Below are positions 1 through 64,000 of a stretch of DNA of 64,000 nucleotides, in pieces. Where the stretch lies: the NCBI RefSeq assembly GCF_002355415.1, contig NZ_AP014936.1:2418001-2482000 (forward strand), written 5' to 3'. A program made the position numbers and the translations under genes. Source of the DNA: Sulfurifustis variabilis. GTDB taxonomy: Bacteria; Pseudomonadota; Gammaproteobacteria; Acidiferrobacterales; Sulfurifustaceae. Below the pieces are notes generated by a model. That model made no database searches. It was not told where the DNA came from and saw only the letters and a list, made by a program, of their open reading frames with translations. How positions within the stretch are numbered: the stretch's first letter is position 1; every line of letters starts with the position of its first letter.

Positions 1-163
1 CGCGGACGACGGGACCCTGACGGTGCGGGCCACCGGCCACCAGGGATCCGGCATGCTCCGCTCGATGAGCGTCGCGAACTGCTTCATCGTCCTGCCGGCG
101 GAATCGGGCGACGTCGAGCCCGGCACGCCGGTCGAGGTCCAGCCGTTTCACGGCATCGTTTGA
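1..163 (+). CDS. moeA: Molybdopterin molybdenumtransferase MoeA, C-terminal end (partial)
   Basis: The reading frame runs in from outside the window, in frame from base 2 to a TGA at 161-163, and gives the last 53 residues. They read as the C-terminal beta-barrel domain of MoeA, including the stretch GHQGSGMLRSMSVANCF followed by an acidic, proline-containing tail. MoeA inserts molybdate into adenylylated molybdopterin during molybdenum-cofactor synthesis in the cytoplasm. moaB begins 8 bases downstream on the same strand, which supports a shared cofactor operon. Only the end is visible, so catalytic residues cannot be checked. Confidence 0.8.
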   Translation, partial: ADDGTLTVRATGHQGSGMLRSMSVANCFIVLPAESGDVEPGTPVEVQPFHGIV

Positions 164-171
164 GACCAGCC

Positions 172-714
172 ATGACCACGAGCACCGAACGTCCCTTCGT
201 CCCTCTCAACATCGCCGTCCTCACCGTCTCGGATTCGCGCACCGAGGAGAACGACGTCTCGGGGAAGACCCTCGCCGACCGGATCGGCGGCGCCGGCCAC
301 CGGGTCGCGGACAAGCGCATCGTCCCGGACGACATCTATAAGATACGGGCGATCCTGTCGGCCTGGATCGCCGACGAGTCGATCCAGGTCGCGATCACGA
401 CGGGGGGCACGGGGGTGACCGGACGGGACGGGACGCCCGAGGCGGTGCGCCCGCTGCTCGACAAGGTGCTCGACGGCTTCGGCGAGCTGTTCCGGATGAT
501 TTCCTATGAAGAGATCAAGACATCCAGCCTGCAGTCGCGCGCCATCGCGGGGGTCGCCAACGGCACCTATGTCTTCTGTCTGCCCGGCTCCTCCGGCGCG
601 TGCCGCACGGGCTGGGACCGGCTTATCTCGGCGCAGCTCGACTACCGGACCCGTCCCTGCAACCTGGTGGAGCTCATGCCGCGGCTGCTCGAGGGAAAGC
701 CGGGTGGCGCGTGA
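172..714 (+). CDS. moaB: Molybdenum cofactor biosynthesis protein MoaB
   Basis: This is a 180-residue cytoplasmic protein of the MoaB/Mog family, which binds or adenylylates molybdopterin before molybdate insertion. Family signatures are visible: TTGGTG at residues 76-81, the following GRDGTPE, and PGSSGA at 138-143. Length is normal for MoaB. The ATG at 172 is chosen; an in-frame TTG at 160 overlaps the moeA stop and is less likely. The gene lies 8 bases after moeA and 15 bases before a DUF488 gene, so the three are probably cotranscribed. No strong Shine-Dalgarno sequence is seen, which suggests translational coupling to moeA. Confidence 0.9.
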
Positions 715-729
715 GGCTCGCGGCCGCTG

Positions 730-1083
730 ATGGCGATACAGCTCAAGCGCGCGTACGTCGCGCCGGCTTCCGGCGACGGAGAGCGCATACTCATCGATCG
801 GCTCTGGCCGAGAGGCGTGTCAAAGGACGAGGCGCGGATCGACATCTGGCTGAAGGAGCTCGCGCCGAGCGACGGGTTGCGACGCTGGTTCAACCATGAC
901 CCCGCCAGGTGGCCGGAGTTCAAGGCCCGTTACTTCCGCGAGCTCGCCTCGCACCGCGAGCTGCTTGCGGCGATCTCGCGCAGGGCGCGTCGCGGCAGGG
1001 TGACGCTCGTCTACGGGGCGAAGGACGAGAAGCACAACAACGCGGTCGCCCTCCGGGAGTTGCTGCGGCGCCGCAAGGCATGA
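730..1083 (+). CDS. DUF488 family protein
   Basis: This is a 117-residue protein with the recognisable DUF488 pattern: an N-terminal region rich in basic residues, LIDRLWPRGVSKDEA near residues 22-36, a central WFNHDPARWPEF block, and a C-terminal LVYGAKDEKHNNAVAL segment. The function of the family is not established. It is short, soluble and has no signal peptide. It follows moaB with a 15-base gap, so it may ride on the molybdenum-cofactor transcript, although nothing in the sequence ties it to that pathway. Confidence 0.85.
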   Translation: MAIQLKRAYVAPASGDGERILIDRLWPRGVSKDEARIDIWLKELAPSDGLRRWFNHDPARWPEFKARYFRELASHRELLAAISRRARRGRVTLVYGAKDEKHNNAVALRELLRRRKA

Positions 1084-1125
1084 CCCCGCCGCGGCATCCG
1101 CCGGTTCCTCGATGATAAAAGGCCG

Positions 1126-2367
1126 CTAGTCGAGCACGTGGCTCACCACGCCGTCCGCCAGCTTCGGCTCGAACCACGTGGATTTGGGCGGCATCACCGC
1201 GCCCGTGTCGGCCACCGCCATGAGGTCGGCGAGCGACGTCGGACACAGCGCGAAGGCCACGGCCACCTCCCCGGAATCGACGCGTTTGACCAGCTCGCTC
1301 AGCCCCCGGATACCGCCCACGAAGTCGATGCGCCTGTCCCGGCGGGGATCGCCGACGCCGAGCACCGGCGTCAGCAGCTGGTCCTGCAGCACGCTCACGT
1401 CGAGCCGGCCGACCGGATCCCGCGCCGGCACGCGGTCGGGCTTAACGCGCAGGCGGTACCAGCGGCCCGCGAGGTACATCCCGAACTCGCCGGCCCGCGC
1501 CGGACGCACCGGCTCGGCCTCCGGCGACACCTCGAATGCCTGGTCGAGGCGCGCGAGCAGCGCCTGGGGCGAAAGCCCGTTCAGGTCCTTGACCACGCGG
1601 TTGTAGTCGAGGATCCGCATCTGGTCGTCGGGGAAGATCACCGCGAGGAAGTAGTTGTAGCTCTCTGCGCCCGTGTGGCCCGCGTTCGCGACGCGTCGAC
1701 GCTCGGCGACGCGCGCGGCCGCCGCGGAGCGATGATGGCCATCGGCGATATAGAGGCGCTCGAGCGCTTCGAACGCCTCGGTGAGCGCCGCGATCCGCTC
1801 CGGCCGCGATACCACCCAGAGCGAATGGCGCACGTTGTCGTCGGCGGTCACGTCCATGTCGGGCGTCGACGCCGTCGCCGCGCGCGCGATCGCGTCGATC
1901 GCCGCCGAATGCCGATAGGTTAGGAAGACCGGCCCGGTCTGCGCGTTCAGCGCCTCGATCTGGCGCACGCGGTCGTCCTCCTTGTCCGGGCGCGTGTGCT
2001 CGTGTCTGCGGATCCGCCCCGTCTCGTATGCGGCGCACGACGCGGCGGCGACGAGCCCCGTCTGGGTGTGCGTACCCATCACCAGGCGATAGAAGTAATA
2101 GTACGGCGCGGCGTCGCGTCGCAGCACGCCCGATTCGAGCATGCGTCCGAAGCTGCGGCGTCCCTGCTCGTAGACCCGCGGGTCGTGGACATCGACCGTG
2201 GGCGGCAGATCGATCTCCGGCTTCGAGACGTGCAGGAAACTGAACGGCTTTCCCGCCGCGCGAACGCGCGCCTCGTCGCTGGAGAGCACGTCGTACGGCG
2301 GCGCGATCACGCCGGCGACGTGCTCGGGCGCCGGCCGCAGGCCGGCAAACGGTCGGATCAGGGACAT
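1126..2367 (-). CDS. DUF1015 family protein
   Basis: A protein of about 413 residues beginning MSLIRPFAGLRP, the typical opening of DUF1015 proteins, followed by the conserved IAPPYDVLSSDEA and later HEHTRPDKEDDR and YIADGHHRSAAA blocks. The family is widespread and lacks a firmly assigned biochemical role; the conserved His/Asp-rich ADGHHR motif suggests a catalytic or nucleotide-related function, but this is inference. The start at 2367 is preferred because it matches the family N-terminus; ATGs at 2376 and 2400 are possible alternatives. It is convergent with the moaB/DUF488 genes and divergent from aguA. Confidence 0.85.
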   Translation of the reverse strand: MSLIRPFAGLRPAPEHVAGVIAPPYDVLSSDEARVRAAGKPFSFLHVSKPEIDLPPTVDVHDPRVYEQGRRSFGRMLESGVLRRDAAPYYYFYRLVMGTHTQTGLVAAASCAAYETGRIRRHEHTRPDKEDDRVRQIEALNAQTGPVFLTYRHSAAIDAIARAATASTPDMDVTADDNVRHSLWVVSRPERIAALTEAFEALERLYIADGHHRSAAAARVAERRRVANAGHTGAESYNYFLAVIFPDDQMRILDYNRVVKDLNGLSPQALLARLDQAFEVSPEAEPVRPARAGEFGMYLAGRWYRLRVKPDRVPARDPVGRLDVSVLQDQLLTPVLGVGDPRRDRRIDFVGGIRGLSELVKRVDSGEVAVAFALCPTSLADLMAVADTGAVMPPKSTWFEPKLADGVVSHVLD

Positions 2368-2491
2368 CGGCGCCATCCGGGGGAAATGAAAGGCGCACAT
2401 TCAAAACCAAGCGCCGCCACGCGTCAAACGCGCTTGGCGTCGCTCGCATCGCCCGCTATCATCCGCGGCTCCCCGAACGGGCCGCCCGTCC

Positions 2492-3538
2492 ATGTCCGCT
2501 CCCTGCCGCCAGTACCTTCCTCCCGAGTGGGCGCCCCAGAGCGGCGTCATGCTGACGTGGCCCCATCCCCGGAGCGACTGGGCCGAACGGCTCGCTGAAG
2601 TCGAGCCCGCGTTCGCCGCCATCGCCCGCGAGATCGCCCGACGCGAGACGGTGTTGATCGTGTGCTACGACTCGCGGCATCGGGCGCACGTGGAGTCGAC
2701 CCTGCGGTCCGCGGAGGTCGACATGGCGCGTGTGCGCCTGGCGATCGCGCCGTCGAACGACACGTGGGCGCGCGACCACGGGCCGCTCACCGTGCTCTGC
2801 CGCGACGAGCCGCTGCTCCTCGACTTCCGGTTCAACGGCTGGGGCGGCAAGTACGGCTACGAGCTCGACAACCTCGTCAGCCGGCGCCTGTACCAGGCCG
2901 ATGTCTTCGGCGACGCGGCGATGCAATCGGTCGATCTCGTGCTCGAGGGCGGATCGGTCGAGGTGGACGGCTCCGGGACGCTGCTCACGACGACGAACTG
3001 CCTGCTCGCCCCGACCCGCAATCCCGGGCTCACGCAGGCGCAGATCGAAGCAAGGCTCAAGGAGCTGCTCGGCCTCAATCGCGTCCTGTGGCTGCGCCAC
3101 GGCCATCTCGAGGGCGACGACACCGACAGCCACATCGACACGCTCGCGCGCTACTGCGACGCGCGCACGATCGCCTACGTCGCCTGCGACGACCCGGGCG
3201 ACGCGCACTACGGGGAACTGAAGCGGATGGAGGCGGAGCTCCAGGCCTTTCGCGCGGCGGACGGGGAACCGTACCGCCTCGTGCCGCTTCCGTGGCCGAA
3301 GGCCGCCTACGGCGCCGAGGGCCGTCGCCTGCCCGCGACCTACGCCAACTTCCTCATCGTCAACGGCGCCGTGCTCGTCCCGGCCTACGACGACCCGGCC
3401 GACGCGGTCGCGCTCGAGCGCCTGCGCGGGTGCTTCCCCTTCCGCGAAGTCGTGGCCGTGCCCTCCCGGCCGCTGATCGAGCAGTACGGCAGCCTGCACT
3501 GTCTCACCATGCAGTTCCCGGCCGGCGTGCTGCCCTGA
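2492..3538 (+). CDS. aguA: Agmatine deiminase
   Basis: A 348-residue enzyme hydrolysing agmatine to N-carbamoylputrescine and ammonia. It belongs to the peptidyl-arginine-deiminase-like fold. Supporting motifs are LPPEWAPQSGVMLTWPH at the N-terminus, the NDTWARDHGP substrate-binding stretch, RFNGWGGKY, LEGGSVEVDG, GHLEGDDTDSHID, and the C-terminal YGSLHCLTMQFP with the nucleophilic cysteine at residue 337. Length fits the family. The next gene, 40 bases downstream, encodes the enzyme for the following step, so the pair forms the agmatine-to-putrescine route. Confidence 0.95.
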   Translation: MSAPCRQYLPPEWAPQSGVMLTWPHPRSDWAERLAEVEPAFAAIAREIARRETVLIVCYDSRHRAHVESTLRSAEVDMARVRLAIAPSNDTWARDHGPLTVLCRDEPLLLDFRFNGWGGKYGYELDNLVSRRLYQADVFGDAAMQSVDLVLEGGSVEVDGSGTLLTTTNCLLAPTRNPGLTQAQIEARLKELLGLNRVLWLRHGHLEGDDTDSHIDTLARYCDARTIAYVACDDPGDAHYGELKRMEAELQAFRAADGEPYRLVPLPWPKAAYGAEGRRLPATYANFLIVNGAVLVPAYDDPADAVALERLRGCFPFREVVAVPSRPLIEQYGSLHCLTMQFPAGVLP

Positions 3539-3578
3539 GCCTGCGGACGCCTTCCGGCGCCGTGCTACCATTGCGCGC

Positions 3579-4466
3579 ATGACGACGAAGTCACTCACGG
3601 TCGGGCTCGTACAGCACGCCTGCACCGAGGACCGGGAACGGAACCTGGACGTTTCGGTGCAGGGCATCCGCGAGGCGGCGGCCCGCGGCGCGCGGCTCGT
3701 GCTGCTGCCCGAGCTCCATACCGGCGTCTACTTCTGCCAGACGGAAGACACCGCGCGCTTCGATCAGGCGGAGCCCGTTCCCGGGCCGTCCACCGAGCTC
3801 CTGGGCAACCTCGCGCGCGAGCTGGGCATCACCATCGTGGGTTCGCTCTTCGAGAAGCGCGCACCCGGGATCTACCACAACACCGCCGTGATCCTCGACC
3901 CGGCCGGACGGCTCGCCGGACGCTACCGCAAGATGCACATTCCCGACGATCCCGGTTACTACGAGAAGTTCTACTTCACCCCCGGCGATCTCGGTTTCGC
4001 CCCGGTCCGCACTCCCGATGCGACGCTCGGCGTCCTCGTATGCTGGGACCAGTGGTACCCGGAGGCGGCGCGGCTCATGGCGTTGCACGGAGCCGACCTT
4101 CTGCTCTATCCCACGGCGATCGGCTGGGACCCGCGCGACGACGAGCCCGAGCGGACGCGCCAGCGCGACGCATGGCGTACGGTACAGCGGGCGCACGCGA
4201 TCGCGAACGGCCTGCCGGTGCTGGTGTGCAATCGCACCGGTTTCGAGCCGGATCCGGGCGGCGGGGCCGGCATCCGGTTCTGGGGGTCGAGCTTCATCGC
4301 CGGTCCGCAAGGCGAGGTGCTGGCGGAGGCGCCCGTCGACGCGCCCGCGGTGCTGGTCGCGGAGATCGACCGCCGGCGCAGCGAAGACGTGCGGCGCATC
4401 TGGCCGTTCTTCCGCGACCGCCGCATCGACGCGTACGACGACCTGCTCAAGCGCTACGGCGATTAG
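3579..4466 (+). CDS. aguB: N-carbamoylputrescine amidase
   Basis: A 295-residue member of the nitrilase superfamily that hydrolyses N-carbamoylputrescine to putrescine, CO2 and ammonia. The Glu-Lys-Cys triad is visible as E45 in LLPELHTG, K118 in YRKMHIPD and C155 in LVCWDQWYPE. The substrate-specific PDDPGYYEKFYFTPG block and the GWDPRDDEPE loop match AguB rather than other amidases. It is 40 bases downstream of aguA on the same strand. A TACCAT hexamer lies 8 bases before the ATG, but no clear -35 accompanies it, so cotranscription with aguA is the simpler reading. Confidence 0.95.
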   Translation: MTTKSLTVGLVQHACTEDRERNLDVSVQGIREAAARGARLVLLPELHTGVYFCQTEDTARFDQAEPVPGPSTELLGNLARELGITIVGSLFEKRAPGIYHNTAVILDPAGRLAGRYRKMHIPDDPGYYEKFYFTPGDLGFAPVRTPDATLGVLVCWDQWYPEAARLMALHGADLLLYPTAIGWDPRDDEPERTRQRDAWRTVQRAHAIANGLPVLVCNRTGFEPDPGGGAGIRFWGSSFIAGPQGEVLAEAPVDAPAVLVAEIDRRRSEDVRRIWPFFRDRRIDAYDDLLKRYGD

Positions 4467-4557
4467 GCGACCCGGCTCACCGTTATAAGATCTCGGTGCC
4501 CGGTTGCCGGATGCGCGTCGCGCGCTCCTGAACTCGAAACTCATCGCCGCATTTCGC

Positions 4558-5796
4558 ATGCGCCCGCACCACCTGAAACAATCGGCCGAACTGCTCGCGG
4601 CCATCCTCGGCGGCGCCCGCGCGGCCGACAAGCAGATGGAGAGTTACTTCCGGGCGCACCGGGCGATGGGCGTGCGCGATCGCGCAGAGGTCGCCGAGAC
4701 GGTATACGGCTGCCTGCGGCATCGCCGTCTCCTGGCCCACTGTGCGGGCGAAGACGCCGCCGCCCTGGTGGCCGCGTACCTGGTGAGGGAAGGATCGAGC
4801 GCCCGCGCCCTCGCGGAGGCGGGCTTCCGCGGCGATGCCCGCGCGCTGGTCGGGTGCCTGCGCACACTCGATCCCCGCGCCCTCCCTCTCGCGGTCGCCG
4901 CGAGCCTGCCCGATTGGCTCGCGGCAGAACTGCAGGCCGAGTACGGCGACGAGGCCTCGGCCCTGGCCGAGGCGCTGAACCAGCCGGCGCCCGTGGACCT
5001 GCGGGTGAACACCGTGAAGGCGCGACGCGAGGAGGTGCAGGAACGACTCGCCGAGGAAGGATTCGAAGCCGATGCGACGCCCTTCTCGCCCGTCGGACTG
5101 CGCCTGCGGCAACGCGCCCCGGTCTTCCACAGCAGGGCGTTCAAGGACGGCTTGATCGAGGTCCAGGACGAAGGCAGCCAGCTGGTCTCGCTGCTCCTCG
5201 AGCCGCGGCGGGGCGAAATGGTCGTCGACTTCTGCGCCGGCGCCGGCGGCAAGACGCTGCACCTCGGCGCGCTCATGGCAAACACCGGAAGCGTCTACGC
5301 CTTCGACGTCTCGGCGGCACGGCTCGAGCGCCTTGCGCCCCGGCTGGCGCGCTCGGGGCTCTCGAACGTGCGCCCGGTCGTGATCGCGCACGAACGCGAC
5401 GAACGCGCGAAACGCCTGCACGGCAAGATCGACCGCGTGCTCGTCGACGCCCCGTGCACCGGTACGGGAACGCTGCGGCGCAATTCGGACATCAAGTGGC
5501 GCAGCGTCGACCTCGAAGCGCTGCGGGCGGAGCAGGCGCGCATCCTCGACGCCGCCGCGCGGCTGCTCAAGCCCGGCGGACGGCTGGTGTATGCCACGTG
5601 CAGCCTCCTGCGCGAGGAGAACGACGCGGTGATCGATGCGTTCCTGAAGGCCCGGGCGGATTTCCGCGTCGTCCCCGCGGCGGCGATCCTGTCCCGACGA
5701 CGCGTCCCCCTCGACACCGGCGACGCCCTGCGGCTCCTGCCGCACCGCCACCGGACGGACGGCTTTTACGCCGCGGCGCTCGAGCGTACCGCCTAG
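4558..5796 (+). CDS. RsmB/NOP-family RNA (cytosine-5) methyltransferase
   Basis: A SAM-dependent RNA m5C methyltransferase of 412 residues. The N-terminal third is helical and NusB/RsmB-like. The methyltransferase domain contains the SAM-binding VVDFCAGAGGKTLHLG, the motif IV cysteine in DAPCTGTGTLRRN and the catalytic motif VI cysteine in YATCSLLREEND. The exact target cannot be told from sequence, so no symbol is given. The ATG at 4558 (MRPHHLKQSAELL) is preferred to an upstream TTG at 4504. The stop codon overlaps the stop of the convergent DedA gene by four bases (CTAG). Confidence 0.9.
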   Translation: MRPHHLKQSAELLAAILGGARAADKQMESYFRAHRAMGVRDRAEVAETVYGCLRHRRLLAHCAGEDAAALVAAYLVREGSSARALAEAGFRGDARALVGCLRTLDPRALPLAVAASLPDWLAAELQAEYGDEASALAEALNQPAPVDLRVNTVKARREEVQERLAEEGFEADATPFSPVGLRLRQRAPVFHSRAFKDGLIEVQDEGSQLVSLLLEPRRGEMVVDFCAGAGGKTLHLGALMANTGSVYAFDVSAARLERLAPRLARSGLSNVRPVVIAHERDERAKRLHGKIDRVLVDAPCTGTGTLRRNSDIKWRSVDLEALRAEQARILDAAARLLKPGGRLVYATCSLLREENDAVIDAFLKARADFRVVPAAAILSRRRVPLDTGDALRLLPHRHRTDGFYAAALERTA

Positions 5797-6431
5797 GTCG
5801 ACCCCTCCGGGTCCTTGGGTCTTTCCATCGATGGATCCGCGGCCATCACCTCGGGGCGGAACGGGTGCCGGCGGGAGCGGCGCCGGTGGCGGACGAGCGT
5901 GAACGCCCAGATCGCGGTGCCGACCAGGATCAGCCCGCCGAGCAGCCAGAACTCGTAGTGTTTGACGTCCTCCAGGAACAGCCGGAAGGCCTCTCCGAAC
6001 AGAAAGCCCAGCGCGCCGAGCGTGATCGCCCACACCACCGCCCCCGTGAGGTTGAGGACCAGGAAGCGAAGGCGCGAGACCTGGCTCGCGCCGATCGCGA
6101 ACGGCGTGACATTGCGCAGCCCGTAGTAGAAGCGAAAGGTGAGGATCAGGAAGTTCTGGTGCCGACGGAGGTGCCGGTAAACCTTTTCGGCGCCCTCCTG
6201 CCAGGACAGCCGCTTGGCCAGGATCCTCGGTCCATAGCGCCGCCCGACGTAAAAATAGAGCTGATCGCCGCTGAAGCTGCCGGCGAAGGCGGCCGCGATC
6301 ACCCACGGGAGCTCGAGAAAGCCGAGGTGCGCCGCGAGCCCCCCGAGGACCAGTATGGTTTCGCCCTCGAGAAACGTGCCGACGAGAATCGCGAGGTAAC
6401 CGTAGTTGGCGATCAGCTCGTCGAGAGCCAT
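5793..6431 (-). CDS. DedA family membrane protein
   Basis: A 212-residue inner-membrane protein of the DedA/SNARE-associated family, whose members affect membrane lipid turnover and envelope stress. It shows the typical opening NYGYLAILVGTFLEGE, then FAGSFSGDQLYFYVGRRYG, and the conserved arginine/glycine segment FRFYYGLRNVTPFAIG. Four to five hydrophobic segments are visible, ending near residue 180, followed by a basic cytoplasmic tail. It converges on the RNA methyltransferase gene with overlapping stop codons. Its precise substrate is unknown. Confidence 0.9.
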   Translation of the reverse strand: MALDELIANYGYLAILVGTFLEGETILVLGGLAAHLGFLELPWVIAAAFAGSFSGDQLYFYVGRRYGPRILAKRLSWQEGAEKVYRHLRRHQNFLILTFRFYYGLRNVTPFAIGASQVSRLRFLVLNLTGAVVWAITLGALGFLFGEAFRLFLEDVKHYEFWLLGGLILVGTAIWAFTLVRHRRRSRRHPFRPEVMAADPSMERPKDPEGST

Positions 6432-6528
6432 GAAGCGGGCAACCGAGGCGGTGAAGGGGCCGGCGTGCCGATCGCAACGGCGGCTGGCGCACTCTACGTG
6501 AAGTCCCCGGGCGCGACAATCGAGCGCC

Positions 6529-6897
6529 CTACTCCTCCCGCACCCGCGCGCGCTCCCGTTTGCGCCGGGCGAGAAGACGCTTGGCCTCGAGCCGCCGGGC
6601 CTTCACCCGCGCGCTCGGACGCGTCGGCACCCGCTTTTTCGGCACCCGGTTCAGCCGGCGCAGCCGCTCGATCAGGCGGTCGAAGGCGATCTCCCGGTTT
6701 CGCGCCTGGGAGCGGGTGTCGGAGGCCGTGACCACCACCCCGGACGGAGCGTGCGTGAGGCGAACGGCCGACTCCGTGCGGTTCACGTGCTGCCCGCCCG
6801 GCCCGGCCGCGCGGTACGTGTCGAGGCGCACCTCCCGCGCGAGGACCGCGCGGCCCAGCGCGTACGGCGGCGGCCGCCGCTGGCCGGACTCGCTCAT
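6529..6897 (-). CDS. Small GGQ-containing release-factor-like protein
   Basis: A 122-residue protein that contains the catalytic domain of class I release factors without the codon-recognition domains. The peptidyl-tRNA-hydrolysing motif is [16 protein letters not shown] near residues 32-47, followed by [11 protein letters not shown] and a very basic C-terminal tail rich in Arg and Lys. This layout resembles the ribosome-rescue factor ArfB (YaeJ) and related short RF-like proteins, where the basic tail enters the empty mRNA channel. Whether it is a true ArfB orthologue or another short RF-like protein is not settled. It stands alone and is divergent from the DAHP-synthase-like gene. Confidence 0.85.
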
Positions 6898-6914
6898 GTC
6901 CGCGGTCGCCGGAT

Positions 6915-6940
6915 GTGTTTCGCGGGGCCGTTGCTACAAT
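6915..6940 (+). promoter_or_regulatory. Candidate extended -10 promoter for the DAHP-synthase-like gene
   Basis: TTGCTACAAT at 6931-6940 contains a TGN-extended -10 hexamer TACAAT (five of six consensus positions). No good -35 is seen about 17 bases upstream. It would start transcription near 6947, about 29 bases before the ATG. Confidence 0.35.
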
Positions 6941-6975
6941 ACGGCGCCGAGCGCCACCTATTATTCGATTCGCCC

Positions 6976-8091
6976 ATGATCGTCATCTTGAGGTCCGATG
7001 TCCCGCCCGACTCGCCCGAGTACCGCCAGGTCCTCGACTTTCTCGCGCACAAGCCGAACATCACGACGCGCGTACACCAGGAGGTCGGGCAGATCCAGGC
7101 GGTGACGGAGATCTATCTGATCGGCGATACCGCCTCCCTCGACAAGGCGGAAATCGAGAGCCTGCCCGGCGTCGACCGGGTCGTGCGCGTTTCGGAAGAA
7201 TACCGCATCCTGGGCCGACACCGGGACGACCGCCGCCCGACGGGGTTCGATTACAACGGGGTGCGCTTCGATCAGGACAACCTGAACGTCTTCGCCGGCC
7301 TGTGCGCCGTCGACACGCCCGATCACGTCGAGCGGATGCTCAAGGCGCTCCGGGATCGGGGTCAGGTGTGCACGCGCATGGGGGCCTACAAACCGCGCAC
7401 CAATCCGTACGCCTTCCAGGGCCACGGCAAGGGGTGCCTGCCCTGGGTGTTCGAGCTGGCCGGACGCTACGGAATGAAGGTCATCGCGATGGAGGTCACG
7501 CACGACTCGCACGTGGACGAGATCCGCGAGGCCTTGCGCCGGACCGGGAACCCGACCGGGGTGATGCTGCAGATCGGCACGCGCAACACCCAGAACTTCG
7601 AGCTGCTGCGCATCGTGGGGCGGCAGCGCGAATTCCCGGTGCTGCTGAAGCGCGGCTTCGGCATCACCCTCGAGGAGTCCCTCAACGCCGCGGAGTACAT
7701 CGCGAGCGAGGGCAACCGGCACATCGTCTTCGGCCTGCGCGGGATGAAGACCAACATGGGCGATCCCCACCGCAACTTTGTCGACTTCGCGCACGTGCCC
7801 GCGGTGAAGCGCCTGACGCGCATGCCGGTGTGCATCGACCCTTCCCACTCGGTCGGATCGCGCGAGGCCGCGCCGGACGGGCTGCTCGACATCTTCCACG
7901 TCACGGCGCAGGGCGTCATCGCCGGCGCGAACATGATTCTCGTCGACTTTCATCCGGCGCCGGAGAAGGCGCTCGTCGACGGGCCCCAGGCACTTCGGCT
8001 GGAAGAGCTGCCGCGTTTTCTGGAAGACGTAGCGATAGCGCGCGAGGCTTACGAGAGACGGCGGGCTGCCGCCTTGCGGCGCCCTGACTGA
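6976..8091 (+). CDS. DAHP synthase-like enzyme (type I beta, divergent)
   Basis: A 371-residue protein with an N-terminal ferredoxin-like regulatory domain (about residues 1-85: MIVILRSDVPPDS..IYLIGDT..SLPGVDRVVRVS) and a TIM-barrel aldolase domain. 3-Deoxy-7-phosphoheptulonate synthases condense PEP and erythrose-4-phosphate at the entry of the shikimate pathway. Retained motifs include YKPRTNPYAFQGHG, LQIGTRN.QNFELL, PVLLKRG, CIDPSHS and HPAPEKALVDG. Several positions differ from the usual enzymes: AGPCSVE is AGLCAVD, the CERGIRT block is GLRGMKT, and a metal-ligand Glu before HP appears as Asp (VDFHP). It may therefore be an unusual DAHP synthase or a relative acting on another substrate. 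Confidence 0.75.
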   Translation: MIVILRSDVPPDSPEYRQVLDFLAHKPNITTRVHQEVGQIQAVTEIYLIGDTASLDKAEIESLPGVDRVVRVSEEYRILGRHRDDRRPTGFDYNGVRFDQDNLNVFAGLCAVDTPDHVERMLKALRDRGQVCTRMGAYKPRTNPYAFQGHGKGCLPWVFELAGRYGMKVIAMEVTHDSHVDEIREALRRTGNPTGVMLQIGTRNTQNFELLRIVGRQREFPVLLKRGFGITLEESLNAAEYIASEGNRHIVFGLRGMKTNMGDPHRNFVDFAHVPAVKRLTRMPVCIDPSHSVGSREAAPDGLLDIFHVTAQGVIAGANMILVDFHPAPEKALVDGPQALRLEELPRFLEDVAIAREAYERRRAAALRRPD

Positions 8092-8160
8092 ACGCGACCG
8101 CCAGCCGCTGCTGTTCGTTCAGCCCGCTCCCCGTCCGCACGCCTCGGCGAAAGGACGGGG
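8088..8160 (+). terminator. Two stem-loops after the DAHP-synthase-like gene
   Basis: CTGAACG at 8088-8094 overlaps the stop codon and pairs with CGTTCAG at 8116-8122. A second hairpin pairs CCCCGTCC at 8129-8136 with GGACGGGG at 8153-8160. Neither is followed by a T-run on the plus strand, so they may be transcript-end or protective hairpins rather than classic intrinsic terminators. Confidence 0.35.
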
Positions 8161-8172
8161 CTCGTCCGGCGG

Positions 8173-8340
8173 CTACTCGCCCGCGCGGTCCTCGTCGGGA
8201 GCGACCGTCGCGGCCAGCGGCGTCGCCTGCGACGATGCGTCGGACATGTCCTCTGCTTCCCCGCTCCCGTCATCGACCTTGTAGCGCGAGAGGAAGTACT
8301 GAAGAACCTCGGCCGCGGTCAAACGATGCTCCTCCGCCAT
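8173..8340 (-). CDS. Small acidic hypothetical protein (55 aa)
   Basis: An open frame from ATG at 8338-8340 to TAG at 8173-8175 encodes 55 residues. The first half (MAEEHRLTAAEVLQYFLSRY) looks like an amphipathic helix, and the rest is acidic, Ala/Ser-rich and likely disordered. No family is recognised and no strong Shine-Dalgarno sequence is present. It lies upstream of nothing obvious on its strand. If it is not real, bases 8092-8510 hold no gene. Nothing contradicts translation, but confidence is low. Confidence 0.4.
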   Translation of the reverse strand: MAEEHRLTAAEVLQYFLSRYKVDDGSGEAEDMSDASSQATPLAATVAPDEDRAGE

Positions 8341-8354
8341 GTTGCGCGTCTCGT

Positions 8355-8492
8355 GTGATCGAGTTGCAGCGCACGCTAGAAGAGAAGCACCCCGATTGCT
8401 ATCCGCATCAATGGGTATTGACTGGCCGGGTCAAGTCTGAGGAACGAGAGCGCCGCTCATCGGGCAGGGCTTGCAAACACGGACGTGCTTGA
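8355..8492 (+). pseudogene. Possible short coding remnant
   Basis: A GTG-initiated frame to TGA at 8490-8492 gives 45 residues (MIELQRTLEEKHPDCYPHQW at its start) with protein-like composition and less GC-biased codons (CTA, TTG, GTA, TCA) than the neighbouring genes. No Shine-Dalgarno sequence or family match is apparent. It could be the remainder of a lost or transferred gene, or chance. The frame stays open upstream to 8235, but that part is of low quality. Confidence 0.2.
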
Positions 8493-8510
8493 CCGCGCCG
8501 GCGCGGCGGC

Positions 8511-8846
8511 TCACCCTCGCGACGTGCGACTCATGCGCGCCTCGGCCGCGCCGGCCGAAAGCAGATGGTCGAGGCCGAGGTCGGCACATTCGCCGCAGTA
8601 CTGCCAGGCCGTCCACATGATCGAGAAATCGCGCAGGACGCCGAGCAGCGCCGGTCCGGGATTGTCGACGCGTTGCGAAACCGCTTCCCGCACCTCGTCA
8701 TCGGTGAACTCGTGATCGAAACGACGGGCCTGCAGGAACAGGTGAAAGAGTTCGCTGCGATGCGGGTCCTGAAGGATGTTCGCGCGCTCCCGATAATGCT
8801 CCGCAAGCCGATCGACCAGCAGATCGAGCAAGCGCTCCTTGTCCAT
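8511..8846 (-). CDS. Hypothetical protein (111 aa)
   Basis: A small, mostly helical, acidic protein beginning MDKERLLDLLVDRLAEHYRE. It has no signal peptide or membrane segment. A WQYCGEC stretch near residues 81-87 has two cysteines spaced CxxC. The start is well supported: AGGAGAGG lies 4 bases before the ATG at 8844-8846. No family is recognised. It is isolated between the small ORF region and the CigR-like lipoprotein gene, and no partner gene is suggested by spacing. Confidence 0.65.
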   Translation of the reverse strand: MDKERLLDLLVDRLAEHYRERANILQDPHRSELFHLFLQARRFDHEFTDDEVREAVSQRVDNPGPALLGVLRDFSIMWTAWQYCGECADLGLDHLLSAGAAEARMSRTSRG

Positions 8847-9069
8847 CAGCCTCTCCTGTCTTCTGTCTCACCCAGCGTATCGTTATCGCCGGCGCTTCCC
8901 CGTTGCCTGCCGAGACAGGAAGCACCCCCTTTCTCTGACCCCGGGGTGTGTGAATACCATCGAACGGAGTGTCTGACAACTGCCGCAATTCGTCACGTCG
9001 CGCGCGAACGCGACGACCGCGAAACGGGAACGACAGCCGCGTGATGCCTCGTTCGCGCCTCGAATGCGG
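8847..9069. other. Intergenic stretch without a supported gene
   Basis: About 220 bases between two minus-strand genes. It contains the ribosome-binding site of the upstream 111-aa gene at its left edge and an AT-richer patch around 8925-8990. No convincing ORF, tRNA or terminator with a T-run was found. Confidence 0.5.
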
Positions 9070-9474
9070 TCAGCCGACCACTCCGTATATGACGTCGAAC
9101 ACCACGCGCGTCTTGCGATCCATCAGCACGATGTCGTTGCCGATCCGAACGCGCACGTAGACGGCGGGAAGCGGCGTCAGCTGGCGCTCGAGCTCGACGG
9201 GCAACGGAACGGTCGAGAGCCCCGGCGGGAGGACATCGCGCTTCGCGAGGCCGGGCGGAAGCGCGCCGTTTCGCTTCGCCAGGCCGGGCGGCAGGCCGCG
9301 CTGATGCGCCCCCCGGTAGTACTGCTCGATGACGGCCCTGTCGTGCCGGCTGAAGCTCACGTCGACGACCGCGTTCTGGTCGCGGATGACGACCCGGCCG
9401 GACGTGGCGGCTTGCGTGGCGCAGCCGGCCGCGACGGCGGCGCAGGCGAGAACGATTCCGACGGATAGGCGCAC
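9070..9474 (-). CDS. CigR/RcnB-like lipoprotein with PPGLAKR repeats
   Basis: A 134-residue predicted lipoprotein. GTG at 9472-9474 is chosen because GGGGAGGAGAG lies just upstream and because it places a clean signal peptide at the N-terminus, ending in the lipobox VAAGC with Cys18. The middle holds two PPGLAKR repeats and a third PPGL, a hallmark of the CigR/RcnB-like group, and the C-terminus (VYVRVRIGNDIVLMDRKT..VVFDVIYGV) matches the short conserved domain of that group. Related proteins are linked to virulence regulation or metal homeostasis, but the role here is unknown. It is 75 bases downstream of gltA. Confidence 0.7.
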   Translation of the reverse strand: MRLSVGIVLACAAVAAGCATQAATSGRVVIRDQNAVVDVSFSRHDRAVIEQYYRGAHQRGLPPGLAKRNGALPPGLAKRDVLPPGLSTVPLPVELERQLTPLPAVYVRVRIGNDIVLMDRKTRVVFDVIYGVVG

Positions 9475-9549
9475 GGCTCTCCTCCCCTTGAAGAAGGTGC
9501 AGACGACGTGTCCCGAAGTGTAGACCACGCCGCGTCCCGGCGCGGGAGA

Positions 9550-10845
<1,296 letters not shown>

Positions 10846-10986
10846 TGCCCCTCCGGCGTTGAGCGAAGCCATAGGATCGACCATCCTCCCTACTCTGTCC
10901 AGCCCCGAGGGCGAGAGTACGGGACTCGGAGCAAGGGGCTTTGAACTCGAATCCGAAGAACGCGGGAGCCCGATGCCTCGAACGTC

Positions 10987-12429
10987 TCAGTCCTCGGTTC
11001 TTTCAGCCCCCGCGGTGACACGGAGCGGCCTTCGATGGATCCACTCGAGCAGCGCGTCCTGCACGGCTTCGGCCGCGCGGGTGGTGAGATCGGGATCGTT
11101 GTGCAGATACACGACAACGACGCGCTGGCCAGCGGCGTTGCGCACGTACCCGGCCAGCGAGCGCACGCCGTCGAGGCTGCCCGTCTTGAGGTGCGCCTGC
11201 CCGGCGAGATCGCCGTTGAAACGGTTCCTGAGCGTGCCGTCCACCGCGGCGACGGGCAGGGCCGAGGCGAACTCGGGCATGTAGGGACCGTCCCAGGCGG
11301 CAAGCAGCACGCGTCCGAGACTGCGCGCCGAGACGCGCACGTCCCGCGACAGGCCCGCGCCGTTGTCGAGCACCAGCCCGGGAGCCTCGAGGCCGCGGCG
11401 CTCGAGCCATGCGTGGATCGCGGCCGCGCCCTTCTCGGTCGTCCCGGGCGCGCCCGAGCGCTCGGCGCCAAGCGCGAGGAACAGCTGCCGGGTCATCACG
11501 TTGTTGCTGTACTTGTTGATCAGACGCACGATGTCGGCCAGCGGCGGCGAGTAGTAGGTGTGGACCAGCCGCGCCTCGGGCGGTGTCGGCGCCTCCCGCC
11601 AGCCGCCGTGCAGGCGCCCGCCCAGCTCGGTCCAGAGCGCCCGGAACACGCCGTGGAGGTACGGGCCCGACTCGGTCACCACCCGAAACATCTCGTACTC
11701 GCCGCAGGCGGCCGGGTACTCGCCGGCAAACCGAAGTCGCGCGTTGCCGGCTACGCGGAAGGTCCAGCCGCCTCCCCGGCACGGCCCTGGTTTGAGCCGT
11801 ATACGGTTGTCGACGGGCACCGGCGGATCGGCGACAACCCGCAGCCGCGCACCCTGCGGAATGAATCGGATGTTGACCGCCTGGAAGTTGACCAGGAGGG
11901 CGCGAGGCAGCACGTTGTACGCCCGCATCGCCTGGCCGTCGAAATCCGCCCGGTCGCCGTTCTCGGCGACGAAATGGCTCTGGTCGAAAACCACGTCTCC
12001 GCCGATCGACTCGATTCCCGCCTGGCGCAAGCCGCGCAGCAGCCGCCAGAACTGTTCGATGACGAGATACGGATCGCCGTGGCCCTTGAGATACAGATCG
12101 CCGTCCAGCTTTCCGTTCGCGAGCTTGCCCGTCGCGTAGGCCTCGGTGCGGAAGCGGTAGGCCGGCCCCAGCTCCTCCAGGGCGGCGAGCGTGGTGAGCA
12201 GCTTGATGACCGATGCGGGATTGCGCGGCTCGTCGGCGGACAAGGAGAGGATCGGTTCGCTCTCCCCGATCGCGTGCACGTACAGGCTCAGCCCGGACGA
12301 TCCGAGACGGTGGCGTGCGAGCGCCTCCGACACCGGCTCGGGCAGCGCCCCGGCCGCCGCCACAAGGGGGACGAGCAGGGCGATCAGGAGGGCCAGCAGC
12401 GCGGCTGGAAAGGAGCGGGTAGAGGGCAC
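10987..12429 (-). CDS. dacB: D-alanyl-D-alanine carboxypeptidase/endopeptidase (PBP4)
   Basis: A 480-residue periplasmic class C penicillin-binding protein that trims and cleaves peptidoglycan cross-links. The three active-site motifs are SVIK (in NPASVIKLLTTLAA), SNN (in INKYSNNVMTRQ) and KTG (in HLKTGSLDGVRS). The GTG at 12427-12429 gives a typical signal peptide (MPSTRSFPAALLALLIALLV..). The longer frame to a TTG at 12498 would start upstream of the transcription start predicted from the TCGACA-N16-TATTAT promoter, which argues against it. otsB is divergent. Confidence 0.9.
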   Translation of the reverse strand: MPSTRSFPAALLALLIALLVPLVAAAGALPEPVSEALARHRLGSSGLSLYVHAIGESEPILSLSADEPRNPASVIKLLTTLAALEELGPAYRFRTEAYATGKLANGKLDGDLYLKGHGDPYLVIEQFWRLLRGLRQAGIESIGGDVVFDQSHFVAENGDRADFDGQAMRAYNVLPRALLVNFQAVNIRFIPQGARLRVVADPPVPVDNRIRLKPGPCRGGGWTFRVAGNARLRFAGEYPAACGEYEMFRVVTESGPYLHGVFRALWTELGGRLHGGWREAPTPPEARLVHTYYSPPLADIVRLINKYSNNVMTRQLFLALGAERSGAPGTTEKGAAAIHAWLERRGLEAPGLVLDNGAGLSRDVRVSARSLGRVLLAAWDGPYMPEFASALPVAAVDGTLRNRFNGDLAGQAHLKTGSLDGVRSLAGYVRNAAGQRVVVVYLHNDPDLTTRAAEAVQDALLEWIHRRPLRVTAGAERTED

Positions 12430-12486
12430 TCGGCGTTGGCTGGAGAGTTGATGTTGTTGCCGACCGGGTGCTCGCCGGCGCTTCAA

Positions 12487-12514
12487 ATAATAGGTCAAAA
12501 AGCCACGCTGTCGA
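12487..12514 (-). promoter_or_regulatory. Candidate sigma70 promoter for dacB
   Basis: On the minus strand TCGACA (12509-12514) and TATTAT (12487-12492) are separated by 16 bases; each matches five of six consensus positions. Transcription would begin near 12480, giving a leader of about 50 bases to the GTG at 12429. Confidence 0.5.
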
Positions 12515-12622
12515 GAGAGGATCTTCAGAGGAAAACGACTGCCCGTCGGGACACCGCGGCGTCGGGCAACGCACCCGCCCGGCCGTGAACCACCGCCGCA
12601 GGCGGCTGTTAGAATCGGGCCG

Positions 12623-13414
12623 ATGAGGATCCTCGACGCCGGATTCGACCTGGAGCGATTCTTCGCCGACCTCGCCCGCTCTCCCCATCCCGCATTGCTC
12701 CTCGACTACGACGGCACGCTCGCGCCGTTTCATGTCGACCCGGCGCGCGCCGCGCCTTACGCGGGCGTTCCGGCGCTGCTCGACCGGATCATGACCGGAC
12801 GCACGCGGCTGATCCTGATCAGCGGCAGGTGGACTCGCGACCTCATCCCCCTTCTGGGCGTGTCGCGCCTGCCCGAGATCTGGGGTTCCCACGGGTTCGA
12901 GCGTCGCTTCGCCGACGGTCGCTACGACATCGCCCGCCCGGACACCGAACCGCTACGCGGGCTGGCCAACGCGGATACCTGGGGCGACGAGCTCCGTCGC
13001 ATGGGCGCGCGTCTCGAGCAGAAACCGGCCTCGCTCGCAGTACACTGGCGGGGGCTCCCTCCGCCGCAGGCGCGCGCGATCGAAGAGAAAGTGCGCGAGA
13101 AATGGATGTCGCGCGTGCGCGCGACCGGCCTCGAACTGCACCCCTTCGACGGCGGACTCGAGCTGCGCGTGCCGGGGCGCGACAAGGGCTACGCCGTGCG
13201 CACGCTGCTGGACGAATCGCCGTCCGACGTGGCGGCCGCCTTTCTCGGCGACGACCTGACCGACGAGGACGCGCTGCGGGCGATCCGGGGGCGCGGGCTC
13301 GGCGTGCTCGTGCGCCCGACCTGGCGGGAAACGGTCGCTCAGGTGTGGCTCCAGCCGCCTGAGGAGCTGCTGGCGTTTCTCGAGCGCTGGGCACAGGTCA
13401 CCGCGCGCCGTTAG
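12623..13414 (+). CDS. otsB: Trehalose-6-phosphate phosphatase
   Basis: A 263-residue HAD-superfamily phosphatase converting trehalose-6-phosphate to trehalose. The nucleophile/acid pair is D28 and D30 in LLLDYDGTLAP. ILISGRWTRDL supplies the second HAD motif, GGLELRVPGRDKGYAV the lysine-bearing third motif, and FLGDDLTDEDALRAI the metal-binding acidic motif. It is 85 bases upstream of otsA on the same strand, so the compatible solute trehalose is made by this pair. A TAGAAT hexamer lies 7 bases before the ATG, which could indicate a very short leader. Confidence 0.93.
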   Translation: MRILDAGFDLERFFADLARSPHPALLLDYDGTLAPFHVDPARAAPYAGVPALLDRIMTGRTRLILISGRWTRDLIPLLGVSRLPEIWGSHGFERRFADGRYDIARPDTEPLRGLANADTWGDELRRMGARLEQKPASLAVHWRGLPPPQARAIEEKVREKWMSRVRATGLELHPFDGGLELRVPGRDKGYAVRTLLDESPSDVAAAFLGDDLTDEDALRAIRGRGLGVLVRPTWRETVAQVWLQPPEELLAFLERWAQVTARR

Positions 13415-13499
13415 GTCGCGCGCGCCCGGCGGCCGTGCAATAATTCCACCCCCTTCAGGCCGAATCGACCGGTCCCGCCCGGTCGTCGAAAGGACTTGC

Positions 13500-14996
13500 A
13501 TGCCGCTCCCAGCACGCAAAGAACGCCTGGTCGTCGTCTCCAACCGTTTGCCATTCATTCTCGCGAAGGGCGAGGACGGAGAGTGGCGGATCACGCCGGG
13601 CGCGGGCGGGCTCGTCACCGCGCTGCTCCCGGTGCTGCGCGATCGCGGCGGTGTCTGGATCGGCTGGCCCGGCGCGCACGCGAACGTGGAAGAGGTCCGC
13701 CACGCCTTCACGTCTTCGGAGGCAGGTTACACGCTCGTCCCCGTCGTGCTGACCCCCGAGGAAGTCCACAAGTTCTATCAGGGCTTTTCGAACGAGATCA
13801 TCTGGCCGCTGTTTCACGACTTGCAGTCGCACTGCAACTTCGACCCCTCTTACTGGCGCGTCTACCAGGAGGTCAACCGCAAGTTCGCGCGGGCCGTGCT
13901 CGACGAAAGCCAGCCGGGGGACTTCATCTGGGTGCACGATTACCAGCTCATCAACGTGGCCGCCGAGCTGCGCGGCCGCGGTGTCAGCTCGCGCATCGGT
14001 TTCTTCCTGCACACGCCTTTCCCTTCGCTCGACATCTATCTGAAGCTGCCCTGGCGCTTCCAGCTCCTGCGGGCGCTCCTCGAGTACGACGTCATCGGCT
14101 TCCAGACCCTGCGCGACCGCCGCAACTTCATCCAGTGCGTCCGCGCCCTGGTGAAGGACGCGGGCATCCACGGCAAGGGCCAGGTGATGCTGGCGCGGAT
14201 GAACGGGCGCGAGGTGCGCCTCGGCGTCTTCCCGATCAGCATCGACTACGACGCCTACGCGCGGGAGGCGGGGAGCCCGGCCATCGCCGAGAAGGGCGCG
14301 CAGCTCCGGCAGCTTCTGCCGAACCGGCAGCTCATCCTCGGCGTCGACCGGCTCGACTACACCAAGGCGATTCCCGACCGGCTCGAGGCCTTCGGCGCGG
14401 CCCTCGCCCGCTATCCCGAGCTGCATCAGCGGGTGACCCTGATCCAGGTGGTGGTCCCCAGCCGCGAGGACATCCCCCGCTACCACGAGCTGCGAACGCG
14501 GATCGAGCAAATCGTGGGACGCATCAACGGCCGGTTCACGCAGCCGGGCGGCTGGGTGCCCATCCACTACGTGTTCCAGAACCTCTCCCGCAAGGAGCTC
14601 ATTGCGTACTACCGGGCGGCGCAAATCGCCCTGGTGACGCCGCTCAAGGACGGCATGAACCTCGTGGCCAAGGAGTACTGCGCCTGCTCGACCGACGAAG
14701 ACTCGGTCCTCATCCTGAGCGAGTTCGCCGGCGCCGCGGCGCAGCTTCAGCACTGGGCGCTGCTGGTCAATCCCTACGACATCGAAGGCACGGCCGAAGC
14801 GATCGTGGCCGCCTTCCGCATGCCGCTCGACGAGCGCCGGTGGCGCATGCGCCGGATGCGACGCTCGATCCGCACCTACGACGTCTTCTGGTGGGTGGAC
14901 GCCTTCCTGCGCGCGGCGATCGAGAAAGATCTGAGCGCCTTCCCGCTCATGGAAGACTACCTGCCTCGCGCCAACCACGAAGTGGGTCTGCGGTGA
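13500..14996 (+). CDS. otsA: Trehalose-6-phosphate synthase
   Basis: A 498-residue family GT20 glycosyltransferase joining UDP-glucose (or another NDP-glucose) and glucose-6-phosphate. Conserved features include VVVSNRLPF at the start, the [10 protein letters not shown] block, [23 protein letters not shown] with the substrate-binding Arg/Asp/Lys, and [28 protein letters not shown] lies 6 bases before the ATG and fixes the start. It is about 25 residues longer than the E. coli enzyme. It lies directly downstream of otsB; the pair supports trehalose-based osmotic or desiccation protection. Confidence 0.95.
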
Positions 14997-15138
14997 GGGC
15001 GGTTCGGCTGCGCGTCGAAAGACAATCGGCGCGTAAAAAATTCCGACGACGTCAGGATTTGTTAGGTAAAGGCAAAGCTTTGGGTTAGAATCGTCGGCCA
15101 ACCATGGCGCGATTCCGCACAATAAAAGCATTGCGGCG

Positions 15139-17139
15139 TTGTCAGACCTGAGTCCCTCACAGAAGGCCGCAATACAGTACGTCAATGGTCCGCTCCTGGT
15201 GCTCGCCGGGGCCGGCAGCGGGAAAACCTCCCTCCTCGTTCACAAGGCCGCCTGGCTGATTCGGGAATACGGGGTTCCGCCCGACGAAATCGGGCTGCTC
15301 GCCTCCTGCGCGCGCGCCGCCCGTTTCATGCGCACGCAGCTCGCCGACCTGATTCACGGCCGCCCCGCCCAGGAAATCTTCATCTCCACCTTTCCGGCCT
15401 TCGGACTCCGGCTCGTGCAGGCCAGTCTGGAGGAATTCGGGCTGCGGCCCGGCTTCTCCGTTTACACGCCCGAGGAGAGCCGTGCTCTGCTGGCGCGCCT
15501 GATGCCCGAGGAGGGCCAAGATACGGCGCATCTCACGCGCGAGATCGAAGCGCATATCGCCCGCTTCAAGCGCGATGCGTATCTCCCGCCCGTGCCCCCG
15601 AGCGCCCACGATGCCCGGGACCGGGCAGCGCGGCTCTATGCGCAGTACGAGGAACGCCTTCAGGCCGCCAATGCCCTCGATCTCGGCGACCTGGCCCTGC
15701 GGCCGCTGCAGCTGCTCGGCCGACGACCGGGCGTCGGTCGGCTCTGGCGCGGCCGGCTGCGCTATCTGCTCGTCGACGAATACGAGGAAACGACCACCGC
15801 GCAGCACCTGCTGACGCGTCGCCTCATCGATGAGGGGGTGCTCCTCACCGCGGCGGGCGACGACGACCAGTGCGTCGGCTCGGCGCGCGGCGCCCGTCCC
15901 GAGAACCTCCTCAGGCTGCGCGAGGAGGTTCCCGCGCTCCGCCATATCCGGCTGGAACAGAACTTCCGCTCGACGGGCCGGGTACTGAAGGCCGCCCACA
16001 GCGTGATTGCGCACAACGGCGCACCCCTCTGCGAGAAACCGCTGTGGTCCGACCGGAGCTACGGCGAGCCGCTCCGCGTATACCGTGCGCCGAGCGAGGA
16101 GCACGAGGCCGAGCGCCTGGTCGCCGCCCTGCTCGCGCACAAGTCCGCGAACGGGACGGAGTTCAGGCACTACGCGATCCTTCTCTGCCACCCCTGCCAG
16201 TCCGGCCCGATCGAGCGGGCGCTTCGCCAGCGCCGCATACCATACTATATGCAGGACGCGCCGGCCTTGTTCGACCAGGTGGAAGTCCGCGACGTCCTGG
16301 CCGGTCTGCGCCTGCTCTGCAATCCGGCCGACGACGAGGCCTTCGTGCGCGTCATCAACACCCCGCGGCGCGAAGTCGACCGTGCCACCCTCGACGAGCT
16401 CGAGCGACACGCGCGCGCGACGGGCACGAACCTGCTGCGCGCGGCGCGCGATCGCGGGCTGGCTTCCCGCCTCGCGCCCGAGCACCTCTCCGCGCTGACG
16501 GCCTTCGTCACCTGGATCGCGGGACTGATCGAGCGCGTCACCGTCGACGATCCGATCGCGCTGGTCCGCGATCTGCTGAACGGACAGCGTTACGAGGAGT
16601 GGCTGCAGGATACGTGCAACGATCGGAAGATCGCCGAGGGACGCATGGAGAATGTGCTCGCGCTGATCGGCATCCTGCAGCGATTCATCCGGCGCCGGCC
16701 CGCTGCCCGTCTGCCCGAGATTTACGAGAAGCTGCGCCACGACGCGGTGCTCGGCCTGGAATCCGAAGAGCCGCCGGGAGACGCCGTCTCCCTCATGACG
16801 CTCGCCGAGGCGAAGGGCACCGAGTTCCGCCACGTCATCATTCCCGGCATGGAGGAAGGTCTCCTGCCGGGCAGCGATGAAGAGTCGATGATCCAGGCGG
16901 ATCGCCGCCTGCTGTACGTCGGCATGACCCGCGCCCGCGACACGCTGAGCTTCACGCTGGCCGAGCGCCGGCGACGGGGCGGCGAAGTGGCGGCCAGGCG
17001 CCCCAGCCGGTTTCTCGCCGAGCTCCCTCAGAGCGAGATCGAGTGGGTGACGGGCGAAAGCGGCCCGGGAGCCGAGGCGAGCCTCGGTCGTGGCGGCGGA
17101 TTGCCGGCGACCCTGCATCCCTTCCGGAGGGACAGCTGA
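15139..17139 (+). CDS. Rep/UvrD-like superfamily 1A helicase, divergent
   Basis: A 666-residue protein that aligns along its length with Rep-type SF1A DNA helicases. Walker A is intact (LAGAGSGKTSLL near residue 22), as are the DE of motif II, QNFRST, and YVGMTRARDTL of motif VI. Other motifs are altered: TFTNKAA is ASCARAA, STFH is STFP, DEYQDT is DEYEET, the QSIYSWRGA of motif III is QCVGSARGA, and the HASKGLEF block is EAKGTEF. ATP binding therefore looks kept while aromatic DNA contacts look lost. The frame opens with TTG at 15139 and no clear ribosome-binding site; no in-frame ATG lies nearby. Confidence 0.8.
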   Translation: MSDLSPSQKAAIQYVNGPLLVLAGAGSGKTSLLVHKAAWLIREYGVPPDEIGLLASCARAARFMRTQLADLIHGRPAQEIFISTFPAFGLRLVQASLEEFGLRPGFSVYTPEESRALLARLMPEEGQDTAHLTREIEAHIARFKRDAYLPPVPPSAHDARDRAARLYAQYEERLQAANALDLGDLALRPLQLLGRRPGVGRLWRGRLRYLLVDEYEETTTAQHLLTRRLIDEGVLLTAAGDDDQCVGSARGARPENLLRLREEVPALRHIRLEQNFRSTGRVLKAAHSVIAHNGAPLCEKPLWSDRSYGEPLRVYRAPSEEHEAERLVAALLAHKSANGTEFRHYAILLCHPCQSGPIERALRQRRIPYYMQDAPALFDQVEVRDVLAGLRLLCNPADDEAFVRVINTPRREVDRATLDELERHARATGTNLLRAARDRGLASRLAPEHLSALTAFVTWIAGLIERVTVDDPIALVRDLLNGQRYEEWLQDTCNDRKIAEGRMENVLALIGILQRFIRRRPAARLPEIYEKLRHDAVLGLESEEPPGDAVSLMTLAEAKGTEFRHVIIPGMEEGLLPGSDEESMIQADRRLLYVGMTRARDTLSFTLAERRRRGGEVAARRPSRFLAELPQSEIEWVTGESGPGAEASLGRGGGLPATLHPFRRDS

Positions 17140-17438
17140 GCGTCCAGGAGCCGCTTTTCGGCTGTCGGGCGGGGTCTCCGGCCGGGTTGCGCGTTCCACC
17201 CTTACGGGCGATCATTGGTTTATGGCTCGCGGGAGGCAGCCCGGCTCGGTCCCGAGGGGACATCGACACCGAGTCCACCGGTAACAGGCCGCGCGTCGAA
17301 GGGGAAATGCTACGCCGCGGCGTCTTCGTTCGTTGACCTCCCCGGCACCATAGACGATCGGACGGTGACGTTCACCGCCCCGCCGGTACCTTCCACCGGC
17401 TGGCCGTGACGCAAAAGCGGAATGCCGAAGAACAAGCG
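17140..17438. other. Intergenic region between the Rep-like gene and the two-TM gene
   Basis: About 300 bases without a supported gene. AGCCG at 17149-17153 and CGGCT at 17159-17163 form a short hairpin just after the helicase stop, with only a T-rich loop and no T-run after it. No promoter with both hexamers was found. A GTG at 17406 could extend the next gene by 11 codons. Confidence 0.5.
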
Positions 17439-18155
17439 ATGAAGGCCAATATCACAACGGGCGCCGATCTCTCGACGCTGCACCTCTCGCCGGAGACCTT
17501 CGAGACCGTGTACCACACGATCGCGGGGTTGCGATTCCCCATGGACGTCGCTCAGGTGCTGGAGCTGCGTTACCTGATCAATCACGGCCTGGACAGCTTT
17601 CCGGAACCCGCCGCGACGCCGGATTACCGCGAGTTCCGCGACGCCCTCCAGGGCGTCATCGACTCCATCGGCATCGAGAACAAGCGCCACGGAGAGCGGC
17701 TGCTCCGCATCCTGGTCATGATGCGGGATCTGCACTACCACTACTCGATCAAGTCGCGCGACGCGGAGGCCTCACTGCGCGCCGACATGGCGACCAACCG
17801 GCGGCAGCGCACCCAGTCGTTGCGATACGGCCTGCTGTTCGTGTCCGGCGCGATCCTCGCCGGCATGTTCTGGCTGGGCCTGCCGGCCGCCGGCTGGCCG
17901 ATCAAGCTGCTCACCGCGGGGCTCGCCATTCTGTCCTGGCTCTATTTCCGCTCGCTCCCCGACCTCGACCGCGAGCTCGGGACGCTGGAGACGCGACTCA
18001 ACGATTTGCGGCGCCGGCGCGTGAAATCGATACACTGGCGGCAACTGGTCCAGAAGCTCGCGCTGGTGCTCGGCTACAAGCACGACAGCAACGTCGAGGT
18101 CTTCCGGATCGATTCGGATTTCGATCTCCCGGGCCGCTCTCGCTTGCATCACTGA
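17439..18155 (+). CDS. Two-TM membrane protein of unknown function
   Basis: A protein of 238 residues with a soluble helical N-terminal part (about 1-125), two adjacent hydrophobic segments near residues 128-165 (LRYGLLFVSGAILAGMFWLG and a second after the PAAGWPIK turn) and a C-terminal helical domain that is rich in charged residues and probably forms a coiled coil (DLDRELGTLETRLNDLRRRR). No family is recognised. The ATG at 17439 is chosen for its spacing to GAAGAA; a GTG at 17406 is an alternative. It is convergent with xerD. Confidence 0.65.
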   Translation: MKANITTGADLSTLHLSPETFETVYHTIAGLRFPMDVAQVLELRYLINHGLDSFPEPAATPDYREFRDALQGVIDSIGIENKRHGERLLRILVMMRDLHYHYSIKSRDAEASLRADMATNRRQRTQSLRYGLLFVSGAILAGMFWLGLPAAGWPIKLLTAGLAILSWLYFRSLPDLDRELGTLETRLNDLRRRRVKSIHWRQLVQKLALVLGYKHDSNVEVFRIDSDFDLPGRSRLHH

Positions 18156-18189
18156 AACGGCGTCACCGAATCGCCGGTCACCCTCTGCT

Positions 18190-19086
18190 TCACCCTCGCG
18201 GATGATGACGTGCGTGCAACTCCTTGAGCCGCGCGCGAGCGACCTGCGTGTAGATCTGCGTCGTCGACAGGTCGGCGTGCCCGAGCAGCATCTGTACGAC
18301 GCGCAGATCGGCGCCGTGGTTCAACAGATGGGTCGCAAAGGCATGCCGCAGTGTGTGCGGTGAGAGCGGCACCTCGATTGCGGCCCGCCGGGCATGGCGC
18401 CGGAGGTTGTGCCAGAAGGCCTGGCGGGTCATCGGCCCGCCACGCGCCGTAACGAACACCGCGTCGGTCTGACGCCGCTTCGCCAGCCGCCCGCGCGCCT
18501 CGCCCAGGTACCGGTACAGCCAGGCGACCGCCTCCTCTCCGAGCGGCACCAGGCGCTCCTTGTCGCCCTTGCCGATGACGCGCACGAGCCCCTGATTGAG
18601 GCTCACCTGCGATAGCGCGAGACCGACCAGCTCGGAGACACGCAGCCCGGTCGCGTACAGCACCTCGAGCATCGCGCGGTCCCGCAGGCCGTTGGCCGTG
18701 CCCGTGTCCGGCGACCCGAGCAACCGCTCGACCTGCTCCTCGCTCAGCGACTTCGGCAGCGAGCGCGGCAGCTTCGGGGAGTCGAGGAGCGCGGTGGGAT
18801 CGACCTGCAGTCGTCCGTCGCGCAGCAGCCAGCGGTACAGGCGCCGCAGGGACGAGAGCAGGCGCGCCGCGGTGCGGGGTTTCGCGTGGGCGGCCTGGCG
18901 GTGGGCCAGATAGGCACGCAGGTCTTCCCGGGTGGCCGTGGCCAGACTCGCACCCCGCGCTGCCAGAAACCGGCCGGCCCCGGCGAGGTCGCTGCGGTAG
19001 GCGGCGAGCGTCTGGTTGCTCAGCCCCTCCTCGATCCAGAGGGCGTCGCAGAAGCGGTCGATCAGCGCGTTATCGTCTTCGCTCAT
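18190..19086 (-). CDS. xerD: Site-specific tyrosine recombinase XerD
   Basis: A 298-residue tyrosine recombinase that, with XerC, resolves chromosome dimers at dif. The N-terminal SAM-like core-binding domain spans about 1-90. The catalytic domain shows the Arg in YATGLRVSELVGL, the Lys in IGKGDKERLVPL, HTLRHAFATHLL (His and Arg), and the histidine and nucleophilic tyrosine in LLGHADLSTTQIYT. Length is normal. The start ATG at 19084-19086 lies inside the 3' end of ogt, a 17-base overlap, suggesting translational coupling. No integron or phage features surround it, so it is the housekeeping enzyme. Confidence 0.93.
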   Translation of the reverse strand: MSEDDNALIDRFCDALWIEEGLSNQTLAAYRSDLAGAGRFLAARGASLATATREDLRAYLAHRQAAHAKPRTAARLLSSLRRLYRWLLRDGRLQVDPTALLDSPKLPRSLPKSLSEEQVERLLGSPDTGTANGLRDRAMLEVLYATGLRVSELVGLALSQVSLNQGLVRVIGKGDKERLVPLGEEAVAWLYRYLGEARGRLAKRRQTDAVFVTARGGPMTRQAFWHNLRRHARRAAIEVPLSPHTLRHAFATHLLNHGADLRVVQMLLGHADLSTTQIYTQVARARLKELHARHHPRG

Positions 19087-19546
19087 GCGCGAGCAGGCAC
19101 TCCTTGATCCGCATCGCCGGGCCGGAGCGACGGCCCATGAAGCCGCCCAGCCCCGCCTCGCTGACCACCCGATGGCACGGCACGACGATGGGCACCGGGT
19201 TCGCACGGCAGGCGCCGCCCACGGCGCGCGGCGAGCTTCGGAGGCGGCGCGCGAGCTCGCCGTAGCTCGCGGTCCGGCCGCTCGGAATCCGCCGCAGCAG
19301 GCCCCAGACACGCCGCTGGAACGGCGTGCCGTCCAGCGCGAGCGGTACCTTTGGCGTGTGGGTCGGATCGGCGAAGTAGCGTCCGAGCTCCGCGCAGACG
19401 GCGCGCACCACGGGATCGCGAGACCTCCGCAGGCGTGCGCGCGCGGGGAGGAAACCGATGTCGACGACGCGCCCCTCGCGGAGGCGTACGCCGACGCGCC
19501 CGAAGGGCGCCGGTACTACGGCGTCGTAGCCTTCCCGGTGAGCCAT
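19070..19546 (-). CDS. ogt: Methylated-DNA--protein-cysteine methyltransferase
   Basis: A 158-residue suicide DNA-repair protein that removes alkyl groups from O6-alkylguanine. The acceptor cysteine is in IVVPCHRVVSEAGLGG, preceded by the DNA-binding helix region (SGRTASYGELARRL) and FQRRVWGLLRRIP. The N-terminal domain is short. The gene starts 31 bases inside the 3' end of the TPR-protein gene and ends 17 bases inside xerD, so the three genes overlap in series. The ATG at 19544-19546 is the only reasonable start that fits the family N-terminus. Confidence 0.9.
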   Translation of the reverse strand: MAHREGYDAVVPAPFGRVGVRLREGRVVDIGFLPARARLRRSRDPVVRAVCAELGRYFADPTHTPKVPLALDGTPFQRRVWGLLRRIPSGRTASYGELARRLRSSPRAVGGACRANPVPIVVPCHRVVSEAGLGGFMGRRSGPAMRIKECLLAHERRR

Positions 19547-21279
19547 AGCTGTTGCATCTGCTGCTCGATCGCCGCGCGACGGGCGGGATCGGTCGTCTGT
19601 GTCAGCAGGGCCGCGTAGATCGAGCGCGCGTCCGAGACGAGGCGGGCGCGTACCAGCGCCTCGGCGGCACGAAAGCGGGCCGCCTGACCCCACGGGTCGG
19701 ACGGAGAGGCACCCCCGTGCGTCGCCGAGCGCAGGTAGTACTCGGCCGCCTCGGCATGACGTCCGCGCGCGGTCAGGGAGTCGGCCTGCCAATAGAGCAG
19801 TTCGCGGCGCATCCGTGGATTATCCACGCGTTTGTAGACGGCCTCCATGAGGACCAGCGCCTCCTGGTGCAGCTCAAGCGCCTGCAGGTCGAACACGACC
19901 TGCAGGTACGCGCCGGCGAAGCCCTCGTCGATCCCCGGCCCGTCGAGCAGACCGCTCAGCAGCACGAGCGCCTCGTGCCGGTAACCGGCGTAGAGCAGCA
20001 CGCGCGCGCGCCGCAGGTTCCAGCGCGAAGCGGCATCGCCGGAAGGCGGCGGCAGCCCGTCCATGAGCGCGACCGCGTGCTTGAAATCGCCGCGCGCGAG
20101 CGCGGCGTCGAGCAGACGCTGACGGACCGCGGCCGGCAGCGTGGCTTGCATCGAAGGCGGGTAAAGCGCATCGAGCGTCGCCGGAAGACCGGCCGCCAGG
20201 AGGGATTCCGCGAGACCGACCTGCGCCGCCTCCCGCGCCGTGTCGACCCCGGCGGTTTGGGCGGCGAACGCATAGAGGGCGCGCGCATAATGGCCGTCCT
20301 CCGTGGCGTACGCCTCGGCCTGGGCCAGCCAGGCGCTCGCGTCGTCCTGGCTCAGTCCGGCGCCGCGCCCCACCGCCTGCGCGAGCCGCCCGTACGCCGC
20401 CCAGAGATCGTCGGCCGATGCGGCGAGATACGCGTGGCCCCCGGCGCCGGGGAGCGCCAACGCCTGCTCCAGGGAACCGATCTCGCGCACCAGCTGCCCG
20501 GCGCGGCGCGCAGCTTCGGCGCGCAACGTCCAGGCCGCGCGCCGCAGCGACGGTGCGGTTTCCTTCGCCTGGGCGAGGCGCTGCGCGTCCGCCAGCACCT
20601 CGCCCGGCGGACGGGTCTTGGCCCGCAGCGCGGCCGTCAGCGCGAGCAGTCGGCCCTCCGCCGATCCGAGCGCCGAGGCGCGCGCGAGCGCGGCCCGAGG
20701 TCGGCCTTCCCGGAGGTCGATCTCGGCCCGCAGACGCTGGATGTCCTCGGAGGCCCCGTCTGCGCCGGCACGATCGAGCAGCGACCGCGCCTCCTGCAGC
20801 CGACCGCGGTCGAGCGCGAGCGCCGCGAGCCGGGCGAGCGCTTCGCGTTGTTCGTCCGGGTTCTCCTCGATCACTTGCTGGAGGATCCGGTGCGCGCCCT
20901 CGGCGTCGCCGGCCTCGATCTTCGCTTCGGCCAGCAGTCCGAGCGCGTAGCGCCGCAACGCCGGAGATGCCGATGCGGGGAGCGCCGCAAGGCGCGCGGC
21001 GATCCCGTCGACGTCGTTCAATGAACGGTGGATCTGCAGCCGACGGCGTTCGTGGTCCTCCCAGCGGGATTCGCCGGGAACGGGCGGGGGTGCGGGCGAG
21101 TCCTGGAGCAGACGCAACGCGAGCTCGGGCGCGCCGGCCGCGACGATGGCATCGACGCGCTCGAGCACCGGATCGCCGGCCACCGCGGGGCCGCCGGGAA
21201 GAAGGAAAACGGAAAGGAGAAGGGAACGAAGCGCCGACGGATGGAACGCCCGGCGAGGCTTGAGCGCGCGATTCGGCAC
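19516..21279 (-). CDS. Exported TPR-repeat protein of unknown function
   Basis: A 587-residue protein with a basic N-terminus and a hydrophobic signal segment ending near GGPAVAGDP, so it is likely periplasmic. The rest is built of Ala/Leu/Arg-rich helical repeats typical of tetratricopeptide arrays (for example YALGLLAEAKIEAGDAEGAH and LARLAALALDRGRLQEARSL), serving as a protein-binding scaffold. The frame begins with GTG at 21277-21279. It lies downstream of rplS on the same strand with a 41-base gap and overlaps ogt by 31 bases. No specific partner can be named. Confidence 0.7.
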   Translation of the reverse strand: MPNRALKPRRAFHPSALRSLLLSVFLLPGGPAVAGDPVLERVDAIVAAGAPELALRLLQDSPAPPPVPGESRWEDHERRRLQIHRSLNDVDGIAARLAALPASASPALRRYALGLLAEAKIEAGDAEGAHRILQQVIEENPDEQREALARLAALALDRGRLQEARSLLDRAGADGASEDIQRLRAEIDLREGRPRAALARASALGSAEGRLLALTAALRAKTRPPGEVLADAQRLAQAKETAPSLRRAAWTLRAEAARRAGQLVREIGSLEQALALPGAGGHAYLAASADDLWAAYGRLAQAVGRGAGLSQDDASAWLAQAEAYATEDGHYARALYAFAAQTAGVDTAREAAQVGLAESLLAAGLPATLDALYPPSMQATLPAAVRQRLLDAALARGDFKHAVALMDGLPPPSGDAASRWNLRRARVLLYAGYRHEALVLLSGLLDGPGIDEGFAGAYLQVVFDLQALELHQEALVLMEAVYKRVDNPRMRRELLYWQADSLTARGRHAEAAEYYLRSATHGGASPSDPWGQAARFRAAEALVRARLVSDARSIYAALLTQTTDPARRAAIEQQMQQLWLTGKATTP

Positions 21280-21320
21280 GCGCCCAAGCTTAACCCATCC
21301 GGCTGGCTGCCGGCACGGGG

Positions 21321-21668
21321 TCAGACTTTTTCGCGAATACGAGCGGCCTTGCCGGCCAGGCCGCGGAGGTAATAGAGCTTCGCGCGGCGCACGTCGCCGC
21401 GGCGCTTCACCTCGATCTTGGCGATGGACGGGCTGTAAAGCGGGAATACGCGCTCGACGCCCTCGCCGTAGGAGACCTTGCGGACGGTGAACGAGGAGTT
21501 GAAACCGCGGTTGCGCCGCGCGATCACCATGCCCTCGAAGGCCTGCAGGCGCTCGCGCTCCCCTTCCTGGACACGGATCGAAACGGTGACCGTGTCGCCA
21601 GGGGCGAACTCCGGCACCTTCTTGTCGTTCATCTGCCGCGCTTCGATGTCTTGCAGGATCTTGCTCAT
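21321..21668 (-). CDS. rplS: 50S ribosomal protein L19
   Basis: A 115-residue ribosomal protein located at the 30S-50S interface. The sequence is typical throughout: [20 protein letters not shown], then [20 protein letters not shown] and [16 protein letters not shown], with the basic C-terminus. It is the last gene of the rpsP-rimM-trmD-rplS operon. GGGGAG lies 8 bases before the ATG. The 63-base gap to trmD contains a perfect 18-base palindrome. Confidence 0.97.
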
Positions 21669-21693
21669 GGGTTTACTCCCCGTTTTCAGACTG

Positions 21694-21711
21694 GATCCGC
21701 CGCGGCGGATC
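21694..21711 (-). promoter_or_regulatory. Perfect 18-base palindrome between trmD and rplS
   Basis: GATCCGCCGCGGCGGATC reads identically on both strands. In RNA it would fold into a 7-bp stem with a CGCG loop, ending 25 bases before the rplS start codon on the minus strand. It could be a regulatory or processing hairpin controlling rplS; no T-run follows it. Confidence 0.45.
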
Positions 21712-21731
21712 TCCCGTAACCGTTTCCGTCT

Positions 21732-22490
21732 CTATCGCCCTTCCGTCTCGTGCCGGCGCCACTCGCTCTGAAACTCCTCGAGCAGGCGCCGGCTCTCCCC
21801 GTCCAGCACCGCCTGCGCCAGCAGGTCCGGACGCCTCAGCCAGGTCCGCCCCAGAGCCTGCTTCAGGCGCCACCGCCGGATGCGCTCGTGGTCGCCCGAC
21901 AGCAGCACCTCCGGCACCGCGCGACCTTCGTACACCTCGGGCCGCGTATAGTGCGGGCAATCGAGCAGCCCGGTCGCGAACGAGTCCTGCTCCGCCGAGT
22001 CCTCGTCGCCGAGCGACCCGGGCAGCTGGCGCGCGATCGCATCGATCATCGCCATCGCCGCGACCTCGCCGCCCGAGATCACGAAGTCGCCGATGGACCA
22101 CTCCTCGTCCACCGCGGTCTCGAGCAACCGCTCGTCCACGCCCTCGTAGCGTCCCGCCACGAGGATCACCCGATCGCGCGCCGCGAGCTCGACCACGCCC
22201 GCGTGATCGAGCCGCCGCCCCTGTGGCGACAGGTACAGCACCCGCGTCGCGCGCGGGTCGTCCGATCGCGCCGCCGCGATCGCCCGGGCGAGCGGCTCGG
22301 GCCGCATCACCATCCCCGGTCCGCCCCCGTAGGGCCGGTCGTCCACCGAGCGATGCTTGTCCTCGGTGTAGTCGCGCGGGTTCCAGACCCGCAGCGTCAG
22401 TATTCCGTTCCGGATCGCGCGGCCGGTAATCCCGAAACCGGCCACGGCGTCGAACATCGGCGGGAAGATGCTGACGACGTCGATCCGCAT
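21732..22490 (-). CDS. trmD: tRNA (guanine-N1-)-methyltransferase
   Basis: A 252-residue SPOUT-class enzyme that methylates G37 next to the anticodon of tRNAs reading CNN codons, preventing frameshifts. Diagnostic elements are [16 protein letters not shown] at the start, the knotted SAM site around [12 protein letters not shown] and [19 protein letters not shown], and [15 protein letters not shown]. The ATG at 22488-22490 is chosen; an in-frame extension overlaps rimM and is unlikely. It is third in the rpsP operon, 10 bases after rimM. Confidence 0.97.
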
Positions 22491-22500
22491 GCCGCCCGAC

Positions 22501-23010
22501 CTAGTCCTCGACATCCCAATCGACGACGATCACACCCTCATCGAGCGCGACCCGCTGGACCACGGGCTTGGCGAACGGGATGAGACGCTCGCGTTCGCCG
22601 CGCAGCACCATGACGTCGTTCGCGCCGGTCTCGAAGAGATGGCTCACCGTCCCGAGCTCATGTCCCTCGAGATTCACCACCCGGAGCCCTTCGAGGTCGG
22701 CCCAGTAGTACTCGCTGGCCGCTGTCTGCGGGAGCCGTGCACGCTCGACCGCCACTTCCGCGCCGATGAGACCGGCGGCCTGCTCGCGATCGATGCAGCC
22801 CGCGAGCCGCGCGACAATGCCCTTGCCGTGGATCCGTCCTTCCTCGACCTCGCGTGCCTCCCACCGCCCGTCGCGCTCGATCAGCCACGGGCTGTAATCC
22901 AGAATGGCTTCACGCGGGCGGGTATGGGAGTGGACCCTGACCCAGCCCCGCACCCCGTACACTCCGACGATGCGGCCGACCGCGATGCGACGGGCCGGTC
23001 CGCTCGACAC
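22501..23010 (-). CDS. rimM: 16S rRNA processing protein RimM
   Basis: A 169-residue assembly factor for the 30S head that binds ribosomal protein S19. Two beta-barrel domains are seen: the N-terminal one with [20 protein letters not shown], and a C-terminal PRC-barrel with [16 protein letters not shown] and [10 protein letters not shown]. The start is GTG at 23008-23010, 7 bases after the rpsP stop codon; no ATG is available near the family N-terminus. The short gap suggests coupling to rpsP. Confidence 0.95.
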
Positions 23011-23017
23011 GGAGATC

Positions 23018-23263
23018 TCAGGCGTTGCCGGCCCGCTTGAGGAGATCGGCGACCCGCTCGCTCGGCTGCGCGCCCTGCTTGAGCCAGTACTGCACCCGCT
23101 CCATGTCGAGCCGAAGGCGCTCCTCGTTCGCGGCCGCCCGCGGATTGAAGAAACCGACCGACTCGATGGGCTTGCCCTGCGCCGCACGGCGCCGGTCGGC
23201 GACCACGATCCGGTAGAACGGCTTCTTGTTCGCGCCGCCTCGTGCCAGGCGTATCGTAACCAT
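23018..23263 (-). CDS. rpsP: 30S ribosomal protein S16
   Basis: An 81-residue ribosomal protein with the typical sequence [20 protein letters not shown] followed by the SVGFFNP block. It is the first gene of the operon rpsP-rimM-trmD-rplS. GAGGA lies 9 bases before the ATG. A promoter and a leader hairpin are seen upstream. The ffh gene that often precedes it is not here; tlpA lies upstream on the same strand instead. Confidence 0.97.
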
Positions 23264-23288
23264 CAGGATTTTTCCTCTTCGAACGGCT

Positions 23289-23303
23289 GGCCCGCGTCGG
23301 GCC
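23289..23303 (-). promoter_or_regulatory. Leader hairpin upstream of rpsP
   Basis: GGCCCG and CGGGCC flank a three-base loop in the predicted rpsP 5' leader, 25 bases before the start codon. No T-run follows, so it is more likely a regulatory or stabilising stem than a terminator. Confidence 0.35.
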
Positions 23304-23321
23304 GGCCGGATAAAGCGCGGC

Positions 23322-23349
23322 ATTCTAACCGGTTGTCCCGACGAAACAA
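23322..23349 (-). promoter_or_regulatory. Candidate promoter of the rpsP operon
   Basis: On the minus strand TTGTTT (23344-23349) and TAGAAT (23322-23327) are separated by 16 bases. The -10 matches five of six positions. Transcription would start near 23315, about 50 bases before rpsP. Confidence 0.45.
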
Positions 23350-23364
23350 AGGGCCGAGAAGGGG

Positions 23365-23889
23365 CTAGCAGGCCGGAATGCGGGCCAGTAAGCGCGCGTA
23401 TGCCGGACTGTCCCAGGGGCGCCCGCCCAAGGCGATCCAGCGGAGCCGGCCCCCGGGATCGACGAAGAAGCTTGCGGGCAGCCCCCGCGGCTGCCAGCGC
23501 TCCGTCGCGGACCCGTCTCTGTCGAGCAGGCTCGGGAGGTCCGGGGCCACCGCCCCCAGGAAGGCGAACGCCTCCTCCTCGGTCTCCGCCGTGTTGACGA
23601 GAACCAGGGCGATGTCCTTGCCGAAACCGGCGGCCGCGCGGGCGAGCGCGGGCATCTCGCGCCGGCAGGGGGCGCACCAGCTGGCCCAGAAGTGGACCAT
23701 GACCCACCGCCCTCGAAAGGCCTTGAGGTCGACCGTGCGCCCGTCGAGGTCCGGGAGCCGGAGACCCGGGGCCGGCCGGCCATCGAGGGCGATCAGCCCG
23801 GGCGGCGCGGCGGTCGGACAGGCACCCGACCAGACCGGGCCGGCCCAGATCCCGAGGAGGACCCACCCGATGCGAAGCATGCGGCTCAC
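23365..23889 (-). CDS. TlpA-like exported thioredoxin-fold protein
   Basis: A predicted periplasmic thiol-disulfide protein of 174 residues. A signal segment ([19 protein letters not shown]) is followed by the thioredoxin fold with the redox motif WCAPC in [18 protein letters not shown], and a cis-proline region [14 protein letters not shown]. TlpA-type proteins usually reduce disulfides in cytochrome maturation or protein folding. The start is placed at GTG 23887-23889, which overlaps the upstream stop as GTGA; ATG at 23878-23880 is an alternative. It ends a coupled set with mlaA and an unknown exported protein. Confidence 0.85.
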
Positions 23890-24425
23890 CGTTCGCTTCC
23901 CTCGCAGCTCAGACCCGGGACCTGGAAGACGATATCGCGGCCTTTCTTCGCCTCGCCCGTCGCCAGGCGCGCGGTCAGGGTGAAGGTATCGGGGGTCGGA
24001 ACGACGGTGAGGTTTCCTCCCACCGGCTCGGCAGGATGCAAGTCGCGGGTCTCGGGCAGGAGGGTCCAGCCGAACGTGGAGCGTTGCGGCGCCGGAAGAC
24101 GAAGCTCCTCCCAACGCGCGTGCCAGTCGTTGCGCGAGATGCGCGCGACCGGCGTACCGTCTGCCTTGCGCAGTCGCCAGCGATCCAGCTCGAGCCAGAC
24201 GCGACCGCGGCCCTCGTTGACGAGGGTGACGGTGAAGAAACAGGCGCGGGAAAGCTCACGGATCGCCGCCGGCGGAAAGCCGCGCGCCTCGTAGAACGCC
24301 GCCATCTGCGCGGGCGTCCGCGCGACGATCGCGTAGCGCAATCCGTCCTTTTCGCCTCCGACCCGTGCCTCCGCCGCCGACGCAAGGACGGCGGCAAGTC
24401 CGAGCGCGAGGCGACCGGGCGTCAC
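23886..24425 (-). CDS. Exported protein of unknown function between mlaA and tlpA
   Basis: A 179-residue protein with a signal peptide ([20 protein letters not shown]) and a beta-rich mature part. It contains exactly two cysteines, in [13 protein letters not shown] and near the C-terminus in [10 protein letters not shown], which could form a disulfide served by the TlpA-like neighbour; this is inference. The family is not recognised. Both boundaries are four-base GTGA overlaps: its GTG start overlaps the mlaA stop, and its stop overlaps the tlpA start. This arrangement implies coordinated translation of the three genes. Confidence 0.75.
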
Positions 24426-25231
24426 GACCCGCCGTTCGGCGGCGCGGGCGGCTGCTCCTCCTCGAAGAGGATCGCGGGATCGACCGCGGTCGGCGCCGCC
24501 CCGTCGGCGACCAGGTTGCGCCGGCGCTGCAGGTAGGCCTCGCGCACGAACACGTACGGATCCTCGCCGGCCGCCTGATCGAGAATGTCGCCCGCGTCGA
24601 GCAGGCGAGCGCGGGTGTCGACCGCCTCGAGCGCGTAGAGCTTGTAGGCGGTGCTCTGCTCCTCCATGTACGTGACGGGATGCGCGTAGTAATAAGGTAT
24701 GAGCCCGAACCCGTCCCGGAAGTTGCTGGGCCCGAGAAAGGGCAGGACCAGGTACGGCCCTTCCCCCACGCCCCATACGCCGAAGGTCTGACCGAAGTCC
24801 TCGTTGTGGCGCTCGAGCCCGAAGCGCGTGGCGACGTCGAACAGTCCGAAGAGCCCTAACGTGGTGTTCGTTGCGAACCGGCCGAGATCCGAGCCGGCGT
24901 CGCTCCATTTTCCCTGCAGGGCGCTGTTCAGCGCGACGAGGGGCTCGGTCAGGTTGGCGAAAAAGTTCGAGACACCGCGGCGGACGGGCGCGGGCATCAC
25001 CGCCCGATAACCCTTGGCCACCGGCTTCAGCAGGTAGCGGTCGAACTTGTCGTTGAAGGTGTACATCGCCCGGTTGAACGGCTCGAGCGGATCGGCGTTC
25101 TCGGGGGCATCGTAGGAAGCGGGTGCGTCCCCGTCGCGCGCCGTCGTGGCGCATCCGGGAAGCAACGCGAAGAGCAGAACCAGGCATGCCAGACCGCGGC
25201 CGAGCCCGTTGTTGGTGTGTTGTTGTCGCAT
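24422..25231 (-). CDS. mlaA: MlaA (VacJ) outer-membrane lipid-asymmetry lipoprotein
   Basis: A 269-residue lipoprotein of the Mla pathway, which removes mislocalised phospholipids from the outer leaflet of the outer membrane. The lipobox LLPGC places the lipidated cysteine at residue 27. Family motifs are DPLEPFNRAMYTFNDKFDRY, RRGVSNFFANLTEP, LGRFATNTTLGLFGLFDVAT and FGQTFGVWGVGEGPYLVLP. The C-terminus is proline- and glutamate-rich. It heads a translationally coupled set with an unknown exported protein and a TlpA-like protein. The other mla genes are not in the window. Confidence 0.93.
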   Translation of the reverse strand: MRQQHTNNGLGRGLACLVLLFALLPGCATTARDGDAPASYDAPENADPLEPFNRAMYTFNDKFDRYLLKPVAKGYRAVMPAPVRRGVSNFFANLTEPLVALNSALQGKWSDAGSDLGRFATNTTLGLFGLFDVATRFGLERHNEDFGQTFGVWGVGEGPYLVLPFLGPSNFRDGFGLIPYYYAHPVTYMEEQSTAYKLYALEAVDTRARLLDAGDILDQAAGEDPYVFVREAYLQRRRNLVADGAAPTAVDPAILFEEEQPPAPPNGGS

Positions 25232-25374
25232 GTCTCGGCGGCGGATGCAGGGACCGCCGCAAGGCTAAAGGATCGCCGCTCGCCATGTAAAGGGCTTTTC
25301 CGGTCGAGTCCCGATGCCGCAGGCTTCGCCGCGTGACTATATTAAGGAGTGAACCCTCATGCGAAGGTGACGCC

Positions 25375-25641
25375 ATGCGTCCTCACAGCGCCTCGTCCAC
25401 ACGGTATCCGACGCCTCGGGAGATCGGCGTCACGATCCCCCCGCATCTCCTGCCCGAGCGCTTTTGTGCGGGATTCGAGCACGGCCTGAAAGGCGGCCAA
25501 CTCGATCACGTCGAATACTTCCGCCGGTCCTTTCGTCTGGGCTTTCGCACTGCAAAGCTCTATCTGCGGGAGATCCGGCGTCGCCGCGGGGTGATCGAGC
25601 TCCCGCGCCGCCGAATGCGCCTTACCGCACGCTGGGAGTGA
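25375..25641 (+). CDS. Small basic hypothetical protein (88 aa)
   Basis: An 88-residue, strongly basic protein beginning MRPHSASSTRYPTPREIGVT and ending in RRRMRLTARWE, with an aromatic, regular central segment (EYFRRSFRLGFRTAKLYLRE). The ATG at 25375 is chosen, with GAAGGTGA just upstream; an upstream GTG at 25333 would extend it. The basic nature suggests nucleic-acid or membrane-surface binding, but this is inference and no family is recognised. A frame exists on the opposite strand over the same bases but has a poor composition. Confidence 0.5.
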   Translation: MRPHSASSTRYPTPREIGVTIPPHLLPERFCAGFEHGLKGGQLDHVEYFRRSFRLGFRTAKLYLREIRRRRGVIELPRRRMRLTARWE

Positions 25642-25849
25642 CGCTGTCCGCAAGCGAAGGCCACGGCGCCGTCGATCGCGCGCTCCACGCGCGATGCCCG
25701 GTCGGCGCAATGAGCCGGCGATGACGACGGCAGCAGCCGCCCGCCCGTAACCGGATCACGGCGCCGCGTGCGCTCTTGTCTTGCCGCTGAGCGGTCGATT
25801 GCCTATTCTCAGCCCATAACGTCACAGGGTCACCAACGGTTTCCAGTCG
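25642..25849. other. Intergenic region with a promoter
   Basis: About 210 bases without a supported gene. The right half carries a plausible promoter for the following gene, annotated separately. Nothing else recognisable is seen. Confidence 0.5.
25780..25808 (+). promoter_or_regulatory. Candidate sigma70 promoter for the exported Pro-linker protein
   Basis: TTGCCG (25780-25785) and TATTCT (25803-25808) are separated by 17 bases, each matching four of six consensus positions. Transcription would start near 25815, about 35 bases before the ATG at 25850. Confidence 0.4.
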
Positions 25850-27163
25850 ATGAGAATCGGGAGGGCGGTACTCACGGCCGTCCTTGCGGTGGCCGCGGGC
25901 TATGGGGCCGCGAAGGGTTACGTCTACTACAAGACCCGCGCGGTGGTGGAACGTGCGATCGAGCTCGCCGCAATCCTGGGGGAGATCGAGTACGGAACCA
26001 TCAGTTCGACACTCCATACCGGCACGGTGCAGGTCGAACGCCTGACCTTCGAGGCAACGGGCGTGCCCGACACCGTGACCATCCGCACGCTGTCGCTGAG
26101 CACCGGCAACTTCATGGGTCTGTTGAACCTGGCCCGGCAGTCCGGCGGCAAGGAGCCGCCCGCGGCGTTGAGCGTACGTTTCGATGACCTGAACGTCGCC
26201 ACCGACGGCGCTCTTCTGCGGCTCGCCGATCGCTTGTCGCAGACCGCCGCCGCCTCGGCCGGCGTGCCGCAAACGAACCCGAATTGCGGCCATCAACCCA
26301 CCGAGGGGTTTGCCATCCTCTCCCGTCTGGGCTACGAGGCGCTCACGGCCGACGGCGAGATCAGCTACCGACTCGATCGCGCCTCCGGCAACCTGGTCCT
26401 CGACACCGGCTTCGAAGTGGACGACATGGTGCGGGTGAAGACACGCATGGTCCTCGCCGCCGGCAACGGCATCCCGGATTTCTCCGGACCTCCCGCACTG
26501 AAGGAGCTCGACCTGCGCTACAAGGACCTCGGATACAAGGATCGCCTGAGACGGTTTTGCACGCAGGCGGCAAAGATCGGCGACGCCGCGTACGTGCAGG
26601 CGGAGCTCGATTACGGCATGTTCAGCCGCCAGTTTGGTATCGTGCCGGGCCCCGGCCTGCGCGAGGCTTACCGCAACTTCCTCGAGACGCCGAACGCGGA
26701 GTGGCACGTGGTGCTCAGGCCCAACGAGGGTTTCGATCCGCGCGGGATCAGTTTGTATCGGCCCGAGGACGTGCTCTGGCAGCTGAACGCGGCGCTCGCC
26801 GTCAACGACAGGGCGATCGAGGATCTCAGTTTCCGGTACGGAGAGCCGCCACCCGTGCGCCCGGCTCCGGAACCGCCGAGGGAAATCGCCGCGCCAGCGA
26901 GCCCGCTGCGGGCGCCGTCCGGTCCCCCCGTGCGCATCGACCGACCGCCAACCGAACAACCGTACCGAACCATCCCGGTCGGCGAGCTCGGGCGCTATCT
27001 CCATCACTACGTGCGCTTGCAGGAGCCCGGCCGGCAACCTCGCGAAGGCGTACTCACCGACGTCACGGGCGGCGTCGCGCTGGTGGAGCGCCGTTACGAC
27101 ACGGGCAAGATCACCGTCAAGGTTCCTCTCCGGCGAATCGCGCAGGCCGAAGTGCGGCGCTGA
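25850..27163 (+). CDS. Membrane-anchored/exported protein with Pro-rich linker, unknown function
   Basis: A 437-residue protein with an N-terminal hydrophobic segment (VLTAVLAVAAGYGAAKGYVY) that acts as a membrane anchor or signal. Residues about 40-310 are beta-rich with VEYG/LTFEATG-type strands resembling envelope proteins of the AsmA/DUF945 kind, though no match is certain. A proline-rich linker (about 325-365) leads to a small C-terminal beta-rich domain (YRTIPVGELGRYLHHYVRL onwards) resembling an SH3-like barrel. The next gene, mtnC, is in the same orientation 77 bases on, with its own ribosome-binding site. Function unknown. Confidence 0.65.
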   Translation: MRIGRAVLTAVLAVAAGYGAAKGYVYYKTRAVVERAIELAAILGEIEYGTISSTLHTGTVQVERLTFEATGVPDTVTIRTLSLSTGNFMGLLNLARQSGGKEPPAALSVRFDDLNVATDGALLRLADRLSQTAAASAGVPQTNPNCGHQPTEGFAILSRLGYEALTADGEISYRLDRASGNLVLDTGFEVDDMVRVKTRMVLAAGNGIPDFSGPPALKELDLRYKDLGYKDRLRRFCTQAAKIGDAAYVQAELDYGMFSRQFGIVPGPGLREAYRNFLETPNAEWHVVLRPNEGFDPRGISLYRPEDVLWQLNAALAVNDRAIEDLSFRYGEPPPVRPAPEPPREIAAPASPLRAPSGPPVRIDRPPTEQPYRTIPVGELGRYLHHYVRLQEPGRQPREGVLTDVTGGVALVERRYDTGKITVKVPLRRIAQAEVRR

Positions 27164-27240
27164 CGCAGGCAGGCGCGCCGGCGCTTGCCCCCTCTGCGGC
27201 TTCGATTTAAGGTCGACGCCCGGCTCCCGGAGGACCGCTC

Positions 27241-27915
27241 GTGATCCAGGCGATCGTGACCGACATCGAGGGCACCACGTCCTCTCTCTCGTTCGTGAAG
27301 GACGTGCTCTTTCCGTATGCGCGCAGCCGCATGGCCTCATTCGTGCGGGAACACGGGCGCGAGCCGGAGGTGGCACGGCAGCTGGTCGAGGCCCGACATG
27401 CGGCCGGCGTTTCCCTGGACGATGACGGCCTCGTGGCACAGCTCGTGCGGTGGATCGACGAAGACCGCAAGATCACGCCGCTCAAGGCACTGCAGGGGCT
27501 CATCTGGGAGCAGGGCTACCGCCGCGGAGACTTCCAGGGTCACGTCTACCCCGACGCGGTCGAGCGACTGCGCGCCTGGCACCGGCGCGGGTTGAGGCTG
27601 TGGGTCTACTCCTCGGGCTCCGTCAAGGCGCAGCGGCTCCTCTTCGCGCATACCCCCTACGGCGACCTGACGCCGCTCTTCAGCGGCTACTTCGATACGA
27701 CCGTGGGCCCCAAGAGGGAGACGGAATCGTACCGCCGGATCGCACAGGCGTTGGGGTCGCCGCCCGAGCGCATCCTGTTCTTGTCCGACGTGAAGGAAGA
27801 GCTCGATGCCGCCGCCGCCGCGGGATTCGCCGTGTGCTGGCTGATCCGGGACGGCGACGCGCCGGCCCGCCCCGCTCATCCGGTTGCGCGCAGCTTCGAC
27901 GAGATCGAACCCTAG
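27241..27915 (+). CDS. mtnC: Acireductone synthase (enolase-phosphatase E1)
   Basis: A 224-residue HAD-superfamily enzyme of the methionine salvage pathway that converts 2,3-diketo-5-methylthiopentyl-1-phosphate to the acireductone. D8 and E10 of VTDIEGTTSSLSFVKDVLFP form the characteristic DxE motif; LWVYSSGSVKAQRLLF and GPKRETESYRRIA follow, with FLSDVKEELDAA as the acidic motif. The start is GTG at 27241, with GGAGGA about 6 bases upstream. Its stop overlaps the stop of the convergent DUF3047 gene by four bases. No other methionine-salvage gene is visible here. Confidence 0.95.
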   Translation: MIQAIVTDIEGTTSSLSFVKDVLFPYARSRMASFVREHGREPEVARQLVEARHAAGVSLDDDGLVAQLVRWIDEDRKITPLKALQGLIWEQGYRRGDFQGHVYPDAVERLRAWHRRGLRLWVYSSGSVKAQRLLFAHTPYGDLTPLFSGYFDTTVGPKRETESYRRIAQALGSPPERILFLSDVKEELDAAAAAGFAVCWLIRDGDAPARPAHPVARSFDEIEP

Positions 27916-28799
27916 CCGCCGCGCAGCGTGCGGTCGGGCTCGGCCTGGAGAATCTCCGGACGCTCCCGCAGTCGCCGGCGCAACTCGTCCGGAGATGCGC
28001 CATCCGTCGCGCGCACGCGCAGCACGTGCGCCCCGGCCGACAGCGGCCGGACGTACTCGATCTCGGCGTGGACGGCGCGCCCGACCGCGCTCAGCGCTTC
28101 GGCGCTGTTCGGATCGACGCCGGGCGCAAAGCGCACGATCAGCCGCGCGAGCGGCCCGCCGGAACCGTCGGCGTCGAAGTAGATGTCTCCATAGTACGCC
28201 CGCGCCTCGCCGCCGCTGTTGTCGGTATCCGTCATGATCGCGACCGCATCGATATGGCGCACGTCCATCCCGAAGAGCGCCTTGAAGTCCTCGCGCACGT
28301 CGCGTCGCTCGTTTACCCAGCGGCCGGCGAGCGCGTCGCCGGAGCGCACGGCGATCATTCGGGCGTTGGCCGTGAAGGCGTTCGGCCAGGTCGCGCCCTG
28401 GGGAAGGCGGCTCGCCCAGACATAGTTCACGGCGCGGGTGTTCCAGAAGAACACGCCGCCCGAAACCACCACGTACACGCGGGCCGCGTAGTCGTCGCCC
28501 GCCCGCGTGGTCTCGTCGAGATCGCCGAGGGTGCGCTCGATGCGCCACGACCAGTGCAGGTACGGCGTCTGCGCGAGATCGATCCGCACCCTCTTGTAGA
28601 GCCCGGAGGCCGCCTCGCGGCTGTGGGCCGCGAGCGCCCGCGTGCCGGCGATCTCGTTCGGCCGATACTCGGTCCTCCCCTTGAACTGCTTCTCCTCCCA
28701 CCCGTCCAGCTCGCCGCGCGAGAACGCGCCGACCGTCACGCGCGCGTCGGCCGCGAGCCCGGTGGCGGCGATCAGCGCCATCGCGATCATCAGCCTCAT
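27912..28799 (-). CDS. DUF3047 protein with C-terminal protease-prodomain-like segment
   Basis: A 295-residue exported protein (signal MRLMIAMALIAATGLAADA). Residues about 22-212 match DUF3047 (PYLHWSWRIERTL, DDYAARVYVV, TRAVNYVWASRLP, IDAVAIMTDTDNSG). Residues about 217-295 (LARLIVRFAPGVDPNSA.., AGAHVLRVRATDGASPDEL, ERPEILQAEPDRTL) closely resemble the pro-domain of secreted subtilisin-type (S8) proteases, yet no protease domain follows. The start ATG overlaps the upstream lipoprotein stop as ATGA, so the two are translationally coupled. The fusion and its role have not been described to my knowledge. Confidence 0.8.
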   Translation of the reverse strand: MRLMIAMALIAATGLAADARVTVGAFSRGELDGWEEKQFKGRTEYRPNEIAGTRALAAHSREAASGLYKRVRIDLAQTPYLHWSWRIERTLGDLDETTRAGDDYAARVYVVVSGGVFFWNTRAVNYVWASRLPQGATWPNAFTANARMIAVRSGDALAGRWVNERRDVREDFKALFGMDVRHIDAVAIMTDTDNSGGEARAYYGDIYFDADGSGGPLARLIVRFAPGVDPNSAEALSAVGRAVHAEIEYVRPLSAGAHVLRVRATDGASPDELRRRLRERPEILQAEPDRTLRGG

Positions 28800-30289
28800 C
28801 GGGCGGTCCGAGCCACCGGCACGAAGAGCGCGTCGAGGAGATCGGGATCGTCGAAGTGACGCCGGCCCACGAAGGCGGTCGCGTGGTGGCCCCACTGACG
28901 CATCGCCCCCGGCGCCGGTACCCCCATTGGCCAGATCACCCAGCGCTCGGCGCGCGAGGTGCCGGGCACGATGCCGTCGGGAGCGAACAGGCTGCGCCGC
29001 GTCCCGTCCGGGCGCGGAAGCGAGCGCAGTGCGTCGTAGTGGTCGAGCCGGTAAGGCACGCCTTGCGCGCCGCGCGTCGCGTAAACGCGTTCGATGTAGT
29101 GCGTGCCGTGCGCGATGCGGATCACCGCGCGCTCGCCGGCACCCAGCGCCGGGGCCTGCTGCGGCACGAGCGGTGGCTCGAGCGCGCCGCGGTCGAGCTC
29201 GGGGCGAAGCGCGAGGGCGGATGTCGGGAAGAACATGTGATAGCAGCCGCAGTTGTGCATCGCGTCGTAGAGCAAGGGCCGTCCATCTCGCCCGAGCGTC
29301 ACCCGCCACGTGAGCCCGTCCAGGTGCCCACTCAGGATGTCGAACCGTCCGGCCGGCGGGCGCGCGGGAAACCAGACGACGTAGTTGAGTTGCAGCAGCG
29401 CCGTGCCCTCGTGGCGCACGTGCGAGGCGAGTCGATAGACGACGGGATCGTTCGTATCGATTTGCGGGCGTGGATCTTCCTCCCAGACGGGCGCCCCGGG
29501 CCGGTCGTCCCGGGAGACCACGTCGATCTCCAGAACGGGCGCGAAGTGCTCGAAGAGGCGGTCCATCTCGGCCGGACCGGGATCGGGTATCCCGAGCGGG
29601 TCGCGCGGGACGCGGGCAAGCAGCGCGGCGATATCGTCGTCCGACAGCATGCGCGCGTCGGACGGCCGATACCGGGTCAGGTCGCCGCGGCGGGGCAGCC
29701 GATCGAGCGGACGCCCGAAGTCGGCGCGCGTCTGCGCGTGATAGTCGGCGATGCCGTGCCCGACGAAGATCGACGAGAGCGGGTAGAACCCGAGAGCCCG
29801 CCATGCCGTCCGGTACTCGTCCGCGACCTTGGCGGCCGGCGGCAGGGATGCCCGCGCATTCGGATCACCGGCGATCTGCGAGAACAGCCTTTCCGCGCAT
29901 GACTCCACCCGTGTCTCCAGCGTTTCGACGCCGGGAAGCGGGTCCGCCAGGCGACTGCGCTCGCTCTGAGGCAGGTTCGCGAGCTCGGCCCGGCGGGCGC
30001 GCGCATCGAGGGCGCGGAGACGCCCGATCCACGCCGTCTCGGCGGCCGGCTTCTCCAGATCATTGCCATGTGACGCCAGCCAGCGATCGGTGCGCAGTGG
30101 CCGGAACCCCGGGATCCTCGCCGCCTGGGCATCCCCGACACCGCTGCGTTCGACGGCGGCATCGACGGCGGCGAGCAGTTCCGCGCAACCGCTCTCGCCC
30201 GCTGCCGCGACCCTCTCGACGGCCGACGTCGCGCACCCCGCGACCAGCATGGCCATCAGCAGTCCCGACAGGAATGCCGCCGATCTCAT
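28796..30289 (-). CDS. Large lipoprotein of unknown function
   Basis: A 497-residue predicted lipoprotein with the lipobox LVAGC placing the modified cysteine at residue 19. The mature protein is soluble, with Trp/His-rich blocks such as DAMHNCGCYHMFFPTSAL and IRIAHGTHYIERVYATRG that suggest a folded domain with possible metal or ligand binding. Four cysteines occur in the mature part. It is transcribed with the DUF3047 protein downstream through an ATGA overlap and is divergent from the ferritin-like/VIT gene. No family name is recognised. Confidence 0.75.
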   Translation of the reverse strand: MRSAAFLSGLLMAMLVAGCATSAVERVAAAGESGCAELLAAVDAAVERSGVGDAQAARIPGFRPLRTDRWLASHGNDLEKPAAETAWIGRLRALDARARRAELANLPQSERSRLADPLPGVETLETRVESCAERLFSQIAGDPNARASLPPAAKVADEYRTAWRALGFYPLSSIFVGHGIADYHAQTRADFGRPLDRLPRRGDLTRYRPSDARMLSDDDIAALLARVPRDPLGIPDPGPAEMDRLFEHFAPVLEIDVVSRDDRPGAPVWEEDPRPQIDTNDPVVYRLASHVRHEGTALLQLNYVVWFPARPPAGRFDILSGHLDGLTWRVTLGRDGRPLLYDAMHNCGCYHMFFPTSALALRPELDRGALEPPLVPQQAPALGAGERAVIRIAHGTHYIERVYATRGAQGVPYRLDHYDALRSLPRPDGTRRSLFAPDGIVPGTSRAERWVIWPMGVPAPGAMRQWGHHATAFVGRRHFDDPDLLDALFVPVARTAR

Positions 30290-30394
30290 GGTGGACCTTG
30301 CCTGTGCCCCGATGGGGGTTACAGTATAGGACGAGCGGCGATCGCGGACCTAGTCGCTTCGGCCCCTGCCCGCCGCCTTTCACGGAGAGCGATC

Positions 30395-31486
30395 GTGAGC
30401 ACCCCGGCCCTTGTCGAGCTCGCTCAGGAGTTCTATCGCGACGAGCTGCAGGATCACGCCACGTACACGGCGCTGGCCGGCAACGAGCGGAACCCGCAGC
30501 TGCGCGAGACGCTCGCGCGCATCGCGGGAATGGAGCTGAAGCACTCGCGCTTCTGGCGGCGTCTGCTGGAATCCCGCGGGATCGAGGCGCCGTCCTACAC
30601 ACCGGGCGCCCTCCGGCTCCGGCTCGTTCGATTCTTCCAGCGCTTCCTGAATTCGGCCTTTCTCGTCTCGATACTCGAGCTCGGGGAATCGAGCGCTTTC
30701 GCGAAGTACCTCGATTGCCTGCACACCGCGAAGCTCGACGATCGCGAGCGCTCGGAGCTGCGGGCGATCGTGCTCGACGAGATTGAACACGAGATCACGT
30801 TCCGCGACCAGTCGCGGCGGCTTGGCCTCGGCAACGTGCGCGATTACGTGCTCGGCATGAACGACGGGCTGGTCGAGATCCTCGGCGCGGTCACCGGGCT
30901 GTCCGCGGTGTACGCCGGAAACCCGCTGATCGTCGGCGTGAGCGGTCTCGTGGTCGGCGTGGCCGGAGCCATGTCGATGGGCATCGGCGCCTATGTCTCG
31001 GTGCGTTCCCAGCGCCAGGTCAACGAGGGTCTGCGGGAACGCATGGAGATTCTGTTCGACGTCGCCCCGCAGCGCGCGGTGGACGAGTATCAGGACAAAC
31101 TGGCGGAGTCGGGCGTCCCGGATGCCACCGCGCACGAGATTGCGCGCCGCGTCGGCGCCAACCGCGACGCCATCGCCCGGCTGCTGCTGCCCGAGACGAC
31201 CGAGAACGAGCTGCGTTCGGGGCTCTTTACCGGCTTCGCGTACCTCGCGGGAGTCGCGTTCCCGGTCGTGCCTTACTTCTTCGCCGCGAGCGCGTTCCAT
31301 GCGCTCGCCTTCTCCGTTCTGCTTGCCGGCCTCGCGCTCGCCGCTTCGGCGGCGGTCGTGTCCGTCCTCTCCGGCATCTCCCTGAAGCACAAGGTCCTGG
31401 AGATGATCGTGGCGGGCTTCTCGGCGGCGGGTATCGCCTATCTCTTCGGTTGGGTGATGCGGTCGCTGACCGGGATCGAGCTCTAA
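30395..31486 (+). CDS. Ferritin-like domain fused to VIT1/CCC1 metal transporter
   Basis: A 363-residue protein with two parts. The N-terminal region (about 1-138) is a ferritin-like/erythrin four-helix domain with iron-binding ligands E17, E47xxH50, E95 or E98, and E129xxH132. The C-terminal region (about 145-363) is a VIT1/CCC1-type Fe2+/Mn2+ transporter with glycine-rich helices (YVLGMNDGLVEILGAVTGLS, GVAGAMSMGIGAYVSV) and three or more further TM segments at the end. The likely role is iron or manganese sequestration or efflux. The start is GTG at 30395 with CGGAGAG upstream. Confidence 0.9.
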   Translation: MSTPALVELAQEFYRDELQDHATYTALAGNERNPQLRETLARIAGMELKHSRFWRRLLESRGIEAPSYTPGALRLRLVRFFQRFLNSAFLVSILELGESSAFAKYLDCLHTAKLDDRERSELRAIVLDEIEHEITFRDQSRRLGLGNVRDYVLGMNDGLVEILGAVTGLSAVYAGNPLIVGVSGLVVGVAGAMSMGIGAYVSVRSQRQVNEGLRERMEILFDVAPQRAVDEYQDKLAESGVPDATAHEIARRVGANRDAIARLLLPETTENELRSGLFTGFAYLAGVAFPVVPYFFAASAFHALAFSVLLAGLALAASAAVVSVLSGISLKHKVLEMIVAGFSAAGIAYLFGWVMRSLTGIEL

Positions 31487-31959
31487 TCGCGGTTCAGCGC
31501 CCGCTTCTCGTACGTCCCCATCAGCTCAGCCTGCGCGAGCACGTGCCCGCGCATCGCCGCCTCGAGTTTCGCCTTCGTCGGTCCGCCGAGATCCCCGAGC
31601 ACGGTGTCGAGGGCGTAAAGCTTGAAGAAATAGCGATGCCGGCCGATCGGCGGACACGGACCCCCGTAACCGGCGCGCGACCAGTCGTTGATACCCTCCC
31701 GCGTTCCCGCCGGCAGCTCGTTGACGCCTTCGCCCAGCCCGGAGACGTTCGGGGGAAGATCGTAGAGAACCCAGTGCACCCACACGCGTTTGGGTGCTCG
31801 CGGGTCCGGGGCGTCGGGGTCGCCCACGATGAGCACGAGGCTTCGCGCGGCGGCCGGGACCTCCGACCAGGCGAGCGGCGGCGAGACGTCGGCGCCCTCG
31901 CAGGTGTAGGCCGCCGGAATCGAATCGTGGTGGCGAAATGCGGTCGAGCTGAGCTTCAT
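31483..31959 (-). CDS. YbhB/YbcL family (PEBP-like) protein
   Basis: A 158-residue protein of the phosphatidylethanolamine-binding-protein superfamily. Motifs include IPAAYTCEGADVSPPLAWS, LIVGDPDAPDP, VHWVLYDLPPN, GINDWSRAGYGGPCPPIGRHRY and FKLYALD. No signal peptide is seen. The start is fixed by AAGGAGGT three bases before the ATG at 31957-31959. The molecular function in bacteria is uncertain. It lies 25 bases downstream of the channel gene on the same strand, so cotranscription is likely. Confidence 0.93.
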   Translation of the reverse strand: MKLSSTAFRHHDSIPAAYTCEGADVSPPLAWSEVPAAARSLVLIVGDPDAPDPRAPKRVWVHWVLYDLPPNVSGLGEGVNELPAGTREGINDWSRAGYGGPCPPIGRHRYFFKLYALDTVLGDLGGPTKAKLEAAMRGHVLAQAELMGTYEKRALNRD

Positions 31960-31984
31960 GGGACCTCCTTGTTCGTGCACCCCC

Positions 31985-33685
31985 TCACGGGGGACGGCGG
32001 GCGAGCCGGCGCCAGATCCATCCCTCCGGCGGCACTTCCCCGTGCCCAATGTAATACAGCGTACCGCGATCGAGGAGAGCGCGCTGCATGCGGACGCGCG
32101 CCCGCGAGGCGCCGGCGAACAGAAGCCGATCGCCCGCCTGCAGCACGAGACCCTCCTCCGGCAGCAGCTGCTCCTCGCCGACGCGCTGAAGCATAAGCGC
32201 CAGTCCGGGGAGGCGCTCCGAGCGTGCGCGCGGATCGCGCAGCAGGTCGCCGATGTGCACGACCCGGCCTTCGGCGATCGCCTCGTGCACCGCGGGCGCG
32301 TCCGAAGGCGTGATCTCGACCGCCCACACGTCCGGGGTCAGCCCGCCGGCCAGGGGTTCCAGCCGCGCGATCAGCTGCCGCGCCCAGTCGTTGCTCTGGT
32401 GGCGGGCGAGCCGCAGGAACTCGTTGAGCAGCGGCGTGACGAGGAGCACCAGGATGCGGGCCGCAATGACACGGGAACGCTGCATCACCAGGTCGAGGCC
32501 GGCTGCCTCGAAGACCGCGTCGTTCTTGCGCGAGTTCTGGCGCGCGACCAGAAAAAGCCGCGGGTTCAGCTCGCGCGCCGTGACGATGATCGAGAGGTTG
32601 TTCGCGTCGTCATCGGTGCCCGCGACGATTCCGACCGCGCGCTCCACGTGAGCGGCGCGCAGCGTCACGGCCTCCGTGCCCCGGCCGACCACGGTATCCT
32701 CGGGGGCCTGCGTGCGCTCGGGTTCCTTCTCCACGATCACCGTCGGCACCCCCTGGTACTTGAGGAACCGGTCCACGGCCTTGCCGAACCGGCCGAACCC
32801 GCACAGCACCCAGGTCCCGCGCGGCGGATCGAGCCGCGGCGGAAGCGGCTCGTCGGCGGGCCGCGTGAGCCACTCGTAGACGCTGTCCATGTCGGGCGAA
32901 TGGAGCGCGGTCGCCAGGCGGTCGGCGAAGACGTCGAACGGGACCACGACGGCGTCCGTCCCGAAGGACTCCATGTTGGCCTTGGTCTCGTGCGCGTCCG
33001 CACGGCACACGACCTGGATGCGCGGGTTCAGGAGCTTCGCGGTTATGGCGATGTGGAGGTTGACGCCGTCCGCGTGCGTCAGCGCCACGACGCCCCGGCA
33101 GTACGGGTGTTGCAATCCGGCCATGAGGAGCGTTTCGGGCAAGGCCGCGTCGGCGTTCAAATACGGAACGTGCCGCGGGAGGTTGGCGAAGGAGAGGTCG
33201 GTCAGCCGATCCGGATCGATGTCGACGACCACCGCGTCCAGCTCGTGGCGCGCCATCGCCTCGACGACCAGGCTGCCCGTGTCGCCGTAACCGCAGACGA
33301 CGTAGAACGGCGATGCCCGGCGCCGGACCACGGCCGCGAAACGGTTCTCCCGGATCAGCTGGCGGAAAGCCGGTTCCTGGAACGCGGCGATCAGCGCACC
33401 GATCGCATACAGCCAGGCGATCACGCCGGCGTAGAGCGAGAACATGATCCACAGGCGCTGTGCTTCGGTGAACGGATGCGGCAGCTCGCCGAAACCCGTG
33501 GTCGTGACCGTATAGGTGATCACGTAGAGCGCATGAAAGAAGCTCAGGCGATCGGGTTGACCGCGTTCGTCGATCCCGGGCATCAGGACCAGGCCGAGTA
33601 CCGCAATCGCGTACGAAACGATCAGCACCAGCAGCGGAACGCGCAGCCGGCGCAACACGATGAACAGCGTATTCTTGCGCGCCAT
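31985..33685 (-). CDS. Potassium channel/TrkA-N protein
   Basis: A 566-residue protein with an N-terminal two-TM channel module (about 15-100) that carries the selectivity-filter sequence TTTGFGE at 61-67. Two RCK/TrkA-N Rossmann domains follow, with nucleotide-binding loops CGYGDTG (131-137) and GFGRFG (296-301); TrkA-C-like segments end the protein. It is a K+-selective channel gated by cytoplasmic ligands. The ATG at 33683-33685 lies 5 bases after the stop of the DUF6394 gene, so the two form an operon. A longer frame upstream of this start runs through the DUF6394 gene and is rejected. Confidence 0.9.
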   Translation of the reverse strand: MARKNTLFIVLRRLRVPLLVLIVSYAIAVLGLVLMPGIDERGQPDRLSFFHALYVITYTVTTTGFGELPHPFTEAQRLWIMFSLYAGVIAWLYAIGALIAAFQEPAFRQLIRENRFAAVVRRRASPFYVVCGYGDTGSLVVEAMARHELDAVVVDIDPDRLTDLSFANLPRHVPYLNADAALPETLLMAGLQHPYCRGVVALTHADGVNLHIAITAKLLNPRIQVVCRADAHETKANMESFGTDAVVVPFDVFADRLATALHSPDMDSVYEWLTRPADEPLPPRLDPPRGTWVLCGFGRFGKAVDRFLKYQGVPTVIVEKEPERTQAPEDTVVGRGTEAVTLRAAHVERAVGIVAGTDDDANNLSIIVTARELNPRLFLVARQNSRKNDAVFEAAGLDLVMQRSRVIAARILVLLVTPLLNEFLRLARHQSNDWARQLIARLEPLAGGLTPDVWAVEITPSDAPAVHEAIAEGRVVHIGDLLRDPRARSERLPGLALMLQRVGEEQLLPEEGLVLQAGDRLLFAGASRARVRMQRALLDRGTLYYIGHGEVPPEGWIWRRLARRPP

Positions 33686-33690
33686 CCGGG

Positions 33691-34074
33691 TCAGCGGCGG
33701 GTTGCCGCGATCTCGATGATGAGGAGAACGACCGAGATGGCGTTCGCGAGCAGCGCCCCGCCCGAAAGCGAGACGATCGCCACCATCGCCGAGGTCGTGA
33801 TTCCGGTCCCGGCGATGTGCTCGACGAACGTCCACACGAGGGTCGCGGCGACGAGCTGCAGATCCGCGACCAGGCTGGTCGCGAGCAGCACCGCCCCCAT
33901 CTGGGTGCGGTCGCCGAACTTCAGCACGGTCGCGATGAGACTGACCACGAGCGCGGCGAACAGCTCGTAGACGTTGTGGTGCTCGGGCGTATCGATGTCC
34001 CCGAGGAAGAAACCGAAGTTGAGGGTGAGCGCCAGGACGATAAAGAAGCTGAAGACCACTTTTTCGATGTTCAT
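33691..34074 (-). CDS. DUF6394 family small membrane protein
   Basis: A 127-residue protein with about four hydrophobic helices, opening MNIEKVVFSFFIVLALTLNF and DIDTPEHHN, a sequence I recognise as DUF6394. The family has no assigned function; its position 5 bases upstream of a K+ channel gene suggests it is an accessory membrane subunit, which is inference. It is divergent from the PP2C/kinase-like gene, with about 150 bases between them. Confidence 0.85.
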   Translation of the reverse strand: MNIEKVVFSFFIVLALTLNFGFFLGDIDTPEHHNVYELFAALVVSLIATVLKFGDRTQMGAVLLATSLVADLQLVAATLVWTFVEHIAGTGITTSAMVAIVSLSGGALLANAISVVLLIIEIAATRR

Positions 34075-34228
34075 CGCGTCTCCGGGTTGGTTGTTGTTCT
34101 GGGCTCGAGCGCCGGGTCATGGTAGGCCGAGCCGGCCGGGGCGCGCAAACGAAGCGCTAGGACCGGTCGCCCTGCCGGCCGCCGACTATACTCTGTGCTT
34201 GCGGGCGGGCACCCGTCGAATCGAACCC

Positions 34229-35917
34229 ATGCAGCTATTTCTGGATACCGGGCACAGCGAGCGGACGCCACGGCAGGAGCCGCCGCGCGGCACCTGCCTT
34301 GAGATCGTTCCCGAAACCGGCCGTGACGGCGGGCGCGGGGCCCTGCTCGCCTGCGCGGAGGGTATCGCCGACCGCCCGGAGGCCGAGAAGGCGGCGCGCA
34401 TCGCGATCACGGCGCTCGCCGACAGCTACTATGCGGCTCCCGAGGGATGGGCGCTAAGGCAGGCGCTGGAAGAGAGCGTGCGCGCGGCGCATCAGGCCGT
34501 GCTCGCCGGCGGCGAACGCGGCCGCGCGGCGGTGTTCGCGGCCCTGGTACTGCGTGGCCGTCGCTGGCTCGCCGCGCACGCTGGACATGCGCGCATCTGG
34601 CTGTTTCGCGATCACGAGCTCAGACTGCTGACCCGCGATCACCTGATCCCCCGCCCGAGACGCCGTCCGGAGATCGCGAAGGCACTGGGCCTCGCGAGCG
34701 AGATCGACGCCGAGTATCACTCCGGCGAGCTCGCGGAGGGCGACGTGTTCCTGCTGACGACACCCGGGGCGCACGATGCGCTGGACGCCGCCCGCATGCG
34801 CGGCGTGCTCGAGGCCGATGCGGGTGCGGAGCATATCGCAGAGACGCTGGCGACCCGGGCGCAGGAGGCCGGAGCGCCGGGCTATGCCGGCGTGTGCGCC
34901 GTGCGCGTGGAGAAGCTGCCGCCGGAATCGATCGCGGACACGCGCGAGAGCGTCGCGGATCTCGCGTTCGTGGAGCCACCCGAGGTCGGAACGATCATCG
35001 ACGGCTTCCGCGTGGACAAGCTCGTGTACCGCAGCCGACGCTATCGTATCTACAAGGCCGCCGACACGGAGAACGGTGCCACCGTCGCCCTCAAGTTCCC
35101 CGATCCGTCGTGCCGCGAAGACCCCGAGTACGCGCGCTCGTTCCTGCGCGAGGAATGGATCGGCCGGCGCGTCGACAACGCGCATCTGGTCAAGGCCCTG
35201 AGGCCGCGACCGGGCCGACGGCGTGCGCTTTACGTCGTCATGGAATACCACGAAGGCGAACCGCTCGCGAAGCGCATCCGGCGAAAGGGCGGGCTGCCTG
35301 TCGAGGAGGCATTGCGCCTCGCCGAGCAGATGCTCGAGGCCCTGGGCGCGCTGCACGGGCACGGCGTGATACACCGCGACCTGCGCGTGAACCACCTGCT
35401 CTACGACAAGGCGCATCGCCGGCTCCTGCTGCTCGGGCTCGGGGAAAGCCGGGTCGAGGCGCTGAAGGAAGGCGCGGACGGGTCGGCCACTAGCGCATGG
35501 AGCTACCAGGCGCCGGAGCTCTTCGAGGGAAAGGCGGTGAGCGAACGGACGGACATTTATTCGGCGGGCGTCACGCTCTACCGGATGATCACCGGCGAGT
35601 ACCCCTACGGGAGAATCCGCGCGCCGCGCTGGGAAGATCGCGCATACCGGTCGATGAACGAGTGGAAGCCCGATGTCCCTGAGGCCCTGGACGCGGTGGT
35701 ACGCCGGGCCTGCGAGGTCAACCCGTCCGAGCGCTATGCTTCCGTGGCGCAGTTCGCCTCCGCCCTCGCCCGCGTGGGGGCCGAGCTGTCGGGAAACCGC
35801 TACGAGACCCGACCGCACGGCGAACGCGAAACCTCGGACGGCAGCCGCTGGACGTGGGTGGTACTGGCCTCCCTGCTCGCCGGTCTTGTCGCTTACCTGG
35901 CCGTCGCCCTGAGGTAG
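34229..35917 (+). CDS. Degenerate PP2C phosphatase - Ser/Thr kinase fusion, membrane anchored
   Basis: A 562-residue protein. Residues 1-230 follow the PP2C fold but lack the metal-binding acids: ADGMGG is AEGIAD (43-48), GDSR is GHAR (119-122), SDG is TPG (178-180), DN.T is GYAG (218-221). Residues about 258-515 follow a Hanks kinase: Lys289 and HRD 382-384 remain and APE (428-430) is intact, but the glycine-rich loop is absent, the catalytic Asn position is His389, and DFG is GLG (403-405). A C-terminal TM helix (about 543-560) ends the protein. It is probably a scaffold or sensor rather than an active enzyme. Confidence 0.8.
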   Translation: MQLFLDTGHSERTPRQEPPRGTCLEIVPETGRDGGRGALLACAEGIADRPEAEKAARIAITALADSYYAAPEGWALRQALEESVRAAHQAVLAGGERGRAAVFAALVLRGRRWLAAHAGHARIWLFRDHELRLLTRDHLIPRPRRRPEIAKALGLASEIDAEYHSGELAEGDVFLLTTPGAHDALDAARMRGVLEADAGAEHIAETLATRAQEAGAPGYAGVCAVRVEKLPPESIADTRESVADLAFVEPPEVGTIIDGFRVDKLVYRSRRYRIYKAADTENGATVALKFPDPSCREDPEYARSFLREEWIGRRVDNAHLVKALRPRPGRRRALYVVMEYHEGEPLAKRIRRKGGLPVEEALRLAEQMLEALGALHGHGVIHRDLRVNHLLYDKAHRRLLLLGLGESRVEALKEGADGSATSAWSYQAPELFEGKAVSERTDIYSAGVTLYRMITGEYPYGRIRAPRWEDRAYRSMNEWKPDVPEALDAVVRRACEVNPSERYASVAQFASALARVGAELSGNRYETRPHGERETSDGSRWTWVVLASLLAGLVAYLAVALR

Positions 35918-35940
35918 CCGGCGACTTCGGGCGGGCCGGC

Positions 35941-38049
35941 CTACGAGGCGGTGCTTTTGATCTCTTCGACCGCCTTCATGCTCAGGCGGATACGCCCCTG
36001 CTTGTCGACTTCGAGCACCTTGACCTTCACCACCTCGCCCTCGCGGAGCTTGTCGGAGACGCTCTCGACCCGCTCGTGGGAGATCTGCGAGATGTGCACG
36101 AGCCCGTCCTTTCCGGGGAGGATGGTGACGAAGGCGCCGAAGTCCATCAGCTTCGCGACCTTGCCTTCGTAGATCATGCCGACCTCGACGTCGGCGGTCA
36201 GCTGCTGGATCCGACGGCGCGCCTCCTCGCTCGCCGCCCGATCGGCCGAAGCGACCTTGACCGTGCCGTCGTCCTCGATGTCGATCGTCGTGCCCGTTTC
36301 CTCGCACAGCGCGCGGATGGTGGATCCGCCCTTGCCGATGACGTCGCGAATGCGCTCGGGATTGATCTTGAAGCTGATGATGCGCGGGGCGTACTCGGAA
36401 AGCTCCGAGCGCGGCGCGGCGATCGCCTGGCTCATGATGCCGAGGATGTGCATACGGCCTTCTTTCGCTTGCTTGAGCGCCGCGTCCATGATGTCGCGGT
36501 TGATGCCCTCGATCTTGATGTCCATCTGCAGCGCGGTGACGCCGCCGGTCGTGCCCGCCACCTTGAAGTCCATGTCGCCGAGATGGTCCTCGTCGCCGAT
36601 GATATCGGTAAGCACCGCGAAGCGGTTGCCTTCCTTGATCAGCCCCATCGCGACGCCCGCCACCGGCGCCTTGATCGGCACGCCCGCATCCATCAGCGAC
36701 AGGCTCGCTCCGCAGACCGATGCCATGGAGCTCGAGCCGTTCGACTCGGTGATTTCCGAAACCACGCGGATGACATAGGGATAGGTGCTCATGTCGGGGA
36801 GCACCGGATACACGCCGCGCTTGGCCAGACGCCCGTGACCGATCTCGCGTCGTTTCGGGCTGCCGATGCGGCCGACCTCCCCGACCGAGTACGGGGGGAA
36901 GTTGTAGTGCAGCATGAAAGGCTCTTTGCGCTCGCCCTCGAGCGCATCGATGATCTGCGCGTCGCGGCCCGTCCCGAGCGTGGTCGTGACGAGCGCCTGA
37001 GTCTCGCCGCGCGTGAAGAGCGCGCTGCCGTGCGTGCGGGGCAGCACTCCGGTGCGGATCACGATCGGCCGCACGGTGCGCGTGTCGCGACCGTCGATGC
37101 GCGGGTGACCCCCGAGGATCCGATCGCGCACGATCCGGTACTCGAGATCGCCGACGAGCTTGAGCACCGCGTCCTTCGTGCCTTCCGCGGAACCCTCGGG
37201 AGCGAACTGGGCGACCGCCTCGGCGCGGATCTCGCTCATGCGGTCCTGGCGCGCGGTCTTCTCGGCGATCTGGTAGGCATCCGTGATCGCCTGGCTGAAC
37301 GCACCTTTGAGCGCGTCCCTGAGCCCGGTGTCCTCGGCCGGCGGCTGCCAGCCCCACGGTTTCGCTCCCGCTTCCCCGGCGAGCTCGCGGATCGCGCGGA
37401 TCGCCGTCTGCATCTGCTCGTGTCCGTACGTCACCGCGCCGAGCATCACGTCCTCGGGCAGTTCCTTCGCCTCGGACTCGACCATCAGGACGGCCTTTTC
37501 GGTGCCCGCGACCACGAGATCGAGCTGCGACGTGGCGAGCGCCTGGTTGCCCGGATTGAGCAGGTACTGTCCGTTCGCATAGCCGACGCGCGCAGCGCCG
37601 ATCGGACCGTTGAACGGCACGCCGGAGAGCATGAGCGCCGCCGAGACACCGATCATCGAGACGACGTCGGGGTCGATGTCCGGGTCGACCGACATCACGG
37701 TCACCACGACCTGCACTTCGTTATGGAAACCTTCGGGGAACAGCGGGCGGATGGGGCGGTCGATCAGGCGAGAGGTGAGGATTTCCTTCTCGGAGGGCCG
37801 GCCTTCGCGCTTGAAGAAGCCGCCGGGAATGCGTCCCGCCGCGTAGGTCTTTTCCTGGTAATCGACTGTCAGCGGAAAGAAATCCTTCCCGGGGACCGCG
37901 TCGCGCTGCGCGACCACCGTCGCCAGCACGACGGTGTCGCCCATGGCCGCCACGACGGCACCGCTGGCCTGGCGTGCGATCTCGCCGGTCTCGAGCCTGA
38001 CGGCGTGGGTTCCGTACTGAAACGTCTTCGTGACTTTCGACAAGGTCAT
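35941..38049 (-). CDS. pnp: Polyribonucleotide nucleotidyltransferase
   Basis: A 702-residue 3'-to-5' phosphorolytic exoribonuclease of the RNA degradosome. Two RNase PH domains are visible ([32 protein letters not shown]; second core with [20 protein letters not shown]), then a KH domain ([15 protein letters not shown]) and an S1 domain ([26 protein letters not shown]). It lies 9 bases after rpsO, so there is no room for the long RNase III-processed leader known from E. coli. The ribosome-binding site is GAGAGGAG directly before the ATG. Confidence 0.97.
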
Positions 38050-38058
38050 CTCCTCTCG

Positions 38059-38328
38059 TTACTTCCGCAGCCCGAGCCGCTCGATCAGCGCACGGTAGCG
38101 CTCGCTGTCCGTCCGCTTGAGGTAATCCAGCAGCTGACGGCGCTTGTTCACCATCTTCAGCAGCCCGAGGCGCGAATGATGATCCTTGGGATGGCTCTGG
38201 AAATGCGCGGAGAGCTCGTCGATGCGGGTGGAGAGCAGTGCCACCTGCACTTCGGGCGAACCGGTGTCGCCCTGGTGCGTCTGGTAGTCCTGCATCACCT
38301 TGGCCTTCTTGTCGGCGGTGAGGGTCAT
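38059..38328 (-). CDS. rpsO: 30S ribosomal protein S15
   Basis: An 89-residue primary 16S rRNA-binding protein with the standard sequence, including [39 protein letters not shown] and [17 protein letters not shown] lies 8 bases before the ATG. It follows truB by 94 bases and precedes pnp by 9. Confidence 0.97.
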
Positions 38329-38422
38329 TGACCAACCTCTATGACGTTCGTCGGAACCTTTCGGAGGGCGCGTATTCTACCTGCGTACACCCATGCCCTC
38401 AACCGAAGTTTTCGCTGGTGGC

Positions 38423-39349
38423 TCAAGGTTTTCGCGTCATCAAACGGCGCGGCGCAACGCGACCGTCGTCCAGCACCTGGCCGATGCCCAGGAAGTGGTG
38501 GCCATCGTCGTACAGCCGCACCCAGCCCGGGGCGAAGCCGTGCCTGGCGCTCACCGGCTGCCCCTGACAAAGGTAATGGGTCGCGAGCGCGGTGAGCTTC
38601 ACCTCGGGAATGGTCGGCAGTACCTCGTCCGGCGGCAGCAGACGCTCCGCCCGCGCTGCGACATCCGGGAGGGCCTCCAGGGCGGCGAGCGAGACTGCCC
38701 GTTCCACCGTCAGCGCACCGACGCGGAGCCGTCGCAGCTCCGCCACATGCGCGCCGCAGCCCAGGCGCTCTCCCAGATCGTGCGCCAGGCTCCGGACGTA
38801 CGTCCCCTTCGAACAGTCGATCTCGAACTCCAGCCGGTCGCCCTCGAGTGCGAGCACCTCGATCCCGTGGATCGTCACCCGCCGGGCCGACCGTTCGACC
38901 TCCATGCCCGCGCGCGCCAGCTCGTACAGCGGGCGGCCCGCGAGCTTGATCGCCGAGTACATCGGCGGCACCTGCTCGATCTCCCCGACGAAAGCACGCA
39001 GCGCGGTCTCCACTTCCGCGCGCCGCAGCTTCACCGGCCGCGTCGCGACGATCGCGCCTTCCGCATCGTGCGTCGTCGTCGCAATGCCGAGGCGGAATAC
39101 GGCCCGATAGCGCTTGTCGGCGTCGATGAGAAACTGCGACAGCTTGGTCGCCTCGCCGAAACAGAGCGGCAGCAATCCGGTCGCTATGGGGTCCAGGCTC
39201 CCGGTATGGCCGGCCTTGCAGGCATTCAGCAGCCGCTTGGCCGCCTGCAGGGCCTGGTTGGAGGTGTACCCGACGGGCTTGTCGAGCAGAAGCACGCCGT
39301 CGAGCGGCAGACACACGCGCCGCGACCGCCGCCCTTCGCCCCGGCTCAT
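38423..39349 (-). CDS. truB: tRNA pseudouridine-55 synthase
   Basis: A 308-residue enzyme that makes pseudouridine 55 in the T-loop of tRNAs. The catalytic aspartate is D53 in KAGHTGSLDPIATGLLPL, preceded by GVLLLDKPVGYTSNQALQ. Other blocks are GEIEQVPPMYSAIKLAGRPLY and CSKGTYVRSLAHDLG. A C-terminal PUA-like domain is present. Its ATG overlaps the rbfA stop as ATGA, so the pair is translationally coupled. Confidence 0.97.
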   Translation of the reverse strand: MSRGEGRRSRRVCLPLDGVLLLDKPVGYTSNQALQAAKRLLNACKAGHTGSLDPIATGLLPLCFGEATKLSQFLIDADKRYRAVFRLGIATTTHDAEGAIVATRPVKLRRAEVETALRAFVGEIEQVPPMYSAIKLAGRPLYELARAGMEVERSARRVTIHGIEVLALEGDRLEFEIDCSKGTYVRSLAHDLGERLGCGAHVAELRRLRVGALTVERAVSLAALEALPDVAARAERLLPPDEVLPTIPEVKLTALATHYLCQGQPVSARHGFAPGWVRLYDDGHHFLGIGQVLDDGRVAPRRLMTRKP

Positions 39350-39717
39350 TCCTTGTGGCCCTTCCGGTCTTCCGAGATGGCCCGATCGATCAACCGCGTC
39401 AGCCGGTCTCCGCGCTCGACCGAGCGGTCGAACTCGAAGCGAAGCTCCGGCACGACCCGCAGCCGCAGGCGATCCGCCAGGGCGCGACGCAGGAAGCCGG
39501 ACGCCCTGTTGAGCGCAGCGGCGACCGGGCCGGCCTCCGCCTCGCCGGCGAGCAGCGTGAAGTAAACGCGCGCATGCCCCAGGTCGGGCGACACCTCTGC
39601 ATAGGTGAGCGTCACGTGGTGGGCCCGAGGGTCGTCGAGCTCGCGGGGGATCAGCGCGGCCAGCTCGCGCTTGATCAGCTCGGCGATGCGCCGTGGCCGA
39701 TTACCGTCTTTGCGCAT
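39346..39717 (-). CDS. rbfA: Ribosome-binding factor A
   Basis: A 123-residue KH-fold assembly factor for the small subunit, needed for 16S rRNA 5' end maturation and cold adaptation. Typical segments are RRIAELIKRELAALIPRELD, VTLTYAEVSPDLGHARVYFT and LRVVPELRFEFDRSVERGD. It lies 39 bases downstream of infB and overlaps truB by four bases (ATGA). Confidence 0.96.
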   Translation of the reverse strand: MRKDGNRPRRIAELIKRELAALIPRELDDPRAHHVTLTYAEVSPDLGHARVYFTLLAGEAEAGPVAAALNRASGFLRRALADRLRLRVVPELRFEFDRSVERGDRLTRLIDRAISEDRKGHKE

Positions 39718-39756
39718 GTCAGACTCCGCGGGGACGCAGCGCGTCCCCGGTTGCGG

Positions 39757-42195
39757 TCACACGGTGCGTGCGACCTCGACCTTCTCGAAGACTTCGATCT
39801 GGTCGCCGACCTGCACGTCGTTGTAGTTCTTGACGGCGATGCCGCATTCGAGGCCGGCCTTGACCTCGTTGACGTCGTCCTTGAAACGCCGAAGGCTTTC
39901 GAGCTCGCCCTCGAACACCACGACATTGTCACGCAGCACGCGAATCGGGCGATTGCGCCGTACCGACCCCTCGACCACGAAGCAACCCGCCACGAGCCCG
40001 ATCTTCGGCGCACGGAACACCTGCCGCACTTCGGCGAGCCCGAGCAGCTGCTCCTTGATCTGGGGCTTCAGCATGCCCGACATCGCGGCTTTGACGTCGT
40101 TCACGGCGTCGTAAATCACGTTGTAGTAGTGCACGTCCACGCCCTGCGACTCGATGAGCCGGCGGGCGGCGCCGTCGGCCCGCACGTTGAAGCCCAGGAT
40201 GACCGCGTTGGAGGCGACGGCGAGGTTCACGTCCGACTCGCTGATGCCGCCCACCATGCCGTGGATGACCTTCACGCGCACCTCGCTGGTCGAAAGCTTC
40301 TCGAGCGCGGCGGTGATCGCCTCGACGGAACCCTGCACGTCGGCCTTGATGATGAGGTTGAGCGCCTTGGCCTCGACGGCCGCCTCCTGCATCTGCTCGA
40401 AGACGTTCGTGAGCTTGGCCTTGGAGGCGAGTTGCACGTCCTTGAACTTGCCCTGCCGGTAGAGCGCGATCTCGCGCGCCTTGCGCTCGCTCTCCACCAC
40501 GAGGACCTCTTCGCCCGCGGAGGGCACGCCCGAGAGGCCCTGGATCTCCACGGGAATCGAGGGTCCCGCCTCCTTCACCGGCCGGCCCTTCTCGTCCAGC
40601 ATCGCCCGCACCCGCCCGAACTCGCGTCCGGCCAGGATCACGTCGCCCTTGTTGAGCGTACCGCGCTGCACCAGGACGGTCGCGACCGGACCCCGGCCCT
40701 TGTCGAGGCGCGCCTCGACGACGATGCCCGTCGCGGGACCGACCCGAGGCGCCGTGAGCTCGAGCACTTCCGCCTGCAGAAGCACGGACTCGAGGAGCTT
40801 GTCGATGCCCTGCCCGGTCTTCGCCGAGACGTCGACGAAGATCTCGTTGCCGCCCCATTCCTCGGCCACGACCTCGTGCTTGGTCAGCTCCTGGCGGACG
40901 CGATCGGGCTGCGCCTCGGGCTTGTCGATCTTGTTCACGGCAACGACGAGCGGCACCCTGGCATTGCGCGCGTGGTGGATGGCTTCCACCGTCTGCGGCA
41001 TCACGCCGTCGTCGGCTGCGACGACGAGGATCACGATGTCGGTCGCCCTCGCGCCGCGGGCACGCATCGCGGTGAACGCCTCGTGGCCGGGCGTGTCGAG
41101 AAACGTGACCACGCCCCGCGGGGTCTCCACGTGGTAGGCGCCGATGTGCTGGGTGATGCCGCCCGCCTCGCCGGCCGCGACCTTCGCCTTGCGGATGTAG
41201 TCCAGCAGCGACGTCTTGCCGTGGTCGACGTGGCCCATGACGGTCACCACCGGCGGACGCGGCTCGGCCGGCCCGTAGGCCTCGCCCGCCCCTTCGAGGA
41301 GCGCTTCGGGGCTTTCGGGCTTCGCTTCCTTGACGACGTGCCCCATCTCCTCGACCACGATCGCCGCGGTCTCGCGGTCGAGCACCTGGTTGATCGTCAC
41401 CATCATGCCGAGCTTCATCAGCACCTTGATGACCTCGGCTGCCTTGATGGACATCTTCTGCGCGAGCTCCGCGACCGTGACCGTCTCGGGCAATACCACC
41501 TCGTGCACGATCGGCTGCGTCGGGCGCTCGAAGGCGTGCTGGCCCGACATGCTCGTCACGACGGAGCGCGGCGCCATCGGCCGGGACTTCCGGCGCATCT
41601 TCTTGCCCTCGGCAAGATGCAACTCGCCGCGTTCCTTTTCCTTGATCTTCTCGAGCCGGTCCTTCTTCTTCTCGTGCTTTTCCTTCTCTTTGGCAACCGG
41701 CGGCTTTTTCGGCGCCTCGGCGGCGGGGGCCGGGGCCTTGGCCGCGGCCGGCTCGGGTTCGCGGGCTTCCGGGGTGGGTGCCGCCGCGGCAGCGGCCACG
41801 GGCGCTTCGGCGGGTTCGGCCGGAGCCGGCTCCGGAGCGGCCGTCACCTCTTCCACCTCCACTTCTTCCTCGACCGGCGCCGTCTCCTCGATCGCGGTAC
41901 GTTTGACGAATGTCCGCTTTTTTCTTACCTCGACCTGGACGGTGCGCGAAGGGCCGAGTCGGGACGATTGAGTCACCTGGCTCGTCGATTTGCGCTTGAG
42001 CGTGATCTTGCTCCGCCCCGGTTCGGCGGCGCCGGCATTGCCGCGCAGGTACGACAGCAGCGTCAGCTTCTCGTCGTCGCTCAGGACGTCCCCGGTGGCC
42101 TTTCCTTCGATGCCCGCCGCCATCAGCTGCCGCAGCAGCGTCTCGGGCGGAACCCCGATCTGTTGCGCGAAACCTTCAACTGTCGTCTGTGCCAT
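39757..42195 (-). CDS. infB: Translation initiation factor IF-2
   Basis: An 812-residue GTPase that delivers initiator tRNA to the ribosome. The N-terminus has a small IF2-N domain, a long Ala/Pro/Glu-rich linker (about 85-190) and a second IF2-N-like region. The G domain shows GHVDHGKTS (G1), DTPGHEAF (G3) and NKIDKPEA (G4). Domains II to IV follow, ending [17 protein letters not shown]. It is 12 bases downstream of nusA. A very long frame on the opposite strand is a base-composition artefact. Confidence 0.97.
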
Positions 42196-42207
42196 TGTGC
42201 GTTAGCC

Positions 42208-43728
42208 TCAGGCGCTCTTGCCGGCCTGCTCGCCCTCGCCCGCCGCCTGGAACCAGGGGGCGCGCGCCGTCATGATCAGCTCCCTGGCCCGATCCTCCGT
42301 CATGCCTTCGACCTCGAGCAGCTCGTCGACGGACTGCTCGGCGAGTTCCTCGCGGGTCTTGATGCCCTGCGACGCGAGCAGGTGCGCGGTGTGTTCGTCC
42401 ATCCCTTCCATTTCGAGCAGGTCCGCCGCGGGCTCCGCCATGCTGATCTTCTCTTCCTGCGCGATCGCCCGCGTGAGCAGAACGTCGCGCGCCCGGTTGC
42501 GAAGCTCCTCGACGAGGTCCTCGTCGAACTCCTCGATCGCGATCAGCTCCTGCTTCGGCACGTAGGCGACCTCGTCGAGGTTGGTGAAGCCCTCCTGCAC
42601 GAGGATGCTCGCCACGTTCTCGTCCACATCCAGCGAGTCCATGAAGAGCTTGATGGCGTTCTGGGCCTCCGACTGGCCTTTTTCCTGTGCCGCCTGCTCG
42701 GTCATGATGTTGAGCTCCCAACCCGTGAGCTCGGAGGCGAGGCGTACGTTCTGTCCGCCCCGGCCGATCGCCTGCGACAGCTGCTTCTCGTCGACGATCA
42801 CGTCCATCGCGTGCGTCTCCTCGTCGACGACGATCGAAAGCACTTCGGCCGGCGCCAGCGCGTTGATCACGAACTGCGCCGGGTTGTCGGACCACTGAAT
42901 GATGTCGACCCGCTCTCCGGCAAGCTCGTTCGAGACCGCCTGCACGCGGCTGCCGCGCATGCCGACGCATGCCCCGATCGGATCTATGCGGGGATCGCGC
43001 GAGGACACCGCGATCTTCGCGCGCAGCCCGGGATCGCGCGCGGCGGCCAGGATCTGGATCAGGCCTTCGCTCGCTTCGGGCACCTCCAGCTTGAACAGCT
43101 CGATCACGAGCTGCGGGCTCGTCCGCGACAGGAAGAGCTGCGGGCCGCGAGGCACGGACTTCACGTCCTCCAGCAGCGCTCGAATGCGGTCGCCCGGGCG
43201 CAGGCCCTCGCGCGGAATCATGGTGGTCTTCGCGAGCAGCGCCTCGGCGTTGCCGAGGTCCACGATCGCGTCGCCGCGCTCGAGGCGCTTCACGACGCCG
43301 GTCACCATCTCGCCCTTGCGCGGGGCATACTGGTTGACGATCTGCTCGCGCTCGGCCTCGCGCACCTTCTGCATGATGACCTGCTTCGCGGCCTGCGCCG
43401 CGATGCGGCCGAACTCGACCGCCGCGATGGGCTCCTCGATGAACTCGCCCACCTGGACCTCCGGGTTCTTTTCCCGGGCTGCGGAAAGCTTCACCTGGCG
43501 GTCGGGGAACTCCACCACCTCGAGCTCGTCGGGCACGACTTCCCAGCGGCGGAACGTGTCGTAGGCGCCGGTGTCGCGGTGGATATGCACGCGCGCATCG
43601 ATGTCCTGGGCGTACCGCTTGCGCGTCGCCGTGCCGAGCGCCGCCTCCAGCGCCTGAAAGATCGTCTCTTTCTCGACGCCCTTCTCGCGCGAGACCGCGT
43701 CCACCACCATCAAGACTTCGCTGCCCAT
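42208..43728 (-). CDS. nusA: Transcription termination/antitermination factor NusA
   Basis: A 506-residue RNA-polymerase-binding protein that controls pausing, termination and antitermination. Domains in order: the N-terminal RNAP-binding domain (VLMVVDAVSREKGVEKETIF), S1 (MVTGVVKRLERGDAIVDLGN), two KH domains (GACVGMRGSRVQAV; IGRGGQNVRLASEL), and two C-terminal acidic helix-hairpin repeats (around VASILVQEGFTNLDEVA and HTAHLLASQGIKTREELAEQ) as in E. coli. AAGGA lies 4 bases before the ATG at 43726-43728; longer frames upstream run through rimP and are rejected. Confidence 0.97.
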   Translation of the reverse strand: MGSEVLMVVDAVSREKGVEKETIFQALEAALGTATRKRYAQDIDARVHIHRDTGAYDTFRRWEVVPDELEVVEFPDRQVKLSAAREKNPEVQVGEFIEEPIAAVEFGRIAAQAAKQVIMQKVREAEREQIVNQYAPRKGEMVTGVVKRLERGDAIVDLGNAEALLAKTTMIPREGLRPGDRIRALLEDVKSVPRGPQLFLSRTSPQLVIELFKLEVPEASEGLIQILAAARDPGLRAKIAVSSRDPRIDPIGACVGMRGSRVQAVSNELAGERVDIIQWSDNPAQFVINALAPAEVLSIVVDEETHAMDVIVDEKQLSQAIGRGGQNVRLASELTGWELNIMTEQAAQEKGQSEAQNAIKLFMDSLDVDENVASILVQEGFTNLDEVAYVPKQELIAIEEFDEDLVEELRNRARDVLLTRAIAQEEKISMAEPAADLLEMEGMDEHTAHLLASQGIKTREELAEQSVDELLEVEGMTEDRARELIMTARAPWFQAAGEGEQAGKSA

Positions 43729-43745
43729 GCTGTCCTTACCCTCAC

Positions 43746-44201
43746 TCAAAACCGCGGGACCAGGCGGGCCCGCTCGATCGCCCCGAAGGGCAGCTCGAAG
43801 CGTTCGTTGTCCACCTCGACCACGATACGATCCGCGTCGACCTCGATCAGCCGGCCGGTAAAGTTCCGGCGTCCGTCCACCGGCGCGCTCAAGCGCACCT
43901 TCACCGTCTCGCCCCGGTAGCGTCGAAAGTGCTCCGGCTCGACGAGCGGCCGGTCCAGACCGGGCGATGAAACCTCCAGGGTGTAACTGCCGGGAAACGG
44001 GTCTTCGACGTCGAGGATCGCCGAAAGCTGCCGGCTCACGTCGGCGCAGTCGTCGACCGTGACCCCGCGAGGGCCGTCTATATATACCCGCAGCGTCTGG
44101 TGCTGGCGACTGCCGGCCAGCTCGGCGTCGACGAGCTCGAAGCCCAGCGCCCTGACCCCGGACTCGAGCCGCCGCCGCAGGGCAGCGTCTACCCCGTGCA
44201 T
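43746..44201 (-). CDS. rimP: Ribosome maturation factor RimP
   Basis: A 151-residue assembly factor for the 30S subunit. Conserved parts are LESGVRALGFELVDAELAG, the RVYIDGPRGVTVDDCADVSR segment and SYTLEVSSPGLDRPL. It is the first protein gene after the initiator tRNA. The start codon lies inside GGGACAACCGGTTATG, without an obvious ribosome-binding site. Upstream are a strong promoter and an attenuator-like hairpin. Confidence 0.96.
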   Translation of the reverse strand: MHGVDAALRRRLESGVRALGFELVDAELAGSRQHQTLRVYIDGPRGVTVDDCADVSRQLSAILDVEDPFPGSYTLEVSSPGLDRPLVEPEHFRRYRGETVKVRLSAPVDGRRNFTGRLIEVDADRIVVEVDNERFELPFGAIERARLVPRF

Positions 44202-44223
44202 AACCGGTTGTCCCAGAAAACAA

Positions 44224-44244
44224 AAGTGGGCGCGCGGCCCACTT
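44224..44244 (-). terminator. Attenuator-like terminator in the rimP leader
   Basis: On the minus strand AAGTGGGC (44237-44244) pairs with GCCCACTT (44224-44231) across a five-base loop, followed by TTGTTTTC. This 8-bp stem with a T-rich tail lies about 23 bases before the rimP ATG and after the predicted start site, so it could stop part of the transcripts before rimP-nusA. Confidence 0.65.
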
Positions 44245-44279
44245 CTTGTTACACCCTTAACTGACCAGGATGGCCGCAG

Positions 44280-44307
44280 ATTATAAGCAGTTTGGCGAAA
44301 ATCTCAA
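44280..44307 (-). promoter_or_regulatory. Strong sigma70 promoter upstream of rimP
   Basis: On the minus strand TTGAGA (44302-44307, five of six matches) and TATAAT (44280-44285, perfect) are separated by 16 bases. It lies between the initiator tRNA gene and rimP and would start transcripts near 44273. Confidence 0.7.
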
Positions 44308-44373
44308 ACGCTGGAGGAGCTTAGAGGCGCGGGCTCGCCCCGGGAGAGCAGCGAGCGCTGACGACCGAGAAAC

Positions 44374-44450
<77 letters not shown>

Positions 44451-44462
44451 ACAAGGCGCGGA

Positions 44463-44491
44463 AGTCTACAAGCGGCCGTCCCGAAGTTCAA
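44463..44491 (-). promoter_or_regulatory. Candidate promoter of the initiator tRNA gene
   Basis: On the minus strand TTGAAC (44486-44491) and TAGACT (44463-44468) are separated by exactly 17 bases, each matching four of six positions. Transcription would begin about 6-8 bases before the tRNA. The -35 overlaps the 3' end of the upstream membrane-protein gene. Confidence 0.5.
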
Positions 44492-45219
44492 GAAACGGCG
44501 GCGAGGGGCTGCGTGGCCCCGGCGCGTTGCAGCCGCGACACGCAGAAGGCGTATGCCGTCCAGCCGAGCACCCCGCCGGCGACGTTGAGCGCGACGACGG
44601 CGGGCAATGGCGGCGGATCGCGCAGCAAGGCGGCGAGCACCGTCGGCGTCAGGGTCAGGAAGGCCAGATAAGCGGCCTGGCGCCGATCGTGCCAGAGCGC
44701 GAGAAGCGCCGTGCGCACGGTGTCGGCCAGCGCGAAGTTTCCGTGCACGAAAATCACCGGCATCCAGTAAACGAAGACGAAGGCGATGAGGGCGCCCAGC
44801 CACGGGTAGAGGCCGACCGATGCCTCGACGAGCGTCTGCATCTCCACGCCTGAAGCCGCGAGCACGACCGAAAGCAGAAGATTGAACAGAACGAGAAAGA
44901 CGAGCATCGCCTTGAAGCCGAGCCAGAGGAAGCGGCCGTAGACCGCCCGCCCGGCGATGAGGACCTCGGGCAGGGACACGGTGTCGCGGCCGCGCGCCAG
45001 CGCGTGGGACGCGCCGGCGATGACATAGAGGAGCGCGAAGAAGAGCGCCGCCAGCGCACCGACCCGAAGCTGCGCACTCGACGGCGCGGCCTCCTCGGGG
45101 TGGGCACGAAGCAGGAAAAGCATCGCGATCTGAACGGCGATCACCGACCAGACGCCCCCGCTCAGCAGGACTCGCACAAAGGCGCGCAGGCGCGGCGCGC
45201 CGGCGGGATTCGAATTCAA
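44488..45219 (-). CDS. Six-TM membrane protein of unknown function
   Basis: A protein of about 243 residues with six hydrophobic segments (for example GVWSVIAVQIAMLFLLRA, AMLVFLVLFNLLLSVVLAA and WLGALIAFVFVYWMPVIFV). No transport or enzyme motif is recognised. The start is uncertain: TTG at 45217-45219 after a GGGG stretch gives the listed length, and GTG at 45175-45177 would be shorter. It lies 19 bases downstream of the phosphoesterase gene on the same strand and ends within the promoter of the initiator tRNA. Confidence 0.65.
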   Translation of the reverse strand: MNSNPAGAPRLRAFVRVLLSGGVWSVIAVQIAMLFLLRAHPEEAAPSSAQLRVGALAALFFALLYVIAGASHALARGRDTVSLPEVLIAGRAVYGRFLWLGFKAMLVFLVLFNLLLSVVLAASGVEMQTLVEASVGLYPWLGALIAFVFVYWMPVIFVHGNFALADTVRTALLALWHDRRQAAYLAFLTLTPTVLAALLRDPPPLPAVVALNVAGGVLGWTAYAFCVSRLQRAGATQPLAAVS

Positions 45220-45238
45220 CGGAAAGCCCCGTGCTCGA

Positions 45239-45802
45239 TCAGGGCGGGAAGCGTAGCACGCGCACCCGCCAGGAGTCCCTCCTCGCATCGAGCACCAGGC
45301 AGGAGGGGCCGCCGAAGGTCCGCGCCCGCCCGGCGGCTCCCGGGTTGAGTACCCAGGGAAGCGTTTCGCAGTCGCAGACGAGGCGATGGCTGTGGCCGTA
45401 GACGACCGCACGGGCATCGCCATAAAGACGACGCAGCCGCTCGTGCCGCCGCGCGGCCGGCGTGACCCGATCGCCGTGCACGACCACGATTCTGCCCCCG
45501 GGCAGGTCGAGGTGGGCCTCCTCCGGCAGCGCGCTCAACGCGGCGCGCCCGTCCGCGCCCCAGCTGCGCGGGCTGTCGTTGTTGCCGCGGACGGCGACGA
45601 CCCGGCCCGCGCGCGGACGCATGGCGCGAATTACGGGCGCCCCGCCGATGTCGCCCGCGTGCACCGCCAGGTCGCATTCACGCACGACGTCCGCGATCCG
45701 CGGATCCAGATAGCCGTGCGTATCGGCGAGGAGCGCGACCTGCGGCCCGGCTTCCTGCGACTGCGTCGAGGGTCGCGCTCCCGCCCCGCCCGTCCTTTGC
45801 AC
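45239..45802 (-). CDS. YfcE/MJ0936-type metallophosphoesterase
   Basis: A 187-residue calcineurin-like phosphoesterase. The metal-binding motifs occur in order: ADTHGYLD, VHAGDIGG, VRGNNDSPRSW, VHGDRVTP and YGHSH. Such small proteins hydrolyse phosphodiesters or phosphomonoesters; the substrate is unknown. The start is GTG at 45800-45802, supported by GGAGGC four bases upstream and by the spacing to the cupin gene stop (45823). It sits in a row of minus-strand genes cupin, phosphoesterase and six-TM protein. Confidence 0.88.
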   Translation of the reverse strand: MQRTGGAGARPSTQSQEAGPQVALLADTHGYLDPRIADVVRECDLAVHAGDIGGAPVIRAMRPRAGRVVAVRGNNDSPRSWGADGRAALSALPEEAHLDLPGGRIVVVHGDRVTPAARRHERLRRLYGDARAVVYGHSHRLVCDCETLPWVLNPGAAGRARTFGGPSCLVLDARRDSWRVRVLRFPP

Positions 45803-45822
45803 GGCGCCTCCGGGAGCCCGCC

Positions 45823-46098
45823 TCAGCCCAGATCGTAATGCTTGCGCACCGGCGCGCGGATGTCCCAGGTGCAGGACAGCCCCGCGGGGAAGGTGACGAA
45901 ATCGCCGCGTCCCAGAGTCACCGGCTCGCCGCCGTCGGGCGTCACGATCGCCTCCCCTTCCAGGAAGTAGCACACCTCGCGCTTTTCGTAATGCCACGGG
46001 AACGTGGATACGTCCCTGGTCCAGATCGGCCAGTCGTACACGCCGATCACCTCCAGCTTCGCGGGCGAGGCGTGGTGCTCTACGAGAATCTTGTCCAT
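45823..46098 (-). CDS. Small cupin (Cupin_3-like) protein
   Basis: A 91-residue single-domain cupin. The sequence PIWTRDVSTFPWHYEKREVCYFLEGEA carries the usual aromatic and acidic positions of the (S)-ureidoglycine aminohydrolase-like Cupin_3 group, ending in GDFVTFPAGLSCTWDI. It may bind a metal and sense or modify a small molecule. It is divergent from the MFS gene and begins the cupin-phosphoesterase-membrane protein set. Confidence 0.85.
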   Translation of the reverse strand: MDKILVEHHASPAKLEVIGVYDWPIWTRDVSTFPWHYEKREVCYFLEGEAIVTPDGGEPVTLGRGDFVTFPAGLSCTWDIRAPVRKHYDLG

Positions 46099-46124
46099 CC
46101 GTCGGTCTCGTGCTGTTCAGGGTG

Positions 46125-46152
46125 ATTCTACGGTTCCGTACGTCCGTCGCAA
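46125..46152 (-). promoter_or_regulatory. Candidate promoter for the cupin gene
   Basis: On the minus strand TTGCGA (46147-46152, four of six) and TAGAAT (46125-46130, five of six) are separated by 16 bases. Transcription would start near 46118, about 20 bases before the ATG. Confidence 0.4.
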
Positions 46153-46254
46153 ACCGTGCGCCGTGCGACGGGCAGCCGTAAGGGTGGCACGAGCGGCGCG
46201 CGCCGAAGGGACCGTGCTGCGTATGATGGCCCGCGTCGCCTTCCGGGAGCCCGC

Positions 46255-47667
46255 ATGACGAGACGATATTCGACCGATCCACGCACCGAACGATCGCTGC
46301 GACATGCCGTGCGCGACGGCGCGGCCTACTCCGTGATGGCCGGCGCGGGCGAGACCTACTTCTCGGCTTACGCGCTCTTCCTCGGCGCGAGCGCCGCCCA
46401 GGTGTCGCTTCTCGCTGCGGTGCCGCCGCTCTTCGGCGCCCTGGCCCAGGTCCTCGCCGCGTGGCTTTCGCTGCGGCTGGGCCGGCGCCGCACCGTGATC
46501 CTCACGGGGGCGCTGATGCATGCGCTCACCTGGTTTCCGCTCGTCTGGCTCCCCTACTTTTTCCCGGCCCACGCCGTGCCGGTCATGATCACCTGCCTGA
46601 TCTTCTACCACGGCTGGATCGGCCTCGGCACGCCGCTCTGGGGCAGCCTCATCGGCGATCTGGTTCCCGCGCAGCGACGCGGGCGATTCTTCGCCGCGCG
46701 CACGCGTCTCATGAGCGTGGCGAACCTCGTCGCGCTCGTCGCTGCGGGGCTGGTGCTGCATCTCTTCGAGCTCCGTGAGGACACCCGCCTCGGATTCATC
46801 CTGATCTTCACCCTGGCTGCGGTCGCCCGGCTGTTCTCGCTCCACGAGTTGTGGCGCATGCACGAGCCCGATCAGGCGCCCGGGTCATTCTCGCTGCCGC
46901 CGCTCTCACACCTCGTGCCGCGGCTCATGGCTTCTCGCTTCCTCCACTTCTCGCTGTTCACCGCCTCCTTCAGCTTTGCCGTCGCGGTCGCCGCCCCGTT
47001 CTTCACGGTGTACATGCTGAAGGATCTGGAGTTCTCCTATTTGCAGTTCATGCTCTCCACGGCCGCCACCGTGCTGACGCAGGCGCTTACCCTCAGGACC
47101 TGGGGACGGTTCTCCGATGTATTCGGCAACCGGCTGGTGCTGCTGGTCGCCGGGGCGCTCGTGCCGCTTCTGCCGGCCCTGTGGCTCGTGTCCGACAGCT
47201 TCGGCTACATCCTGCTGGTGCAGGCACTCGGCGGGCTCGCCTGGGCGGGCTTCGGATTGGCGGCAGGCAATTACCTGTACGACCTCGTGCCGCCGGAGCG
47301 CCGGACGGCGTACTGGGCCGGGCACAACGTGCTGAACAGTGCCGGCGCCTTCGGAGGGGCGGTCCTCGGCGGCTATCTGAGCGCCCGCATGCCCCACGCC
47401 GTATACGTGCTGGGGGCCAAGCTGCACTGGTCGAGCGGGTTGTGGGCGGTCTTGCTCGTCTCCGCCATGCTGCGCGGGCTGGTGGCGGCGAGCTTCTTGC
47501 CGCGCCTGCGCGAGGTGCGGCCGGTGCCGCACCTGGATGCGCGCGCCGCCGCCTTTCGTCTCATCCGGTTCGCGCCGCTCGGCGGACTCGTGCTCGACTT
47601 GCTCGGATGGGGGCGCGCGCGGCGGAGGCCGCCGCGCCTGGCCCGCCCGGACACGGAGAAGTTCTGA
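46255..47667 (+). CDS. MFS transporter
   Basis: A 470-residue major-facilitator membrane protein with about 12 TM helices. The loop between helices 2 and 3 carries the RLGRRRTVILTG motif A, and GRFSDVFGNRLVLLVAG is the equivalent loop in the second half. The start ATG at 46255 is preceded by GGGAG. Substrate unknown. It is the only plus-strand gene in the last 28 kb and is convergent with nuoN, with 24 bases between stops. A TATGAT hexamer at 46222-46227 may be its -10. Confidence 0.88.
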   Translation: MTRRYSTDPRTERSLRHAVRDGAAYSVMAGAGETYFSAYALFLGASAAQVSLLAAVPPLFGALAQVLAAWLSLRLGRRRTVILTGALMHALTWFPLVWLPYFFPAHAVPVMITCLIFYHGWIGLGTPLWGSLIGDLVPAQRRGRFFAARTRLMSVANLVALVAAGLVLHLFELREDTRLGFILIFTLAAVARLFSLHELWRMHEPDQAPGSFSLPPLSHLVPRLMASRFLHFSLFTASFSFAVAVAAPFFTVYMLKDLEFSYLQFMLSTAATVLTQALTLRTWGRFSDVFGNRLVLLVAGALVPLLPALWLVSDSFGYILLVQALGGLAWAGFGLAAGNYLYDLVPPERRTAYWAGHNVLNSAGAFGGAVLGGYLSARMPHAVYVLGAKLHWSSGLWAVLLVSAMLRGLVAASFLPRLREVRPVPHLDARAAAFRLIRFAPLGGLVLDLLGWGRARRRPPRLARPDTEKF

Positions 47668-47691
47668 GGGACGGTATCTGCCGCGGCCCGG

Positions 47692-49131
47692 TCAGGGGAG
47701 CGACCGGATCGCCGCGTTGCACCAGTCGATGACGTCGCCCACCCACGGCATCACGGCGACCAGCAGCAGGGCGTTCGCGCCGAGCAGGAACCGGAATTCC
47801 CGCGGCGCCGCGATCGGCGGCGTCACCTCCGCCGGCTCGTCGAAGTACATGAGCTTCACGATGCGAAGATAGTAGTACGCGCCGATCACCGCGAAGAGCA
47901 CCGAGAGCACCGCAAGCCAGACGAGGCCGGCGCTTACGACCGACTGGATCACCAGCAGCTTCGCGTAGAAGCCGACCGTCGGCGGGACGCCGGCCATGGA
48001 GAACATGACGATCAGCATCAGGAACGCGTGCCAGGGGCTTCGCTGGTTCAGGCCCTTGAAGTCCTCGAGCCGCTCCGCCTCGAATCCCGAGCGGGAAAGC
48101 AGGATGACCATCCCGAACGCCGCGGCGCTCATCGCCGCGTACGTGAGAACGTAAAAGAGCCCGGCACTGTAGCCCGCGGGCGTCGCGCTCAGGATGCCGA
48201 GCAGCAGGAATCCCATGTGGGATATCGCCGAGTAGGCGAGCATCCGCTTGATGTTGCTCTGCGCGATCGCGATGACATTACCGAGGGCCATGGACAGCAC
48301 CGCGAGCACCACCAGCATGCCTTGCCATGCACCGGCGAGGTCCTCGAGGCCGTCGATCAGCAGCCGGATAACGAGCGCGAACGCGGCCAGCTCCGGTGCC
48401 GTGCCGACGTACAGCGTCACGGCGCTCGGCGCCCCGTGGTATACGTCCGGGACCCACATGTGGAACGGAACGGCCCCGAGCTTGAAGGCCACGCCGACCA
48501 CGATGAACACCAGGCCGAAGACGAGAACGATGTCGTCCGCGCCGATCCCCGCCACCGCGTGGGCCACCGCCGAGAGCTCGAGGCTGCCGGTCACCCCGTA
48601 GATCATGGACATGCCGTAGAGCAGCATGCCCGAGGCCATGGCGCCCAGGACGAAGTACTTCATGGCGGCTTCGGTCGCGAGCGCCGAGTCCCGCTGGAAC
48701 GCGACCATCGCGTAGAGCGACAGAGACAGGAGCTCGAGCCCGAGGTAGAGCGTCAGGAAATGGCTCGCCGAGACCATCACCATCATGCCCACGACCCCGA
48801 AAAGCCCCAGGACGAAGTACTCGCCCCGGTACATGCCCCGGGCCTGCAGGTAGTCTCGCGAGTAGGCGAACACGACGAACGTCACGGCATAGACGCCGAG
48901 CTTGAGCAAGACCGAAAGTTCGTCCGCGACGAACATCTGCCCGAAGGCATAGCCACGCTCGTCGCCCAGGGCGGTGAGCGCGGCGGCGCCGATCAGGGTG
49001 AGCTGCGCGAGCGCATAAGGCAGGAGCGGCGCGCGCTCCGAGCGGAACACGTCCGCGACCAGGATCACGCACGCCATTCCGAAGACGAAGATCTCGGGGA
49101 GGGCCGGCATCAGGTTCGGGACAGGAATCAT
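47692..49131 (-). CDS. nuoN: NADH-quinone oxidoreductase subunit N
   Basis: A 479-residue antiporter-like proton-channel subunit of respiratory complex I in the inner membrane. Fourteen or so TM helices are seen; the channel motifs include the glutamate in [16 protein letters not shown] and the lysines in [23 protein letters not shown] and [18 protein letters not shown]. It is the last gene of the 14-gene nuo operon, 7 bases downstream of nuoM. Confidence 0.97.
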
Positions 49132-49138
49132 TGCGCCC

Positions 49139-50617
49139 TCACAACTTCGAGACCGACACCTGCGTCATCAGGTGCTCGACCGAGGCGTGCATGACTTCGA
49201 GAAACGGCTGCGGCCAGACGCCCATCAGCAGCACGGCGAGGCCCAGCGCGGCAAGGAAGACGACCTCGCGCGGGCTTGCATCGGCGAGCCCGGCGACATG
49301 ATCGTTCTTCACCTTCCCGAAGATCACGCGCTTGTACATCCAGAGCGTGTAGGCCGCGCCGAACACCAGCGTGGTGGCCGCGGCGAGCGCGTACCAGATG
49401 CTCACCTGGAACGCACCGAGGATCACCAGGAACTCGCCGACGAAGCCGGAGGTGCCCGGCAGCCCGCTGTTCGCCATGGCGAAGAGCATCATGAATGCAG
49501 CGAAGACCGGCATCCTGTTCGCCACCCCGCCGTAGTCGTTGATCATGCGCGAGTGCAGCCGGTCGTAGAGCACGCCGACGCAGAGGAACAGCGCGCCCGA
49601 AACGAACCCGTGCGAGATCATCTGGACGATCCCGCCCTCGATCCCCTGTGCGTTGAATACGAAGAAGCCGAGCGTGACGAAACCCATGTGCGCGATCGAC
49701 GAGTAGGCGATCAGCTTTTTCATGTCTTCCTGAACGAGCGCGACCAGCCCGATGTACACGATCGCGACCAGCGACAGCGCGATCATGAACCACGCGAGCT
49801 CATGGGAGGCGTCCGGCGTGATCGGGAGCGAGAATCGGAGATAACCGTAGGCGCCCATCTTCAGCATGATGGCGGCAAGGATCACCGAGCCGCCCGTCGG
49901 CGCCTCCACGTGTGCGTCGGGCAGCCATGTGTGCACGGGCCACATCGGCACCTTCACGGCGAAGGCGGTGAAGAAAGCGATGAAGATCAGCAGCTGCTCG
50001 GTGAGGCCGAGCTTGAGGCCGTGGAAGGCGAGGATGTCGAAGGTGCCGCTCTTCCCGTACAGGTAGAGCAGCGCGACCAGCATCAGGACCGAGCCGAGGA
50101 AGGTGTAGAGGAAGAACTTGATGGTCGCGTAGACCCGGTTCGGCCCGCCCCATAGCCCGATGATGATGAACATCGGGACCAGCATCGCCTCCCAGAACAC
50201 GTAGAACAGGATCGCGTCGAGCGCGGCGAAGACGCCGATCATGAGTCCTTCCATGATCAGGAACGCCGCCATGTACTGCGCGACGCGCGTGCGGATGACC
50301 TCCCAGCCGGCGATCACGACCAGCACCGTGCTGAAGCTGGTGAGCAGCACCAGCAGGAGCGAGATGCCGTCGATCCCGAGGCGATAACGGATGCTGAACG
50401 CCTCGATCCAGGGACGGTCCTCGACGAACTGCATGAGGTGCGTGTGCGGATCGAAGCCCGTGTAGAGCGGGATCGTCGCGAGGAACGTCAGCACCGCGAA
50501 GACGAGCGCGATTACCCGCGCGAGCGGCGCGCGGTCGTCTCCGCCCGTCGCGAGCACGGCGACGCCGCCGACGATCGGCAGCCAGACGGCGAGACTCAGG
50601 GCGTATGCGCTGATCAT
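49139..50617 (-). CDS. nuoM: NADH-quinone oxidoreductase subunit M
   Basis: A 492-residue antiporter-like subunit of complex I that pumps protons. Recognised by [59 protein letters not shown] and [21 protein letters not shown]. It lies 3 bases after nuoL. The order L-M-N matches the usual bacterial nuo operon. Confidence 0.97.
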
Positions 50618-50620
50618 GGG

Positions 50621-52606
50621 TTACCGATGCAGGAAGAAGGTGATGAGCAGGAAAAGCCCCAGGATCATCGCGAACGCGTAGTGGTAGACGTAACCGGACT
50701 GGATCTGCCGGATCACGGTCGAGGCCCAGCCGATGACGCGCGCCGTTCCGTTGACCGCGAGGCCGTCGATCAGCAGCACGTCCCCCACCCGCCAGAGCAG
50801 CCGACCGATCCCTCGCGCGCCCCGCACGAAAACGAATTCGTTGATCTCGTCGGCATAGTACTTGTTAAACAGCAGCCGGTAGAGCGCGCCGGCGCGCGCC
50901 TGGACACGCGCGGGGATTTCGGGCCAGCGCAGATAGAGAAAGTACGCGAGCAGGGAGCCCGAGATCGCCAGCCAGAACGGCGCCGAGTAAAGACCGTGCG
51001 CCATGAAGGCACCGACACGGTTCACCACGTTGGCGCCCCCCGCCTGGTATCCGCCGGCGATCGCACCCACGGTGTCGTGCGCCGGGAGCACCTTGATCGA
51101 AGTCCCGAAGTAGCCGCCGAAAACGACCGGGTCGAGCGTCGCGATGCCGGCCGCGATCGAGGGGATCGCGAGCAGCACGAGCGGTACCGTGACGACGGCG
51201 GGCGACTCCTTGACGTGATGAAAGGTCTCCTCGTCCATCCGCGGCTTGCCGTGGAACACCAGGAAGAGCAGCCGGAACGTGTAGAACGCCGTGATGAACA
51301 CCCCGAGCAGCACGGCGGCGTACGCGATCCCGCTCCCGGGGAGCGACGAGTGGTGCACCGCCTCGATGATCATGTCCTTCGAGAAGAACCCGGAGAACGG
51401 CGGGATCCCGGCGAGCGCGAGCGATCCGATCCAGGCGGTGACGAAGGTCCAGGGCATGCGGTGGCGAAGGCCGCCCATCCTGCGGATGTCCTGCTCGTGG
51501 TGCAGCGCGATGATCACCGAGCCGGCCGCGAGGAAGAGCAGCGCCTTGAAGAACGCGTGGGTCATCAGGTGGTAGATGCCGACGCTGTAGGCGGACGCGC
51601 CGAGCGCGACGAACATGTAGCCGAGCTGCGAGAGCGTCGAGTAGGCGACGACCCGCTTGATGTCGTTCTGCACGATGCCGACCAGGGCCATGGTGAAGGC
51701 CGTGACGGCGCCGATCACCATCACGACCGAAAGAGCCGTCTCGGAAAGCTCGTAAAGCGGAGACATGCGCGCCACCATGAAGATGCCGGCCGTGACCATG
51801 GTGGCGGCGTGGATCAGCGCCGAGATCGGGGTCGGGCCCTCCATGGAGTCCGGAAGCCAGACGTGCAGCGGCACCTGCGCCGACTTGCCCATGGCGCCGA
51901 TGAAAAGCAGCAGGCAAACCAGCGTCATGACGTTGACGGCCCCGTCCAGGAGATGGATCTGGTGATCGGCGAGCTGCGGGGCGATCGCGAACACGGCGGC
52001 GTAGTCGAGGCTCCCGAAATAGTAGTAGATCGCCGCGATCCCGAGCAGGAACCCGAGATCGCCGACGCGGTTCACGAGGAATGCCTTGAGCTGCGCGTAC
52101 GTCGCCGACTCGCGCGTGAACCAGAAACCGATCAACAGGTACGACATCAAGCCGACCGCCTCCCAGCCGAAGAAGAGCTGGAGGAAGTTGTTCGACATCA
52201 CCAGCATCAGCATCGAGAAGGTGAAGAGCGCGATGTAGCTGAAGAAGCGCTGGTATCCCGGATCGTCGCGCATGTAGCCGATGGTATAGACGTGCACCAT
52301 GAGCGAGACGAAGGTCACGACGACCATCATGAGCGCGGTGAGCGGGTCGATCAGGAAGCCGATCTCCAGCGGCAGCCCCCCGCTCGTGCCCCAGGTGTAG
52401 ACCGGTCCGTTGAAGGTGCGACCCGCCAGGACATCGGGCAACACCACGAAAGCGGACAGCGCGAATGCGACCGCGACGCCTCCGATGGTGACCGTATGGG
52501 CCGCGACGCGGCCGATCTTCCAGCCGAGCAGCCCTGCGATCATCGCGCCCGCGAGGCACGCGAGCGGGATCAGCAGGTAGATCGTTTCCTGGCTCAATCC
52601 CAGCAT
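50621..52606 (-). CDS. nuoL: NADH-quinone oxidoreductase subunit L
   Basis: A 661-residue antiporter-like subunit with a long C-terminal lateral helix. Recognised by IDPLTALMMVVVTFVSLMVH, FFGWEAVGLMSYLLIGFW, GKSAQVPLHVWLPDSMEGPT and NDIKRVVAYSTLSQLGYMF. The C-terminal TM anchor after the amphipathic helix is seen near residues 640-660. It starts 1 base after nuoK. Confidence 0.97.
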   Translation of the reverse strand: MLGLSQETIYLLIPLACLAGAMIAGLLGWKIGRVAAHTVTIGGVAVAFALSAFVVLPDVLAGRTFNGPVYTWGTSGGLPLEIGFLIDPLTALMMVVVTFVSLMVHVYTIGYMRDDPGYQRFFSYIALFTFSMLMLVMSNNFLQLFFGWEAVGLMSYLLIGFWFTRESATYAQLKAFLVNRVGDLGFLLGIAAIYYYFGSLDYAAVFAIAPQLADHQIHLLDGAVNVMTLVCLLLFIGAMGKSAQVPLHVWLPDSMEGPTPISALIHAATMVTAGIFMVARMSPLYELSETALSVVMVIGAVTAFTMALVGIVQNDIKRVVAYSTLSQLGYMFVALGASAYSVGIYHLMTHAFFKALLFLAAGSVIIALHHEQDIRRMGGLRHRMPWTFVTAWIGSLALAGIPPFSGFFSKDMIIEAVHHSSLPGSGIAYAAVLLGVFITAFYTFRLLFLVFHGKPRMDEETFHHVKESPAVVTVPLVLLAIPSIAAGIATLDPVVFGGYFGTSIKVLPAHDTVGAIAGGYQAGGANVVNRVGAFMAHGLYSAPFWLAISGSLLAYFLYLRWPEIPARVQARAGALYRLLFNKYYADEINEFVFVRGARGIGRLLWRVGDVLLIDGLAVNGTARVIGWASTVIRQIQSGYVYHYAFAMILGLFLLITFFLHR

Positions 52607-52607
52607 G

Positions 52608-52913
52608 TCAGCCCTTGAGCCTGTCCAGGTCCTCGACGTCGATCGAGGCGCGGTTGCGGAAGAGCGCCACCAGGATGGCGAGTCCGATGGCGGACTCGGC
52701 GGCGGCGACGGTCAGGATGAAGAACACGAAAACCTGCCCGGAGGCGTCGCCGAGGTAGCGCGAAAAGGCGATGAAGTTCGTGTTGACGGCGAGCAGCATG
52801 AGCTCGATCGCCATCAACAGGATCACGAGGTTCTTCCGGTTCAGGAAGATGCCGACGACGCTGATCGCGAACAGGATCGCGCCGAGAATCAGGTAGTGCT
52901 CGAGTGGAACCAT
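52608..52913 (-). CDS. nuoK: NADH-quinone oxidoreductase subunit K
   Basis: A 101-residue three-TM proton-translocating subunit of complex I. The buried glutamates are visible in [20 protein letters not shown] and [20 protein letters not shown]. It lies 17 bases downstream of nuoJ and 1 base upstream of nuoL. Confidence 0.97.
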
Positions 52914-52930
52914 CCCTCCCCTTCCCGTCG

Positions 52931-53536
52931 TCAGCTCTTCTTTTCGGCGCGCATCTTGACGACGCGCACCCGGTCTTCACGCCGCACCCGAATCTGCATA
53001 TCGGGGTCCTGGTACTTCGTGTCCTTGCGCCGGCGCATGGTAATGGCGATCGCCGCGACGATCGCGACCAGCAGGATCAGCGCCGCGAGCTCGAACGGAT
53101 AGGCGTAGACCGTGTACACCAGGCGCCCGAGCTCCTTGGTGTTGCTGTATCCGGCCGGTACCGGCTCGGGCGCCGGCATCTGCCCGGTCTCGAACCGTCC
53201 GGACGACAGGATGAGCACCATCTCGAGAACGAGCAGCACCGCCACGATCGCGCCGTACGGCAGGTATTCGCCGAAGCCGGCGCGCAGCCGGGCCAGGTCG
53301 ATGTCCAGCATCATGACGACGAACAGGAACAGCACCATCACCGCGCCGACGTAGACGAGCACCAGCACGATCGCCAGGAACTCGGCCGAGAGGAGGAGCC
53401 ACAGCCCGGCCGCGCTGAAGAAGGCCAGCACCAGGAACAGCGCCGACTTCACGGGGTTGCGAATCGTCACGACCATCGCGGACGCGAAGATCAACAGCCC
53501 CGCGAAGACATAGAACACGACTTGCTGAAATTCCAT
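52931..53536 (-). CDS. nuoJ: NADH-quinone oxidoreductase subunit J
   Basis: A 201-residue five-TM subunit of complex I. Typical blocks are [40 protein letters not shown] and [12 protein letters not shown]. The C-terminus is extended by a long basic tail ([20 protein letters not shown]). It follows nuoI after a 70-base spacer that carries a hairpin, unlike the tight spacing elsewhere in this operon. Confidence 0.95.
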
Positions 53537-53541
53537 CGTTC

Positions 53542-53610
53542 TCAGCTCATCGCCGCGCGCAACCGACGCGCGCCGAGCGGTGCTCTTCTCGAATCGAGGC
53601 GCGTTGTCAT
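53542..53610 (-). other. 22-codon mini-ORF and GC hairpin in the nuoI-nuoJ spacer
   Basis: An ATG overlapping the nuoI stop as ATGA opens a 22-codon frame ([20 protein letters not shown] start) ending at 53542. Inside it GCGCGC (53555-53560) pairs with GCGCGC (53568-53573) around a seven-base loop. It could couple translation to nuoJ or be a processing hairpin; it may also be chance. Confidence 0.3.
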
Positions 53611-54095
53611 CGGTACTTCGCGTCCTCCGTCCGGTCGGCCGCCAGCTGCTTCTCGAAGCGGTCGCCCAGGGCGAGCAGCTGCTCCTTGGTGATCACGTTC
53701 TGGCCTTTCTGTTCGAAGTGGAACTCGTAGAAGCGCGTCTCGACGATGGAGTCGACCGGACACGACTCCTCGCAGAAGCCGCAATAGATGCACTTGAACA
53801 GGTCGATCTCGTAGCGCTTCGTGCGGCGCGTGCCGTCCGCACGCTGCGTGGACTCGATGGTGATGGCGCCCGCCGGGCAGACGGCCTCGCAGAGCTTGCA
53901 GGCGATGCAGCGTTCCTCGCCGTTCGGGTAACGGCGGAGGGCGTGCAGGCCGCGGAAACGCGGGCTGACCGGGGTGTGCTCCTCCGGGTACTGGATCGTG
54001 ATCTTGCGCGCGAACAGGTGTCGGCCGGTGACGGCCAGCCCCCGCCACAGCTCGCCGAGAAGGAAGGTTTTGACGAAATGTCTGACGGCGTCCAT
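53607..54095 (-). CDS. nuoI: NADH-quinone oxidoreductase subunit I
   Basis: A 162-residue peripheral subunit holding two [4Fe-4S] clusters (N6a, N6b), seen as [12 protein letters not shown] and [12 protein letters not shown]. It transfers electrons towards cluster N2 in NuoB. It starts 9 bases after nuoH. Confidence 0.97.
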
Positions 54096-54104
54096 CGGGC
54101 GGCC

Positions 54105-55175
54105 TCAGCGGAAAATGAATCCCCAGGGGGTCAGGAACATCGCGGCCCCCATGAGCACGATCCAGACGAGCGTGACCGGAATGAACACTTTCCAGCCGAG
54201 CCGCATGATCTGGTCATAGCGGTACCGCGGGAACGTCGCCCGAAACCAGAGAAAGAAAAACAGGAGCACGCTGATCTTGAGCAGCAGCCAGTGCGTGCCG
54301 TCGGCGAGCAGCGGGCCCAGTACCGGCACGTCGGGAACCAGAAAAGGCGGCAGCGGCGAGAGCCAGCCCCCGAGGAACATCGTCGCCGCGAGGGCCGAGA
54401 TGAGTATCATGTTCGCGTACTCGGCCAGGAAGAACACGCCGAACGTGATGCCGGAGTACTCGACGTGAAAACCCGCGACGATCTCGGACTCGCCCTCGGC
54501 GACGTCGAACGGCGCGCGGTTGGTCTCGGCCACGCCGGAGACGAAGTAGACGACGAAGAGCGGCAGAAGCGGCCACAGGTACCACTGGTGAATCCCGCCC
54601 GCCTGCGCGAGCCCGATCTCGCGGAGGTTCAGGCTGCCGGCAGCCATGAGGACGCCCACGAGCGCGAAGCCCATCGCGATCTCGTAGGCGACGATCTGCG
54701 CCGCCGAACGCAGGCTCCCCAGGAACGCGTACTTCGAGTTCGACGCCCAGCCGGCGATGATGACGCCGTATACCCCCATCGAGGTGAGCGCCAGGACGAA
54801 GAGCAGGCTCGCGTCGACATCGGCAAGGATCATCTCGTTCGTGAACGGGACCACCGCCCACGCGACGAGCGCCGGCGCGAGCGAAAGAATCGGCGCCGTG
54901 ACGAACAGGAAACGGTTCGCGTTCGCCGGAACGATGACTTCCTTGAGCAGGAGCTTCACCACGTCCGCGATCGGCTGCAGCCAGCCCCGCGGGCCGACGC
55001 GATTCGGCCCGATGCGCACCTGCATGTAACTGATGATCTTGCGTTCGGCGAAGGTCAGGTAGGCGACCGCGAGAATCAGGGGCAGCAGGATCGCGGCGAT
55101 CTTCACGACGCTCAGGATCGTTACCTGCGACCAGCCGGGCAGCGCACCCCAGGCCTCGGAAAAGAGCTCGGTCAC
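54105..55175 (-). CDS. nuoH: NADH-quinone oxidoreductase subunit H
   Basis: A 356-residue membrane subunit forming the quinone chamber. Recognised by [60 protein letters not shown] and [20 protein letters not shown]. The start is GTG at 55173-55175, overlapping the nuoG stop as GTGA, so it is translationally coupled to nuoG. Confidence 0.97.
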
Positions 55176-57582
55176 GACGCGCGCTCCAGGCTCACCGGCC
55201 CGGCGGGTCCGAGCGTCGCGGTCTCCGGATAGCCCGAAGGGATCAGCACGCAGCCGTCCGGCACGCGGGCGTCGATCACGAGCGGCAGGCGGGCCTCGCC
55301 CTCCGCCATGTGGACGTCGACGGAGTCGCCGTCCGCGAGCTTCCGTCGGGCCGCCTCGGCGGCGTTGACGCGCGCGGCGGGCGGCGGGTTGTCGGCCGTC
55401 TTCTGCAGGGAGGCGGCCCGTCGGACGATCGGGTCCACGGCGTAGATCGGCACTTCGGCGATCCGCGCCAGCTCACCTTCGGACAGCGCCACGCGCGCGG
55501 GGGTCGGGACGGCGCCGGGCTGCAGTGCTCCCGCCTCGATCGTCTGGTCGAGCTCGGCGCGGACCTCGTCGAGCGAGGTGTACTCGAATCCCGGCAGCCC
55601 GAGGTGGTTCCCCAGCACGCGCAGGATCTTCCATGCCGGACGCGCCTCGCCCAGCGGCCGGGTCGCCGCCTCGAAGGGCTGGCGCCGTCCCTCGGCGTTG
55701 ACGAACGTCCCCGCGGTCTCGCTGAACGGGGCGATCGGAAGGAGCACGTCGGCATAACCGACGGCGCGGCTGCGGTAGATCGAGGGCTTGAACGCGGAGA
55801 GCATCGCGACGAAATCGGCGCCGTCCATCGCGGCGGCGGCCCGCGGGGCGTCGAGGATGTCGAGCTCGGGCTCGATACCCAATAATAAGTATGCCTTGCG
55901 CGGGGAGCGGAGCATGGCCTGCACCCCGAGGCCGCCCTCCCGCGCCGCGGCGCCGTTCGGTCCCCGGTGCGGCACGCATCCCGCGAGCCACGCCCCGGCG
56001 GAATTGGCTTCGGGCAGCATGCCCAGCGTCGCCCCGGCGATCGCCGCGATGCGCGCCGCGAGCGCCCGCAAACCGGCGGCCTGGGGATGACTCATGGCGT
56101 AGTTGCCGAGCAGCACCAGCTTGCGCCCCGGCCTGGCGAGGTACGCGGCGATCGCCCGTGCGTGCGGGCGCGCGTCCAGGGCGTCCACCCAGTTCGCCTC
56201 GTGCAACGGCGCTTTCAGCTCGGCGGCGAGCGCCTTGAGCACCTCGCCCACCGCCACGTACATGTCGTCCGCTCCGCCGACGAAACGGGCGGCCGGGGCA
56301 TACGTGTACTCGTAGTCGACGGGGTTGACCGCCAGCACCTGCGCGCCCCGGTATCGCACGGCCTTGCGCAGCCGCAGCCCGAGGAGCGGTTGATCCTTGC
56401 GCGGGTTCGCCCCGATCAGGAGCACCGCTTCCTGGTCTTCGAGCGCGGGGAACGGGACGCCGAGCGAGGGAAAGCGCGGCATCGTCCGGTCGTCGCTGAA
56501 ATCGAGCTGGCGCAGGCGATGGTCGACGTGGTCGGATCCCAGCGCGCGCACCAGCTTCTGGAGCAGGTAGAACTCCTCGAGTGTGCTCGTCGGCGAGGCG
56601 AGCGCGCCGAGCTGGCCTGCCCCGTGCGCGGCGATGGTCTTCTGCAGACCGTTGACCGTGAACTCGAGCGCGGTCGCCCAGTCCACTTCTTCCCACTGGC
56701 CGCCACGGTGCACCATCGGCACGCGCAGGCGCTCGTCGGAGTTCAGCCCTTCGTAGGCGAAGCGGTCGCGGTCGGCGAGCCAGCACTCGTTGACCGCCTC
56801 GTTCACGCGCGGAAGCACGCGCATCACCTTCCCGCGCAGCGTCTGCACGTTGATGTTCGCGCCCACGCAGTCGTGCGGGCTGATCGACGCATGGTTCGAC
56901 AGCTCCCACGGGCGGGCGGTGTACTGGAAGGGCTTGGACGTGAGCGCGCCCACGGGACAGAGGTCGATGACGTTGCCCGAGAGCTCGGAGTCGACGCTGC
57001 GGTCGAGGAAGGTCCGGATCTCGCTGTGCTCGCCCCGTCCGAGCATCCCGAACTCCATCACGCCCGCGAGCTCCTGGCCGAAGCGCACGCAGCGCGTGCA
57101 GTGTATGCAGCGCGTCATGAAGGTGGCGATGAGCGGGCCGATGTCCTTGTCGGCGACGACGCGCTTGCTCTCTTCGTAGCGCGAGTAGTCCTTTCCGTAG
57201 CCGAGCGCCTGGTCCTGGAGGGGGCACTCGCCGCCCTGATCGCAGATGGGGCAATCGAGCGGGTGATTGATGAGCAGGAACTCCATCACGCCCTTCTGCG
57301 CGTCGCGCGCCCGGTCGGAACGCGTGTAGACCTTCATCCCTTCCGCGACGGGCGTGGCGCACGCCGGCAGCGGCTTGGGCGACTTCTCCACCTCGACCAG
57401 GCACATGCGGCAGTTGGCGGCGACCGGCAGCTTCGCGTGGTAACAGAAGCGCGGGATGTAGATCCCGGCCGCGTCCGTCGCCTGGATGATCATCTGGCCC
57501 TTGCGCGCCTGGATCGGCTTGCCGTCGACCTCGATCGACACCGTGTCCGGCGCGGCCGGCTTTTTCTGCTCCTGGGGCGCAC

Positions 57583-57586
<4 letters not shown>
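55172..57586 (-). CDS. nuoG: NADH-quinone oxidoreductase subunit G
   Basis: An 804-residue iron-sulfur subunit of the peripheral arm. The N-terminus binds a [2Fe-2S] cluster ([17 protein letters not shown]) and has [14 protein letters not shown] for the His-ligated cluster; [18 protein letters not shown] and [10 protein letters not shown] bind the next [4Fe-4S] cluster. A molybdopterin-oxidoreductase-like domain follows. The ATG at 57584-57586 overlaps the nuoF stop as ATGA. It is shorter than E. coli NuoG (about 900 residues). Confidence 0.96.
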
Positions 57587-58866
<1,280 letters not shown>

Positions 58867-58916
58867 CGGATCCCTCGAATAAACGAACGCGCGCGCAGCG
58901 CGAGATCTTCTCCGAC

Positions 58917-58956
58917 TTCCCTCTCCCGCAACCGGGAAAGGGATCGGGGCGAGGAT
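58917..58956. repeat. Intergenic inverted repeat between nuoE and nuoF
   Basis: TCCCTCTCCCG (58918-58928) and CGGGAAAGGGA (58933-58943) are inverted arms with one mismatch and a four-base loop, followed by TCGGGGCGAGGATG. The sequence resembles a short palindromic repeat (CCCTCTCCC..GGGAGAGGG..GGGGTGAGG) that is dispersed between genes in many GC-rich proteobacteria. The nuo genes around it are otherwise nearly contiguous, so it looks inserted. Confidence 0.6.
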
Positions 58957-58999
58957 GCCGCGGTGGACCGCATCCCGCCTTCGCGCTCCTCCGTCGCGG

Positions 59000-59506
59000 T
59001 CATTCGAACCCCCCGAGGATCTCGTCGACCTTTTCGGGCGTAAGGTTCTCGTAGTAGCGCCCGTCGATCATGAACATCGGCCCCCCGCCGCAGGCGGCAA
59101 GGCACTCGGAAGCCTTCAAGGTGAATCTGCCGTCGGGCGACGTCTGGCCGAGCTTCACCCCGAACTTCTTCTCGAGGTGCTCGATGATGCGCTCGGAACC
59201 GCAGAGCCAGCAGGAAATGCTGTTGCAGACGTAGATCTTGTGTCGTCCGACCGGCGCGTGATCGTAGAGGCTGTAGAACGTTGCCACTTCCATGGCCGCC
59301 ACCGGGGGCATGTCCAGGTACTCGGCCACGGCCTCAATCAGGTCGGGCGTGAGCCAGCCACGGTTCTCATTCTGGACGATCGTGAGCGCCGCGAGGGCGG
59401 CCGCCCGGCGTCGTTCCGGGGGGAACTTGGCGGTCCAGCGGTCGATCTCCGCCTTCGCGGCCGCCGAGAGAAGGTCCGCCTTTCCGAGGCTCGGGTTCGC
59501 GCCCAT
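59000..59506 (-). CDS. nuoE: NADH-quinone oxidoreductase subunit E
   Basis: A 168-residue subunit with a thioredoxin-like fold and a [2Fe-2S] cluster (N1a). Cluster ligands are the cysteines in [13 protein letters not shown] and [14 protein letters not shown]. The [16 protein letters not shown] block is typical. It overlaps nuoD by one base (TGATG), so the start ATG at 59504-59506 is secure. Confidence 0.97.
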
Positions 59507-60759
59507 CAGCGGTCGATCTCCCCGAACACGATGTCCTGCGTGCCGATCACGGCCACGAGATCCGCGATCATGTGCCCGCGCGTCATCTCGTCGAGCGCCG
59601 CGAGGTGCGCGAAGCCCGGCGCGCGGATCTTCACCCGATAGGGCTTGTTCGCCCCGTCCGAGACGAGGTAGATGCCGAACTCGCCCTTGGGCGCCTCGAC
59701 CGCCGCATACACCTCGCCCTCCGGTGCGCAATACCCTTCCGTAAAGAGCTTGAAGTGGTGGATCAGCGCTTCCATGTCCGCCTTCATCTCCTCCCGTGAC
59801 GGCGGAGCGACCTTGTGGTTCGCGACCATCACGGGGCCCGGGTTGCGCCGCAGCCACTCGACGCACTGGCGGACGATCCGGTTGCTCTGGCGCATCTCCT
59901 CGATGCGCACCAGGTACCGGTCGTAGCAGTCGCCGTTCACGCCCACCGGGATGTCGAAATCGACCCGATCGTAGACCTCGTACGGCTGCTTTTTCCGCAG
60001 GTCCCACTCGATGCCGCTGCCGCGCAGCATCGGCCCGGTGAAGCCGAGGGCGAGCGCGCGCTCGGGAGAGACGACACCGATGCCGACCGTGCGCTGCTTC
60101 CAGATGCGATTATCGGTCAGCAGCGTCTCGTACTCGTCGACGTAGCCGGGGAAGCGCTCGGTGAAGTCCCAGATGAAATCGAGGAGCGAGCCTTCGCGGT
60201 TGCTGTTACGGCGTTCCGTCTCCTTCTCGTCGTGCCACTTCGAGGGCTGGTACTTCGGCATGGCCTCGGGAAGATCGCGGTAGACGCCGCCCGGGCGGTA
60301 ATACGTCGCGTGCATGCGCGCGCCGGACACGGCCTCGTAGCAGTCGAACAGGTCTTCGCGCTCGCGGAAGCAGTAGAGGAACACCGTCATCGCGCCGATG
60401 TCGAGCGCATGCGTACCGAGCCACAGCAGATGGTTCAGGATGCGCGTGAGCTCGTCGAACATCACCCGGATGTACTGCGCGCGCACCGGCACCTCGAGAC
60501 CGAGCAGCTTCTCGATGGCGTTCACGTACGCGTGCTCGTTGCACATCATGGAGACGTAGTCGAGGCGGTCCATGTAGCCGATGGACTGGTTGAACGGCTT
60601 GTACTCGGCGAGCTTTTCGGTCGCCCGGTGCAGCAGCCCGATGTGCGCGTCGACGCGCTGGATCACCTCGCCGTCGAGCTCCATGACGAGGCGCAGCACG
60701 CCGTGGGCCGCGGGGTGCTGCGGGCCGAAATTCATCGTGTAGTTGCGGATCTCAGCCAC
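59506..60759 (-). CDS. nuoD: NADH-quinone oxidoreductase subunit D
   Basis: A 417-residue subunit related to the large subunit of NiFe hydrogenases, contributing to the quinone site. Typical stretches are [58 protein letters not shown] and the C-terminal [18 protein letters not shown]. It overlaps nuoC by 8 bases. Confidence 0.97.
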
Positions 60760-61357
60760 GCGCGAAGCCTTCGTCGCGGATCACGCGCGGCACGAGCACG
60801 CGATTCTCGATGGTGACCGGCTGGTACACCACGCGCTGCTTCTCCTCGTCGTAGCGCATCTCGACGTGCCCCACGAGAGGGAAGTCCTTCCGGAACGGAT
60901 GCCCGATGAAGCCGTAATCGGTCAGGATCCGCCGCAGGTCGGGATGCCCCTCGAACACGATGCCGTAGAGGTCGTACGCTTCACGCTCGTACCAGTCGGC
61001 GGCGCTCCAGACGTCGAGCACGGAATCGATGCGGGGGAAATCGTCCTCGAGGAACGCGCGAAGCCGGAGCCGGCGATTGTGCTTGAGGGAGAGCAGGTGG
61101 TAGACGACCGCAAACCGCGGGCCCGGGCGCGGGCCTTCCGGCGATTCGGCGCGGTAGGTGGCATAATCGATTCCGCAGAGGTCGATGAGCTGCTCGAACC
61201 GGAACGCCGGATCGTCGCGAAGCAGGCGGCACGCGGACAGGATGTCTTCGCGACGCACCTCGAGCGTCAGCTCACCGCGGGCCTCGATGGCTTTCAGGAC
61301 GGCGCCGGCGAGTTTTTCGGTCGCGTGGGCGGCGAGCGGCTGAAGCGAGTCAGTCAT
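60752..61357 (-). CDS. nuoC: NADH-quinone oxidoreductase subunit C
   Basis: A 201-residue peripheral subunit. Recognisable parts are [56 protein letters not shown] and [20 protein letters not shown]. It is separate from nuoD here, unlike the fused nuoCD of E. coli, and lies 21 bases after nuoB. Confidence 0.97.
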
Positions 61358-61378
61358 TCGGCGTCGAAGTCCGGGTTA

Positions 61379-61909
61379 TCAGCGCGCGATGGTGTGCGTG
61401 CGCCGGATCTTGTTCTGAAGCTGCAGAATCCCGTAAAGCAGGGCCTCCGCGGTGGGCGGACAGCCCGGAACGTAGACGTCTACCGGGACGATCCGGTCGC
61501 AACCGCGCACCACCGAGTAGGAATAGTGATAATACCCGCCGCCGTTGGCGCACGAGCCCATCGACACCACCCAGCGCGGCTCTGCCATCTGGTCGTAGAC
61601 CTTGCGCAGCGCCGGCGCCATCTTGTTCACCAGCGTGCCGGCGACGATCATCACGTCCGACTGACGGGGGCTCGGACGGAAGATCATCCCGAACCGGTCC
61701 ATGTCGTAGCGCGCGGCCGCGGCGTGCATCATTTCGACAGCGCAGCAGGCGAGACCGAAGGTCATGGGCCACAGCGAACCGGTGCGCGCCGCGTTGATGA
61801 GCTTGTCCGCGGTCGTCGTAACCCAGCCCTTCTGCACCCCGCCCGCCTGGTCGGTGGTGACCGGAGAGCGCGCGCCGAACGCCGTGGTGTCGAGCACGTT
61901 CACTCCCAT
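61379..61909 (-). CDS. nuoB: NADH-quinone oxidoreductase subunit B
   Basis: A 176-residue subunit that holds the terminal [4Fe-4S] cluster N2. Ligands are the paired cysteines in [11 protein letters not shown] and those in [14 protein letters not shown] and [15 protein letters not shown]. The ATG at 61907-61909 overlaps nuoA by 10 bases; a GTG at 61901-61903 in a GTGA overlap is an alternative start. Confidence 0.97.
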
Positions 61910-62256
61910 TCCAGAGCGCCCTTCTTCCACTCGTAGATGAAGCCGACCACCAGAATGCCGAGGAAGAGCATCATCGACAGGAACCCGAACATGCCAATGT
62001 CGTCCAGGACCGTTGCCCACGGAAACAGAAAGGCGATCTCGAGATCGAAAATGATGAAGAGGATCGCCACGAGGTAGTAGCGCACGTCGAACTTCATGCG
62101 CGTGTCCTCGAACGCCTCGAAGCCGCACTCGTACGGGGACAGCTTTCTGGGATCCGGCTTGTGGGGACCGAGGAACCGGCCGAGACTGATCATGACGACG
62201 CCGAGGCCGAGGGCGACCAGCATGAAGATCAGGATCGGCACGTAGTTCTGCAGCAT
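61900..62256 (-). CDS. nuoA: NADH-quinone oxidoreductase subunit A
   Basis: A 118-residue three-TM subunit and the first gene of the operon. Typical segments are [20 protein letters not shown] and [20 protein letters not shown]. The complete operon reads A-B-C-D-E-F-G-H-I-J-K-L-M-N in the standard order with separate nuoC and nuoD. The promoter lies about 45-75 bases upstream. Confidence 0.97.
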
Positions 62257-62303
62257 CGAGCCCCGCGCTCGTGGTTCAACCGGTGAATCGCAAAATGCCC
62301 GCG

Positions 62304-62333
62304 AGTCTAGGCCGCCGGTTTTCCAAAAGTCAA
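62304..62333 (-). promoter_or_regulatory. Candidate sigma70 promoter of the nuo operon
   Basis: On the minus strand TTGACT (62328-62333, five of six) and TAGACT (62304-62309, four of six) are separated by 18 bases. Transcription would begin near 62297, about 40 bases before the nuoA ATG. The same -10 hexamer occurs before the initiator tRNA. Confidence 0.55.
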
Positions 62334-62340
62334 GACAACA

Positions 62341-62380
62341 AAGGGCTTTAATGCTTGCGGCATCAAGGCTTTAACGCTTG
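62341..62380 (-). repeat. Two direct repeats upstream of the nuo promoter
   Basis: AAGGGCTTTAATGCTTG (62341-62357) and AAGGCTTTAACGCTTG (62365-62380) share a GGCTTTAAxGCTTG core repeated at exactly 23 bases, about two helical turns. They lie roughly 44-83 bases upstream of the predicted start site, a typical activator position, so they may be operator half-sites for a nuo regulator. Confidence 0.45.
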
Positions 62381-62461
62381 TGACCCTATAAGCGCAGCCT
62401 ATGAGCGATCGCCGCGGAGACGAGACTCGCACCAACCCACGCGCGCGAGCTTCAGGACTGC

Positions 62462-62546
62462 TGGTGCCGAAGGTGGGACTCGAACCCACACGGCTTGCGC
62501 CACCGCCCCCTCAAGACGGCGTGTCTACCAATTTCACCACTTCGGC
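62462..62546 (-). tRNA. leuU: tRNA-Leu (anticodon GAG)
   Basis: An 85-base tRNA with an encoded CCA end on the minus strand. The anticodon arm reads CCGTC-TTGAGGG-GGCGG, giving anticodon GAG with one G.T pair in the stem. A variable arm longer than in most tRNAs and the D-loop ATTGGTAGACA are typical of leucine tRNAs. It lies between secG and nuoA; in E. coli, leuU also follows secG. Confidence 0.95.
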
Positions 62547-62589
62547 GGTGAGAGAAAATTAAAACACGTTTGCCCGCGGGCGCGAAGAA

Positions 62590-62943
62590 CTACTTCGGAA
62601 CGTCGGGCACCGACGGCGCTGCGGGCGGCGGTTGCGGCACCGACGGCGTGCCGGCAGGCGGAGCCGCGGGCGCGGACGGCGCGATCTCGCGCGTCACGCT
62701 GGCGGGCTCCGAAGGGCTCGACGCGAGATACGCGAGCGCAAGATTCGCGACGAAGAAAACGGTGGCCAGAACCGCCGTCGTGCGCGTGAGAAAGTTCGCG
62801 GTGCCGCGGCTGCCGAACAACGTGGCCGACGCGCCGCTGCCGAACGCCGCACCCATGTCCGCGCCCTTGCCCTGCTGCAACAGCACGAGCACGATCAGCC
62901 CGAGGCCGGCGAGGATGTCGATGACGATGATCAGCTCGCGCAT
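62590..62943 (-). CDS. secG: Protein translocase subunit SecG
   Basis: A 117-residue two-TM component of the SecYEG channel. The core is IVIDILAGLGLIVLVLLQQG followed by KGADMGAAFGSGASATLFGS and a second TM helix (AVLATVFFVANLALAYLA). The C-terminus is a Pro/Ala/Ser-rich tail (SAPAAPPAGTPSVPQPPPAA) that is common in SecG. It starts 8 bases after tpiA. Confidence 0.95.
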   Translation of the reverse strand: MRELIIVIDILAGLGLIVLVLLQQGKGADMGAAFGSGASATLFGSRGTANFLTRTTAVLATVFFVANLALAYLASSPSEPASVTREIAPSAPAAPPAGTPSVPQPPPAAPSVPDVPK

Positions 62944-62951
62944 GCTCGCTC

Positions 62952-63707
62952 CTAGGCGGCGTGGCAGATGGCGAGGAACTCGTCGGCCTTGAGCGACGCG
63001 CCGCCGATGAGCCCGCCGTCGATGTCCGGCTGCCGGAAGAGCTCCGCGGCGTTGCCGCCTTTCACGCTGCCGCCGTACAGAATGCGGATTTTCCCGCCGA
63101 TGCCGGCGTTCCGCGACCTGATCCTGCCCCGGATGAACGCATGCACCTCCTGCGCCTGGTCGGGGGTCGCCGTGCGCCCGGTACCGATCGCCCAGACGGG
63201 CTCGTAGGCGATGACGGCGCGGGCCAGTCCGTCGACGCCGTGCTTGCCCATGACGGCATCGAGCTGACGCGCGACGACGGTCTCGGTGCGGTTCGACTCG
63301 CGCTCCTCGAGCGTCTCGCCGACGCACAGAATCGGGGTAAGACCGGCAGCCTGCGCCGCGCCGAACTTGTCCGCGACGATTTCGTCGCTCTCACCGTAAT
63401 AGGCGCGCCGCTCGGAATGGCCGACGATCACGTAGGTGCAGCCCAGATCCCGGAGCATGGGGCCGGACACCTCGCCCGTGTAGGCCCCCGACGCATGCGG
63501 GTCGAGATTTTGACCGCCCCAACCCACCTTCGTGCCTCCGAGCTTCTCGGCCACGAGCGGGATCAGGACGAAAGGCGGGCAGACGAGCACTTCGGCCGCG
63601 GCATTCGGTCGCAAACCGCGCACGATGCCGTCGACCAGCGCGGCCGCTTCGGCGCGTGTACCGTGCATTTTCCAGTTGCCTGCGACCAGCGGCCGGCGTT
63701 CCGACAT
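62952..63707 (-). CDS. tpiA: Triose-phosphate isomerase
   Basis: A 251-residue TIM-barrel enzyme interconverting dihydroxyacetone phosphate and glyceraldehyde-3-phosphate. Catalytic residues are N11 and K13 in VAGNWKMHG, the His in VIVGHSERRAYYGE and the Glu in AYEPVWAIGTGRTATPDQAQ. Phosphate loop LYGGSVKGGNA is present. GGGAGGG lies 4 bases before the ATG. It is followed by secG and the tRNA-Leu. Confidence 0.97.
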   Translation of the reverse strand: MSERRPLVAGNWKMHGTRAEAAALVDGIVRGLRPNAAAEVLVCPPFVLIPLVAEKLGGTKVGWGGQNLDPHASGAYTGEVSGPMLRDLGCTYVIVGHSERRAYYGESDEIVADKFGAAQAAGLTPILCVGETLEERESNRTETVVARQLDAVMGKHGVDGLARAVIAYEPVWAIGTGRTATPDQAQEVHAFIRGRIRSRNAGIGGKIRILYGGSVKGGNAAELFRQPDIDGGLIGGASLKADEFLAICHAA

Positions 63708-63740
63708 CGACCCTCCCGGGAGCCCCGAAAAACGGGCGCG

Positions 63741-63769
63741 ATGTTACCGGCCGGGGGGGCAGAAAGCAA
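63741..63769 (-). promoter_or_regulatory. Weak candidate promoter for tpiA
   Basis: On the minus strand TTGCTT (63764-63769) and TAACAT (63741-63746) are separated by 17 bases; the hexamers match only three and four positions. It would give a leader of about 27 bases. Confidence 0.35.
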
Positions 63770-63828
63770 TGAGCGAGGTGCGGCGCGAACGGCACCGCGG
63801 GCGGGAATCGAGCGCGAGGACCGCCCGC

Positions 63829-64000
63829 CTACGCCGCCTGCTCGGCCGCCCGCCGCACGGTGTCGGCGAGCTGATGGGACAGTCGCTCGACCAGACGCAT
63901 GTCGGCGCCCTCGACCATCACGCGAATGACCGGCTCGGTGCCCGAAGCGCGCAGAACCACGCGGCCGCGGCCGGCAAGCTCGCGCTCGACCTCCTTGACC
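63829..64000 (-). CDS. glmM: Phosphoglucosamine mutase, C-terminal end (partial)
   Basis: A frame entering from the right edge encodes the last 56 residues, with [20 protein letters not shown] and an Ala-rich end, and stops with TAG at 63829-63831. RASGTEP is the phosphate-binding loop of the phosphohexomutase C-terminal domain, and the context glmM-tpiA-secG matches other proteobacteria. GlmM makes glucosamine-1-phosphate for peptidoglycan and lipopolysaccharide precursors. Confidence 0.85.

Follow-up and report, generated by a model that had tools for sequence, protein, structure and literature searches.

The window analysed here is a stretch of 64,000 nucleotides from the genome of Sulfurifustis variabilis, a sulfur-oxidising bacterium, and the feature of interest within it is a gene for a homologue of the helicase Rep, referred to below as the eroded Rep, whose motifs are collected in Table 1 together with neighbouring genes. 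In a preliminary sense there are two ways in which such a gene could be illusory, both of which were set aside. It is not a meaningless open reading frame (ORF) in GC-rich DNA, as its codon-position composition (GC of 0.745, 0.481 and 0.849 at the three positions, like that of neighbouring genes) and its homology fix the plus frame. Nor does it look like an assembly error, given that the S. variabilis skN76 genome is, according to its report, a single circle of 3,958,814 bp built from 210x PacBio data (PMC5024460), and that UvrD is clean in the same genomes. An antisense ORF of 680 residues also spans the gene (15157-17199, minus strand); such ORFs are common in GC-rich DNA, and this one is taken to be an artefact.

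The order of genes around the eroded Rep, as judged using Pfam, is citrate synthase, dacB (a D-Ala-D-Ala carboxypeptidase), rep, a 249-residue ORF (ORF249) and a xer-type recombinase, and this order is common to the loci of the family's canonical Reps. The genes that follow the recombinase are, we take it, ogt, rplS, trmD and rimM. A match to ORF249 adjoins rep or its eroded counterpart in nine of the 13 other genomes compared, including that of the more distant relative G002 (none was found beside rep in G029, G006 or G007, while the stretch available from G010 is short), and ORF249 is possibly a functional neighbour of rep. Trehalose genes are found beside rep in G005 also; there was no match to them at that place in the stretches from G004, G008, G011, G012, G013 and G018.

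Table 1 Features of the eroded Rep gene and its immediate surroundings (positions are those of the window; residue numbers in substitutions follow E. coli Rep).
Feature	Position	Strand	Remarks
Trehalose genes (trehalose-phosphatase, glycosyltransferase 20)	12623-14996	+	Pfam; between dacB and rep
Eroded Rep	15139..17139	+	TTG start, 666 residues; ORF list and homology
Walker A	15208..15228	+	GAGSGKT, unchanged; motif alignment
Motif Ia	15301..15321	+	ASCARAA (canonical TFTNKAA); F55S
Motif Ib	15388..15396	+	TFP (canonical TFH); H85P
Motif II	15772..15789	+	VDEYEE; DE pair retained, QD replaced by EE
Motif III	15856..15894	+	GDDDQCVGSARGA; Y248G and W250A; pLDDT <50 at residues 248-251
Motif IV	15958..15975	+	QNFRST; Tyr to Phe, Arg retained
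Motif IVa region	16171..16206	+	YAILLCHPCQSG; R350C and N352P
Duplex-contact (GIG-type) motif	16360..16380	+	Gly of REIG replaced by Asp
2B-domain block	16588..16656	+	RYEEWLQDTCNDRKIAEGRMENV; contains best conserved 20-residue stretch of the three most eroded proteins
Motif V	16798..16827	+	TLAEAKGTEF (canonical TLHASKGLEF)
Motif VI	16915..16938	+	YVGMTRAR, Arg retained
C-terminal tail	17038..17136	+	Lacks the LANLR-type motif of canonical relatives; final 26 residues pLDDT <50
ORF249	17406..18155	+	249 residues, no Pfam family; adjoins the eroded Rep

The protein is collinear with E. coli Rep over nearly its whole length (residues 4-654 on residues 3-658 of 1UAA by phmmer, E 5.5e-142), as the initial annotation had proposed from the letters alone, and the motif changes described there are present in the alignment: motif III reads QCVGSARGA where Rep has QSIYSWRGA, so that Tyr and Trp have become Gly and Ala, ASCARAA stands for TFTNKAA in motif Ia, the His of TFH is Pro, DEYEE stands for DEYQD in motif II and AEAKGTEF takes the place of HASKGLEF. 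The elements reported as surviving, namely Walker A (GAGSGKT), the DE pair and the TRAR of motif VI, are likewise all still there. A further change, that of the duplex-contact Gly to Asp, is shared with the counterparts of this protein in the relatives G008 and G012 and also with that in the mildly eroded G014. Against the Rep equivalog model TIGR01074 (NCBIfam) the eroded Rep scores 586.5 bits, which is below the cut-off of 951; however, this cut-off discriminates poorly, since the canonical Rep of the same genome (see below) also falls below it, with 875.6 bits.

The changes are not evenly spread over the ATP site and the DNA-binding pocket. Twelve positions, from the Q motif, Walker A and B, the Gln of motif III, the Arg of motif IV, the Glu of motif V and the Arg of motif VI, are here assumed to make up the ATP site. 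For the pocket that holds single-stranded DNA (ssDNA), Phe65, His93, Phe196, Tyr261, Phe263, Arg264, Arg362 and Asn364 of Deinococcus UvrD, as listed in the accessible text of PMC3797037, were mapped by motif onto F55 (motif Ia), H85 (Ib), F183 (Id), Y248, W250 and R251 (III), and R350 and N352 (IVa) of Rep. On this basis six of the eight pocket residues have been lost from the eroded Rep as against a change at only one of the 12 ATP-site positions, a Tyr to Phe (Fisher one-sided p = 0.0044), with corresponding figures of 6/8 and 2/12 in each of G008 and G012 (p = 0.015 each) and of 4/8 and 1/12 in each of G005 and G010 (p = 0.058 each), while no pocket excess is seen in G014 (2/8 and 2/12) or G015 (1/8 and 2/12); it should be remembered in reading these values that the groups of rows were picked after the motifs were known. 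For the G008 protein a gap in motif III falls at Y248 in one alignment and at W250 in another, the pocket count being about 6/8 either way. The replacements are mostly small residues, proline or charged residues and are mostly unlike between species, those in the eroded Rep of S. variabilis including Ser for Phe, Pro for His, Gly for Tyr, Ala for Trp and Pro for Asn. In PcrA, mutation of the motif III Trp (W259) to Ala made ssDNA affinity dramatically lower, as stated in the accessible part of PMC3797733. Given that the DNA-contact motifs are eroded and the ATP site is retained, the first half of the suggestion made in the initial annotation, that this is an ATPase with a different job, is plausible at least in the form of an ATP-binding protein with another job; the second half, a role at replication forks, fares less well (see below). 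Hydrolysis of ATP is not the shared retained function, since ATP-site residues are changed in several relatives (E215D in G008, G005 and G010; R602C in G012; D214E in G014 and G015).

How unusual this erosion is can be gauged from an alignment of 46 proteins, from which the seven eroded rows (excluded after their motifs had been inspected) and that of G003 (excluded because the sequence is partly X) were set aside, leaving 38 canonical rows, 33 of Rep and five of UvrD. The eroded Rep differs at 27 of the 113 columns that are invariant across these 38, retaining the other 86, whereas, when each canonical row is left out in turn as a control, 27 of the 38 show no change and the remaining 11 only one to three (of 114 to 116 columns). 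The other eroded proteins change 42 (G012), 38 (G008), 16 (G010), 12 (G014), 11 (G005) and seven (G015) of the 113 columns, and domain-wise identities indicate that no one domain of the eroded Rep has been spared. In a wider comparison, a set of 87 Reps (80 loci from a scan with the canonical Rep of S. variabilis, plus seven loci from six order members) has the pocket intact except for W250F in nine and N352A in one, with one truncated row that lacks R602. Because the 80 scan loci had been selected using the patterns DEYQDTN and KT[RG]VITHK, and are therefore biased for motifs II and I, a sample of 47 Reps from across the class that is free of any such pattern was added, and none of these 47 has a change at any of the seven pocket positions checked. 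This sample came from a profile search that gave matches in 250 of 369 genomes at E 1e-140, the 27 top and 20 lower-scoring Reps being checked and one further Rep dropped as already counted. Within the family, erosion is present in seven of the 18 vertical Reps that could be aligned; there was no Rep match in G001, and the Rep of G003 is partly unreadable. A single-protein scan of named genomes using the eroded Rep itself found no relative, in a collection that may omit near relatives. With 27 of 113 columns changed as against none to three in the controls, and with the pocket intact, or nearly so, in other Reps, the erosion is, as judged from sequence, real, strong, more than chance and confined to the family within the sampled Reps.

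As to its origin, the tree and the locus point the same way. In a maximum-likelihood tree the eroded Reps of S. variabilis, G008 and G012 form a clade (100/100) that lies among the Reps of the family itself; their end branches measure 0.81 to 0.93, the median being 0.17, and they do not group with UvrD (represented here by UvrD rows only, with no row of PcrA). Branches of this length naturally raise the suspicion of long-branch attraction, for which there were grounds in a warning from the tree run and in the odd letter make-up of the S. variabilis sequence. It was set aside as the cause of the grouping: in quick trees the S. variabilis protein alone, or those of G008 and G012 alone, still place beside G005 and G010, and the UvrD tree, in which the same three species form a clade (100/100), agrees. 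This placement, together with the shared locus, identifies the eroded Rep, at the level of sequence and gene order, as the family's vertically inherited Rep.

Elsewhere in the S. variabilis genome there are one canonical UvrD and one second Rep with canonical motifs, which answers in the affirmative a question raised in the initial annotation; the vertical identity of the eroded Rep, the probable acquisition of the second one and the recurrence of erosion in relatives did not figure there. Among the 20 genomes of the family a second Rep is found in three, exactly those with the most eroded old Rep (S. variabilis, G008 and G012, the latter two belonging to genus g9). The second Rep is nested in a clade otherwise made up of betaproteobacterial rows (SH-aLRT 100), and a scan with it returned mostly betaproteobacterial proteins as its best kin. 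Its neighbourhood differs among the three genomes, so that a single acquisition is not proven. UvrD in the same genomes sits on far shorter end branches (0.12 to 0.20), and its motifs are intact in those rows that cover them, except that one variant of motif V has Tyr for Phe; the old Rep thus evolves several times faster than UvrD in the three species. The four order-level genomes G021, G025, G034 and G038, from assemblies that are 70 to 92% complete, each gave a single match at the level of UvrD and none at that of Rep, which may have been lost in families f3 and f7.

The account that we consider moderately probable is that the eroded Rep is a pseudo-helicase left after the displacement of Rep by the second Rep, with a present job that we infer as follows. 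The second Rep would have been gained horizontally, at or close to the common ancestor of the three species, and would have taken over the original Rep job. The eroded Rep would still be able to bind, and perhaps to hydrolyse, ATP, and would be unable to grip or walk along ssDNA, for which reason it would no longer unwind DNA. It would have been kept for its fold, its nucleotide pocket and its 2B domain, and its remaining function would most likely be protein binding. Displacement as the sole cause is weakened by the milder erosion seen in G005, G010, G014 and G015, where no second Rep was found in assemblies that are 89%, 78%, 95% and 87% complete respectively, and since G005 and G010 share several of the losses, the weakening of the hold on DNA may predate the arrival of the second Rep.

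An alternative, which we regard as rather unlikely, is slow decay, whereby the protein became functionless after displacement and is heading towards a pseudogene, its intact frame being a remnant. It is certainly true that the losses are widespread, vary from species to species and reach catalytic residues (E215 in G008, R602 in G012), and that for the pair G008-G012 the dN of the eroded Rep (0.44) exceeds that of the second Rep (0.15) by a factor of 3.0 and that of UvrD (0.13) by a factor of 3.5. However, there is no stop codon or frame break in any of the three long-diverged copies, whereas simulated neutral decay to 48% identity, starting from the canonical rep gene of the relative G018 with 60 runs per equilibrium GC, led to mean numbers of stops between 6 and 12, according to the value chosen for that GC. 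The fewest stops in any single run were one at GC 0.80, four at 0.70 and six at 0.62, and the argument does not exclude a recent loss of function. In addition, the dN of 0.44 is below every estimate of dS for the same pair (0.97 for the second Rep, 1.8 for UvrD and 4.2 for the eroded Rep, all of them partly saturated), so that, on the evidence of this pair, sequence constraint on the eroded Rep is relaxed about three- to three-and-a-half-fold and not gone. Also telling against decay are the 86 invariant positions that remain and the pattern of conservation among the three eroded proteins, in which the two 20-residue stretches of highest identity lie in the 2B block (residues 481-500, 0.75, as compared with 0.35 in a canonical trio) and in the P-loop region (residues 21-40, 0.70). 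A final point of the same kind is that the predicted fold is confident: the AlphaFold2 model has a mean pLDDT of 84.7, E. coli Rep (1UAA, TMq 0.83) has the best E-value among its PDB matches, and DNA-bound UvrD chains superpose on it slightly better (TMq up to 0.88), consistent with the protein keeping the SF1A fold of Rep in the model. With its frame intact, its codon structure normal and this fold predicted confidently, the eroded Rep seems to have been retained as a gene. The three most eroded proteins also have in common 16 residues that are absent from 13 other family Reps, as compared with eight and four in control trios (set against 10 other Reps), which is suggestive only of a new surface common to the three.

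If the job of the displaced protein is to bind another protein, one could imagine that the eroded Rep pairs through its conserved 2B domain with the second Rep or with UvrD as a non-translocating partner, an ATP-gated on/off switch. Such a role is attractive because in the family of M. tuberculosis UvrD1 the 2B domains mediate dimerisation and activation, and wild-type UvrD paired with an ATPase-deficient subunit gives an inactive heterodimer, according to the accessible text of PMC13238157. In that system 2B serves as a regulatory module for contacts between proteins, as it would here, but for the eroded Rep the pairing is a candidate by analogy only, and this specific proposal we hold to be improbable. 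If it were true, a displaced core-replication enzyme would have been turned into a regulator of its replacement.

It is improbable that the eroded Rep is instead an active motor with an altered nucleic-acid contact, acting for instance on RNA or on some other DNA structure. The near-complete identity of its ATP site, where 11 of the 12 positions are unchanged and the twelfth is Tyr to Phe, speaks for such a motor. Against it stand the mostly small, proline or charged character of the pocket replacements and the fact that these mostly differ between species, and the motif III loop (residues 248-251) is the sole stretch of at least three residues with pLDDT <50 outside the C-terminal tail; moreover, a catalytic residue is changed in each of the G008 and G012 counterparts. 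Least probable of all, indeed very improbable, is a structural role at forks, as put forward in the initial annotation, or a regulatory one there: E. coli Rep does work at the replication fork, to which it is brought by PriC and by DnaB, the partner of its 33 C-terminal residues, as described in PMC6614839, but these known recruitment routes are missing, the LANLR-type tail motif (probably the DnaB contact) having gone from the three most eroded proteins while being kept in the second Reps and in the eight other family tails compared, and PriC (Pfam PF07445) being found in none of the 20 genomes of the family (f1), many of them incomplete, using a search that does find E. coli PriC.

Returning to the displaced pseudo-helicase, its closest known counterpart is Rep itself (E. 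coli 1UAA; TIGR01074), which it resembles in lineage (by tree and locus), in its four-domain SF1A fold, in its ATP-site residues and in collinearity over the whole length, and from which it differs in lacking the ssDNA pocket, the duplex-contact Gly and the C-terminal motif, and in its score below the TIGR01074 cut-off. RecC and AddB are inactivated helicase-fold partners in RecBCD and AddAB, where a UvrD-type fold has similarly persisted beside an active relative after loss of the motor, and AddB chains are indeed weak fold matches of the model; unlike the eroded Rep, for which no partner or nuclease is evident, they are fixed subunits of nuclease complexes. The eukaryotic Utp25 also has a helicase fold and is called a pseudohelicase (PMC9539457), but is kin to RNA helicases and belongs to ribosome assembly. 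The eroded Rep is therefore best classed as a Rep-derived variant within the known pseudo-helicase kind; among the top matches in the open-access literature no report of a pseudo-helicase derived from a displaced Rep was found. What it offers is an apparent natural case in which a replication helicase was displaced by a foreign copy and the original kept, without its grip, in three species, with sister lineages that show milder stages of erosion. Such naturally graded variants set the binding of ATP by Rep apart from its hold on DNA, and the system would test whether a helicase can become a regulator. As a minor observation, the relatives G014 and G015 of genus g5 (loci L015 and L017) have Glu for the Walker B Asp (VEEFQE) in the sole Rep found in each assembly.
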